From Symbiotaphrina buchneri (taxonomy: Eukaryota; Ascomycota; Symbiotaphrinales; Symbiotaphrinaceae): DNA of 64,000 nt. Under the pieces are notes generated by a model. That model was given only the letters and a program-made list of their open reading frames with translations. It had not been told where the DNA came from and did not search any database. Location: contig BCIG01000005.1 in assembly GCA_001599915.1 (NCBI GenBank), positions 1-64,000 on the forward strand, given 5' to 3'. Made by a program: the position numbers and the translations under genes. This document shows, piece by piece, positions 1-64,000 of this stretch (position 1 is its first letter; every line of letters begins with the position of its first letter).

Positions 1-190
1 GCCACCGCCTTCGCGTCCGGCCCGCCCATTGGCTCCCCGCCGGCGAGGCCGTCGATTCTGCCGCCAAACCCGGACCCCGTCATGCTCCTTCTAGTCGTAT
101 GTCGTGGCCTGGAACCAGATGACTACTTTCCTTCATCGGCGTGATGACCACGCCCATCACGCTCGCGTCGCTGACGGATCTTCGAATGTG
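1..190. other. GC-rich fragment at the left edge, possible end of an off-window gene
   Basis: The first 190 bases are much richer in G+C than what follows and are open for some distance in more than one frame, which suggests the edge of a gene lying mostly to the left. I could not recognise a protein family on either strand, and no start or stop can be assigned with confidence. The composition changes abruptly near position 190. Confidence 0.25.
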
Positions 191-776
191 TTTAGCTTAT
201 TCTTTACTAAGAGGAAAATGGTTTATATAAATTGATATAAGTAAGATACTTATTTACTTATCTATAGGAGTTTCTTTAGGATAAATACAGGAAAACAAGA
301 TGTAAAGAATAGATAAGAGTCATTTATATAGTGTTATTATAATTAATTATGTATCAAAAGGTAGTGAAGCTTCCTTATATGCTAAGCTCTAAGTATACAA
401 CTGGTGTTAATTAAGACAGTATTATAATTAAACCTTTTACCCTAAGAGAAGAAAAAGAAAAAGAAGGAGAAGAAGGAGAAAAGAGGGAAAAGGGGGAGGA
501 GAAGGGTATTAAGGTTAGGGAAAGGATAACAATTCCTTTATACAGGTAAACTTTAATATATAAAGCCTCTGCTTACAAGATTATCTAAAGATGATTGGCA
601 GAATACTTTAGTGTGTGCACCCCTTCTTTTGTAAGGTTAAACAATTATACAGGGTAGGAACAGGAACAGTATACTAGTTACTAGTATCAATATACAATCT
701 ATGTGTACCAGAATAATAGGATAATGATCTATGCACATGTTATACACCCTGTTGCATTCCAACTCTATCCCCCAAT
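190..776. other. AT-rich gene-free stretch with a polypurine tract
   Basis: This stretch is strongly AT-rich with many short A/T runs and no credible ORF. From about 440 to 525 it holds an almost pure purine tract (AAGAAGGAGAAG-like repeats). Such blocks in fungal genomes are often old repeats mutated by RIP, but no terminal repeats or coding relics were recognised, so its origin is open. Confidence 0.4.
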
Positions 777-3700
777 TCAGTATCCTTCCCAGCCCTTCGT
801 TTCCCGCATGTTTCTGTACCATTCCTGTACATAAGGCAATCCTACATGGGGACCGTACGGCTCTGTCTCCCACTGTGGTCGCGGCGGGGGAAGCCCAGTC
901 GCAGCTGTATAAGTGGCGGACAGCTCAGCGAGAGACCCGCCTCGATTGCAACCCTTTAGCTGTTGGGTCATCGATTTGCTGCGGGCGGCTGCCATCTCAG
1001 TACGAAGCTTGAGAGTATCGTCGTGAGCCACTTTGAAGTCCTGCCCGGTTAATACCACTCCGTAATTGGCTGCCGCGCCTTCCAGGGTTACCAGGCGTCG
1101 AGCGACATCTGTCGCCACGGCTTCAGGCGGGCGAGTCAGAGGATCGCCAATGCCTCCACCTCCCCATGTTACCCATTCGAGGACATCCCCTTTCTCAACA
1201 CGCGTGTGGTCCGACTTTGACCCAAGGTATATGCGAGGCGGTTTGGTGGCGTCGCGGCTGTATTGGTACAAGACTTTGCGAGATCGTGACCCTGGAAAAC
1301 CCCCATCACAACCCCAGGCCATGGTAAATGCGCGGTCATCGTGCAGGTTGATATCTCCTGCACATAAGAACCGGTACAGAGTCCTTTGGGCGTTTCCGCC
1401 TCGGTAGAATCCAGGGCCGCCACTGTCGGCCAAAGCTTCATTGACGTCAATCTGGAGGGGGTAGTAAAGTTCGATCGTCTCGATCGGTATTGACTTGATG
1501 GAAGGAAGCAGACAGTGACAGTCGGGCTATATATATCAAGAACGTGGTTGGTCAGTTGGTATCCCCGAATGGGGAGAAGAACACATACACCATCACCTGC
1601 GGGTCGAGCAGGAACACCACCAAAGCCGATCTGGTACAGGAGGAAGAATTCACCAGATGGTTTGAATCCGGAATAGAAGATATGAGGCGAGTCGGAAAAT
1701 CCGGCGGCGGCTCTATGCTCTGGCATTTGCTGACCCAATAATGCCTGGATCACGTCGAACACCCGTCCGAGTAAATGCGTCCGGCAACTCAAAGCTGCAG
1801 GATGGACCGGATTTAAGATGGAGCCTTTCGGGATGTCCACTTCTATGAGTTCGTTGGCTCCCCCGTTGACCAGCGTATGCGGATCCGTTATTGCCAACAG
1901 ATAATACCTTGTCGGCCATTAGTCAGCACAATGGCGGTTGCGGCCAAGCAATGTGTGTCACTCACACAATGTACATCTTGAACATTTGGAGGGAGAGGAG
2001 GTAATTGATAGAGTATTGGCTCTGCGGCGAGGTCCCATCCCAGTCAAAGTATAGTTTCCCATTTCGCTTTTTCATAGTGCATTTGATCGCATAGGGGCCG
2101 ACACCATGCCCGTCATCATCAATGAAGTCCATGAATTCAGCCGGCTCATCGGAGATGACAGTATCGATAATCTGTGATACTGCGGTTTTGTTCCTCTGCA
2201 GGAGCACCTCTGCAGCCGCTTTATAGACTCTACACATCACAGTTAGCGGGACTTGGTGACATCATCAGTTTGCTCGACATACTCCAGACCGTAGCGGCCG
2301 CACAGCTCCTGGACTCTTGATGCCGCAGTGTTACATGACGCCAAAAGTGCAAAACAATCGGCTCTGAACCAGTCAGCGGCTCTGGAATTCCGCGAAAGAA
2401 CTCTGATTAAATCCTGGTTGAGAACCCCTTTGGCATATAGTTTGACGACCGGGATCTGGAGGCCATCTTCAAATATGGTCCTGGCATCAATCGACAAACT
2501 CCCGGGCGTACTACCTTGAACATCACTTCTGAACCAGTCAGCGGCTCTGGAATTCCGCGAAAGAACTCTGATTAAATCCTGGTTGAGAACCCCTTTGGCA
2601 TATAGTTTGACGACCGGGATCTGGAGGCCATCTTCAAATATGGTCCTGGCATCAATCGACAAACTCCCGGGCGTACTACCTTGAACATCACTTCTGAACC
2701 AGTCAGCGGCTCTGGAATTCCGCGAAAGAACTCTGATTAAATCCTGGTTGAGAACCCCTTTGGCATATAGTTTGACGACCGGGATCTGGAGGCCATCTTC
2801 AAATATGGTCCTGGCATCAATCGACAAACTCCCGGGCGTACTACCTTGAACATCACTTCTGATGGTTAGATCAGGCAGACAGGATGATGGTTCTTGGGAC
2901 CTACGTGAAGTGACCAAAGTTGGCTGCCCAACCAACCAAATCTCCCTCGAAGAATATCGGAACAAGGAGAATAACATCGTTCAGGTGAGAAACCGCGCCT
3001 TCCATCTCATAAGCATCGTTCGTTATAAAAACATCACCTTCCTCTATAGAACCATTCCACACTTTGAGGAAGTCGGGGATGAAGCTGCCAAATTGTCCGA
3101 CAAGCATCTGGCCTTCGGCAGTTGTGACAACATTGAACTCATCCTGGAAAGGGGAGTCAGCACGTTGATTGTGTTTCCTGGGGGTTACAGACCTGTTGCT
3201 CTCGAATCCCAGGTGACATGGACGCTCGAAGTACAAGCGTATCCATCTCCCGTCGAATGGATGCCAGAGCCGATGAAATGAGCGTTGGGATAATAGAGTC
3301 TTCCGACACATATTTTCTTGCAGCATCAGGCGCCAAGGACAGCTCACGCTTAGTCGATTGGGTTTGGCGTCTCGGATTGATAACGATGTTGCGTTTGTTG
3401 TCGATTTTTGCGACATATCCTGGAAGGACCAGCGTATTCGAGTCCATTTCATTGATGACACAGGGTCCATACAGGACGGTCCCTGGTGTGCTTATGCCAT
3501 TACGGTCCCAAAGGATGGCCTCAACCTTCTCTTGCTTGTAGTAGATCTGAATTCTCGAGATAATAGCTGATTGGGTAGGGGCTATCTCTTCATCAGCGCC
3601 GTCAAACACAGAGCTTCCGACTTCAGCAGAGTCATCCGACACGATTACTCGAAGCCTCATAAGCTCGATCTGGTACTGAGCCATGACGAACGTAAAGCGA

Positions 3701-5638
3701 CGATGATGTTCAACTTCGAAACTCTTTCGCAGTGCTGCCTGGACCTCTTCAACGCTGTCATTCAGACTGCTTTGATCAACGGTCACTGTCATCTCTTGGG
3801 ATTGCCCCTGGTACCGTAAATCCACTTGATAAACGGTTTTCACCTTCTCCAATATGTGACCCGAACTGGAACCATTGACTTTTGAGCGGCAGACATTCTC
3901 AATCTCCAAGAAGCGTGCCCGAAAGTCTTCCAGGTCAAGTGCAGACAGTGGTTTGATGTAAGAAGACGTCTTCTCATGACTCAGCTTCGTGACAACATCG
4001 CCTTGGGCACACAAAATGCCTGGCGAAGGAGGGATGATAACGGGCCATGACCCGAGCAGCTCACCGACAGCATTTGCATGCAGGGGACCAGCACCACCAA
4101 AAACAACAAGTGCGAAGTCTTTGGGATCGTATCCTTGCTCGACCGACACGACTCGGACGGCGCCGTACATGGTCTCATTGACGAGATCAATTATACCCTG
4201 CGCACAGTCCTCCACGCTTATGCCCATTTCTGTTGCCAGATTTGAGATGGCAGCCACCGCAGCGTTGACGTCTAGCACGAAGTCTCCTCCAAGTAATCTT
4301 GGAGGCAGATACCCAAGCACTAGATTAGCATCAGTCACAGTTGGCTCACGGCCGCCTTTTCTGTAGCAAGCAGGCCCAGGATTTGCACCGGCGCTTTCAG
4401 GTCCCACACGCAGGTGCTTGCTCAAAGAACTGTATTTTGCAATCGAGCCACCACCAGCTCCCACCGTGTGAACATCGATAGATGGTGCTTTCACACTCAG
4501 TGTCCCAACTACTGTCTCTCTGCGAACAGCCGGTGATGCAGCAGGGATCAAAGCGCAATCTGAGGAAGTCCCACCCACGTCCAAGGTGATGACGTTCGGG
4601 TAATCATTTCCGATCTCATGACATACGCCTCGGACGCCACCTGCCGGTCCTGACCTTTCCAGCGGTTCAAGTCAGTAGTGTTCGTTCCAAGACCTTGTAG
4701 CATCTGAAAACATAAGACTCACATGAGGAGGTTGACTGGCAATTCCTGAGCAACCTCAAGGCTGGTCAACCCGCCATCGCTCTTCAGTATTCGGATCATA
4801 TCGCTATCATCCTTCAAGACGGTACTCAGATGACCGATGTATCGCTTGATGGTGGGCTTGACAAGAGAATTTGCTGCAGTGGTGACGGTTCGTTCGTATT
4901 CTCCAACTTCCGGAAGGACTTCACTCGAGAGAACGATCTCTGCATCCGGAAACTCTTCGCGGGCGATGCGCGCGGCTTCGGCCTCGTGGACATTGTTGCT
5001 GAAGGAGTTGATAAGGCTGATGCAGATGACATCTGGACATTGTGTCTTTAGCTGTGTCAGGTTCCGCCGCAGTCCGTCAACATCCAGGGGTTTGACGATG
5101 CTGCCATCGATAGCAACACGTTCGGGAGCATCCACGGTCAGCTCCAGGGGGATTACTGGTTTTGGGACTTCCCACGTGAGCCAAGCTCCGAGGCTTCCAG
5201 GAATCTGAGAGCGTCTAAGATTCAAGACATCTTTGTTGCCCGCTGTCACAATCAGCGCGGCCTTGCTTCCTTTCCCTTCGAGGATGGCATTTGTTGCTAT
5301 AACTCAACTCAGATCAGATCAAAGAGATACGGCGTATTGGAAACAAACCAACTGTGGTCCCATGGTGAATATGGTCGAACCTGCCAGACCATCCGTGACT
5401 GCTTTCCAGAGTCTTTCTCGCTTTGTCGATAGCCTGCTTGACGCCCACGCTCTGATCAGGCGCAGTCGATAGCGCCTTGGCGCGTACCAGTTCGCCAGAG
5501 GGAGTGATGACACACACGTCTGTAAACGTGCCCTATGACTGTCAACTCCATAGGGCACCCGGGCTGATATTTGAGCATACTTACTCCGACGTCGACACCT
5601 AGCCTGTAACCGGAAGACGGCTGAGATGAAGCACCCAT
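777..5638 (-). CDS. Fused HyuA-HyuB hydantoinase/5-oxoprolinase family protein with internal triplication
   Basis: Enzymes of this family hydrolyse cyclic imides such as 5-oxoproline or (N-methyl)hydantoins, usually with ATP, in the cytosol. The start at 5638 gives an N-terminal HyuA half: once an intron is removed after GVDVG the text reads GVDVGGTFTDVCVI, the ATP-binding signature, followed by HHGTTV and, near 4590, LDVGGTSSDCAL. The HyuB half begins after a 48-nt intron (3145-3192) that restores SPGIREQQDEFNVV, and continues with FITNDAYEMEGAVSHLNDV, GGANELIEVDIPKGS and WGGGGIGDPLTR to the stop at 777. Further introns lie near 5530-5570, 5300-5356, 4655-4722, 2859-2904 and 2230-2275. A 55-residue segment of HyuB is present three times in tandem (see repeat entry), so the protein is about 110 residues longer than normal unless splicing removes copies. 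The exact substrate cannot be told. It is divergent from the amino-acid permease at 6196, in line with nitrogen scavenging. Confidence 0.88.
2364..2858 (-). repeat. Perfect 165-bp tandem triplication inside the HyuB domain
   Basis: Three head-to-tail copies (2858-2694, 2693-2529, 2528-2364 in transcript order) look identical base for base. Each encodes 55 residues in frame, starting SDVQGSTPGSLS and ending RNSRAADWFR. Ordinary HyuB proteins have this segment once. The outer borders share the microhomology TCAGA, and each copy begins exactly at the 3' splice site of the preceding intron (2859-2904). Confidence 0.95.
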
Positions 5639-6195
5639 TCTGAGATGAAAGGCTTGCGTTGGAAGATCTGAGTTGAACCCGAGCGCAAGAACCGGTTTAT
5701 GTACCTTTCTATATATCGCCCACTGTTGGCCTCACACAATCACCCCATGGCCATTGAGGCGAGAGTAGCCGGCGAACAGAGCGAATAGAATAGGGATAGT
5801 GTTGTGGAGCATTTCCGGTCATGCTTACTCAAGCAGACTCCTTGCTCGAATGCAATTCTAGGCCTTTGATACTTATCTATGGTCTAACCGAAGATGTTCG
5901 CACCGGCTCCGACCATTCTGCGGCCTGAGCGGGATTCAGTTTGTCAGTAGTCGGAGTCATTATTGACAGTCCGTCTCTCTTATCTGAACGTCCGTGCTCA
6001 TTGGGTAAATCCACTTGGGTAGACAGATCTGGCCTCCTTCGCCCTAGGCCTGCTACAAGGGAAGGGACATATTTATTCTTCTTCTGCCTGGTCCCCACCC
6101 TCTTCCGGGGTCCCATGCTCTCATCCTGGGAACCAAGATTGCAAGCCTTGAGAATTGCAGGCCCTAAAAGGAACAAGATAATATTGCGTCCATCA
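5639..6195. promoter_or_regulatory. Divergent promoter region, hydantoinase / amino-acid permease
   Basis: This gap of about 560 bp lies between two 5' ends pointing away from each other and should carry both promoters. An ORF on the + strand runs through its right part (from 5941) in frame with the permease, but conserved permease sequence begins only after position 6300, so I treat the upstream part as leader. No certain regulator site was identified. Confidence 0.5.
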
Positions 6196-8052
6196 ATGTC
6201 CGTCGATATGAAAGATGGCAATGACAAGAAGGCTACGGCCAGCCCTCTTCCAGAAGCCGAGACCACAGTTACAAGAGGGACCATGTTGGACCCAAGGGAG
6301 CAACTAGAAATCTTCCAGCCCGACAAGGATGTCAATTTCCGTACCGTCGGCTGGATTCGTGCAACCTTCATTTTCTTAAAAGGTCAGCAATTCCACCTTC
6401 TGTTTGACAACGCTCTCCGCTAACGGAAGCCAGTGCTTTTCGCAACCGGCGTTCTGAGCATTCCTACGGCTATGGTGTCTCTCGGTTCGTAGAAGCCCTA
6501 CTGAGTCTAGAGGTCAGCGCTGATCTTGTCAAAGGTGCTGTTGGGGGCGCGCTATCGGTTATTGCTTGGGGTGCATTTAACACTTGTGATTTCTGGCCCT
6601 TGATCCGTGCCACCTAGGCGATAGCTGAAACCTTGACAGATAATGCCATCGTACAAGGGAACTTCAGAAATTCCCACGCCGGTTGCCATACCATCGCAGA
6701 CATGGCCCAAGTCGTCGGTGGTCCGTGGTTAAAGGAGATCGTGGGGGTACTCTACTTGCTTGCGTAAGGCGTTGATCATCTTCACCTTCCTCTTCGACCT
6801 AAATTCTAACATGCCGAAAGCTGGATTCTGGCCACAGGGTCCGGAATCGTAGGTGTCGCCACTGGGTTGAATGCTCTTTCACATCACGCAGCGTGCACTG
6901 TCTGGTGGTCTTTCATCGCCACCGTCGTGGTCATCGCCATGGCTTCTGTCCGCAAGTTCCACCAGATTGGATGGCTTAGTTGGGCTGGATTTGTGTCTAT
7001 CTTCATCGCCGTTATAGTTGTTGTGTGAGGATCTATCTGACCTCAAAAACCATTGATATTCATCTAACGCAGGATCCTAGTATTGGAGTCACCACAAGAG
7101 ATCGCCCGGCAGCTGCGCCCCAGACAGGACCGTATGAGCTTGGCTACTACGCGATTGCACATCCCGGCTTCATTGCGGGAATGACCGCCTCCTCTACCAT
7201 CTTTGTTTCGTCGTCGGGCACATCAGCCTTCCTGCCAGTTATTGCCGAGATGAAGAACCCCAAAGAATATAACAAAGCTGTGTACGCCGCTATGGCCTTT
7301 GTCAACGCGACCTACTTGGCGTTCAGCTTAGTTGTGTACCATTGGTGCGGGCAGTGGGTTGCAAGCCCTTCTCTCGGTGTAAGTGCTTCCACCCAAGAAA
7401 CAAACAATCAAAGCCTTACAGGCGCCCTAGAGTGCGGGCCAAACGATGAAGATGGTCTCATACGGCATCGGTCTAGTGGGACTGTTTGTCAGTGCCTGCC
7501 TGTTCCTCCATGTCGCTTCAAAATATCTCTTCGTTCGCATCTTACGGAACAGCGTCCACTTGCAGTCGAACACTGTAGTACATTGGACTGTGTGGATGTA
7601 AGTATCGCCCAGCACTTCTGTGCATTTTCCGCGAAAGTACAAGCTCATCATATCTATAGGAGTTGTACAATCGGCCTCGGAGCTCTCTCTTTCATTCTGG
7701 CGGAAGCCGTTCCTGTATTCAACTACCTTCTTTCCTTACTAGGGTCGGTTTGCTTCGCACCTCTGGCAATGATCCTTCCCGCCTGGTTTTGGCTTCATGA
7801 CCACGGTGGCTTTAGGTCGGCTGGATTACTGAAGGCCGCGGTTTACTGGCTACACTGGGGAATGGTCTTGCTTGGACTCTTCTTTCTCACAGGTGGAACC
7901 TATGCCACTGTACAACAGATTATCGATTCTTATAACTCTGGGGGCATCGGTGAGTTTCCAACGCTTGACAGATGGGCAAGAAGATCAGTGACTAAAGCCA
8001 CTCTTCTGCAGGGTCTGCCTTTTCCTGTGCCGACAATTCAAATTCGTCCTAG
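6196..8052 (+). CDS. Amino-acid permease, AAAP family
   Basis: A plasma- or vacuolar-membrane transporter that moves amino acids with protons. The chosen ATG (6196) starts a hydrophilic N-terminus, then RTVGWIRATFIFLK and, after an intron, VLFATGVLSIPTAM, the typical first helix of fungal AAAP proteins related to Neurospora MTR. Later exons give CHTIADMAQVVGGPWLKE, the TM run around 6840-7030 and GTSAFLPVIAEMKNPKEYNKA, a family hallmark, followed by more membrane helices to the end. At least six short introns are needed. The last runs from GTGAGT near 7950 to CAG at about 8011 and leads to a short tail ending in TAG at 8050-8052. About ten to eleven membrane segments are visible. Placed head-to-head with the hydantoinase gene, it probably imports the substrate or recovers the product. 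Confidence 0.85.
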
Positions 8053-8381
8053 ATGGGATGAAAAGCCGTCATGACAGTAGGAGTAGTTGTCTTCCGTATT
8101 TGTGTCGGACGTGGAGATGGTAGTGTCGAAGCAGGGATGGAAGGATGTCTAATACCATTGAAGGCATTTTGTACCACTATCTCTTGATGAGTTGTAGTTG
8201 CTTTTGTTCCTTGTGTTTTTGTAATTCGAATCATAGTAGCCGTTTTAACTGCAGAATCTGAAAAAGCGAGAAATAAATACAAGTGCAGTATTATAGCAGC
8301 ATATATACTTTCGATTGAGCTGCTCGCCTTTGACTAACTCCAGCAACATAGAAAATAATAACGCGCAGAAGAAATTTTCCA
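8053..8381. other. Short intergenic region between convergent genes
   Basis: About 330 bp between the 3' ends of the permease (+) and the amidase (-). It is fairly AT-rich and probably holds both 3' untranslated regions and polyadenylation signals. A 77-residue minus-strand ORF at 8049-8282 has no recognisable features and is left out. Confidence 0.5.
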
Positions 8382-10520
8382 TCAAGTCGGTCCGAGGCTT
8401 TGTGCTTCGTTGTCTAGGAGTAGCAATTCTCCGCTTGGTCTCGACCGTTCCGATTTTGCAATGATCACGGCCATCGCCTGAGCCGGGGGATTTCCATAAG
8501 CTGAATTACCAGTTCCGCTCCGGCGGTAGGGAAGAGTGACTGTCACCTTCCAGAACCCTGTCTCGTCTGGATGAAATGCACCATGGTGCGACGGCTCGCC
8601 CTGCACGAACACCTCTAGCTCAATGCACTGGCAAGCCATCGAGGATTCCATAGCCGTCCCTTCAATAAGGACAGCTATCTCCCCGGCAGCGGTTTTCATT
8701 TGCTTAACGTCCTTCACTGCCAACTGCACTCGCTCCTTGAGCCAGCATGCCTCTGGCACAATGTTGGCGTCATTTAACGAAATGGAGTCGCTCGGCAGTG
8801 GTGGAGTGAGTGAAGGACAGACGCGTCTTCGAGTCCGTTGTTCGTAAGCATGCGCGTATGCCAGGAGCTCGGCGTCGTGGTACGCCTTTCCGAGGAACGT
8901 CAAGTTGATGGGCATCTGGGAACCGGGCATGCTTCCCATGTTCACGCTGACGGTGGGAATCCCCAGATGTCGAATTACCCGGTTGCCGTGAGAGAACTTT
9001 ACACCGTTGCGTAAGCCGGCGACGGCGCTCTCCAGATTTGTTTCGATGTCAGCACGGGCCACGTCACCGTTCGCAGGAAAGACGACCAGGTCCAAATTTT
9101 GCTGATCCATCCAATCCTCGAGATCTCGTTCTCGTTGGGCTTCGAGGGATTTGAGCGCACTCTCGACGTCGATCTTGTCGAAGAATTTTTCCAGCTGACC
9201 GTCTCGGACTAACTGTACTATCCTGGCGTATGAAAGATGATTCTTGGAATTGATGATCTGATCCGGAAGGTAATTGTCAGGTTTGGGAAATATCAAGTTC
9301 GGATCGACGGCTTCGAGGCTTGGATACCTGGGATCCTTAGCCCATTGAAGAAATCGCTCCCATGTAAGCGCTATCAATTCCTCCCTTTCAATACTGAACC
9401 ACTCCGAGGGGCACCCTTCAATTGATGCTGGGAGGTCGGAGGAGTCGGTAGATTCGTAGTTGGTTAGGACAGGAAACTGGGTCTCGATAATGGTTGCGCC
9501 CATAGACTGAAGGTCCGATTGCGCCTGCTTCCACAAATCAAGGACCCAATCGGCCACGAAACTCGGTTTCGTTGTTGTGTCTTCGATGCCGATGAATATT
9601 TTTGGTACACCAACGCGCTTGCCGCTGAGGGCACCAGTAGTTATCATTGGTCCTGCTATGGAATGTTGAGCAGAACGGATTCGGTCGGCAGGAAGAACAC
9701 ATTGGTCAATCCAGAAGTCACCTTCTTCTTCTTCAGAACCGGCAGCAACGAGTGTTTCGAGGACTTTTAGCATATCCTGCACAGACCGAGTCATGGGGAC
9801 CACCACGTCGCAGCTCGCATACAGCGGCCAAAGTCCACGACATGAAATCAACCCACGGGAAGGCGTATATGCGACCAACGCATTGTTCGATGCTGGGGAG
9901 CGCCCCGACGAGACAGTCTCCGATCCTAAACCGAAGGCCGCAAAACTGGCGGCGGTAGAGGTGGCGCATCCATTCGAGGATCCAGATGCAAATGCCGCCG
10001 TTAGGTAGTCCAAGTTGTAGGGGCTTTCGGCACGCCCGTACAGGCCACGCTGCATGCCCCCTGCTGCCATGGGCGGCATGTTGGTCTTCCCTATGAGTAC
10101 TGCCCCCGCTTCACGAAGACGCTCCACCACGAGTGCATCGTGCCCTGGCCGGAGGTCATGAAAGGCAGGAGACCCTGCTGCTGCTGTCATTCCGCGGACA
10201 GCGAAATTATCCTTGATGGTGAAAGGTATTCCTTCTAGTGGACGGACTAGAAGCCCTGCGGCGCGGCGATCGTCCGACGCCGCAGCTTCTTGGAACACAT
10301 TCGGATTGATGAGAGGCACAGAATTGAGCTGGATGCCGCCCCAGTCATACTTGGCGATCCGATGCATGTACTTCGACACGAGCCCGACGGCTGTTATATC
10401 CCCTGTCGCCAACGCGTCGCTAAGTTCCAGGATGGAGGGATCCACGATGTTGGCCATGTTCACAGAAGTAACAGAAGTCATCCAAATTCGGCGAGGAGGG
10501 CGACGCAGCCAGATTGCCAA
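8382..10520 (-). CDS. Amidase (amidase-signature family)
   Basis: Hydrolyses an amide bond to acid plus ammonia or amine with a Ser-cisSer-Lys triad. A single open frame of 712 residues contains the catalytic-lysine region GIPFTIKDNFAVRG (residues about 98-111), the glycine/serine loop FASGSSNGCATSTAA and the nucleophile loop GSETVSSGRSPAS, which corresponds to the usual GSDTGGSIRxPA. The usual GG of that loop is VS here. Met codons at residues 14 and 22 (MTSVTSV, MANIVD) are also credible starts; homology begins just after the last one. The protein is longer than most amidases: about 150 residues at the C-terminus form a separate, probably beta-rich region of unknown role. No secretion signal is seen, so it is likely cytosolic. 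It lies tail-to-tail with the permease and head-to-head with the double regulator. Confidence 0.85.
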   Translation of the reverse strand: MAIWLRRPPRRIWMTSVTSVNMANIVDPSILELSDALATGDITAVGLVSKYMHRIAKYDWGGIQLNSVPLINPNVFQEAAASDDRRAAGLLVRPLEGIPFTIKDNFAVRGMTAAAGSPAFHDLRPGHDALVVERLREAGAVLIGKTNMPPMAAGGMQRGLYGRAESPYNLDYLTAAFASGSSNGCATSTAASFAAFGLGSETVSSGRSPASNNALVAYTPSRGLISCRGLWPLYASCDVVVPMTRSVQDMLKVLETLVAAGSEEEEGDFWIDQCVLPADRIRSAQHSIAGPMITTGALSGKRVGVPKIFIGIEDTTTKPSFVADWVLDLWKQAQSDLQSMGATIIETQFPVLTNYESTDSSDLPASIEGCPSEWFSIEREELIALTWERFLQWAKDPRYPSLEAVDPNLIFPKPDNYLPDQIINSKNHLSYARIVQLVRDGQLEKFFDKIDVESALKSLEAQRERDLEDWMDQQNLDLVVFPANGDVARADIETNLESAVAGLRNGVKFSHGNRVIRHLGIPTVSVNMGSMPGSQMPINLTFLGKAYHDAELLAYAHAYEQRTRRRVCPSLTPPLPSDSISLNDANIVPEACWLKERVQLAVKDVKQMKTAAGEIAVLIEGTAMESSMACQCIELEVFVQGEPSHHGAFHPDETGFWKVTVTLPYRRSGTGNSAYGNPPAQAMAVIIAKSERSRPSGELLLLDNEAQSLGPT

Positions 10521-11082
10521 CCATGCAGTCCTTGGCTGCTAATACCCAGGGCAGACAGCTTTAGGGAGAGAGAAACTGCAGTTGCTCTGGGCTCAATGCC
10601 ATCGTGAAGGATGCCTTGAGGATACCTGGTTTCGCGGCCCAAGATAGACTTAATGTCGGGTCACTGATCCGCGACAAAGGGGTTAAGCGTCCCTTGTAAT
10701 CTTAGGCCACGCCGTAGCCAGGCGGATCTGGGCCCGGATCAAATCCGATACAATCCGGGCTCCACTTACCTGCGTCCAGTAAAGGTTGATCCATCGCGGT
10801 AAAAAAGGAGCAGGGGCGGATTGAGGTACCTTGGCAGTTCCGAGTTGGATTTAAGGCTTACTGGAGCTAGCCTAGGACTTACGCTAAGGAAGGAAGTCGG
10901 AGCAACCCGGCCAGATCCTTCCTATCTGGGTCGCTAGATATCCGACTCAAAGCTTACCTCGTCCTTGGCAGTCGCCATCGGAACGACACATGGATACCGG
11001 TAGATACGCACGCCGGAATGAAGTCCTCGACAGCCCTGGGGCCCGAACCCTCGAAGTAGGCAGCTGAGACGGTTAGGCAATC
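10521..11082. promoter_or_regulatory. Divergent promoter region, amidase / double regulator
   Basis: About 560 bp separate the 5' ends of the amidase and the transcription factor. The centre carries a cluster of CGGAT/ATCCG half-sites (next entry) of the kind bound by Zn2Cys6 proteins, so shared control by the neighbouring regulator is plausible. Confidence 0.5.
10723..10757. promoter_or_regulatory. Candidate Zn2Cys6 operator: nested CGGAT/ATCCG palindrome
   Basis: CGGAT occurs at 10723-10727 and 10735-10739, and its complement ATCCG at 10743-10747 and 10753-10757. The inner pair forms the perfect palindrome CGGATCAAATCCG (a CGG-N7-CCG site). Zn2Cys6 dimers bind inverted CGG half-sites, and the adjacent regulator carries two such domains, so two stacked sites are notable. 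Binding is inferred, not shown. Confidence 0.45.
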
Positions 11083-14000
11083 ATGCCGCATGAGGGAAGA
11101 CTCGCTGCATACGCCTGCACGCGCTGTGCCAAGCAGAAGAAAAAGGCAAGATAGAGGGAGGGGTGAAGTGCCTGAATGACCCCGGTGGCTTACGAAGTTT
11201 AGTGTATCCCCGTCGACGGGTCTTGCTCGAACTGTATCCGGGCAAGGAAAGAGTGCAGCAAGTCTAGGAGCCGACATCCGTCCAGCAAGAATGCAAGGTT
11301 GTATCTCCCTGACATCAGATGGCACTGCGGCATCTCTGCTAAGCTGAAAATCACAGGGGTTTTGTGAAGACCTTGCAGCGCCTCCTCCAGCATCTCAAGT
11401 CAGAACTGTCGCAAAGCAAAGAAGAGGGAGTCTATCCATTACCCTGTGCTCCTGAGTTGAGAGCATCCCAGGATATCAGCCAGATACAGCCGCGACCTCA
11501 AGATGTTGAGAGTCCGCCTTCCATTTGGCAACGTCCAACATATATGTTTGGAAACGACGTAGCTTCATCCATTACGCGATCTATGAGCAACCGTGTCGTC
11601 AGAGGAGCAATCCAGCCAATCCATCATTGTCGGATATATACTGGTTCAGAGCTTCCATTCCCATTGACATTCCGCTCCGAGACGATGAAATGCGGTCCTG
11701 CAGCAGCATCTGAACCCCTCATAATGTCTTCTAGGTTACCCAGCTATGTGACCAAGAAATTACTCAATGTCTACATTGAGCGAGTGCTTCCAGAGTGTCC
11801 CATTTTTTCACCCGCCGAGGTTGACACCATCTACAGAAAGGTGGATGAGAATGGCACGGGCCCGAGCCAGCCTACCAAAACTGACCTTTTCATATTTTCC
11901 ATGATCATGGCTACGGCCACTATGACTTCTAGAGCGGATGACTATTCTAGGGTCGTCAACGTGAGCGAGGCTTTTCGCCGGGACGCTATCCGTGCCGACG
12001 TCAATGGGGATGTGTTGGCCACGACAAGCCTCAGATCTCTTCAGTCTTTACTTTTGCTGACGCAGTATGGCCTATTCGTGCCTCAGGCCGTCAATCTTTG
12101 GCACACTGTAAGCGAAGCTATGAGAATCGCCGTTGAATTGGGGCTTCACCGGGATCCCCCTGATGCCCTGGGTTTGGATCAAGAGACAACATCGAATCGC
12201 TATAGGCTCTTTTGGGCGGCAAGTTTCAGAGCATTTTTTCTGAAGTGTCTCGCTAATTCGCTTGGTCTAGGCCTATAGTATAGAGCGCTCAATCACACTG
12301 ACATGCCATCGTCCTCACGCGATCCGAGATGAGCACATCTTATTGAAAGTCGTACCTTCGGTGGAGGAACCGGATAAGCAGCTGACTTGCGGAAGCTCGT
12401 CGGCTACAGCTAGGTATCTGACGCACCTGGAATATTGTTTGCTTCAAACAGAGATCTGCGAGATCAACATTAACAGCGAGACGATCCAGCCTCAGAATCT
12501 AACATACACCGACTGGGTCTCGTCTTGTGAAAGAAGAATCGAACGACTTCGGGGGAGGAAGTGGACCGAGGACAGCGTTCTGCTTGCAGACTGGCATGAC
12601 CTCCCTGCGTGGCGATGTCTGGCTTGGCTGTACATGCCTTGCCCGAGAAATCCTTTCCCATCAACGGAGACAGTGACTAAGTTTATCCGCGCTTTGATAC
12701 AGATTCTCGACATCTACTGGACCCTCACGCAGGAAAAGTCCATAAAGCTCTGCTGGTTTGCTGTGCATCATGCTTATGAGGTCGGCACCCAGGTCCTGTA
12801 CTGTATGCAGAACTACCCCCAAATCGTGAAGTCATGCTACGACACTGTCACGCTACTGGATGCTCTGACACATGTCTCGGATTTTTTGGTAGGCGCGTCC
12901 ACTGTCAAAACCATTCGACTCTGCTTACTGCCTTCTTACAGATGAGTATGACGGAGCGATGGCCGGCAGCCACGCAGTGCAAAGCACTGCTCAACAAACT
13001 GAAGAACAGTGTCGTCGAGCCCTACCTTCTAGGGATCGTGCCGGATGTCCTCTCGATGGACAATTCAGGAGAACAGCGGCTTGTAGACGTCATCTTCAGA
13101 AGCAACGCGTTCTTCTTTTTCGCTGGCGAGGAACCTCCTAATATCCAGGCCGATTTCGATGCCATATTCCCGTCGATGGCCTCTGACACGGCACTGGACA
13201 ATCCCTCCGTCCTCGATGCCTCGTTTTACTCGTCATATCCTGACGGCACTGAGTTTGACAGCTTTAGCGAGTCGCTACTGAATTGGTTCATGGACGAGGC
13301 CTCCGTCGAGGTCGGGGTCACAATCTCTAGCCCTACCACGCATCCGGTGCCCGTTGTCAGCAAGCCCGACGACATGACAACGAAAACAGAACGTTATAAA
13401 GACGAGTACCGTCGCGCACTAGAAAACCTGCCTGCATGTAAGTTCTGTAAAAAGAAGCGAATCAAATGCAGTAGGACCCTGCCGTCTTGCCATAATTGTG
13501 TTGACTACGGAAAATATTGCGTCTTCCTCGACATAGCATCTGGGGATTGGGTAACTGGGGAGTAGGTTTGGAAACTGCACATCTTTACTTCCTCATTCTG
13601 ACTGGCCTTAGAGAACTACATTCCTTGCAAAACGAAATTGAATGGTTACTGGAAGTCATGGAACGACAGCCGTTCTCGCTTCCACATACAGTGACCCATA
13701 GAGCGCAGCGGCCCCCAGAAAGCACAATCCACACGGCTTTGCCGGAAGTATTATTGATGACCCATGCTACTGTGTGCGGTCCATCGACAAAGTACTATGG
13801 CGAGGTATCTGTTTTCAGCCGGCTGGCCTGGTCCTATCTGCCAGGGGCAAGGGCTTCTGTAAATCTCCAGCTCAAACCAACGTTACATGACTCATTTCCC
13901 CTGAGCTATACTTCGATCTTGCGCAGCTTGGATGAACTGCCCCGTAATGATCTGAGCAATCTGATTCAGACTTACTGTTCGAAAGTCGAAAGATACTATT

Positions 14001-15238
14001 CGATCATTGGACGGCCTCTGATATACGAGATGGTCAGCAGCATCTACGAAGGCACGGCGGCCGATCGAAGAAGCCACGCATACTTCCAGGCCCAACTCAA
14101 CTTGATAGTAGCTATTGCTCTTCTTTTGCCGTTCCATGGACGCTCTGCCTCGATACCGGCAGCCTCCGTCTACTTCGACAGGGCACTGTCCCTCGCACTG
14201 TCGGTGGAAGGCTTGTTCCTGACGTCGACAATTGAGTGCTTGAGGTTCAGAATCCTCATGTGCTTCTACGTCTGGTTGGAACCGACGGCGGGGAATTTCT
14301 CCAGATTGGTCGACGCCGCTTGTAGGATATGTCTTGACCTTCTTGAGAGCCAGGAACTCGATGCGGATCAGGTGGGCATCGTTCATGGGCTATTTCGCAC
14401 CACATATGCATTGGATACGTAAGTACAATTCTTCAGGGCGCGAAATTCCCCGGGCTTTGTGCTTAACAATTTCTATAGCTTCAATGCGATCGCTCTGGGC
14501 CGTCCGAACTATCTTCCCAGGTGGAGAAAACTTGAAAAGGTATGTCTCCATTCGCGGGCGCCTGTGTTCGCCTGCTCACTGCACATCTAGATGGTCCTTC
14601 ACGCCGCGTCGGAGGAACAGCGGACTGATAGATTCCCTCTGCTCATGTATACTATGGCCGGGCTGCAATCGTCCATACACCAGGAGATCCTGAACCTTGG
14701 GACCGCCCGACACGATGAAGCCAACGATGCACTGTCGCATGTCACGTCACTCAGAGCCCAAGCCGACGAATGGCTAGACGGGTGGAAACTTGAGACATTA
14801 TCCACGCCTGGCGATGACCGGAAGCAGCCCACGCTTGAGACGGCCACAGTCTGCTACGGGACGATCCTGCATGCCAAAGCTCACTCACTGCTCCGGACGC
14901 TGTCCAGGCGGCTCGAACTGCCAGTGGAGAATCAGCAGAGCTTTGCCGTTATCACATCGCTTTTCGAAATCTACAACCCTCTGCAGCAAGCGCAGGGTAC
15001 TCCCGGCGACGTCTCTGGACCCATTGCGCACCCTCTTTGCTGGACACATTACCTTGATCTAATGGACGCTGGCTTGGACCTTCTTGACGCCGTTTCCAGG
15101 GACCCGATGATCCATGAGACCGCGGACAGTCTATTTAAGCAGTGTTTTAATCTACTCAACCTGTTTGAATCTTCTATTGGATATTTAGGTTGGGGGTTTT
15201 CGGATGTTTTCCAGGAATTTATAACAAATATCACTTAA
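11083..15238 (+). CDS. Double-headed fungal transcription factor (two Zn2Cys6 + two regulatory domains)
   Basis: A nuclear DNA-binding regulator, roughly 1,250 residues after splicing. Unit 1: the start at 11083 gives ACTRCAKQKKK, then an intron (11146-11202), then CIPVDGSCSNCIRARKEC, together a perfect C-x2-C-x6-C-x6-C-x2-C-x6-C cluster. A likely coiled-coil linker (VKTLQRLLQHLKSEL) and a fungal-specific TF domain follow (about 11700-12900, with AMRIAVELGLHRD). The frame then runs without a stop from about 12940 through 13375 into unit 2: CKFCKKKRIKCSRTLPSCHN and then CVDYGKYC (13436-13523), an intron with donor GTAGGT at about 13563 that restores ELHSLQNEIEWLLEVM, and a second TF domain to the stop at 15238. 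Further introns lie near 12240-12285, 12890-12942, 14420-14478 and 14540-14590. I found no stop or clear promoter between the units. Two genes joined by an unseen splice to a stop remain possible. Confidence 0.75.
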
Positions 15239-15552
15239 GATAAAGATATAAAAAGATCTTAAAACTACTATCAATAATATATAATTTTGAATTCTTATTT
15301 CATAATATGAAAAATTTAGTTCCTAATATTATTATCTGAATTGCCAGTCTCCACTGTTGGACAGATGAAAATTGTTCTTAGCAGTACCACTTGTCTCTCA
15401 TCCCAGCTGCAGTAAGAAAGGTGGAAATCGGGGAAGGGACGAGTGCTGACACGTGGAACAGCATCGCATTTCCAGAACACAGAAGTCCATGTCAGGTGTC
15501 ACGCAGATATGGTGTTCTTCATGATCTTCACACAGCAGCCCGTCATGAGCAT
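15239..15552. other. Intergenic region between convergent genes
   Basis: Strongly AT-rich just after the regulator's stop (15240-15340), probably its 3' untranslated region, then neutral sequence up to the end of the MFS gene. No gene was seen that is independent of the antisense of the MFS gene. Confidence 0.5.
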
Positions 15553-17325
15553 TTAACCATGCATATCTGTGATACCCAAGAAAGGATGACCCATCCAGTA
15601 AGCTCGCAATCTCTTCCCATAGAGATATACGAAGATTCCAATGAGAGCCACACCAGCAGATACTCCACCGACGACTGCGCCAACATCTTTGCCACCATCG
15701 TCAAACCACCAGTCCACAAAGTAGTAGCCCAAGCCAAAAGGGAAGATATTCTTAAAGACGAAGAGAATGACCTGGCTTTCGACCGCATACCCACGGTGTG
15801 CATCAATGATATACGCAATTAACGCACTATTGATCAGGCCACCGCCACAATTGATTATCAAATAGAAGGCCGCCAAGCCCACCCAGTGGACGTGGACGAC
15901 GGTGCCCCAGCCCCAGCCGACCCAGCCGATGATGACGAGGACCACGGCAGGGACGACGTAGAAGAGCCGGAACTCGGGTTCGTAGACACTGCCGTTCCGC
16001 TTGGCGACGCGCTCAACCATCCAGTCGCTGGTCATACCAATGGCGACGGCGATGGTCATGCCGATCCAGCCTGCAATGAACATGTTTGCCGCGCCTGTCG
16101 CGGAGAAGTTGTACGGCGGCGCGGTAACGATCGAGTCGATGACGAACGAGATACCGACGATCCACGCCATGGGGAGGCCCGCGACACCGACCCAGAAGAT
16201 GGTGGGATGGAACGTCAGCGCGATGGTGCGCCAGGTGATGTTAAGGGGGTTCTCGTGCGAGAAGCGCCCCTGGTAGAGGTTCAGCCGCTGCAGGAACGGC
16301 TGTCTCGGCTCGGAGGTGGAGACGTTGGTGACGGTCTGCGCGACGCCCTTCTCTTCTTCGCCGGCGACTTGGGTTGTTACTTCATCCTGGTGGGCAAGTG
16401 CATCGTTGTGTTCTCGACGATAGGTCGGCTCGTAGAAGAACAGGATTAGCGCGACGAGCATGATGCCCTCCGCAATGGCGAGGCCGCCAAAGGCCCATTT
16501 GACGCTCGATATTTCGATGATTTGCGTGCAGATGGGTACGCCCAGTAAGACGCCGCTCTGGAGCGCTTGGATGAAGATGGAAACGCGCCTTCCTCGCTCT
16601 GTATCGTCTATGAGTTTCGCATAATACGGGTTCATTAGGATAACCAGACCTACCATGGACGAAGTAAAGATCAGGAATGACTCCGAGAGAGAGAGCCTCG
16701 AATGCCGCCGACCAGCGCCGGACAGACACCTTGCTCCCATCAAGGAGTTGTAGTTGGTGGCAGCCGCAGCCCACGCATCCGATGCCATCATTATGGCCAT
16801 GCAGACAATATACACTCCGCGTTTGCCATAAAGGCGTGTAAGGACACTCCAGAGATACGCACAGCCACCAATGACAAGAAGCATATAAGAGGATAGCTGT
16901 GCAATATCGTTGACGGTCTTGTTGTACTGGGCAGCCAGCTCCAGCGTGACGGGAGAAAGCAGGGGGCCATGCACTCCTGACAACACGGTGCTGAGAAGCA
17001 GCAGGGCATAGAGGAAATCCCGCTGGTAGAGGGACCAGTTCAGAGGGTCGTTCGGGGAGTCAGTCGGTTGCGGATTCAGCACGATCTTCCCATCTTTGGT
17101 ATGTTTGAGATGTCGATGATGGACATTAGGAGCCACGCCTTGTTCCGGAGTGTCGAACAAGGTGACAGTCCCCTGTACGACCCTTTCCTTAGGTTCAAGG
17201 ATGCCGAAACCCATATTGTCAATTGAAAGGGCTACTGATGAAAGAATCGAAGTTGAAGGTAGATCAGTCTCACCCAAAAGATCAGCGAGCCAGGATGTCT
17301 GGTCTTCCCCCTTTCCCCGCTTCAC
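15553..17325 (-). CDS. MFS transporter (DHA1-like, 12-TM) with a one-base frame break
   Basis: A membrane transporter with the NDPLNWS motif before TM1 that marks a large fungal drug:H+ antiporter-like group. The open frame gives 590 residues, but the stretch after GARCLSGAG (about 16600-16710) does not look like a transporter. The missing conserved text, SAAFEALSLGVIPDLYFVH followed by ERGRRV, is found in another frame. It is reached by a one-base shift near 16706-16715 and then removal of a 55-nt intron (16599-16653: GTAGGT, CTAAT branch, ACAG end). Because the shift and the retained intron cancel in phase, the unspliced message stays open. TM helices 1-4 lie upstream, and TM 7-12 lie in the second half after a long hydrophilic loop. 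It is either a real broken gene or a sequencing error. It neighbours the amide cluster, and its substrate is unknown. Confidence 0.75.
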   Translation of the reverse strand: MKRGKGEDQTSWLADLLGETDLPSTSILSSVALSIDNMGFGILEPKERVVQGTVTLFDTPEQGVAPNVHHRHLKHTKDGKIVLNPQPTDSPNDPLNWSLYQRDFLYALLLLSTVLSGVHGPLLSPVTLELAAQYNKTVNDIAQLSSYMLLVIGGCAYLWSVLTRLYGKRGVYIVCMAIMMASDAWAAAATNYNSLMGARCLSGAGRRHSRLSLSESFLIFTSSMVGLVILMNPYYAKLIDDTERGRRVSIFIQALQSGVLLGVPICTQIIEISSVKWAFGGLAIAEGIMLVALILFFYEPTYRREHNDALAHQDEVTTQVAGEEEKGVAQTVTNVSTSEPRQPFLQRLNLYQGRFSHENPLNITWRTIALTFHPTIFWVGVAGLPMAWIVGISFVIDSIVTAPPYNFSATGAANMFIAGWIGMTIAVAIGMTSDWMVERVAKRNGSVYEPEFRLFYVVPAVVLVIIGWVGWGWGTVVHVHWVGLAAFYLIINCGGGLINSALIAYIIDAHRGYAVESQVILFVFKNIFPFGLGYYFVDWWFDDGGKDVGAVVGGVSAGVALIGIFVYLYGKRLRAYWMGHPFLGITDMHG

Positions 17326-18725
17326 GCGTGCAGCATCCAGTATTTAAGATCGATCCCTGGTAGATTCCCCGCCCTCTTTTCCCCACGAGCAGCGACCCAT
17401 GACCATTTCCCCGATGGCTTGCTACCCCACAAGAGCTTCTTCTTCGCAAACTTTGTGCAGTGAAATAAGACGAAGGATCATCCCCAAAACATGGCCCCGG
17501 GCCACTCCGGTTGGGCATGGGACAGGTTAAGGTGTGGGGAGAGACGGAGTCGGGCAACTTCCCCACACAGCGTGCCAACCCCTCCGACTTGATTGGATGC
17601 AGCGTGCGGCTTGTTCCCCGCACAGATTCTAGGAAGGTCTGCATTCTTGTTGCTCTTGCGCCGAAAGACGAGTTGCCAATACGCGGACCACTGGTAGGAA
17701 GTACGGAATCCCCGACAACCGGTGCCAAGGTAGCTTGGATGCATACGCGGTGGCTTTTGAAGCAAGGGATGCCAGGGAAAGAGATCAGGTGTCGATTGTC
17801 ATGCCCGCAATAAAGTGCAGTAGGATCCATTTGTTCACCGCTTCCAATTCCGGTTGAAAGAAAATCTACGAGCCTCAGCCAGCCTTTCGGAAACTAAGCT
17901 GTATACACCGTACTCTGTCCAACAAACAGTCCAATGCTGCCGGGATATCCGCATAATGTTCAGTAGGATTACCAATCCAAGCTTCCAAGAAACTCTAAGC
18001 TCTTTGGCGCGCGGCTTGTTGTCCTGCCCAGAAAACACCCAAGTCGGGAATTTGCGGACCGCCGATGACGGCGATGAGTAGACGCTGGTCCGGTGGAACT
18101 GGAACAACCACCAAGCGAGTTCGCCAGCATGTATGCGGACCTATTCCAGTAACAGCATCGCGCCTGAGCTGTCCAACCACTGCCCAGGACTATTGATTGT
18201 TCGTGAGCTTGGCAGATCGGCAGGGACCGATTTGAGTTCCAGTGCCGAAGGATGGGCGAAGACGGCCAAAGATTGTCGCCGTTGTGCAGCTCGTCAAGTT
18301 GATGACACCCGCATAATATGACAGAAGGACATGGAGGTGATTATTCATGCCTTATATTTGCTTTATTTCCTCATGTTATGTGTCCATGAGAAGCATCATT
18401 TACGAATGGCTACCGGTCAAGAACCCTGACGCTCCAGAATCCTCTCAGGTGTCGGCCAAATAATGCCGAAAGAGTGCATTTTCAACTTCGGCCGCTCTGC
18501 ATCGCCGCCTAACACCGATTAAGATCTTTGCATTGATCTAAAGAACATAGCTTCACCTAGCACTAGCCTTGCGTACGGGACGCCCTTATCTTGTATACCT
18601 TGTGATGTCCGCGATAAGCCGGGGATGGGCGACCAAGGGTGGGGGAAAGCGGTATAAAGCGGAGGAGGACCGGTTCAGAGCTACTCGAAATTCAACCCTC
18701 TCGTGCGACTAAGGCGATCTCGGGT
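17326..18725. promoter_or_regulatory. Large divergent intergenic region, MFS / amidase pseudogene
   Basis: About 1.4 kb between two 5' ends pointing apart. Several ORFs of 60-180 codons cross it on both strands, but none shows domains, a signal peptide or a sensible context. A CCG-N5-CGG element sits at 17712-17722. Otherwise I see nothing definite. Confidence 0.4.
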
Positions 18726-20693
18726 ATGCCAGTTATCATGGCTAGGATATGGGGATACGCGCTCGCCGTGCTTGCTCTTAGCGGTGCATGCTCTACCGTC
18801 GCGATTGATCTCGTAGACAATGGCAAAGTGACGACTCTGAACGGGATTCCATACTATGTTGGCGGCATCAGCGTGTCATCACTAAGTGGAATCCAGGGCC
18901 AGCTGCTCCAAGAGGTGATGCTACCGAACGTAGATGTCTTTCCGATGACCATTGTCGAAACCTCAAGCCACACCTTCACGGCGCAGGAATTCAGTGCGAC
19001 GATCGCAAACTGCACCAGCAGCGACGATGTCTTCCAGGACGCATTTCTGCAATCCGTATACCTGTCCTACACGGGTATGGGCTCGCCTGTCGTGGATATG
19101 GCTTCTTGCGCAACGGCTCTCAATGATGCTGGCACCCAGCTGTTGATGGTGTCGCAGGCTTTCACGAGCGGGAAGATCGGCGGCGCGGTGAAGATGACTC
19201 TGTCCAGACCGCTTCCAAAAGGGCCGTATTTCGTCTCGGCAGCCACGGGGGAGATATTTAAAGCCGACCGATTGTATCCAGACGATTACCTGGCGTTCAT
19301 CCAGGGCATCGTCAGCGATGAAGCGGACGGCTATATTTCCCTGCCAGCCGTGACGGAGAACATCATGGCGAAAAGCATAGCGGTGCCGTCGAGACTGTAC
19401 TTCACTGTCACTGACGACAAACCGTTAGCGGGACTGCGATTTGGCGTCAAAGATATCTACCACGTCAAGGGCATCCGCACCTCTGGCGGCAGCCGCTCTT
19501 ACTACTACACCTACGGCTCCCAGAATGCGACCGCGCCAGCGGTCCAGAGACTTATAGACTGATCGACAACGGGGCGGTGCTCGTTGGTAAGATGGGAACC
19601 GTGCAGTTCGTCAATGGAGACAGTTCTACAGCCGATTATGTCGACCTCCACTGCCCGTTCAACCCCCGCGGAGACGGCTACCAGAGCCCAAGTGGATCCT
19701 CCGCAGGGCCTGGAGCGGGCATGGGAGCGTATGAGTGGCTTGATCTTGCCATCGGGAGCGACACGGGCGGCTCAATGCGTGGACCGGCGGGCGCGCAGGG
19801 GCTGTTCGGAAGCAGGCCCTCAACCGGTGCGGTCTCCATGGATCATGTCATCCCTCTGAACGACTTACTCGACACGGCCGGTGTCTATGCCCGAAGTGCC
19901 TCCCTCTGGTCAACGGCTGCACATGCGCTGTACTCGGACTTTCAGTCCGACTTCCCCTCTTATCCCAAGAAGCTTTACTATGGCTATACCGGCGGCGTAA
20001 TCAGCTACGGCGAAGCTGGCACTGGCGAGGTCACACCACAGGCGGCGGCGGCAATGGAGAACTTCATGGCAGGCCTCGAGAGCTTCCGAGGGCGTCAACG
20101 AAATGCTGAACACGACGTACGCCATCCTCACCTCAGTCTATCAGTACGAGAATCTCGGCAAGCCGCTCTTTGACGATTACGCTGCGACCCACGACGGCCG
20201 CGGCGCGTTCATCAACCCCGGTCCCCTCGCGAGATGGGAAAGGGGGCAGGCGAATGGAGGCGACACCGCGTACGCAGCCGCGGAACAGAACATGACCATC
20301 TTTCGGGATTGGTGGGAGACGATATACGGCCGCAACAGCAGCGACTCGTGCTCCGAGGCCGTCCATGTCTATCCATAGAGCACGGGAGTCACCGATTACC
20401 GGAACGTGTACTTCGATCTCAACACCCATCCTCCTCTGGGGATGGACCAGTGGGCAATTGCTGGATATGCTGGCGCGCCGGACTTGGTGGTCCCGATCGG
20501 AGAGGCGCCGTATAATAGCACCATCACTTTGCATGAGGAATGGCTGCCTGTTTCCATGAGCCTGGTTGTAGCGCGGGGATGTGATCTCATGCTGGCGAAT
20601 CTGGTTAAGGACTTGGAGGCTGCGGGGATTCTGAAGCCTGTCATTACGGGCCCGCGATTGTACAGCGTTGATTCCACGGGGGCATCAATGTGA
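18726..20693 (+). pseudogene. Secreted amidase, pseudogene with three lesions
   Basis: The ATG at 18726 opens a signal peptide (ARIWGYALAVLALSGACSTV) and an N-terminal region typical of secreted fungal amidases. The amidase-signature part follows: [11 protein letters not shown] (catalytic Lys), SGSSAGP and [13 protein letters not shown], so the triad residues are still present. The frame is broken three times. Near 19551-19560 an extra 8 bp leaves a direct AGACT repeat and shifts the frame. Near 20085-20095 two bases seem missing, between ESF and [11 protein letters not shown]. At 20377-20379 there is an in-frame TAG, most simply a CAG-to-TAG change, after which homology resumes as STGVTDYRNVYFD. 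Homology reaches about 20690, so gene length is preserved. The number of lesions argues for real decay rather than sequencing error. It was once a partner of the intact amidase at 8382. Confidence 0.8.
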
Positions 20694-21307
20694 GTACAGA
20701 TGCTGTCATCAACACCCTGCGTATGGCAGAAGGAGGCTCTAAATGCATGACGCAAGACCAAGTGTCTTTGCGTCACTCCAGTAACATTCGTGTACATAGT
20801 TCGTCATACTTTTGCTCGTCGTATCAGGTTGATGCAGAAGATAGAGATCAGAAGATAGAGATAGATTTCGTCCAAAGTAGTCTCCGCTGTTTTGTCGACA
20901 TAGGAATTGTTAGCTTTTTGTGCTATCAGACCTTTCTACTCAGGGTGTTATCATAATACTCTCAAGCTAGAGCAAGCTGCCTGTGGCCGTTGGAAACAAG
21001 GTGATACCATTTATTGGGGGTATCTGTTGCCAGAAATATCGACCCCCACGCATTCTTCGTAATTTCAGGGGTCATTCAGATGCCTTGGCATACGTCGTCC
21101 AACCATGGCCCTCGAAAGCTTGGCAGTCGGCAGTTGCACCTTACCTGACGTGTCCCCACAGCCTTCACCGAATCCTCTTTTCAACCATACAAGGCTCCCG
21201 CCCACCAATAACCTGGGCGAAATGTGTTCAAGGTGGGTCACTTTAAACTGCCGTATCTATAGGGGTCCCCGTAGAAGCTGACTGCTGCACAAAGCAAATC
21301 GCCAGAT
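20694..21307. other. Gene-poor region upstream of the glutamate-cysteine ligase
   Basis: About 600 bp with an 87-codon + strand ORF (20983-21246) that resembles nothing I know. It should contain the promoter and possibly a first exon of the glutamate-cysteine ligase gene, whose start codon I could not locate. Confidence 0.4.
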
Positions 21308-23417
21308 GATTCGCACTGGGCCAGGGTGCAGGACGCTGTTGGGGGGCTACGTGAGCGGGCAATCGTGGTGCGCATTGACAAACGCTATTGGAATTGCTAT
21401 GAAGAGGCGCTGACTTGTTGGCGCGCGGTCACAGCAACTTATAGAAACTTACAATAGATGCAAAGACATAGAGGGCTGTCCCCAGACCTGGGGCGACGAG
21501 GTAAAGGGCTTCATGGCGTTTCTGAAACCTGATACAATGACTTACGATAGTGGCAGCTCGAGTACCAATTGGTCGCCTTTAACGATGAGAAACAACAAGT
21601 CAAGCTACTTCTGAAGCAGAGGCAAGTTCTAGAAGCGTTACAGAAGCTGGTAGAGGATGACCAGTCAGAGTATGTCGGCAGCCCGGAGCGTCGGTGTTTC
21701 CCTTGCGATGAAACAGCTGACTGGTCATCAAGCGAACCGCTGCCAGAGTTCCAGCCTGAATTTGGCAGTTTCATGGTCGAGGCTGTCCCGGGGAAGCCCT
21801 ATGGCGACAGTGTCGAGGCCATGCAGCAGGTTGAAGCCAGCATGAGGCAACGGTAGTTCCCCAACGTCGCCGCCAAGACTCCCACCAGTGCCCATACTCA
21901 CCTTTCCCAGGCGTCGACTCATCCAATCGCAGCTCGAGTCACACGAAGCTGTCATCACCATGCCAGAGTTTCCTCTGCTCGGGTCCTCACGGCCGCACAC
22001 CGTCCCTGACACCGAAGAAACGACCAACGGGCCCTTACTCGACTCCCAATTCCTCTCCGACAAGATCCTCAGCCGGTACGCACGCTACGCGACCATCAAC
22101 GAGAACATGTCCGCGCGGCGACAGCGACCGTACTACGTGCGGGTGCCCATTTTCCGAGACGTGAGCACGCCCTGGCCATGGACCGAAGCGCAAGCTCTAG
22201 GCGTCGCCAACGAAACACAAGAGGCCGAGCTGAATGCAGCCAAACAGCGCGTGGCGAACTACATCTACGGGGACACGCTAGCCTTCGGGCCGACATCGTG
22301 CGGGCTGCAGGCCACGCTTCAAGCCTCATCCCTGGCGGCCGCGCGGAGGCTGCACGACCTGCTGGTGGTGCTGGCGCCGATCATGCTCGCGCTGAGCGCC
22401 GGCACGCCTTTCTTCCGCGGCTTCCTGACAGACATGGACGTGCGCTGGAACCAGAACGCCAGCGCGGTCGACGACCGCACCGCGGAGGAGATGCGTGCCG
22501 ACCCCGCCCGCACAGTCGCCCCCAGCCCACGCTGGGCCGCCGCGCCGTTCTACCTCTCACGCGCCGTGCCGGACGGCGATCAGACGGATCAAAAGGTTGA
22601 TGCGCGCGTCAGGCAGCGGTTGCAGGAGGGCGGTTTGGACGAGGTGTTGGCGAAGTACTACGCCGGAATCCTCGCGCACGACCTCGTTGCGATGGAACCC
22701 GAGGACCTCGAAGCCGCGGAGACGGATGAGGGGTTCGACCTCTTCGCGGCGTTCCATAGCGCTAATTGGCCGTCGGTCGACTTCAAGACGCCGGCGTATG
22801 TCAAGGGCGGAGCAGACGGGGAAGAGCCGAAAGAAGGATACCGCGTCGAGCTAAGGACCATGGAGCCGCAGCCGTCGGACTCTGAGAATGCAGCGCTGTG
22901 CGTGTTCGCTGTGCTGGCCGTGCGGGCGCTGCAGAAGGCCGAGCGCGATCTGTATGTTCCGATTGAGAAGGTGAAGGAGAACCTGCAGCGTGCGCATCAG
23001 AGGGATGCTGTTCGCGAGGCGCAGTTCTGGTGGTGCGCATGGTCGCCCGGCATGGAGAAGAGCAATGAGCAAGAAAGCAATGAAGCGGTCCTTCTCACCG
23101 CCAACCAGATCATCAACGGTCCCAATGCATCCAGTGCCGCGAAATCATCTTTCCCGGGCCTGGTTCCATTGATCGAAGCCTACATTGCAGACCTCCATCC
23201 GGTGCCCAGTCCGCAAGCAATGAAAACGGTCAGGTCGTACTTGGAGTTGATAAAAAATAGGGCGAACGGCACGTCGGATACGCCGGCGAGGTGGATGCGG
23301 GAGTGCGTCAGGGCGCACAAAGCTTATAAAGGCGATAGCGTGGTGCCGGATGAGGCGGCTTGGGGGGTGCTAAAGAGGGTGAAGGCGATGGGCGGGAAAG
23401 AAGAGAGGCAGGCATGA
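21308..23417 (+). CDS. Divergent glutamate-cysteine ligase catalytic subunit, 5' end unclear
   Basis: Glutamate-cysteine ligase makes gamma-glutamylcysteine from Glu, Cys and ATP, the first step to glutathione, in the cytosol. Homology starts near 21308 (HWARVQDAVGGLRERAI). After an intron ending in CACAG (near 21430) it reads QLIETYNRCKDIEGCPQTWGDE. A second intron (GTAAAG near 21502 to GGCAG near 21557) joins this to LEYQLVAFNDEKQQV, giving the conserved WGDE-(L/V)EY site. A third intron (about 21855-21907) joins ASMRQR to RRLIQSQLESHEA. The long last exon carries YGDTLAFGPTSCGLQ, LAPIMLALSAGTPFFRG and DMDVRWNQNASAVDDRT, all hallmarks, and ends normally after KAYKGDSVVPDEAAWGV. No ATG is in frame after the upstream TAG at 21272, so a further 5' exon or a lost start must be assumed. 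The divergence suggests a paralogue, with the housekeeping copy elsewhere. It is convergent with catalase. Confidence 0.8.
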
Positions 23418-23787
23418 GAAAGAACATTGTTTGAGCCGCTGTGGCAGCGTACATGCTGCTCTTAGCATTTTGCTTTGCCGCGATTTCTATACATGAGCGT
23501 GGACTGCGGTCAGAGAGGCCGCTGGGGCTGGATTCGAGGTTGGGGATATGATGAGACATGTGTTGCATGCATCAACCTAGACGGCGAGAGTGCTTTATTG
23601 TTCGAATCCTAGGCATACATACGCCGGTGGTGTTGGAGAGAGTATCAAAGTTCTACGGTATCATTGGATTAGCAAGAGCTCTTCGTTAGGTAGCTAAGAT
23701 GCTGGACTGAAAAAGAAGTTCGCCATTCCTCAAGATGGCCCAGTAAAACCCCCTCACCTTCCCTCTTAACGCTCCCTCCATCTGGAG
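23418..23787. other. Intergenic region between convergent genes
   Basis: Roughly 370 bp between the 3' ends of the glutamate-cysteine ligase and catalase genes. Nothing beyond probable 3' untranslated sequence is visible. Confidence 0.5.
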
Positions 23788-25941
23788 TTAGACATTGTAA
23801 ATCGGCATCGCCGGCGCAAATCCGGCCAACCGATCCGTCTCCATGCTGGGTCTAAACTTGGCGTCCTTACCAATCGTCTCCGCGCCCTTCGACGTCTCCA
23901 CGACGTCCTCAAACGAAATCCTTCCGTCCTCAGGCAAGAGCTCCCAGATGCCCTTTGCCAGCTCGGGCGCAATGCAGTACTGCTGCGCGAGGTACTTGAC
24001 CTGGATGACGGGGTACTCGACGAGCTTCAGCAGCGCGGCCGTATTGCGGTGAAGGTTAGCGCGCTGCGCCGGGGTCATGACGCGGCGGTACAGCTCGCGC
24101 GGCTGGTCGTACTCGGAGACTTTCCCCTCGTGGTAGAAGTGCGACTTGCGGCCGACGGTGTTGTCGGCGAGCTGGTACGGCGCCTCGGCGGTGTCCGGGC
24201 GGAACTTGTTGGCGAAGCTGTTCGGCACGTATTGTGGATTGTTGCCGTGGTTCGCGTCGGTGCGCAAGGGCCCGTCGAAGTTGACGCTGGCGTACGAGGA
24301 GGCCATGAAGGGGCAGTTGACTGTGGTGGGACATGTGCGTTAGTAGAGTCTTAGATGGAAAAAGTGGAAGGGAACGGCGGCGTTACCTGGTACTTGATGC
24401 AGGTTGACGCCGATACGATGGTATTGCGCATCGCGGTAGAAGAACATGCGGAATTGCAGAAGCGGGTCCGGGCTGTCTTCGATGCCGGGCACCATGCTGC
24501 CAGGCGAGAAAGCGGCCTGTTCCACATCCCGATGGAAGTTTTCAGGGTTCCTGTTGAGGACCAGCTTGCCGAATTCATGCATCTGTTATGATGATGTTAG
24601 TCAACGTATGCCACTCGCGCTCGATATGCGATGCTCACCGGGAACTGCCCCCTTGGCCAAACCTTCGTCACGTCGAATGGATCAAAGCCGAGCTTCAGGG
24701 GATCTGCTTCTTCGGGCTGCATGATCTGGACATGGGCCGTGTAAGTGATCTGTTCGCCGCGCTCAATGGCCGCGTAGAGATCCCGCTTAGAGTAGTCCGG
24801 GTCAAGACCGGACATTTCGACGGCTTCTGGCCATGTGAACTGGCGCTGGCCATTGTCGGCAATGAAGTGATACTTGATGTAGACGAACTTGCCCTCCTTG
24901 TTCACCCTGGAGGGAGTCAGTCAATGGTGAGGACCGAGAGCAGCGCGTGTCTATAGTACCATTTGAACGTGTGGCAGCCATAACCGTGGTTGTTCCTCCA
25001 GCCGTTAGGGGTGCCGTGGTCGCTGAAGAACATCATGCCGGCATGGTTGCTATGCGGAGTCAGAATGATCAACATGTCCACAGTGATACCGAGATATTAC
25101 CCTTCGGGTGTGTTGGCCAGCAGGTCAAACAAAGAGTTGAAATCAAGCAGGAAGTTCTTCGGGTTGCGCGCTTGCGATCCTGGACAAGAATTAAGATGAC
25201 TGACGCGACTTATGACTGTTGCGATTCCTTACTGATAACATCAGGGCCTTGAATGGGGTCGCGGCAGAAAAACACAGGCTGCCTGTGATCAGCTAGAGGC
25301 GGCCAATCATGTTGGAACAGTAGCTTACGAAGTTCAGCCCGACGATGTCATAGTTACCCTCTCCAGTGTAGAACTTGATAGCGAATCCGCGCGGGTTGCG
25401 GCCTGAGTCTGGGAACTCTCGTCCGAAAGTGACAGTCGAGAAGCGGACAAAGACCGGAGTCTTGACACCCGTCCCGCTGAGGAAGTTCGCCTGCCTCGAT
25501 CAGCAACAACCCTCAACAAGACCGTAGCACCATCCAATGCACCTTGGTCAGGTGTGACACATCCTTCGTCGTCTCGAAATACCCAAACGCGCCACTGCCA
25601 CAGGGATGCACCATGCGCTCGAGGGGCTTAGAGCGGTTAAAGTGCTGCTGCTTCTGGAACAAGAACACATCCGAAGCCAGCGGCAGGCCACCCGCCGTCT
25701 TGCTATGGGCCGGGTCGGGGAACGGGATGGCCTCGTTGTTGGTATAGTAAGGTGCGTCGTCGGTCCTCTTGCCGCCTGCATCGGCGCCTGTGATCTTGGC
25801 TGCGATGTGTGCTGGTCCCTCGTTGGCGCTCTGGAAGAGCGACGTGCGCTGCAGAGGACGCGGGTCGGCGCCCATGGCGCCCATGGCGGACTGCACGGCT
25901 TGCATGGGGTGGTTCATGGCGGTCGTAGGATAGGCGTACAT
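23788..25941 (-). CDS. Monofunctional haem catalase
   Basis: Breaks down hydrogen peroxide to water and oxygen. Exons on the minus strand give [17 protein letters not shown] (distal His in RMVH), then [20 protein letters not shown] and [34 protein letters not shown], and [19 protein letters not shown] with the haem-ligating Tyr in the R-x-F-x-Y pattern. About six short introns separate them (for example near 25500-25543, 25200-25260, 24905-24960, 24580-24650 and 24306-24390). The total is about 500-550 residues, the small-subunit size without the C-terminal flavodoxin-like domain. No secretion signal is seen, and the C-terminus (PIYNV) is not a classical peroxisome tag. The N-terminus [17 protein letters not shown] is unusual and low in complexity. 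It is paired tail-to-tail with a glutathione-synthesis gene, which fits an oxidative-stress role. Confidence 0.9.
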
Positions 25942-27517
25942 GTAGGTGCGTGGTGAGGAGGAAGGGACGAGAAGAAGAAGAGAAGGAGGGGAGGTGAGGT
26001 AGAGAGGTAAGAGGTAAGAGGTAAGAGGTGAGAGGCGGGGGGAGTGTGAGCGGTGAGGGAGATACGCGGCATGAAGCTCGACTAGTGCGAGGGGAAGTCA
26101 CGGTCCACGCATCACGATGACGAGTTAATGTTGGGTAGATAACGTGTAGGTACTTGAAACAAAGCAGCAGCAGCAATCAAACAACCCACAGCTAAGCGGG
26201 CCATAATCCCCACCAATCGAACCTCGTAGATCCCCAAGCAACCCACTCTGGCAGAGGGTGGCCTAGGGGTTAACAGATTAGCCAGGTTCCCCAACCCACT
26301 TTACGGGAGTTCTCACAAATGACCGTTGAGCCTTTTCCAAGCACGGAGGTGAAATGGGATGCTAGCGGACTGTTTGGGCCGGTCGGTTGTCCGTGTTGGG
26401 ATATGATTCCGTATGGACGGAGGCGTCCCCGCAGCAAGCTCACCAAAACGAGCAGTGACAGTCGACGGGCCAGAGTTCGGCTATGGGAATCGGCGATGGG
26501 AGTGGGCAAAAGGATGGGATTTTGATGCGGAGGTTTCCATGAATCCCATGTTTTTAGTCACGTCACCATGAGCACTCTATTTTGCTAGCGTGTCTACGTA
26601 GTACAGCTGGTGCAGACCACCTACGGAAGCAAGTTTGCTTGTCCGCGTATCACCAGAGCTGCAGCTGGAAATAGGACATACATCGTGTGATCCAGTCATC
26701 CTACATTATTATTCTGATTTGCTGATTTCATGTATACTGGAAGATCAAAGGTATTCTGCTGTCCTTTGACATTATTAACGTCCTAGTGCCCGTTTCAAGC
26801 AGCATCAAGGTCTCATCCGCTATTTCTTACCGTGGGAAACCCCCTGTAGAAATTCAACCCGTATGCCTAAGTGGTATATAAGGTAGCCAAGACCTCGGAC
26901 CCCGCTTATATGAAAATTGAAACGCCCCTTGCTCTCAAGATCCTGGACCGCCAGCGCACCATACCGAGCATAACTACCTAACCCTCTTTCTCCGAAGTCG
27001 TACATACGACATCCAGCATCCAGCTTAACCGAGGCCTTTAGGCCTACCACTATGCGCGGATGATGGAGATGGTATACACGCGCCATCAGCTGAGATTCTG
27101 CAAGGAAGGGGCTGGAGCTCTGGGAGAACACAACGAGATGGGTCATCGCAGATGTCTCACGTGGATATCATGTCGAAACAAGAATCTTCTCCCGGCAGAG
27201 TCTGGATAAGAAGTGAATTTGAAACAGAGGCTTGAAGCCAAGAGGTGGCCACAGTGTGTGTTTAGGTATCACTGGACTCTGAGGGATAAAGGCATGGATT
27301 GTTTGGCCCGTCTGACACTTTCTCACCTACGACGCGGCCTGATTTGTGTTCTCGTTTCAGGATACAGCGAGGCAAGAACAAAGTCTACAGCACTGGCCAC
27401 TAGAGAACGAGGGAGGATAGTTTCGCAGTTGTTAAGGGCATAATATCCTCTCCACCATTTCACTCTTCCCGGCGACGAATCAGCATTCCCTTGACCACCG
27501 CGCCAGCTATCTCGGCC
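25942..27517. other. Long gene-free stretch
   Basis: About 1.6 kb upstream of catalase. The part next to the gene (25950-26060) is a purine-rich, low-complexity GGTGAGAGG-like run, likely promoter or leader. A 108-codon minus-strand ORF (26820-27146) and a 76-codon + ORF (27213-27443) lack any recognisable feature and are not called as genes. Confidence 0.45.
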
Positions 27518-28408
27518 TCAAACACACCTCCCTCCATCGACCTATGACCAGGCATTAGTTAAGCTCAAAAAATCAACGAGGACTCTGTTGGGGTGCGCTT
27601 ACCTCGAGGTTGACACCCGTGATGAACTCCGCCTCGTCGCTCGCCAGATAACAGCAAGCATTCGCTACATCCTGCGGTGTACTTCCACGGCCCATCGGAA
27701 TGGTTGACACGAACGCCGCGCGATTCTCCACCGTGTCCGGTTTGCCCAGGAAGAGGTGGGTCCTGTCTCGTGTGTTAGACAGAGAGCATTTTTTAAGGCA
27801 GGCGAGTGGGGTGGGGGTGTCTTGGGGCCATACATTCCCGTGCTGCCGACAACAGGACAGACAGCATTGAAGCGGATTTTCTTTGGGCCGTACTCAACGG
27901 CCATCGTCTTGGTCGCATTGCTCACCGCCGCCTTGGAGGCATTATACCACGTCAGGCCCGGACGGGGACGGATCCCCGCCGTCGAGGCGATCTGTATGAA
28001 AGCTCCCGGGCGGCCTTTCTCCAGGAAATACGGCAGCAGCACACTCGTCGAGAGGTACACGCTCTTGACATTAACCTCCATGACCAGCTCAAAATCCTTA
28101 TCCGTGACCGTCTCGGTCGGCTTGTTCGCGTAGCTCGCGCCCGCGTTGTTGACGACGATGTCCAGCGCGCCGTACGCGTCGAGGGCTTTCTGCAGTGCCG
28201 CTTCCCAGTGCGACCGCTTCGTGACGTCGAGTTCGAAGAACTCGCAGCTGAGGTCGCGAGCGACGGCTCGCCCGGCGTCGATGCTGATGTCGGCTACGAT
28301 GACGCGTGCGCCTTCGGACGCGAATTTGGTAGCGATGCCGCTCCCGAAACCGGATGCGGCGCCGGTTACGATGGCGACTTTGCCTTGCAGTCGTTGTCCG
28401 CCGGCCAT
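27518..28408 (-). CDS. Short-chain dehydrogenase/reductase (SDR)
   Basis: A classical SDR that uses NAD(P)H to oxidise or reduce an unknown alcohol or ketone. Residues 12-24 carry TGAASGFGSG (cofactor loop). NNAGAS follows near residue 92, an IASTAG strand carries the catalytic Ser, and YNASK holds the Tyr and Lys. The reading frame leaves the family after FNAVCPVVGSTG because of an intron near 27760-27830. The next exon reads THLFLGKPDTVENRAAFV and continues through GVNLE. A last intron (GTAAGC near 27602 to CATAG near 27542) leads to VDGGRCV and the stop at 27518. About 260 residues is the usual length. It lies on the same strand as the alpha/beta hydrolase upstream. Confidence 0.87.
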
Positions 28409-28748
28409 GATGTGAAGGAAGGTGGTGGTTTTTCTTGCAGTTCGGTGATGGGTTCCTTTGCTAAGCGTGTTTGTGGTAGGTGTGAGAAGGGTCCTCGACC
28501 CCGCACTGCGCTCTAGCTACCCCGCATTTAGACTCGGGGTTGCATGCCACCGAATATAATGCTTGCCTTCTTGGCAGTGCAGATCCTCAAGGAGATTCTA
28601 CACAAAGAGACAGATAATATTTGCTTGGAGAGGTTTTGTACAAAGTCGAAAGATAGATTCCAATAGACAGGCTGGATTCAACATCTCTCTTTGAGTGGTC
28701 TTTCATACAATCTAGCGTCTAACTATCACTACTAACCCATCTCAACAA

Positions 28749-29531
28749 TCACACCACCCCCGCCGCCTCCTGTACAACCCTCACCAGATCTTGCACATTC
28801 GTCAGCACCGGCTCATGGCCACACTGCAACCTCACCACCTTCTGAAACCCACCCTCCTTCAATCCTCTTGCCCGCTCAACCATTCTCTCCTGCAGCCTCA
28901 GCGATATGACCTTGTCGCCTTCACACAGGACATATACGCTCTCAATCTCCCTCCAGGCCGCATACGACGATGCCGACCCCAGCGACGCCACGCTCTGCGG
29001 CACGAAATGCGCCCACCACATCTCCGCCTCTTGCGCGGGCAGCGCGTCGAACAGCGTCTGCATCGCCGCCTCCTTCGTGAAACTCAGTAGCCCCTTCTCG
29101 GCGTCGACTTGCACCCAGTCTCCCCACCCCTGGGCATCATCGTCATCGTCCGCAGCAGCCGCGGCGGCCGTCTCGCCCTCAGCCAGGGCATAGGCGCAGA
29201 CGTAGACCAGCTTGACCACGCCGCCAGCCAGGCCCTGCCGGGCGCGGTGCGCGACGGATAAGTCTCGCAGGCCGGAGCTGCCGTACACCCCACCGTAGGA
29301 GTGCATGAGGATGATGATGGATTTGCCCTGCGCACAGAGGAACGCGGTGGTGCTGTGCGCCAGCGCGATGTCGGCACTGATGTCGGCGAGGAATGGCGTG
29401 TTGTGCGAGGGCGGCGCGAGCGTGTGTACCGGGAAGCCGGCGGCGCGGAGGGCGTTGGAGAGGGGCGTGTAGAAGGGTGCGGGCTGGGAGGCGCCGGGGC
29501 AGATGAGGATTGTGGGCAGGGGGAGCCGCAT
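28749..29531 (-). CDS. Alpha/beta hydrolase
   Basis: One uninterrupted frame of 260 residues starting MRLPLPTILICPGASQ. The nucleophile elbow is HSYGG (residues about 77-81), the acid is probably the Asp in CEGDKVI, and the histidine lies in QCGHEPVL. The elbow has His in place of the first Gly of GxSxG, as in a group of fungal and bacterial small hydrolases acting on esters or related bonds. A low-complexity acidic insert (Ala run then five Asp, about residues 127-136) is probably a surface loop. No secretion signal is seen. The substrate is unknown. Confidence 0.83.
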   Translation of the reverse strand: MRLPLPTILICPGASQPAPFYTPLSNALRAAGFPVHTLAPPSHNTPFLADISADIALAHSTTAFLCAQGKSIIILMHSYGGVYGSSGLRDLSVAHRARQGLAGGVVKLVYVCAYALAEGETAAAAAADDDDDAQGWGDWVQVDAEKGLLSFTKEAAMQTLFDALPAQEAEMWWAHFVPQSVASLGSASSYAAWREIESVYVLCEGDKVISLRLQERMVERARGLKEGGFQKVVRLQCGHEPVLTNVQDLVRVVQEAAGVV

Positions 29532-29664
29532 GATGACGGAGAGAGATATCCGGACGCTTTGTATTGGGGTTGAGAGGAGAGGAGAGATTGGGGTGGGATT
29601 CGAGCGCTTGAGACTTGAGTTCTCGTGTTCAAAAGGACGGCAAGTCGGTCTATATATATTGGGC

Positions 29665-29675
29665 TATATATAAAT
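29665..29675 (-). promoter_or_regulatory. TATA-like element upstream of the alpha/beta hydrolase
   Basis: A TATATATA-type run sits about 135 bp upstream of the hydrolase start codon on its sense (minus) strand. A second, similar run is at 29651-29660. The position fits a core promoter with a leader of about 100 nt. Confidence 0.4.
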
Positions 29676-29906
29676 CACAAAGTATGTAATTCCAGTCAAG
29701 CCAAGTAAATAGAATCTTACATTATGGCCCACCGGCGGACATCGGCAGGACGTGATTTGCAAGCACCGCCATTGACAGAGATATCTCAGCAAATTCTTGC
29801 CTCGGGTGTTGACGCGGCGTCGGTTCTAATTGGACACCAGAATTGCCGCTTTGGGAAGTAGGTTCAATCTGCCCCCAGGTTTTCAACAGGTGGACCGAGC
29901 TCGGGG

Positions 29907-30447
29907 TGCTTCGGGAGCGTTGACTTCGAAAGTTTTTTAACACAAAAAGTTACCGAGTTTTAACCACGCCGCTTATACAACACCGCGTGAGATTGGTATG
30001 GGAATCAACATATCGGCAGTGCTACCGTTCAAATTATTGAAGCTTTTTCTGATTTACTTGAATATAACAACTTAGGATAATTGAGATAGGTCATTCTACT
30101 ATAGCTGATGTAATTCAAGGGACGAAAGAGGTGTAAAGACGACTTAGAAGTTGATTTATAGTTATGTTTTTACAATAAAGAGAGTTAAATCTTCAGGGAC
30201 TACAACGTCAAATAACATAAAAGAAGAATAAAATAAGAAACGACGACCAAAGTCCCTATAGGGCTGTAAAGCTCCTTATTCAGGTATTTGAAGGTTGAAA
30301 TAAATAATTTAGGAATGAGTTTTGAGCTGTCACACTGACTAGGTGTTGACTCCCATATTGATTTTGGTGGGGGCTACATAAGCGGAGTGGTTAAAATTCG
30401 GTAACTTTTTCTGTTAAAAAACTTTCGAAATCAACGCTCCCGAAGCA
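29907..30447. mobile_element. MITE-like element with long terminal inverted repeats
   Basis: The left end starts TGCTTCGGGAGCGTTGACTT and the right end (30447 reading leftwards) starts TGCTTCGGGAGCGTTGATTT. The match continues with few differences for about 70 bp, through AAAGTTACCGA and TTTTAACCAC to CCGCTTAT, and weakly for about 130 bp in all (left to about 30035, right from about 30321). The interior is AT-rich and has no coding capacity. The 13-bp sequence GGACCGAGCTCGG, itself mostly palindromic, stands on both sides (29892-29904 and 30452-30464), 2 and 4 bp from the ends. It may be a duplicated target or part of the termini. It is non-autonomous, and its superfamily is unknown. Confidence 0.75.
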
Positions 30448-30693
30448 TCGCGGACCGAGCTCGGCGGTATTACACCTTGGGCCAAAATTACTACATCAGG
30501 AAGTAGGTGCAAAGCTTCATCCGCCGGAGCCAGCAGTAACAGATCTACAAGATTTATAATCCAAAAGCCATGATTAAGGCAGACTGACGCTGGAAAACCA
30601 AGTCCGTCAAACTCCCTCCACCAAACTACTAACACGTCTACAAAGTAAATTTATCCTAACCAAAACACGTAAATCCCGTCATGCTCCTCCCGT

Positions 30694-31662
30694 TTAGGTG
30701 TATTTGAGCGCCTTTCTCCTACCACTCGCATCGCACGGCGCAAATTCCCAGGCCTTCTTCAGGCGCGGCACAAAAACCCAGCGGAACATCGGCGCGACGG
30801 GCCACGGGAACGGCGGGAAGTCGTGGTGGATGCCGCCCTCGAAGGCCGCGTCGTGGTGCGTCATGACGAAAGGGACTTCACGGACCTTGCGGAGTGTCAG
30901 CCTTCGTCCTCAGCTTTGAAGAATTACACCAGTGCAATTTGGAAGGGAGTCCGCTAGGGTCGGTGATAGTTATGGTAGAGCTGCTGCCTCACCTTATCCG
31001 CATTGCCTACGGCATGCTCGCCAATGACTTTATTATAATTCTTCCAATCGAACTTCTCAAACCGTCCCAGATCCTTAATCGTCTCAATCTCCGCCCTCAA
31101 ATGCTCCACCAGCGGGTCCGCAAAGCCCCTCACCAACTCCGTCGCCTTCTCCCCATCCCATTTCTCCGCACCTTTCCTCACCGCCTGCACAAAGTCCTCG
31201 AAGCGCTTCATGCCGGCCTCGAAAGTATGGTGCTGCTCTACGTTGACGCTCATCAGGCCTGGCACGCCGGCTTGCGCCTCGATCAGTGGGAAGGCGACGG
31301 TACCTTCGCTTGAGTGGTGCGCGTGCACGAGGTAGATCCAGGCGTCGATGTAGGTTGTGAAGGCAGGAGCGGAGGAGGAGGGGACGTGTGCGGCTTGGAG
31401 GAGGATGCTGTTGAGGCCCCGGATGAGCACGTTGTGTAGAAGGGCCATTATCGTGGCGGCTCGGATGGCGGGCGTTTCGAGGTTGTTCTAGGGATGGTGC
31501 TTAGTGCGGGCGGCGAAGGGAGTGATGAGGAAGCTAGCAGTTGCATAGGGAAAAGATGGAGACTGAGGGGAATAGTTTGGCATGGCATACCTTGTTCTTA
31601 AATCGTGGAGTGGTGATCAGTTTGTACGGCCCATAAGCCCATTTCGTAGCCGGCGCCGCCAT
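30694..31662 (-). CDS. Hemerythrin-like (HHE) domain protein
   Basis: Likely an iron-binding four-helix protein of the hemerythrin HHE type. The start at 31662 gives MAAPATKWAYGPYKLITT. An intron (GTATGCC near 31590 to CTAG near 31485) joins it to NNLETPAIRAATIMALLHN. The central exon has the metal-ligand pattern LVHAHHSSEGTVAFPLIE and VEQHHTFEAGMKRFEDF. A further intron (about 30900-30960) leads to a C-terminal exon, VREVPFVMTHHDAAFEGGIH onward, that ends at TAA (30694-30696). About 250 residues. The function in fungi is not established. Signalling or sensing of oxygen, iron or NO is possible. Confidence 0.8.
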
Positions 31663-32847
31663 GGCTCAATACAGCGCAGCTCACACTTCGAACACACGAT
31701 AATAAGACTTAAAGACTGGTCACAGTGCAGGATAGGCAGGATTGAGAAAATTTGGACCTGGGCAATGCTATATATCTTCCGGACCCCTAATCTCACATGC
31801 TTTAACTCGATGAGGCTTACAAGTGTCTGTCTGACCACCAGCTAAGAACCCTGTCGACAACAATCACATCATCCCTATTATCAGGAACCCACTGCACTGA
31901 AACCAATCCCCTGGTCTCATACCCTTGGCTACAACCGTAACTATGAAAAGCTTCTTAAAGGTAGCGCTGACAGGGCTGCGCTTAAATCTTCAAGAACGTG
32001 GTAGGTGGCAGTCTGTCCGCTGCAGCCCCCAGGACAGTCCCTTCTTTCACATAACCATCCCTTTTTTTAGGACTCCAGTTATTAATCTCCGCCAGCTCAT
32101 TCGTCCACGACTGCAATAGGCGCGGAAAGTAATGGCGAAGTCTCACGGAGTACCGTGCTCTGCCGTCTGGGGCCCGTCAGCACTAGTTACTTAGCGTGAA
32201 AGTTTCGGATCGGAAGATGGAGAGGATCGTAAGGGGTGATACAAACAAGATCTCGCTCTCGGTTGCCGTCGATGGAGGTTTGGCGTGCGAATGTTGGCCA
32301 ATAAGGGGCGACATGGTGTCACGACTGCCACCGAGCGAGTCAAATGGGGACCATGGCAAAGAAAGTTGGTAGAGGGAACTGCTCGGCTCAGTCGCAATTG
32401 TTACTGTGCACGACCGGAAAGATAGACGGCGCACGGAAAATGATGGCGGGAGCTTTCTTTCTTTCGTTTGCCTTTATTGGAGGGGACGTTAGTGTGAGGT
32501 AACGCGTAGTACTACTGCCCCGAGCCATGTGTGCTGGGCGATGGATGGAATGCAAAGCTCCGTGCAAGGCTGTCCAAATTGAGAGAAAGAAGCATCTGCA
32601 GTGTTTCCGTAGTGTTTGATGGAGCATATATAGCATCTGAACAGAAAGGAACAAGCCCATACCTTTAGTAGTAGTACGGCAAGCCATAACGAGGCCTCAG
32701 AGCCATCCTGTGGTCAAAACATGGCGCCAGCCCGACCTGTACTAATTCCCACATGGTTATCCATTATATTGACATACTATACCTTCTATTGCCCGTGGAC
32801 CTTTCTCTTCTCCCCCCTCTCGAGCGTGACCACGACACCACACTACA
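31663..32847. other. Gene-free region
   Basis: About 1.2 kb between the 5' end of the hemerythrin-like gene and the 3' end of a transcription factor. Only short ORFs without features (for example 32183-32434 and 32388-32687, minus) are present. Part of it must be the hemerythrin-like gene's promoter. Confidence 0.45.
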
Positions 32848-34836
32848 TCACATCAAGACCAACTCCTTGCCCTCCCTAATCAACCACTCCTGCCAACCCA
32901 ACACCTCCGCATCACCTCTCCCATCGCCCGTCTCCCGGTGGCGCTCATCCCTCGCCCTCCAAACCCGCCACACCGCGTCCCGGACAAACACCGTATGCGG
33001 ATGACACCACTTCGCGCGCTCATCCAAGAACCACAGCGCCTCCTCGCGCAGGCCGTCCGCGTCTTCCGCCTCGCACGCCACGATCCACGCCGGCCACAGC
33101 CGTGTGCCTTGCATTGTCTGGTACGGGATCTGCAGCGCGCCCTCGAGCGCTAGGCATGTGCGCAGATGCCTTAGCCCGCGGCGCACGAGCGGTTGGAGCG
33201 AGGAGGCAGGTTGGTGTAGGAATGTGCGGCGAAAGAGGATCCGCGCAGCGGTGTGGAAGGCGTGGGATTGGTGTGAGCGGAGGGCGGTGATGAGGGTGGG
33301 ATTTGGAGAGCTAGGGCTGGTGGTTGGGCGGGCGGAGCGGGTTGGAGGGCCGGTGCTGGTGCTGGAGCACGAGCAGGAGGACCAGGAGCGGGGGTGGGAG
33401 CTGGTGTGGGTGTGCATGTGTTGCCCGAGAGATGGGATGGAGGGAGGGTCTGGTGGGATGTGAGATTCGAGATGCTGCTGGAGAATAGAGAGTTGATTCG
33501 GGGTGGAGTGGCCGAGGGCATAGAGGTGTCGGATCGCGAGGAGAGCGTTGAAAGTGGGTTGGGCGATGCCGTATAGTGAGGAGAGTATGTATTCCGAGGA
33601 CCGGATGTGGCAATGAGACGGGAGAATCGATTCGATCGGCTTCACAGACTCGGTGTCTTCTGACTCTGACTTCTCACGACCAGAGGCTTCTTCTGTTTCT
33701 TCTTCTCCGACGACTGGCGTTTCGGGCATTGGGCCCCAGCCTTCCGACGAGACGAACATCTCATAAAACAGCAAGAGCTGCTCCAGTTTCCTCACTTCCG
33801 GGCTCTTCCTCTTCGTCAGGCTATTCCGCAGGAACGCACATCCACCGCTGAGATGATGTTTCCACAGGTACCCCACGTCAGTTGGTCGGATATTCCACCG
33901 TATCAATTCGATCAGCGCCATTGCGATGATCGTCGCGACAACCGCCTCCTTCTTCTCGTCGTCGTCCGGCTCGCCATCCGCAAGACACTTGCGCAGCGCC
34001 CGCAAGCTCGCCGTATGATGCGCGAGCCCCTGGTTGAGCAGCGTCATATCTCGATTGCGCACCTTGCCGTCGTGGAAGGACGACAGGGCCAGTACGGTAT
34101 GCAGCAGCGCCTCTTGATGCGCACCGTTGGTGGCAGCAGCCAGCGGGAGGAAGATATCGCGGTACGGGTTAAACGAGACAGCGGCGTTAACGAGGACACT
34201 GGCCGAATGGTTCGACCAGCTATGCAGAAGCTTTGCTTCCGCCGGTGACGTGCGACCTAGCAAACTGGCGAGTGTGGGCGATAGCGTCCGATAGAGTCCT
34301 TCTCGTCTGCGTCGCGTCTCATACTCCGGCAGCACGAACACGGCGAATGGCCCCATCGCCTGCTCTGTTCCCGCGGTATCCAACACGTCCAGCGCATCAT
34401 CCACCTCGCGAGAATCGAACACCGCCGTCATCCGCCCAGAGATGTCGAGCAGCGCTCGTCGACGCCCGACGGCTCGTTCGCTGGCCTCGTCGTTGCCGGA
34501 TACCCAGACAAGCTTGTTGTGGTAGCCCTGGCAGGGGATACGGCTCTTGGCGCAGCGTGCACATGTCGGCTTCCGCTCATCGCACTTGACGCCGCGCTCG
34601 CGGCACGTCCAGCATCCCGTGAACGTCTTCCGGCGGTGCAGCAAGCGTTTGGGCTCGTTCGTAGAACCTGCAGCGGGAGGAGCGTTATCGCTGACGGCCG
34701 CCGCCTCCATCGACAGACGGCGAGGAACTCTGGACGGCTTCTTCGACGAGGTGGTTACACAGGTGATCTCGCCCGAGGCTGATGTGATCATACAAAGGAG
34801 CGAATAAGGCGGGCATGAGAGCCGTGGCTGGAACAC
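32848..34836 (-). CDS. Zn2Cys6 transcription factor, ARCA-like
   Basis: A nuclear regulator of 662 residues in a single frame. The zinc cluster is GCWTCRERGVKCDERKPTC followed by ARCAKSRIPCQGY (about residues 74-105). This spelling is typical of the ARGRII/ARCA group with a downstream fungal TF domain, here seen as LHTVLALSSFH, NQGLAHHTASLRALRKCL and VATIIAMALIELI. The first 40 residues (MFQPRLSC onward) look unlike protein-coding sequence. The Met before EAAAVSDNAPP (residue 43) may be the true start. A Ser/Thr/Pro-rich stretch (about residues 470-510) is probably a flexible linker. The C-terminus WQEWLIREGKELVLM looks complete. Target genes cannot be told. Confidence 0.85.
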   Translation of the reverse strand: MFQPRLSCPPYSLLCMITSASGEITCVTTSSKKPSRVPRRLSMEAAAVSDNAPPAAGSTNEPKRLLHRRKTFTGCWTCRERGVKCDERKPTCARCAKSRIPCQGYHNKLVWVSGNDEASERAVGRRRALLDISGRMTAVFDSREVDDALDVLDTAGTEQAMGPFAVFVLPEYETRRRREGLYRTLSPTLASLLGRTSPAEAKLLHSWSNHSASVLVNAAVSFNPYRDIFLPLAAATNGAHQEALLHTVLALSSFHDGKVRNRDMTLLNQGLAHHTASLRALRKCLADGEPDDDEKKEAVVATIIAMALIELIRWNIRPTDVGYLWKHHLSGGCAFLRNSLTKRKSPEVRKLEQLLLFYEMFVSSEGWGPMPETPVVGEEETEEASGREKSESEDTESVKPIESILPSHCHIRSSEYILSSLYGIAQPTFNALLAIRHLYALGHSTPNQLSILQQHLESHIPPDPPSIPSLGQHMHTHTSSHPRSWSSCSCSSTSTGPPTRSARPTTSPSSPNPTLITALRSHQSHAFHTAARILFRRTFLHQPASSLQPLVRRGLRHLRTCLALEGALQIPYQTMQGTRLWPAWIVACEAEDADGLREEALWFLDERAKWCHPHTVFVRDAVWRVWRARDERHRETGDGRGDAEVLGWQEWLIREGKELVLM

Positions 34837-35403
34837 GGAAGATTATGGAGCAAGAAACGGTCGCGCTAATGACGCCGGAGCCGTGCTAATGATCTTGGCT
34901 GTCAGCATTTGGCCTTGCCAAGTCAGACGGATCATCATCTCGCCGTGGACACTGTAGATGTATGGGTATTCCGTCCGTATCATTCCAAGCATTGCAAAGA
35001 GCAATTGAAAGACTTGAGGAGGAGTTATTCGTCCACAATTCTCCTTTGTCAGACTCAATCCTCATTGAGAGATAGAGAGGCTCTTTGATCATTAACAATG
35101 AAAATTCTCTCTACACGGTGGACATTGTCACATTGTTTCCTGCTGCCCATGCTAAGCCTTTGTTCTACCTCTGCAACAACTGAAAACAGGGAACAGTCGC
35201 AGGACAGTCGCTGGAGCTATATCTACTGCTATATAAAGTCGAAAATCACATCAACCTTTTTCCCGCTCCACTCTTTACGCTTATAGTGTTCTCGATCACA
35301 ACCCGCCTATTCCTTACACGTCCATCGAACAACAATTCTGATAAACTCACGCTTATCAATTCCCCCCTCGGATCCAAAAGCACAACCAAGTAAGTCTGCA
35401 AAC
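34837..35403. other. Intergenic region and leader of the small Cys-rich ORF
   Basis: AT-rich sequence with a TATATAAAG box at 35230-35238 followed by a CT-rich stretch and CA-rich leader, as in fungal core promoters. The start codon of the small ORF lies about 165 bp downstream. Confidence 0.4.
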
Positions 35404-35496
35404 ATGTGGACCTGTTGTCATTGCGTTTGCAATCAATCCGACGAAATGGATGATTGTCAAGTATGCGGACATGACAAATGCGATACTTGCGGTTAA
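35404..35496 (+). CDS. Tiny Cys-rich putative zinc-binding peptide (30 aa)
   Basis: The ORF encodes 30 residues: it begins MWTCCHCVCNQSDEMDD and ends CQVCGHDKCDTCG. Eight cysteines and two histidines are packed as CCHC, CxxCGH and CxxC pairs, as in minimal zinc-ribbon peptides seen scattered in filamentous fungi. A TATA box lies about 165 bp upstream, and the leader is CA-rich. An alternative intron (GTATGC near 35461 to CTAG at about 35514) would remove the second half of the Cys pattern, so I favour the unspliced reading. Function unknown. Confidence 0.45.
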   Translation: MWTCCHCVCNQSDEMDDCQVCGHDKCDTCG

Positions 35497-36162
35497 CATG
35501 GTTAACACTCCTAGGTTCCAGCTGGGCTCGGTCTTGAAGGCTCATGAAGCTTGTTAAAGCTGAAGCTGGAGGATATTCTGAAGGGGAGTAGTAAGAGGAC
35601 TAAATTTCTGCTCTTTTTGAGTTTTTCTGTTTTTCTCTAGCATAATCGAACTGGTCTCTCATTTGATTTTAGAAGTATAACCATAAACTTGCCCCTTGTG
35701 AGGAATCCGTAGGTATATCTCGTAGTTTCTTCGCGTATTCCTCCTTTTTAGAGGTCTCATCATTCTCGATTTTCGCCCGGGGTTGCCTTTCTACCGCCTA
35801 CTGGGAGAGAACCATTGCCTGCGTGGATGCTCTGCCGCCTGAGCGTAGCAGAAAGGCTCCTACCATCGCGGGAACACGGCTCTACTGTCGCTTCACGTCA
35901 TTATCTGATGTTATTATTCTTGTCGGAGGGGGACTAAGGAAGCCTTCATAATCACTTTCTTATTGCTGTGTAAGGAAAAGGTGGAGCTAAATTGCATAAG
36001 CGAACTTGGCGGGCTGTTTCTGGATTTTCACCCTGAACGAACGTCAAGCCTAGGGTAGTATAGTATGATACCTCATCAATCGACGTCCATCATATGAGAG
36101 CGGCATTACAGGCCTGGTTATGTTGCATTCATGTCGTCTATAGTCCTTTCAATGCGACAACT
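35497..36162. other. Gene-free stretch
   Basis: T-rich, then neutral sequence with no ORF of interest. It contains the promoter of the Hsp70-like gene. Confidence 0.45.
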
Positions 36163-37683
36163 ATGCAACTGACGACTTCCCTCCGTTTCGTCGGAGTACT
36201 ATGTTTCCTCGCAGCAACGTCTGCATGGCTTGCTTTCCAATACGACTTCCTCCCGCAACGCCTTTTATCATTCTTGCGAAGGCGGCCAAATGGACCGATT
36301 TCAGTGTACTCCACTGGCCGCTTCTACGATGGCTCCATGTCTCCATTACGGGAATATGACTTCGATCCGAAGCTCAAACCGCAGCCTATCGGCGTGGACT
36401 TCGGCCCAAGCGCCATGTACCATGGCCTGCCCCTCCATCATTACAGAGAACATACATGCTAACATGGAATCAGAACCATCTCCATCGCCAACACTTCCGA
36501 GCATGTGCTGGATCTCTCCGCCACGGCAGCCAGCGCGGACTACTTCATTCTCTTCCAGGGCCTGCGGCATCTGCACACATACGATCCAAGAGAGCCTATG
36601 CCCCGCTGGCGACCCGCTCCGGACAAGGAGCTGATCCCGGTGTTCCGGAATCTCCTTGCTCGCGCGAAGCAAGACGCCGAAAGCCGACTGAATGGCACCA
36701 TCAACTCTGTTGGCGTAGCCATTCCCAGCTTCTTCGACGCCGGAATCCACGCGTGTATCAAGACCGCGCTTGCGGACGTCAACCTGACGGAATCGGTGCT
36801 CATCCGTCGGCGCGCCGCGGCCGCAGTGGCGCATGGGTACGATTCGTCGGAGTGGTTGACGCAATTGAGCCAGCCGGATGATCCGTACTTCCAGGGCGAG
36901 AGGGTCGACCGAGCGAATAACAGCGTGCTGGTCGTAGAACTGGGGCGCTTGAATCTCGATCTCGTCGTGCTGGATTTGGTCGATGAGATCGTGCAGACCT
37001 GGAGCCAGGCCAGCCCGGAGCTGGGCGCAGAGCAGCTGAATGTCTTGTTGGCTAGTAAGGTGCTGGCGAAAGCGGAGAAGATGGGGAAGGTGGCAGCGAA
37101 AAAGGCGAGTAAGGACCCAGATGCGACGAGGAAGCTGTGCCAGGTGATCCACGTTGCTAGATGGAAGGCAAGGTTCGCGCGTGAGCAGAAGAACTCAAAA
37201 GGGGAGAGCGGGTCCGATGTTTTACCCTTGGTGCTGGATGATTGGTTCCAAGGCAGGAGGTTGGAGGAAGTCTTAACGGCGGAGGAGGTAAAAGAGGCAG
37301 AAGACGTATATTATGGATGGGGAGCTCGCTTCATAACTGAGTTTATTCAGAATCCGGCCATTAAAGAGACCCTCGGCGGCTTCGCTGTCATGGGCGAGGG
37401 CTTCGAGGCCGAGCTACTACGTGAACGAATCCAAACGCTCTGGGACGACGAAGGACTTCAATCTCACAAACAAAGGGAGGTGGTTGATGTCAATGCAATA
37501 TCGGCGGCGAGCAGGGGCGCCGCTATTAGAACCTGGCTGGTGATGAAGAGATGGGAGCAACTGGACGAGATGGGGTGGTTCAGCGGAGAGTGGGAGAAAC
37601 GACACGAGGAAGATGAGGCGGTCACTGAAGACGAGGATTCTGAGGACCAGGGTAGTGAGGATTGGGATCATGATGAGATGTAG
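36163..37683 (+). CDS. Membrane-anchored Hsp70-like (actin-like ATPase) protein
   Basis: The ATG at 36163 (MQLTTSLRF) starts a probable signal-anchor helix, FVGVLCFLAATSAWLAF. An upstream in-frame ATG at 36094 is less likely. The nucleotide-binding fold begins at GVDFGPSA. A 57-nt intron (36417-36473) is needed to reach TISIANTSEHVLDLS. VGVAIPSFFDAGIHACIKTA matches the Hsp70 VTVPAYF region, and VLVVELGRLNLDLVVLDL corresponds to phosphate loop 2. The substrate-binding half of Hsp70 is absent. Instead there is a helical, charged C-terminus ending in an acidic tail (EDSEDQGSEDWDHDEM). Fungi carry many such divergent Hsp70-like proteins of unknown role, and a membrane anchor is less usual. Confidence 0.75.
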
Positions 37684-38126
37684 CAGATTTTGATTATGGA
37701 AAGCGATTACGCAGAGAGGTGGTGGTCGTTGATCCTGTTCGGACACACTTGCTGCAATGCTGATGTCGGACTCAATGAAACCTGCAACGATCTGAGAGAG
37801 TTGGACCGAGAGGTATAAAAGTGTGTCGGAATGGTAACGATAGCAATGTAATATAATTTTTGTATGACCTAGATTGGCACATCGCAAGAGATACAAGCGC
37901 GTATCCGCCGTCAAGTTTATTCCATCTCAAATTGTATTTGTGGATGCGGGCTTTGGCAGACGTACAAAGCAGAAATCTAGGCTATGATTAAAAGAACCAG
38001 TCATCTGTCGGCCACCCTCAATGCATGCCAACGTGAAAGTTCACCAATAAAGATCACCTTGAAGGTGTTACGTCCATACGGTGCCCGGAACCATCATAAT
38101 GGATTGCACAGTGTTGCACTCTGCAA
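37684..38126. other. Intergenic region between convergent genes
   Basis: About 440 bp separating the 3' ends of the Hsp70-like and sulfatase genes. No gene or repeat was recognised. Confidence 0.5.
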
Positions 38127-40659
<2,533 letters not shown>

Positions 40660-42242
40660 ATGCAGAAATCTACTCTCGGAAAAATTCGTGCCTACACCTT
40701 CGGTATCGTCATCTGTGTTGCTGGTTTCCTGTTCGGGTACGACACCGGCATCGTAGGTATGTCAACCATCCTAAATGTGCACATCAAGCGTTTATATCGA
40801 GCCAACTGACATTCGAAATCCACAGGTGGCGTACTAACTCTGGCCTCCTTCGAGCGTGACTTCCGGTACACCCCAAACATGCTACCCGCAACTCTTCTCT
40901 CTGCGTCGGGCTCCAGCAAGCCGGTTGCTTCGCCGCCTGCTTCTTCATCGTCCCCATTACTGAACGCTTCGGACGCCGCTCCGGGATTATACTGTGCTCC
41001 GTCATCTTCAATATCGGTGTGATCCTCCAAGTCATCCCATCCCACAGTCTTCCCTGCTTCTATGTTGGTCGCATTGTTGCTGGTCTCGGTCTCGGTGGCG
41101 CCTCGTGCATTGTCCCGATGTACAGTGCTGAGATGTCTCCCAAGGAGATCCGCGGCATTATTGGCAGCTGCTTCCAGTGGATGTTCACATGGGGTGTCTT
41201 TGCTAGCTACTGGATCGACTATGCGGTCGAAAAACTGGTCCCTTCCGTGTCTCGCCAATGGCAGATTCCGGTCGGCCTACAGATGGTGCCAGCCACCGTG
41301 CTTGGACTGGGCATGTTGACACAGAAGGAGAGTGTACGCTGGCTGGCCAAGCAAGGCCGGGTGGAAGAAGCCTGGGCCAGTTTGGCCTGGATCCGTGCCG
41401 ACAGTGGCGAGGAGACTCGCAGCGAGTTCAACGAGATCCAAGTCGGCCTCGCCGAAGAAGAACGTGCCACGCAAGGGTTCCGCAAAGGCGAGCTTTTGGA
41501 GCCCGCAAACCGCTACCGGATCATGGTCGCTGTGGTTGTCTTCCTCTGCCAGCAATGCACGGGGGCCACGGCCCTAGCCTACTTTGGCCCGCAGTTCTTC
41601 AAGATCCTTGTCGGCGGAGGCGATCGCGACCTGCTGATCACAGCGCTCTTCGGTACCATCAAGGTCATAGCTTGCGGTGTCTTCGTGCTTTTATTCTCCG
41701 ATCGCATTGGTCGGAAGTGGGTTCTAGTCGGCGGTGCGCTCGCCATGGCCGTGTGTATGCTCATCGTCGCAATCCTGGACAAGGTCAAGCCTCCTCCAGC
41801 GCAAGGTGCCGTCACATCCGCCGGTATGGCTACCGTGGCCATGATCTTCCTGGATATCGTCATCTACAACTTCTCTTGGGGCCCTCTGCCCTGGCCGTAT
41901 GTGGGCGAGATTTTTCCGACGCGCATTCGCGGGATTGGCGTCTCGACCGGTGTCTCGACCCAATGGCTCTTCAACTTCGTCTTCTCTCTTTCTACGCCCT
42001 ATATGATTGCTAGCATGGCCTGGGGCACGTTCCTGCTGTATGCTGCGTTCGATGTGGCGATGGCGCTGTTTTGTGTCTTCTTTCTCAAGGAGACGAGGGG
42101 CTTATCAATCGAGCAGATGGAGCAGCTGTTCCATTCGAAGGCAGGGGCAATGTATATCGAAGATACAGCTGCAGGGGTAAGTAACCCCGCGGTCCCACAG
42201 GCCGAGGACCAGCGGAAGCAACCTCAGACGCATGTCATGTAA
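40660..42242 (+). CDS. MFS sugar transporter with a one-base frame break
   Basis: A proton/sugar-type carrier of the plasma membrane with 12 expected helices. The start at 40660 gives GFLFGYDTGIVG, and a 69-nt intron (40757-40825) continues it as GVLTLASFERDFRYT. Then the frame breaks: the family text PKHATR...LQQAGCFAACFFIVPI, with ERFGRRSG after it, lies in another frame. One C appears to be missing from the run at 40871-40874. Splicing GTACAC (about 40866) to CTCCAG (about 40917) would also restore the frame, but it deletes conserved residues. The rest is regular: GRIVAGLGLGGAS, PMYSAEMSPKEIRG, QQCTGATALAYFGPQFF, PWPYVGEIFPTRIRGIG and FFLKETRGLSIEQME. It is divergent from the sulfatase and may import the desulfated or sulfated sugar. 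Confidence 0.85.
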
Positions 42243-42386
42243 TGAGCATATATCTTCGCTAAAGGGTTTCAAAATCCATCAAGATGATCATTAACACGTA
42301 ATCTGGATCAAATTTTAACTGCAACTTGATAAAAGCCGCCATGTGTGGGCTATAGCACCCCTTGCAGCTTCATTGTGGTGGAGACT

Positions 42387-45300
42387 CTAGATATCATTGC
42401 CCCTAGCCTCACATGCCCTCAGCAACAGAAATGACAGGGTCACAGCCAGAAATATCAGTCTGATGGTGCTGATTTTCGGATTTCGCAACTCGGAAATACG
42501 CTTCAGATCGCGTTCAGCTTGGAGTCGGTCAGGGTGATCCTCTCGGAGCGTAACACTTCGCACTGCTACGACGTGTCTCAGCAGTGAAATTGACTTGTCA
42601 AGCTCTCCAGCTGTTCCGTATGCACAGGCGAGCACGTGCTCTGATATTAGCCGACTACGGTGATCCTCCCGAAACACAGTCTTCTGTACTGTTACAACGT
42701 GCTCCAGCAGTATAATCGACCTGTCAATCCGTCCATCTCTCAGGTACGCAATGGCAAGCTCATGTTCTGATGCCAGCCGACGAGGGTGGTCCTCTTGAAA
42801 CACAGTCTTCTTTACTGCCACAACATTCTCCAGGAGTATAATTGACCTGTCAATCTGGCCGTCCGTATGATAAGCTATTGCCAGCGCATGATATTCTACA
42901 AGTGTTATCTCTTCGATTTTAACAACATGCTCAAGTAGTGCAATTGCCTTGTCTGTTTGGCCATCGCTCCTATAAACGACTGCCAATGCATGTTGTGATG
43001 TCAGGTGGCCAGGATGATCTTTTGCAAGTGTTATCTTTCTGATTCTAACAACATGTTCAAGTAATACAATTCTTTGCCTATTTGGCCATTGTCCAAATAG
43101 GCATCTGCCAGTGAATGTTCTGATTCCAGGCGGTCAGGATGATCTTCTGCAAGTGTGTTCTTTTCTATTTCAACAATATGCTCAAGTAGTGAAACTACCT
43201 TGCTTATTTGACCATCTGCCATATAAGCCACTGCCAGTTGATTTTGTGATGTCAGGCGGTCAGGATGATCTTCTGCGAGTGTGTTCTTTTCTATTTCAAC
43301 AATATGCTCAAGTAGTGCAACTGCCTTGCTTATTTGACCATCTGCTATAAGAGCTCTTGCCAGGGTATCTTGTGATTCCAGTAAAGCAGGATAATCTTCT
43401 GACAGCTGAGCCTTCCCCCACGCAAGCCCAATTTCCGAACATGAGATAGCTTCTTTCGTTCGTCCATCTTGCTGTAGGCATAGTGAAACGCGGCGGTACA
43501 AGTAATATCTGTCCTTGATGTCGAGCTCTTCGGGTCTTTTCAAGAGTTTGAGAGCATGCGGCAGATACTGCCTCCATAACGTACGGTTCTCCCATTCAGA
43601 AGATGGAAACACGACTTCAACACGACGGATAGCTTCCATTGTTGTCTTTGCTACAAGTCCATGCTTCTGAACCCATATACGTGTTGCCAAATGCACAAGG
43701 TTGTGCATATCGAATGTTTCGCGGTCTGATCGTCTTGTAAGGAAAGCATACCCACATAGCGTACCGATCGCGTGTATCATTTGCTCCCGGGACCCAGCTT
43801 CTGGCAGCAGAGATCGAGGAATTGCTTTAGGCTCAATACAAGATATGAAGCGTAGTAGGCCGGCGGCCATGGAGTCACGCTTGCGTATCTGATCGAAGGA
43901 CACGAGCCAGGTAGTCGCAACAGCATTCCGTGTGTCTTTGTACCGGGTGGTGTCCTCGAACTCTCTGTTCATCAGGCTGACCATATCATCCTCTGTACCT
44001 CGCAGTAGTTCGAGGTATTCTGCGACCAAAACTTCATTTCGATTCAGGTAGGCCGCGGCCTGTGAGATTGCGAGTGGTAAATAGGTGAGTTCGTCAAGCA
44101 GTTCAGACACCAGTGCCTCCTCTTGAAGTTGGTCCTTCCCGAGCAGCGACTGTTCTAAGAACTTCGTAGCCTCCTCCGCGTCCATTTGCTTCAATTCAAT
44201 GACATCGGTCTTCGCAACCGACAATGCCACCTCTTTGGAACGTGTCGTAAACATGAACAGGCCCTTCTCGCTTTTTGGAAGATACTGGTCCAAGCCTCCT
44301 CGATTGTCACTGGGCCCGTGTAGAAGCTCGTTGTCGTCTGCATTGTCAATAACCAGAAACCATGGCCCAGCCTTCTCTGGGCTCAGGTATCGACAAACAG
44401 CGTCCTTTGGATCTTCATTCCCAGCACCTGTGTGGATGGCCAGCTGCCGTGCTATCTCAGCGTATGCCTGTTCGAAGCTCTCATGATTCAAGGCGGGCAC
44501 CCAAAAATGGAATAGTTCGGCTTATTCTCCTTGACCCAGTAAGCAAACTGCAGAGCAATCTGGGTCTTCCCCATTCCCCCTAGCCCGAAAAGGGCGAGTT
44601 TCTGACACTGTTGCTCCAGAAACAGCTTCTGCTTCAGTTCATCTAGTATCGCAGTCCGTCCGACAAAGCGATCATTCTTCTGAAATGGAATGCAATATCG
44701 GGGCCGGGTCCGGTCTACACTAGCATTAATCTCTGTTATCGAACATGTGGATTATACTAACTATCGGTAACTTGGCTTGTGCCATACGTGCCAGACATCA
44801 TGCTCTGGCCTTTGATTCCAGCTTCATCAAGAGCCCCACTGCGTACGAATTGCTTCAGTACTCCCAGAATTGCCCTATATTGCGGATCCTCAATACTACT
44901 GCATCTCGCCATCTGCATATGATTGGCGTCAATGCTCTCGACTGTCTCAACTTCTCGAGGTAGATCCAGCTTTGAAGAGAAATCATCTACTACCTGCGCC
45001 CGTCGTCGGCAGATCAGTACAGAAGACTAGTAAGAGGAATACATCAAAGATATTTCGCTCCCTACCTTGCTATGCAGCCCCTTCATACCCGATATACCGC
45101 GTGCCTCCTGGAAAGAATGGATCTTGATTCCTCCAGTACTCACTATGCTCTTGAATTGCTCATGGATATTGTCCAGAACTTCGTTGTTCACTTCTAAGCT
45201 CCGGAGAACATTACTGTTCGAGTCTTGCAAAGCCAGGAGAGCAAAATTTGACGCGATCGTGCCCCATCCCGCGAGACCACTTCCCCGGTGCGGTGTCCCG

Positions 45301-45988
45301 AGAAACATTATCAGTTTCGTACGTGAGCGGCTTACTTCGGATCTGCGCATCATCTGCAGCCAACCGTCAGCATCATAGCTTCTTCCAGTCTAAATAGTTG
45401 GATATACATCTTTGACAATAATGCCACCAAGACTATGGGCCACAAAAACAATGGGATCCTGATATGAACTGCCATCAGCTCGACCATCTATTCAGCAGTT
45501 GTAGCATGCCACTTCACCTCATTCTCAATGTGTCTCTCGACCTGCACCGCGAGATCCTGACCGTGTTGTGACACGCTGTTCTTGTTCTTGGCCTGAAACA
45601 TGCCAATAACGTCGGCATTATATCCATATGTCCAGACTCTGGCCTGAGGCAGGTCCGTCGCAAGCAGCTCTCTCGGCCAAAACGTCTTCAGCAAGGCTGA
45701 CGATTCTTTGTGTTTCGGATCATCGGGCCCGGGGATGACCAATTTCTTCCTGAACATCGTCCTGAGAGACTTTCTCTCGATTGGCGGCGGAGGATCGTCC
45801 CGCACGCCCTCCCATGTCTCCTGGGGATGCCCCCTCAAGCCGTGAACGAACACGATGCTGCACCATGTCAGTCGGGTAGCAGTCCCGATGGTCTATCAGA
45901 TGTCCGCATACTTGAATTGATATGGCCCGCCCTCAGCCTCGTCATTACCAGAAAGTTGAGTAAAGCCAACCCGATGGACGCGAGCCAT
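42387..45988 (-). CDS. Fungal NLR: SesB-like hydrolase / NB-ARC / TPR
   Basis: NOD-like receptors in fungi sense non-self and trigger cell death or defence. The start at 45988 (MARVHRVGFTQLSG) and one intron lead to NIVFVHGLRGHPQETWE. The hydrolase domain has the Ser elbow VAHSLGGIIVKD (near 45440) and FLGTPHRGSGLAGWG. The NB-ARC domain starts with NDRFVGRTAIL and the P-loop ALFGLGGMGKTQIALQFAYW, and WFLVIDNADDNELL is the Walker B region. At least six tetratricopeptide-type repeats of about 42 residues follow (LLEHIVEIEKNTLAEDHPDR), then a C-terminal hydrophobic helix (IRLIFLAVTLSFLLL). Two single-base frame breaks are seen: one in an A5 run at 44503-44507 between YSIF and WVPALNHES, and one near 43072 inside a repeat. 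It is either decayed or wrongly sequenced. Confidence 0.82.
43132..43383 (-). repeat. Near-identical 126-bp TPR-coding tandem repeat
   Basis: The segments 43132-43257 and 43258-43383 match almost base for base over the first two thirds and diverge after that. Each encodes one 42-residue repeat unit of the NLR. High DNA identity between repeats is typical of fungal NLRs with fast, concerted repeat evolution. Confidence 0.85.
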
Positions 45989-46300
45989 ACTGTGCTCCTG
46001 CGGTTTAGAATGTAGATAGTGAGCCGGTCGATATGCTCCGAGGAATGGATAAAAGCCAGCAGATCTGGGTTCCCACTACAGAATTTAGAGTGGTGGTGAC
46101 ACGGATTACTCTGCAGGTGTGCTCAAGGCTCTGTGGGCCCCCAACTGATCACGCGCCAGGTTCAATCATTAACAGACCAATGCAACTATATGTCTGATTA
46201 CACAAAATCCTTGTACATGTGTACCCTGTTACAGGTGAACCAGTTATTTTCGCCATTAAGTAATAGATGATTCTTGTTGGCCGATAGCTTTACATCTAAT
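45989..46300. other. Intergenic region, NLR promoter side
   Basis: About 300 bp upstream of the NLR start codon, between it and the Nudix pseudogene. AT content rises toward 46300. Nothing specific was recognised. Confidence 0.4.
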
Positions 46301-46315
46301 AATATATGTCATCTA

Positions 46316-46933
46316 GGAGTTGTTAACATTCTAACCTTTCACCCGGTATCATGTTATGTGCAGCTGCTTGCGTATCAGGAGCCGCATACACCGGCGGCTG
46401 GGTCCGACGCGCTGAAGGTGTGGATCGCTCGCCGCGCCCAGACGAAGCGCACATTCCCCGGTATGCTAAATAGTGCGGTCGGCGGGAGCCTGCATTCTGG
46501 CGAGTCCCTGTTTGAGTGCCTCGTACAGGAGTGCCTAGAGGAGGCATAGCTCCCGAACAGGCTGGTCCGCATGAAAGCTGTGGCCTGCGGCACGGTCAGC
46601 TACTTGCACCTTACGGATGAGCGGTCTGGAGGTGAGTGTGGGCTGCTGTGCCCAGGGGTGCAGTTTACGTACGAGATGAAGCTGCCGGAGGACGTCGTTC
46701 CGGTGCCGGGCGATAATGAGGCAGAGGAGATCACGCTGTTTAGCATTGATGAGCTGAAGACTGCGCTGGGGAAGGGAGAGTTCACCCCGGCTAATGGATG
46801 TATTGTGTGGGATTTCTTCGTAAGGCACGGCATTCCCACTTTCGAGAACGAGAAGGACTATGTAGAGATCGTGGCACGTCTACATCGGCGACATCATTTC
46901 AAGGCGCGTGATTGTTGTTACGATAGACTCTAG
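46316..46933 (+). pseudogene. Nudix hydrolase pseudogene (Tnr3-like C-terminal family)
   Basis: Nudix enzymes cleave nucleoside diphosphates linked to other moieties. The text LKVWIARRAQTKRTFPGML is followed by the Nudix box GGSLHSGESLFECLVQECLEEA, in which the first Glu of the usual REUxEE triad region is kept but the Arg is replaced by Gln (QECLEEA). An in-frame TAG at 46547-46549 follows directly. Homology then continues in the same frame (LPNRLVRMKAVACGTVSYLH, LPEDVVP, IVWDFFVRHGI, DYVEIVARLHRR) to the stop near 46933. The N-terminal part of the family and a clear start are missing. The resemblance is to the Nudix half of thiamine pyrophosphokinase-like Tnr3 proteins. Read-through cannot be excluded. 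Confidence 0.7.
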
Positions 46934-47399
46934 ATTGAATCCCAGCAGAATCTTCAATACCTTTCCGTCACGGTTATTCTGGTGCATCGGCGTTTTTGTT
47001 CTTTTATGATCCGTCGAATTAGGTCGCAGGGTTTGTAGGCATATCTATCGGGCGAGATACAAATGAATTACTTACAGTATCTAGCTAAGAAACTCCTGAG
47101 CTCCTCGCGTGAAACGAAGTCCACGCAGCGCTGAAAATGCACAATATAACAAACGCTTTCATGATAACGGCTGAAGGAGAATTTGATGGAAGCAGCCCAG
47201 CCACGCACGGGATGCTTTAAGCCTTCACCTGGCCTGCTCATCTCCATTGGTCAGACCTTCCCAGCTGAGACCGACCCCTGTCCCAGCCTCCTTGCCAAGA
47301 TGACCCCTCTTTTTGAGGTGCCGGCATCCATAGCCACGTTCTGCGGAGGGAGCCACGCCCGCGTGAGTTGTCAAAAAACACGAATTAGCACGGGACCAC
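46934..47399. other. Gene-free stretch
   Basis: About 460 bp without a credible gene. A 95-codon + ORF (47183-47470) overlaps the next entry in another frame and has no features. Confidence 0.45.
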
Positions 47400-48627
47400 A
47401 TGGGACCGAAAGGCAAAGGACGAGAGCGATCTCCAGCCATACCCTTCGGGGAACCACAACTGGTGCGTGAAGAGATTGTTAGGTTTGATACGCACTCAGC
47501 GGAGGCGTTGGCTGGTAGTTCGAACTTGCAATCGCCATATGTATACCATCACCTGCCGGAAGTGCATCTGAATCGAGATGAAGGAATGCAGGATGACGGC
47601 CACGGCTCATCGGGTGGGAACACCCAGCGTGAAGGGACTGGCAAGAAGGACAGGCTTTGGAAGAGGTTCAAGACCCTAGCCGTGCAGGGAGACCAGGGGT
47701 CTTCGGGTGTTGAAAAAGAGGCAGGTCGAATCTCCGCGGTTGCTGAAGTTGGTATACCAATGCAGGATGTTGGAGCGGGACACACGTCTCAACAGGGTTG
47801 GGAAGGTGAAACGCCTGAGCGGGAATTAAATACAGGGCCGTTTATCATCGATGGAGTGGTTATCGATACCCTCCGAAGTCCTCCAGCCAGAGCAGAAAGC
47901 TGCTTCCAGGAGCACATCAAGCCTATCCTGGATGAAAAAGTCAATCATTGGGTACATGAACACGACGGGACGAGTTGGTCTACAGAGATGGCTCTGGCAA
48001 CGGACGGCGACGATCTGAGTCGGGAGGGGAATAGGACTTTCAAGCCGACTATCATCGTTAGATGTTCAACGGCGTATGGGAAAGAGAAGATTCTGGGCGA
48101 GCTGAAGCGACGATCGATTCGAGAATGGCTGGAAGCATATGGTTATCCCTATCGGGTCGTGCGAACCGATGATATCTCACCACTGTAAAGGGGCAGGCCC
48201 GCTTCGTTCTCTGGGTCTTGCGTCAAAGCCGCTACCAGACCCGCTCTGCGGGTTGAGGCTGCAGGTTTCAAGGAACGGGAAACAACATGGCGGGGCATTC
48301 ACACTGGGAGGCATGATCCATGTTGGCGACAAGGCTTACGGCCTGACGGTAGGTCACTATCTGGGGCATGTTACGGCCACATATCCGAGCTCCATTCCAC
48401 CGAGGCTGGTTTGTCACAATGCAGAAGGGAGGCAGATCGGGCGGCTGTCTCGGTACGCCCTCAGCTGGATCCTTACGTATACAGACAAGGCGGCCGGCAC
48501 GGGCTTGATGGAAACTTTCAAGCCTCCACCTAGCTCTGACTGGGCGCTGATTAGTATGGGAGGGCTCTGGAGACCTAACTTTGTAGAATGGAAACACCAA
48601 AGGATTCAGGACGAAGGCCGAAGTTGA
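47400..48627 (+). CDS. Unrecognised fungal protein with a trypsin-like segment, frame disturbed
   Basis: I do not recognise the family with certainty. The first part (47400-48188) encodes a hydrophilic, Gly/Glu-rich protein of 262 residues. Its ordered C-terminal portion (TIIVRCSTAYGKEKILGELKR) resembles segments that precede protease-like domains in some fungal proteins. The second part (frame from about 48139 to 48627) reads GGAFTLGGMIHVGDKAYGLT followed by VGHYLG. A glycine-rich strand followed by LTVGH is reminiscent of the catalytic-His strand of chymotrypsin-fold proteins. The two parts are in different frames and meet near 48180, so an unseen intron or a frame break must lie there. The end at 48627 seems early for a full protease domain, so the gene may be truncated. 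It neighbours the NLR. Confidence 0.45.
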
Positions 48628-49127
48628 GATTCAGCGACAGCCTCTATAGAGCAAGAGTGTGCTGTGCCCTGAAAGGCTTTTGCATGAATCGGTTATTCTT
48701 CAGAATGACGTTTTGCTGAGATCCTGTCTGAGGGTCTACCATAGCATCCTACACATCCCTTCCTCGAAAGCTCCGCAAGTTGCCGGGAGTAGCCGCTCCA
48801 AGCGCCGAGAAATGACGGCAACGAGCGACGGCCCCGCAGATAAGCATCTCACCGGTGGTAGGCTAACTCGCCTGTTCCAGCTTAGCCACAGATAAAGTCC
48901 CAGTTTACTTACCCACACCGATCGTTTGATTGGCGGGATATCCCGATGACTTTTGCTCGTTCGGGTATTCGGCACAAAGATAGCCAAAATCTCACTTCCG
49001 GGGCGAGATACGCTTTGCTCATTCCCGTTCTTCTTTCAACTACAACACCATTACGACAGTTGCGAGGACACACTAGAGCGAGATAGCGGCCCTTCATGCA
49101 CAATCTCGCCAGTCGGTATCTACGAAT
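48628..49127. other. Intergenic region
   Basis: About 500 bp upstream of the monocarboxylate-type transporter and presumably its promoter. Short ORFs on both strands lack features. Confidence 0.45.
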
Positions 49128-50699
49128 TTGAGGATGTCGAGTGCGGACGTACTCCACGGCACTCATACTGGCCAAGGGGATGAAGGCGTGACGCACAACC
49201 CCGCTACAGAAGAGGACGCTTCCAGCACGGCGTCCTCGCACAACGACGGCTCCTCCTCGAACAAATCCTACAACAACGTCGAGATCGCCTTCAACCCCAT
49301 TTTCGACGCCGAGAAGAACGAGCACGACGACGCGATCAACACCATCCCTCTGCAACCCGTGACCCGGGCACAAACCAACCGATCCAGCATCCTCCAGAAA
49401 ACCCTCTCGCGGCTCTCCACCAAGAACATCGACCCAGGCCCACCTCCCGACGGCGGCGTGAAAGCATGGACGCAGTGCGCGATGGCGCACCTCGTCATCT
49501 TCAACACGTGGGGGTACATCAACAGCTTCGGGGTGTACCAGGCGTACTACACCTCCGCACTAGGTGTCTCGCCAAGCGCCATCTCGTGGGTCGGCAGCGT
49601 GCAGGTGTGGCTGCTGTTCTTCCTGGGCGCGTTTAGCGGCCGCGCGCTGGATGCGGGCCTGTATCGTCCGACGTTTGCCGTCGGCATGGTTATCCAGTGC
49701 TTGGGTGTGTTCATGACGAGTCTGTGTACCCAGTACTGGCAGCTGTTCCTGGCGCAGGGCGTGTGCACGGGCATTGGCAATGGCATCATTTTCACGCCGA
49801 CGGTTGCGCTGGTGAGCACGTATTTTAAGGAGAGGCGGGCGTTCGCGCTGGGCTGTGCGACTGTGGGAAGCGCGACGGGGGGAGTGGTGTTCCCGATCAT
49901 TGTACGGCAGCTGCTGCCGAAGGTGGGATTTGCGTGGACGGTGCGCGTGCAGGGATTCGTGATGCTGGGATGCCTGAGTGTGGTGCTGGCGTTTGCAAGG
50001 CCGCGCTTGCCGCCGCGGAAGAGCGGCCCGATCGTCGAGTGGCAGGCGTTCAGGGAGAAGCCGTATGTGCTGTTCTGCGCGGGCAGCTTCCTGATGTTCT
50101 GGGGGCTTTACTTTGCATTCTACTACGTGAGCCATCCTCTCCAACCTCCGTGTTCACAACCAGCTTCGTATGCTAACACTTCCCAGCTCGCCTCCTTCGC
50201 GCAATCCGTCATCGGGCTCTCCTACAACGACGCCCTCATCCTCCTGCTCATCCTCAACGGGGTCGGCGTGCCCGCGCGTCTCCTCCCGCAACTTCTCGCC
50301 GACCGCACCACCGGCGCATTGAACATGTTCATCCCGTTCGTGCTGCTCTGCGGGGTGTTGATGTACATCTGGGCCGCCATCAGCTCCGTAGCGGGGCTAT
50401 ACGCGTTCGCATGCATCTACGGGCTCGGCGCCGCGGGGCTGCAGTCCCTGTATCCGACGTGCCTGGGCGCGCTGACGCACGACGTGCAGAAGCTCGGCGT
50501 GCGCATGGGCATGGTTTTTAGCATCAATAGCTTTGCGTGCCTGACGGGACCCCCGCTTGGAGGCGCGCTCGTGAGTGCGATGGATGGACGGTATCTTGGG
50601 GCACAGGTCTGGGCGGGAAGCTCGATTGCGCTTGGTACGGTGTTGCTTTGTTGGGCGAGGGTGAGTAAGACGGGGTGGAAGTTGTTGGTTAAGGCTTGA
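49128..50699 (+). CDS. MFS transporter, monocarboxylate-porter type
   Basis: A 12-helix membrane carrier of the fungal MCT-like group. After a long polar N-terminus (residues 1-105, many Ser/Asn) comes PPPDGGVKAW, the conserved pre-TM1 motif of monocarboxylate porters. NTWGYINSFGVYQAYY, FFLGAFSGRALDAGLYRP, GIGNGIIFTPTVALVSTYFK and GCLGALTHDVQKLGVRMG-like text follow. A 60-nt intron (50127-50186, GTGAGC to CCCAG, with a GCTAAC branch) has no stop and is a multiple of three, so the naive translation carries 20 foreign residues (VSHPLQPPCSQPASYANTSQ). Removing it joins FAFYY to LASFAQSVIG, as in relatives. The second in-frame Met (MSSADV, residue 3) may be the true start. The substrate is unknown; the group includes transporters of organic acids and riboflavin. 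Confidence 0.87.
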   Translation: MRMSSADVLHGTHTGQGDEGVTHNPATEEDASSTASSHNDGSSSNKSYNNVEIAFNPIFDAEKNEHDDAINTIPLQPVTRAQTNRSSILQKTLSRLSTKNIDPGPPPDGGVKAWTQCAMAHLVIFNTWGYINSFGVYQAYYTSALGVSPSAISWVGSVQVWLLFFLGAFSGRALDAGLYRPTFAVGMVIQCLGVFMTSLCTQYWQLFLAQGVCTGIGNGIIFTPTVALVSTYFKERRAFALGCATVGSATGGVVFPIIVRQLLPKVGFAWTVRVQGFVMLGCLSVVLAFARPRLPPRKSGPIVEWQAFREKPYVLFCAGSFLMFWGLYFAFYYVSHPLQPPCSQPASYANTSQLASFAQSVIGLSYNDALILLLILNGVGVPARLLPQLLADRTTGALNMFIPFVLLCGVLMYIWAAISSVAGLYAFACIYGLGAAGLQSLYPTCLGALTHDVQKLGVRMGMVFSINSFACLTGPPLGGALVSAMDGRYLGAQVWAGSSIALGTVLLCWARVSKTGWKLLVKA

Positions 50700-52175
50700 G
50701 AGAGGCGGCACTCGGCGGGGTCCGCGAGGGAGAGAGTCTTGCCTGGCGTGTTATGGATGGCGAAGTCATATCTGGAAGTCGGCGGCGATAGGTGAAGACA
50801 TTGATCGGCATTGTGCATTTTGAGCGCTGCGTTGATTTGGTAATATGGTAATATACTCAGGAGTTCTTTAGGTTGAAAACTTCAGAGTAGTGTAGCAGCT
50901 CTTGTTCATCTCACATGATGGGCTCATGACTGTCTTGCTAGGAATGAGAGAGTCGATCTGTCCAGATCTAACATGTGAATGCTCGTCTCTATCTCGATTA
51001 AAAACTGGATGAATCAAGTATTAGTAGCAGCCGGGGCTGAATAAGAAGCATCACTTCTTCTAGCTATAGGAATTGATGTCCATCAACGTAATCGTCATTA
51101 TATATATACAGCAGAGACACTGTAAACATGTCTTTCCATGTTGTATAACATACCTTGTTTCTTTCTATTAATTTGTCAAGAGAACCTATGAAACCTGCGG
51201 TAGCAGCTTGAGATACTAGTATGACCTCTGACCTCCATCTGATCAGTACCATTACCTAAGCAGACCGGTGTCAACCCCTCGCTCTGTATCAGAATGCTTG
51301 CTTGTTTCCCTCGGCAAATCGTGACATAAGCCCATGGTGTAACCTTCCCAGCTCGGCCGTTCTCCAGATAACCAACCATCAAGCCATCCTCCAAGCCCAT
51401 CAATGCGGGATTTTTCTAGCGCATCCTTCCCGTCGTCCTAGCGTGACCACCATCTGATAATCCAAGGGCGGAAATTACGTATTTCCAGTGGGCAGAACCG
51501 CCCTCCTGCCTGTTCCAGCTAGCGCTTCTGGGCAGTTAGTGCTTGACCGGCGGCTGGCTGATGCTTGCCTAATGCTTGTCCAATGCTTGTTAGGCGCCGT
51601 TGATCCATCTCACCGGCAGAGACCGCGGGTAGCTGGTGCCTTTCGGGCCAGCCCTTGTGCGAACGGATACCGTACTTTGCTGTGCCAGCTGCCAAGTGGG
51701 AAACGGGCGAGCTGGCCTCGGAACATGGGACGCCGTACTGGGCCCACATCGCTCCCACGACATCACGAGAAAACCCAGCTCGCCAGCCAGGATTGACCTG
51801 CAGCTTCCCCATCCACACTAGCTCTATCTTGCGTCTCGCGAGCTGGTGCGGCGTCATGTTTCGTCCTACCACTTCTGGCCTGGGGAGTTACGACGGGGCG
51901 ATGGCGGTGGTGCGGCCGACTTGCCGGATTGGGCTGCTTCATCTACCCTTGTCAAATATTCCTTATCTGGCCAATATCGAGCGCGAATACGAAGTAATGG
52001 CGTTGTGTAATCTAGGGAACCCTAACGATAGGTTGCTCTCCTGATCGGGGTGTTGCATCATAAATGAGCCGTGAGTTCCCCCCTGCTTGCATTCATAGGA
52101 GGTTTGCCCCCATCTTCGATTTCGCACTCCAATCTTCTCACCAACTGTCGACTGAGTCCCATAGTAGCCGCCAAC
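50700..52175. other. Gene-free stretch
   Basis: About 1.5 kb. The left part (50820-51180) is AT-rich with a TATATATATA run near 51100. The right part has Gly/Ala-type short ORFs on both strands (51488-51872) without domains. It should contain the OPT transporter's promoter. Nothing else was recognised. Confidence 0.45.
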
Positions 52176-55104
52176 ATGGCTACTCACAGGCCGACATATC
52201 ACCGCGCCGACACGGATGCGGGGATCCCGCTGAAGGACATTACTCCTGCCGAGAGCCGACAGTCGCCGCCAGAGTTGGCTGGAGATAGCAAGACGGGCCT
52301 TCCGGACGCCAAGGTCGACGCCTTGCCGCATTATGATGGAGAAGAGTATGCGCCGGGGGAGACAAAGGATGTGTCTACAGCCGAGGATCTGGTTACACAG
52401 GTCATCCACGTCGAGGACGACCCTAGCATCAATCCGTGGACATTCCGCATGTTCTTTCTGGGTACGTCGGAACAGAACGCCCTTGCTTGATCACGCCCCA
52501 TAATGTGTTCCTCAACGTGAAGACTCGAGTTGCCAATACTGATCGTGATGCAAAGGCACCGGACTCGCCGTCTTCGGCTCCGTCCTGCAGGAGATCTTCT
52601 ACTTCAAGCCACAAACCATCTACGTCTCGGTCGTGTTCCTGACCGTCATCGCGTATGTGCTGGGCGAGGCCATGGCAGCCGCCATCCCGCGACGGGGCGC
52701 CATCGGACGCTTCCTCAACCCCGGCCCCTTCAACGCAAAGGAGCACGCGGGCGCGGCGTTGATGGCTTCCGCGGCAGCGCAGTCCGCACTGGCGACGCAA
52801 GCGCTGGCCGCACAGCAGCTTTTCTACGGCGGATACCCCAGCCACGCGGCGGGAATCTTCATCACGATCTCGTCGCAGATGATCGGCTACGGTATCGCAG
52901 GCCTGTTGCGCGAGGTCTTGATCCACCCGACGAAGATGCTCTGGCCGATGAATCTGCCCGTCAGCACGCTGCTGGAGTCGCTGCATAGAGATAAGAGGGA
53001 GACGAAGCAGCGGCTGAAGATCTTCTATATCATTTTCGCGGCGATTTTTGTCTGGGAAGTTGTGCCGGAGGTAGGTTGAGCTGGAGATTTACTGGGGCAG
53101 TGTGGGCAGTGTTAACGGGTGGCTAGTATATGTTCACGGTCCTGGAAGGGGTTTCCATCTTCTGCCTTGCCAACCAGCACAGTCTGGTCTTCACCAACCT
53201 TTTCGGTGGTGCATCCGGAAATGAGGGTCTTGGATTCTGTACGCCCGCCTCTTTAACCCAGTTATTCCAAGTCAACTAACGCCAGTGTCAGTATCGCTAT
53301 CCTTCGACTGGCAATACATCGCCAGTCTCGGCTCACCCCTCTGGTACCCTCTCTACGCCCTCACAAACACCTTCATCGGGTACCTGGGATGCATCATCCT
53401 CTTCATGGGGATCTACTACGGGAACATCTGGCGCTCAAAGGACTTCCCCTTCCTCGCCCAAGAACTCTTCGACGGGTCCTCCAACACCACCAACTACGTC
53501 GTCTACAACCAAATGCTCATCATGAACGCCAACCACGAGATCGACCCCACCCTTCTAAAAGCGCAGGGCATCCCCTGGCTGACAGGAACCTACGTCGCGT
53601 ACCTGATCACGAGCAACATGGGTCTCACCGCGACTTTCACGCACATGCTGCTCTGGAACTACAACGACATCAAGCAAGGCTGGGCGTGGACCTCGCCGTC
53701 CAACCTTCGAAAGCTCTTCACCGGGTCGTTCTGGCGGTTCTGGGAGAACGTGGAGACGCCGTCGGAGCGAGCGGCGCGCAAGCTGAACGACCCGGAGCTG
53801 GATCCGCATTATAAAGTCATGCTGCGGAATCTTTATCCGGAGTGCCCCCAGTGGTGGTGGGGTGGTGTCCTGGTGGCGGCGTGGGTTATTGGGATTTCGT
53901 GCTTGTATGCGATGAAGTCCACGCTGCCGTGGTGGGGGTATATTATCTCGAATTTGCTTACGACGCTGTTTATGCTCTTCTTTGGTGCGCAGTATGGCAT
54001 TACGGGGTTTCAGTTTAATGTTCAGCCGATCTGTCAGATGTTGGCTGGGTATATGTTCCCGGGGAAACCGTTGGCTAGTACGTGCCCTTCGTCCTTCCTG
54101 CGTGTGCTTTTCATCGCCGCCAACATCATCGACCAATCCGCCTTCCCTGACACTGAATTTGCGATGAAGCATCACCAACCTACTATCAATCCTCTTGCTA
54201 ACCGGTACTCCCAGATCTATATTTCACATGCTACACCTACAACGCGCTACAAATGGGGCAAGTCCTGGCGCGGGACCTCAAGCTCGCACAATACGTGCAC
54301 ATCTCGCCACGCTGCACCTTCACCGTGCAAGTGCTAGGCTGCTTCGTCGGCGCCGTGATGAACTACGTCATGATGCTAACGTATCTCCATCCCTCCCCTC
54401 TCTCCTATCTCCTCACTGACATCTCACAAGCATCGTGCAAAACCAAGCCCCAATCCTAACCTCCATACAAGGCAGCAACATCTGGTCCGGGCAAAACATC
54501 CAGCAATTCAACACCCTCGCCATCGCGTGGTCCATCGCGAAGGACATGTTCAGCGTCGGCGCACGGTACCAGTGGGTGACCATCTCGTACCTACTCGGCT
54601 TCGCGGTCCCATTGCCGTTCTGGATCCTGAACAGATACTACCCGCACCGGGTATTCTCGTACCTGAACATGAGTATTATATTGTGGTATATGGGCTGGCT
54701 GTTCGTGGGGATCAACGCGAGTATTCTGAGTTATTTCCTGCTGGGCTTTGGCGCCCAGTGGTGGCTGAGACGATATCATCCGCAGCTGTTTGTCAAGTAT
54801 AATTACCTGGTTAGCGCGGCGCTGGATGGCGGCACGCAGGTCCTGGTGTTTATTCTGACGTTTGCGGTTTTTGGGGGCAGTGGGAATGCGGTGGCGTTTC
54901 CGTAAGTGGGATCCTTTTTGCGCTTTTTTGTTTTTTCTTTTCCCCCTTGTCTTCTAGTTTCTTTCCTCCTCTGTCTTTGAGGGTGAAACACTGAGCGCAT
55001 GCGTGTGACTGACTTCTGCTGCTTCCAGAACCTGGGTCGGGAACCCGGACACAAGCGTCCACAACCTCGACTACTGCATGGTCAACCAGGCCAACAATGG
55101 TTAA
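52176..55104 (+). CDS. Oligopeptide transporter, OPT family
   Basis: Imports small peptides (possibly glutathione or modified peptides) with protons. The start at 52176 gives a polar N-terminus, then the pre-TM1 text DDPSINPWTFRMFFLG. After an intron follow LAVFGSVLQEIFYFKP, LNPGPFNAKEHAGAALMAS, a family signature, and TKMLWPMNLPVSTLLESLHR. Later exons give NLFGGASGNEGLGF, SFDWQYIASLGSPLWYP, the NLYFTCYTYNALQMGQVLA part and GSNIWSGQNIQQFNTLAIAW. About six introns are needed, at roughly 52460-52553, 53072-53130, 53239-53284, 54075-54215, 54382-54430 and 54902-55028. The last one leads to TWVGNPDTSVHNLDYCMVNQ and the stop at 55102-55104. Overall about 800 residues and 14-16 helices, normal for the family. 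Confidence 0.9.
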
Positions 55105-55459
55105 GCCCTCCCACAGGGTTCGGCCTCGGGGTTAGACTAGGAGGTAGTTCATGAGTGGCATGCCCCGGGGAGAGGAAGCAGCTGGACAGGATGGGAGAGT
55201 GCGGGAGCGGGGGACGAAGCTCCAGTCCTTCTACACTATGCGTATCCCTTATTGAATCGATATCGTAGCCTGTAAACCAGGGACGGACCCAGGGGTTTCC
55301 ACGACGTCTGGCATAACATGAGCGACGATATCCAATCATGACTGTTGTAATACAGAAATGGGGACCCAGAACCAGCCCAGCCCACCATCGAAAACAAAAG
55401 CAATACCGAGACCCAGTCACGCCTCCCCAAAACGCGAATATAAAATCCCCCACCAGCCA

Positions 55460-56658
55460 CTACTCCACCGCCTCCTTCGCCAACTGCACGAAATCTACGC
55501 CCGCCGCATCCAGATTCGCATGTCCCTCTGGTCCATCCCACATCATGACGCCCCCAAACGCCGCCTGTCCCAACACCGGCGCCAAATCCGCCGCCAGATC
55601 ATCACCAGAGACATAGCCACTACCCCCTCCACTCCACGCCAGGACGCCGGCCAGCATGCGGCCATCCACCACAGAATTGGCGGCGATGTCCTGGGCCCAC
55701 TCCAGCGCGATGGAGTCGAAGTAGCTGGTGCCGATGTCGCAGTAGTTGTTATAGAACTGCGGCCACACGAAGTCGCACTCGTACAGCGCGGCGGCCGGGA
55801 TCGAGGCGTCGGGTCGTGGGCATTGCGGTGCCGCGGACAGGTAGTATGGCTTGGAGGCGCTGCTGAAGAGCGACCGCAGCGCGACCGCGAAGGTCCCGTA
55901 TGAGGTTGGGTCGTTGGTTTCGTTGTCCACTGCGACGTGCGAAAGTCAGCACGTTGCGGTCCGTCGCATGAATGAAAAGTGAGGATAGGAAGGGAAGGGA
56001 AACGCACTATCGATCCCATCAACCTGCACATCACCAAACGGTCTTAAGCCCTCATCGGACGGCGTGCCCGCGCCAAACAGCTCCCACAGCTGCGTCGCAA
56101 ACGCGGTCGCCTGCGCGTCGTCGGTGAACGTCGAGCCGCCCGTGGCGCCGCCCAGCGACAGCAGCACGGGCTTGCCCAGCGCCTGGCAGGCCGTGATCTG
56201 CGACGCAAGGTCTGGGCAGTAGAGTAGCCCTGAGGCGCCGGCGTCGATCTGCGCTTGCGACTGCCCCCCGCAGGCGGCGCCGAAGTTCACCGTAGGGTAC
56301 CCGCCCGGGCCGGAGAATTCGGTCACGAAGGCGAGGATGGCGATCTGGGGAGGGAGCGTGAGCGGTCGCTTTGTTTTGGGGGTTTGGGGGAGGGCGGTAA
56401 GGAAGGAAGGGGGAAACATACGTCGACGTTCGAGTCCTGGCATTGGGCCAGGAGGGAGGTGGACCCTGTGATATCGGTCTGCCCGAAATAGACGGCGACA
56501 TTGTCCGAGGCTTTGGCGTTGAACGTGTAGCGCTTCTCGAGCGCAGCGCCGGCGGCTTCGGGTTGGTAAGGGCGTGCGGCGCTGGGGTGCAACAATGAGG
56601 TAAAAGCAATGCAGAACGATAGCGCGCGGCTGAGAAGGAGGGACTTGGTCAGAGCCAT
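55460..56658 (-). CDS. Secreted GH18 chitinase (class III type)
   Basis: Hydrolyses chitin in the cell wall or outside the cell. The start at 56658 opens a signal peptide (LTKSLLLSRALSFCIAFTSL) and a possible Kex2 site (LEKR). The barrel begins with NVAVYFGQTD and continues after an intron with IAILAFVTEFSGPGGYPTVN, PVLLSLGGATGGSTF (strand 3) and FGDVQVDGID. The catalytic motif is completed across the next intron (GTGCGT near 56009 to CGCAG near 55930): DGIDMDNE fits DxxDxDxE with the acid Glu intact. The last exon, TSYGTFAVALRSLFSS to FVQLAKEAVE, includes PYYLSAAPQCP and VWPQFYNNYCDIG. About 350 residues and no chitin-binding or GPI region, so probably an endochitinase of the plant/fungal class III group. 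Confidence 0.9.
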
Positions 56659-58432
56659 TGCGGGTGGTAATGAGTGACGAAAGCAAAACTCAAGCAGGTG
56701 AGTATAAATGAAGGAGAGGATGCTATACAGCGAAGCAATTGGACACACGAGAGAGAATGTGATTATGTGAAGCAAGAAGACCAGGGGCTCTCCCTATATA
56801 GCTTCAATTGCGCTGCCCCATCTCAGGAGTCGACAGCCATGCGAGGCCCCTCTTCCATCAAGACCACCATCATTGGCAAGTGTTGTTGAAGCTAGCTAGG
56901 ACACTAGAGCCCCATGGACGAGTAACGTTCCCGTCAAGCCACCTCCAGGGCGTACGTGAGGGCCAAGGCTGCAAGGGTGCGCCGCTCCCGCCGTTAGCCC
57001 CCTTTCTTCGCACCCCGCAAGCTTTTCCATCAGAGTCCAAGACTCAAATCTGCGAGTCTTGGCTTCTCAAAACCGCCATCGAAAAGCATCACGACCCTTC
57101 TCGGAGATGAAAGTGTGAAGTAGGGGATGGCATTTCGCTAGGTCGTACGATCGTAGGTGCGGCTTGAAGGGCTGATTGGTGGAAAAGAAGAGATTGGCGT
57201 AACGTTACATGGCCAATCAGGAGCCGGGATCTCGCGCTGGGAGGAGCGGCCGTATCTGGATTTCGCAATAAGGGGTTATTTATCCGTGGCCCCGTCAAAG
57301 AAATCATATCCTCGCAAAGGGCGTATATGCTTCTCCGAGACTAGTCGATTGATTCTGGTTGATTATTGACGGGTACCTGTTACGTTACTGAATAGCCCTG
57401 CCTCTGTGATGAGCAGCAGCGACGTTTGGCACCGGCCACAGAATATGAAACGCTAACGTCAAGGGTCCAGGGTTGAGAATGCGGAGTGGGCCCACCTTAC
57501 TTGCTTCCTTGCCTGCAGAGAAAGGGACGGTCTCCAATGCCTAGAGAGCGGACGCGCACTTTTTAATAAGTCCAGCTGCCCTCGTCGAGTTTTCAGGTAC
57601 CATCAGCTTATCATTGGCTGGCCACGGGATTCAGGGGTTGCGGAATGCTTAACTGCAGAGCTTGAGTGAGGGGCATGTCTCCGCAGACGGATAAGATCGA
57701 CGAGGGATTCTGCAGGTGATTGATATTGCGTGTTGTGCTTGGTATAGCCAATAGTGCTCGATGTTGGTAAAGGGGGCTTTCAAAATCTAAGCTTCGATAA
57801 GGAAACGTACCGCCACAGCCGCCGCCATTGAGCAGGAACGAAGCTCCAATAACGCTGCGGTGGCCTCTCCACGACCAGTAGCATTCACCAGCCGGCCCTT
57901 TCACCGCCGTGTTACAGTAGGACTGCACCGTAACGTTCCCCCAAAGACCGACTCACGATGCTACCTACGTTATTGCTGGTTGATGTGCTTCCCGAACCAC
58001 AGGGTAGTCTATCTGCTCGAGTCTCCCTTGTGTGTAGTCCTAGAGCTGTGGGCACAGGGGTTAGAGATAGACATGCGTATTTAAATTGGCTCTCTGCGAC
58101 TGTGATATGCTTGAATTTAGGTTGAAGGAGTGTAGAGAAGATTAAGTCATCCGTCCGGCAAAGCCAAGGCAGGGAGAAAAGCACTGTTGTAAAGACTGTA
58201 AGCATCGGGGAGGTGACCACAACGTGGCTGGATCATCGTAAAGAGCGACCATAAACTTCAAAATGCGTACAGAACACCAGGAAAAAAATTTGTAGGTCTG
58301 CGGGGTGGACGTATACACCACCCCTGCTGTGCCGCTCACTCACTGCCACAACACCCACACACCCCTGCACTCCACCACGCATCACGAATGACGAGGCACG
58401 CGGAGTCAGAAAAGCTAGAGCTCAAGCTAGAG
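56659..58432. other. Gene-free stretch upstream of the chitinase
   Basis: About 1.8 kb between the chitinase 5' end and the 3' end of the methionine aminopeptidase gene. It holds the chitinase promoter. Many short ORFs are present (for example 57611-57928 and 57912-58220, minus), none with domains. No repeats were recognised. Confidence 0.45.
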
Positions 58433-60268
<1,836 letters not shown>

Positions 60269-60732
60269 GATGGAGCCAGATTTGCGGTGGTCGCGTGATT
60301 GATGGTTGGGTTGGTGGATGGTGGATGTTCGGGATGTGGTGGGAGGAGAGTGGAGGTGCAGAGCAAGAAATTGCTGCCTGAGAACGCGGGGTGACTGACG
60401 GGCCGGAGCTCGGCAAATTCGGCAGGGCCGAGAATTCACCACGTCCAAGGGGAGGACTTCCCTACGCGCAGCACACGAGGAATACAACCAAAAACATTTC
60501 ACTACTCTCTTATCAAGGTGCGAGATCAGATGCAGCACTGACTATAATATCAAATAACTTTTTGCATTTAATCATCAGCCTTCACATGAGAAGTATATCT
60601 ACATTTACATTCCCATATGCATCATGATAAAATAAAAAGTCTGTAATTTTCCCGCCTACCAGAAGTGAAACTCAATAAGCCCGCTCCAGAGGCTCCCATC
60701 AATCTGCCCTTTCCTCACTCATCTCGACTACT
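60269..60732. other. Intergenic region
   Basis: About 460 bp holding the aminopeptidase promoter and the acid phosphatase 3' end. It is AT-rich from 60530 to 60660. No further gene is seen. Confidence 0.5.
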
Positions 60733-62310
60733 TTACAGCATGAAGACAGCGAACAATCCAGCGACAACACCCACCGCGCCAGACGCAACGCTCGCCACCG
60801 GCGCCGCATTGGGCGTGCCACTCGCAGCAGCCGCGCCCGTAGCAGTAGCAGACGCGGTGCCATTAGCCGACTTAGTAACACCAGGAGCAGTCACGACCGC
60901 CGGGCCCGTAGTCGTAGGCTCGACCTGGCCTGTAGGCTGAGCGAAAGGCATGGAGTTGTTAGCGCCCTCGCGCACCGCCGCACCGCCGAGGCCGTTGTTA
61001 TCGCTCTGGGCGTTGTACGGGTACGGGTTGGTGTAGTTGAGGGAGGGCGTGCCGGCGGCGCCCCAAGCGGACTTGACGGCCGCGAGCACACCATTTCCGG
61101 CCGCACAGGTGGCGTTGACGTCCGGGACGGGCCAGACGGGGACGTACTCGACGTCTGAGAGAGGGCCGGGGTATGAGGAGTTGAAGAAGAGGCTGCTGGT
61201 GTTGACGGCGTAGTTCTCGTAGCCGGTCTTGTTGGACACGATCTCGAAGATGTTGGCGCCGCAGTCCCAGCGGCCTAGCGAGGGAAGTCCCCAGTTGGCC
61301 TCGACGGTGGCGAGGGTCGAGTAGTGGTTGTAGAAGGTGTTGTCGACCGTGCCCTTGAGGTTGTCTGGGATGGCGCCACCGAGCAGGATGGAGAAGACTT
61401 TGTTGCCCAGCGTGTACGACTCGTTTTCATCAAAGGTCAGCAGGATCAGCGTGTTGTTCATGAAGTAGGTGTTGTTCAGCAGTGGGGCCATGAAGCCGCG
61501 TTCCCACACCGATGCAAACGTGATGGTCGTGTCGTGCGCGTCGTTGGTCATGTTAGGTGTGATGAACGACCACTGAGGCAGCTTCTGGTTGTTGAGGTCG
61601 TCGTAGAAGCTGGTGAAGTTCTTGATCAACGACAGCCGCGTGGCGTTGTTGGTGACGCTCTCGTAGAGCACCAAGGGGTTGTGCTTGCGCACGTAGTCGT
61701 TGGCGAACGTCTGCTGGTTCGAGTAGTTGAACCCTTGGAAGCCGGGGTACGGCATATGCTCCTGGTACTCGCCCCAAGAGATGCCCTTGGTATCAAGGAC
61801 ATCCGCGATGGTGGAGATGTTGGCAGGGATAGCGTGGAAGTCATCGTTATCCATACTGCGGTCCTTGTTAGCCGATGGCAGACAGAAGGACTAAGGCTGT
61901 GCTCACCCGAAGTTGTCACCACCAGCAGCAGCGCAGTAGTTGGGCTCAGAAGGGTGGGTTGTGGCATAGAAGTTGGTCAAAGTGATACCCTGCGAAGCCA
62001 ACCATTCTTGGTTGGTGTCGCCAGCAGCTTTGGCGTAATCCTGGCATTCATCAGCTGGGTCCTTTGTGCATTGAGCCTTTTCAGTTCATACAATGTTCTC
62101 TAACCAGATCTGGATGAAACGGTTGAAGGCAACACCCTCAACATTGGATACTGGCGACAGCGCGGTAGCAGTGGCGGCAGAAGCCTCAATGGCGGTCACG
62201 CTGGGCTCCACCGTCGACTCTGGGGGAGCGCTGGTCGCAAAGGTCAACGTGCTGCTCTGAGCACGCGCGGCAATGGCGCCAGCAATGGCGAGGAAAGCAG
62301 AGGTCTTCAT
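60733..62310 (-). CDS. Secreted, probably GPI-anchored acid phosphatase
   Basis: Releases phosphate from organic esters at the cell surface and belongs to the phosphoesterase family of fungal acid phosphatases (PhoA-like). The start at 62310 gives a signal peptide (MKTSAFLAIAGAIAARAQ) and a Thr/Ser/Ala-rich linker, then FNRFIQIWLEN, the family's opening motif. After introns (about 62040-62090 and 61858-61905) comes DTNQEWLASQGITLTNFYAT followed by HPSEPNYCAAAGGDN, with the metal-binding residues. The long last exon contains GISWGEYQEHMPYPGFQGFN, WSFITPNMTNDAHDT and LLTFDENESYT. Many N-glycosylation sites are visible. The C-terminus ends with an Ala/Ser-rich region and the hydrophobic tail GVVAGLFAVFML, typical of a GPI-anchor signal. 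It is divergent from the multicopper oxidase. Confidence 0.9.
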
Positions 62311-63632
62311 TGGTATTTGCCTAGGAAGGACTCCAAGCGATGATGATCAGCAAAGAATGATGAAGATAAAAGAGAGTGAGGGATGCGTCAATCAGTCGAC
62401 GATCCAAGGTTAGGCTGGTCTGTTCAAGGGTAGGACAGTGGCAGGGAACCCTGCCTCTGCAGCAGCCGCTTGCCTTCTTATACCGCGCCTGAGGTACCAA
62501 AGTCATGCATCCGGCTGTTAGTCCGTATGCCGTACGAGGCTGGAAGAGAAGGCGCGACGCTGCACCTGGACTACCTTAGCCTGGGAGCTTGTGCCACAGG
62601 GCCCTTGAGCGTTCTCTCAATTGATGTGCTGGTTTTAACAGATTCTCAACGCGCCGTCGCGATCGATTGAGTTGTCGCCTCTGTCCGTCTTTGCCTAGGG
62701 GAACACGTGGGTTCGACAGCGGGGAAAGCAGCCAATAGGCGTTTGTGTTTATCCAATCCAGGGGTCTTTGTGATCATGATTTCCCGCGGCGAAAAGTATC
62801 CGCAAGTGACAACCGAACTTAGAGAAGTCACTCGTGGTGACATATTGGTTTGCTGTCATTGGTTGGTCGTGTAAGAAGCGGACAGCACGTGGGGTCAAAG
62901 ACGACATTTGAGCCGTTGGAGCAATCACGACGTCAAGCGAGGCAGGCAGGCCAACATGCGCACCTTCCCCTTTCAACACCAAGTGGCGGGAAGCGTCTGA
63001 CACAAGGGCACCTCAGCCCTGCTCCCCCGTCCAATGAGTTCCATGGTAGCCAGCAAACCTCTTTTGTGCGCCGGGTATGCCGTGCCGGGACCGCGGTCTT
63101 GAAGTTATCCAACAGCAGAGTTTGAACCAACGTGTGGCTCCAAGTAAGCTTTCTCTGGCTCGTCCCGTCTTGTCTGAGACTTGTCGATGCTAAGATTTTA
63201 CTAGGCATGGCTAGGCGTGCCATCCTTCAAGTGTTCTGGAAAGCTGTGAATTTGACTGCACTGTGCATGCCGTCAGGGGCGGTAACCAGAGTTCGAGGCC
63301 GGGTTTCTGAAAACCCGAGGATTACATTTCGAACGTCTCTGAGTGGCTGGATGTGCTGATTTGCCACCCTCCTATCGGAGGCGCAGGGCGCATGGCAGCA
63401 AGATAGGCCAGAAGGCATGCAGACTTTCTGATGGGCCAGAACCAGTGAATGGGTACATTTGATTCATGCAGGCACACAATGATACGGAGACTACAGGTCC
63501 ATCTACGGTTGCACCTGGTCTGCGACATCTGTCCAGGGTCTGCAGAAAAGTATCTCCTGTCAATCGAAGGGCTTCCAAGTGAGATTGCATGCCATCACCC
63601 CTTCTGAAGAACCTGCGCGGCATGCATGAAGT
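62311..63632. promoter_or_regulatory. Divergent intergenic region, acid phosphatase / multicopper oxidase
   Basis: About 1.3 kb between two outward-facing genes at the window's right end. Short ORFs of 60-96 codons occur on both strands, but none is convincing. No specific phosphate- or metal-response element was identified with confidence. Confidence 0.4.
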
Positions 63633-64000
63633 ATGTCAAATCAACAGGGCAAGCAAGTCTCGTCTGATGGGTCTCCGCCTCCGGAAAAGGGAAGAAAATG
63701 GGGAAAGAAGCTACTACTGGCTCTAGCAGCACTTATCTTCTTCATCGTGCTTGCGCTAGGGCTTGGACTAGGTCTTGGCCTGGGGTTGAAGCATCACCAT
63801 AACTCACCGAGCAGCGCAAATGCACGAACAAGCCCGTCATCCTCGTCGCAGCCTGCAGCACCTGCTTCAACTGCTACAGCGAGCGCTGGGCGTAATTCTA
63901 CCACGGCCGACTCATGGCGAAGAAACGTACTGGATTATCAGTTAGATATGGATACATGGAACATTAGCGCGCCACCAACGACGAGGGTCTATAACTTCAC
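63633..64000 (+). CDS. Membrane-anchored multicopper oxidase, 5' part only
   Basis: The start at 63633 gives a short basic cytoplasmic tail (MSNQQGKQVSSDG onward) and a single membrane helix, LLLALAALIFFIVLALGLGL, with a Gly/Leu repeat. A His-rich turn (KHHHN) and a long Ser/Ala/Thr linker follow. Then WRRNVLDYQLDMDTWNISAP and PTTRVYNF match the start of the first cupredoxin domain of ascomycete laccase/ferroxidase-like enzymes. The gene runs off the window, so copper ligands cannot be checked. A type II membrane anchor in front of a multicopper oxidase fits a surface or vacuolar oxidase acting on phenols or metals. Confidence 0.75.
   Translation, partial: MSNQQGKQVSSDGSPPPEKGRKWGKKLLLALAALIFFIVLALGLGLGLGLGLKHHHNSPSSANARTSPSSSSQPAAPASTATASAGRNSTTADSWRRNVLDYQLDMDTWNISAPPTTRVYNF

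Follow-up and report, generated by a model that had tools for sequence, protein, structure and literature searches.

The fused HyuA-HyuB gene near the beginning of the window (the whole 64,000-nucleotide stretch of DNA analysed here) carries in its HyuB region three tandem copies of a 165-bp exon segment that are 100% identical, as found by repeat detection and string identity. The units, of 55 codons each on the minus strand, are in frame, are spaced at 165/165, and span 2363-2862 including a 5-bp overlap; an exact in-frame triplication had been claimed for this place in the initial annotation, and it is borne out by the sequence. We infer that exon 6 recently underwent a tandem, in-frame duplication of its initial 165 bp, probably in a microhomology-mediated event, and that a further copy was then added by unequal exchange or slippage. 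One border would have lain in the 3' splice site of intron 5 (TCAG/A) and the other in the exon sequence TTCAGA, and every junction would have inherited the CAG and the AAG that follows it, with CTGAC contributed by the luck of the exon sequence. The acceptor of copy 1 would most likely be used in most transcripts, since the native intron of 46/49 nt is untouched and this acceptor is the nearest to the donor, and a minor fraction may be joined to copy 2 or 3. The main protein would be longer by 110 residues, located at the subunit interface. As a whole, this explanation by recent microhomology-mediated duplication with splicing mainly at the copy-1 acceptor is, in our judgement, rather probable. 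The features are listed in Table 1.

Table 1. Positions of the gene, the repeat units and their splice signals in the window, and of HyuB matches near contig ends.
Feature	Position	Strand	Remarks
Fused HyuA-HyuB gene (ATP-dependent hydantoinase/oxoprolinase/caprolactamase-like)	777..5638	-	ATG at 5638; 8 predicted introns; spliced open frame
Intron 5 (predicted)	2859..2904	-	Native branch-like CTAAC (A at 2866); CAG acceptor 2859; AAG acceptor 2856
Copy 1 of 165-bp unit	2694..2858	-	Ends in GCTGACTGGTTCAG, the acceptor context for copy 2 (CAG 2694, AAG 2691)
Copy 2 of 165-bp unit	2529..2693	-	End is the acceptor context for copy 3 (CAG 2529, AAG 2526)
Copy 3 of 165-bp unit	2364..2528	-	Continuous with the remaining exon; ends in GCTGACTGGTTCAG, then AGCC, the zero-copy acceptor context (2364)
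TCAGA, likely microhomology	2363..2367 (exon-side border); also 2528-2532, 2693-2697, 2858-2862 (intron end)	-	Read from the sequence
CAAG then GTAGTA in copy 1	2844..2845; same at 2679/2680, 2514/2515	-	AGGT: weak donor, possible acceptor, one unit apart
HyuB places near contig ends	C5:1-3 kb; C5:814-816 kb (of 849 kb); C19:1.7-3.4 kb
HyuB places near contig ends	C21:572-574 kb (of 580.5 kb); C3:891.6-892.0 kb

The host gene

With its three copies, the gene comprises 1473 codons in 9 exons, and the frame is open throughout. The boundaries of the introns (5584-5533, 5348-5297, 4722-4655, 3192-3144, 2904-2859, 2282-2230, 1965-1908, and 1588-1527; 46-68 nt) were predicted from the frame, the consensus, and homology. 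PF02538 (Hydantoinase_B) matches above its curated cut-off on five exon pieces, which together cover profile positions 47-519; positions 1-46 have no separate match on the exons of the gene. Of the HyuA phosphate motifs, the gene has DVGGTFTD and DVGGTSSD, in agreement with the pattern DxGGTxTD / DxGGT. From the metal ligands listed for CapB in the passages of PMC8453981 on which we draw, His99, Asp102, and His124 are kept in the alignment to CapB, and the fourth, Asp41, is kept by paralogue alignment only. On the sequence criteria of Hydantoinase_B domain, phosphate motifs, and the ligands Asp, His, Asp, His, the gene is a member of the HyuA-HyuB group, and its activity is putative. The best NCBIfam models on three of its exon pieces are CapA (292 and 104 bits) and CapB (39.5 bits); on these pieces the scores lie below the equivalog cut-offs of 1000 that define caprolactamase membership. 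A pseudogene is not favoured in view of the open frame over 9 exons, the eight predicted introns of ordinary sequence, and the conserved catalytic motifs. Rfam returned nothing at the gathering threshold within the window.

Copy number in relatives and position in the protein

One unit aligns gap-free to residues 126-180 of CapB (PDB 6yra, chain B), CapAB 6yra being the best match to the unit among solved structures. Residues 129-174 of CapB form the CapB-CapB interface (PMC8453981), and the unit covers this segment directly after the metal ligand His124. By alignment and repeat search, one copy is the norm among the relatives compared, i.e., bacterial loci and own paralogues. The three own-genome paralogues that cover the region, which are distant from the gene (21-39% identical over aligned stretches), hold a single copy in the alignment, and Tandem Repeats Finder detected no array with a unit of at least 60 bp in 80 bacterial HyuB loci, the best 80 of 586, chosen by similarity to a paralogue and not to the triplicated gene. 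A first HyuB scan of a collection of genome contigs confirmed no relative; the second scan used the paralogue alignment. Bacterial CapAB (PDB 6yra, PMC8453981) has His99, Asp102, and His124 in common with the gene and, as described there, consists of two separate subunits with one copy of the segment, whereas the fungal gene is fused and holds three.

It is quite possible, if short of probable, that the surplus is tolerated at the level of the protein, the long protein folding with the additional units looped out at the HyuB-HyuB interface or being inactive in a dispensable gene. The location of the unit over the interface argues for such tolerance, as do seven further places with HyuB matches in the genome (two of them partial), and the adjoining metal ligand His124 argues against it. 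Tolerance of this kind is compatible with the duplication and copy-1 splicing that we prefer.

The array and its possible instability

The perfect identity of the copies is a matter of recency or homogenisation, either one. A search of 2300-3000 against the own genome matched no further place, the best candidates alone being scored, and a 30-mer from the unit had no exact match in viral contigs. In 264 kb (the window plus C1:200001-400000), Tandem Repeats Finder reported one other array with a unit of at least 60 bp, a 126-bp unit repeated 3.7 times with 80% likeness at 42888-43349, within minus-strand frames 42387-44521 that we take to resemble a TPR-type repeat protein. Tandem repeats are generally unstable, and unequal exchange or slippage could vary the number of copies among strains or cells, by which a one-copy allele would be regained without any splicing. 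The perfect identity of the 165-bp repeats points in this direction, as does the discussion of repeat instability in PMC10809524; against it, the copy number is known from one genome. We hold such reversibility in the DNA to be a serious contender that falls somewhat short of probable, and it is compatible with the preferred origin and splicing.

Conceivably, the array is an artefact of assembly and the actual number of copies is one, or at any rate not three. Assemblers tend to collapse rather than expand such repeats, and the ordinary microhomology at the border and the preserved frame and phase likewise speak for a real array. The closeness of the array to the start of contig C5 (2.4 kb), the division of the assembly into 82 contigs, and the 220 N found in a sampled 200 kb of contig C1 are in keeping with an artefact, which on balance appears unlikely. 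A back-splicing or RNA-circle origin was rejected, as the 3' border (TTCAG/AGCC) is not a donor.

Anatomy of intron 5 and the junctions

The native intron has TCTAACCATCAG at its end (minus strand) and AAGTGATG after it, and the junctions between copies read GCTGACTGGTTCAG then AAGTGATG, i.e., a branch-like CTGAC and a CAG acceptor. The border TCAGA, likely the microhomology of the duplication, belongs at one end to the 3' splice site of intron 5 and at the other to the exon; both this border and the junction sequences read as the initial annotation had given them. The acceptor contexts of copies 2 and 3 are identical, and that of copy 1 differs only upstream of the shared TCAGA. The donor at 2904 is CAC then GTAGGT on the minus strand, and retention of intron 5 would lead to an immediate TAG and a product of 838 residues. 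From this donor, the acceptor contexts at 2859, 2694, 2529, and 2364 define introns of 46, 211, 376, and 541 nt, all equal to 1 mod 3 and hence in one phase, with predicted proteins of 1473, 1418, 1363, and 1308 residues (3, 2, 1, and 0 copies, respectively). The gene thus holds candidate tandem 3' splice sites for one donor that share the phase, with a branch-like site and an AG at each. The original proposal that a choice of acceptors could yield three, two, or one copy from the same donor in the same phase holds to this extent; it had left out the zero-copy acceptor at 2364.

The CAG recurs at every junction because the border is shared. This does not apply to the CTGAC, and the frequency of such motifs ahead of a YAG was determined in the long open frames of the 264 kb: a CTRAC whose branch A stands 6-18 nt upstream of the G was present at 34 of 2540 YAGs (1.3%) and at 23 of 1955 CAGs (1.2%). 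The other CTRAC-YAG pairs that the scan found in the gene (branch A at 3157, 2866, and 2243) are all intronic; the weaker CTGAT before a YAG occurs three times in its exons (A at 5252, 4331, and 3593). The junction, a site chosen post hoc, resembles a genuine acceptor more closely than random exon sequence does. Presumably, the CTGAC was present in the exon before the duplication.

CAG or AAG as the native acceptor

Each copy opens with the pair CAGAAG (2859/2856, 2694/2691, and 2529/2526), and homologues bear on which half is used. CapB has the segment GHLTD and the three paralogues have HHAD, HHRD, and HHLD; the same spacing is seen in 70 of the 80 bacterial HyuB loci (69 by a first pattern and L062 by a wider one), the 10 loci in which the G-H-x-x-D motif is absent even with the wider pattern being counted as misses. 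Splicing at CAG would give GHFTSD, one residue over, and splicing at AAG would give GHFTD. The AAG is 10 nt from the branch A of CTAAC, the commonest distance in short candidate introns (8/26). The CAG is 7 nt from it, which leaves 3 nt between motif and acceptor, and the minimum spacing used for A. nidulans is 4 nt (PMC6616335). A CTGAT 12 nt upstream of CAG 2859 could serve as the branch motif instead, and the CAG may therefore still act as an acceptor. As judged from sequence comparison, AAG 2856, 3 nt after the CAG, is probably the main native acceptor.

The initial annotation had let copy 1 start right after the CAG of the intron. The acceptor context is indeed there, but the spacing in homologues suggests that the CAG may be the minor half of CAGAAG. 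As both lie in the same phase, the argument on splicing that had been built on the CAG is unaffected. An annotation that uses the CAG may add one serine, and the homologues favour the AAG. NAGNAG tandem acceptors are a known class of splice sites, and the CAGAAG at the start of each copy resembles them in its shift by one codon (Ser); here, the pair itself is repeated three times by the duplication. TAG at 2841, which one selection of candidate introns had chosen as the acceptor of intron 5 instead of 2859, is not favoured by homology.

Use of the distal acceptors

To reach the later acceptors, introns would have to be 211 or 376 nt long, and those predicted in the gene are 46-68 nt. In the 264 kb, candidate introns bearing CTRAC are in excess at 42-80 nt (26 vs 3.4 in controls; sd 2.5, max 13), and the corresponding figures are 6 vs 2.4 at 81-120 nt, 9 vs 6.9 at 121-200 nt, 12 vs 11.1 at 201-300 nt, 9 vs 10.5 at 301-400 nt, and 14 vs 17.1 at 401-550 nt. 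Above ~120 nt, no clear excess of branch-bearing candidates was found in this small sample, from which a few long introns would escape. The controls were 59 permuted motifs, some of which overlap CTRAC, and this may explain the control maximum of 13; they supersede earlier sets of 55 candidates (many apparently false long introns) and of 27 short ones (47-100 nt). Splice sites of filamentous ascomycetes are described as pairing with their nearest partner, and in A. nidulans the mean intron is 73 nt and introns above 160 nt are rare (PMC6616335). The same source reports use of downstream acceptors in A. niger and N. crassa, which makes leakage plausible. The junction branch GCTGAC, 5 nt before the CAG, fits the fungal branch consensus RYTRAY and the 4-nt minimum better than the native TCTAAC at 3 nt, and one position of the native donor, GTAGGT, does not agree with the donor consensus GTRWGY (PMC6616335), so that the later acceptors are not intrinsically weaker. 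RNA structure joining the donor to a far acceptor was considered and rejected, the fold of 2364-2930 being no better than shuffles (z = 0.51; 67/100 at least as good). We expect the three-copy mRNA to be the main product, with leakage possible, and consider major use of the distal acceptors improbable.

These figures bear on the original suggestion that the gene buffers its own duplication by splicing, in which a substantial share of transcripts would join 2904 to the copy-3 acceptor (2529/2526) and the resulting one-copy mRNA would mask the duplication. The anatomy for it is present, i.e., the donor, the phase, the branch-like site, and the AG: all acceptors lie in one phase, each with CTGAC and CAG/AAG, branch-plus-AG contexts are as rare in exons as the YAG scan indicates, the relatives compared carry one copy, and splicing to a variable number of copies has a precedent in UBC (PMC10809524). 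Extensive use of the later acceptors is the part that is not supported, because the native intron is intact and nearest, the introns of the gene are short, and the RNA fold is ordinary, and because of the length statistics: the introns of 376/379 nt that would be needed fall in a class without excess over controls in 264 kb. The nearest-pair rule in fungi (PMC6616335) is likewise against it. A buffer of this kind is unlikely, and we are equally doubtful of a self-masking duplication in which a real share of mRNA skips to the last copy and the gene still yields a one-copy enzyme.

A further route to fewer copies would be dual-specific splicing as in UBC, with the AGGT of each unit serving as donor and acceptor (2844 to 2680, 2679 to 2515) and exactly 165 nt being taken out in frame. 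Coordinates and phase fit exactly, and 2844 to 2515 would remove 330 nt; the fit has to be read against an expectation of ~0.6 AGGT per 165 bp by chance (165/256). The donor GTAGTA differs from GTRWGY (PMC6616335) at three positions, and CAG and AAG come earlier after the branch site and would cause a frameshift with the AGGT donor. We consider this route very improbable. An enumeration of splice pairs gave many other in-frame pairs with weaker sites.

Comparison with known systems

In human UBC, splicing among the tandem units is described as stochastic and as taking place at AGGT sites, and the authors regard repeat expansions with splice sites as less deleterious since they are removable by splicing (PMC10809524). 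The likeness lies in tandem coding units with splice sites in one phase, by which the copy number of the mRNA may vary without frameshift. Each boundary in UBC is an AGGT that acts as donor and acceptor, and the introns are multiples of the unit (PMC10809524), whereas the present gene has one outside donor, an array of candidate acceptors, and identical copies in a fungus with short introns. In the potato RdRp gene, an intron was gained by tandem duplication over an intron-exon border, as shown by RNA reads (PMC4974935). There too, the duplicated segment reaches the intron-exon boundary and copies acceptor signals; it holds the intron end and the branch site, and a cryptic donor made the new intron, whereas the segment here begins at the CAG itself and takes its branch-like site from the exon. 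The Rogers/Hellsten model, as described in PMC4974935, derives intron gain from duplication of an exon segment bearing AGGT. The unit does hold an AGGT, and in both cases a tandem duplication of an exon segment is able to create splice sites; in contrast to the model, in-frame AGGT excision here would start from a weak donor and meet competition from AGs that come earlier, and the old donor is the stronger option. Our literature search, covering titles and abstracts in part, found no acceptor array from triplication of an exon segment in a fungus.

Where a microhomology falls on a splice site, each junction comes to carry acceptor signals. With three acceptor contexts of the same phase served by a single donor, the gene is a natural test of distance-based choice of the 3' splice site by the fungal spliceosome, and also of the capacity of splicing to conceal a recent duplication of coding sequence. 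If self-masking were true, the gene would represent an intermediate, not yet diverged, on the way from a harmful duplication to a newly gained long intron.

Genome context

PF02538 matches are found in eight places of the own genome, including the triplicated gene. Five of the eight are no more than 40 kb from the end of a contig (Table 1), if C3 ends at telomere repeats (917.6-917.8 kb), and HyuB genes possibly form a subtelomeric family. The matches at C3:891573-891972 (profile 387-519) and C31:168282-168545 (profile 1-86, two stops) are partial and may be gene fragments or genes split by introns. Positions 1-800 of the window are a contig start without telomere repeats and with no obvious gene in the portion read, and G+C is low (0.42-0.45) in the first two 500-base steps of the window.
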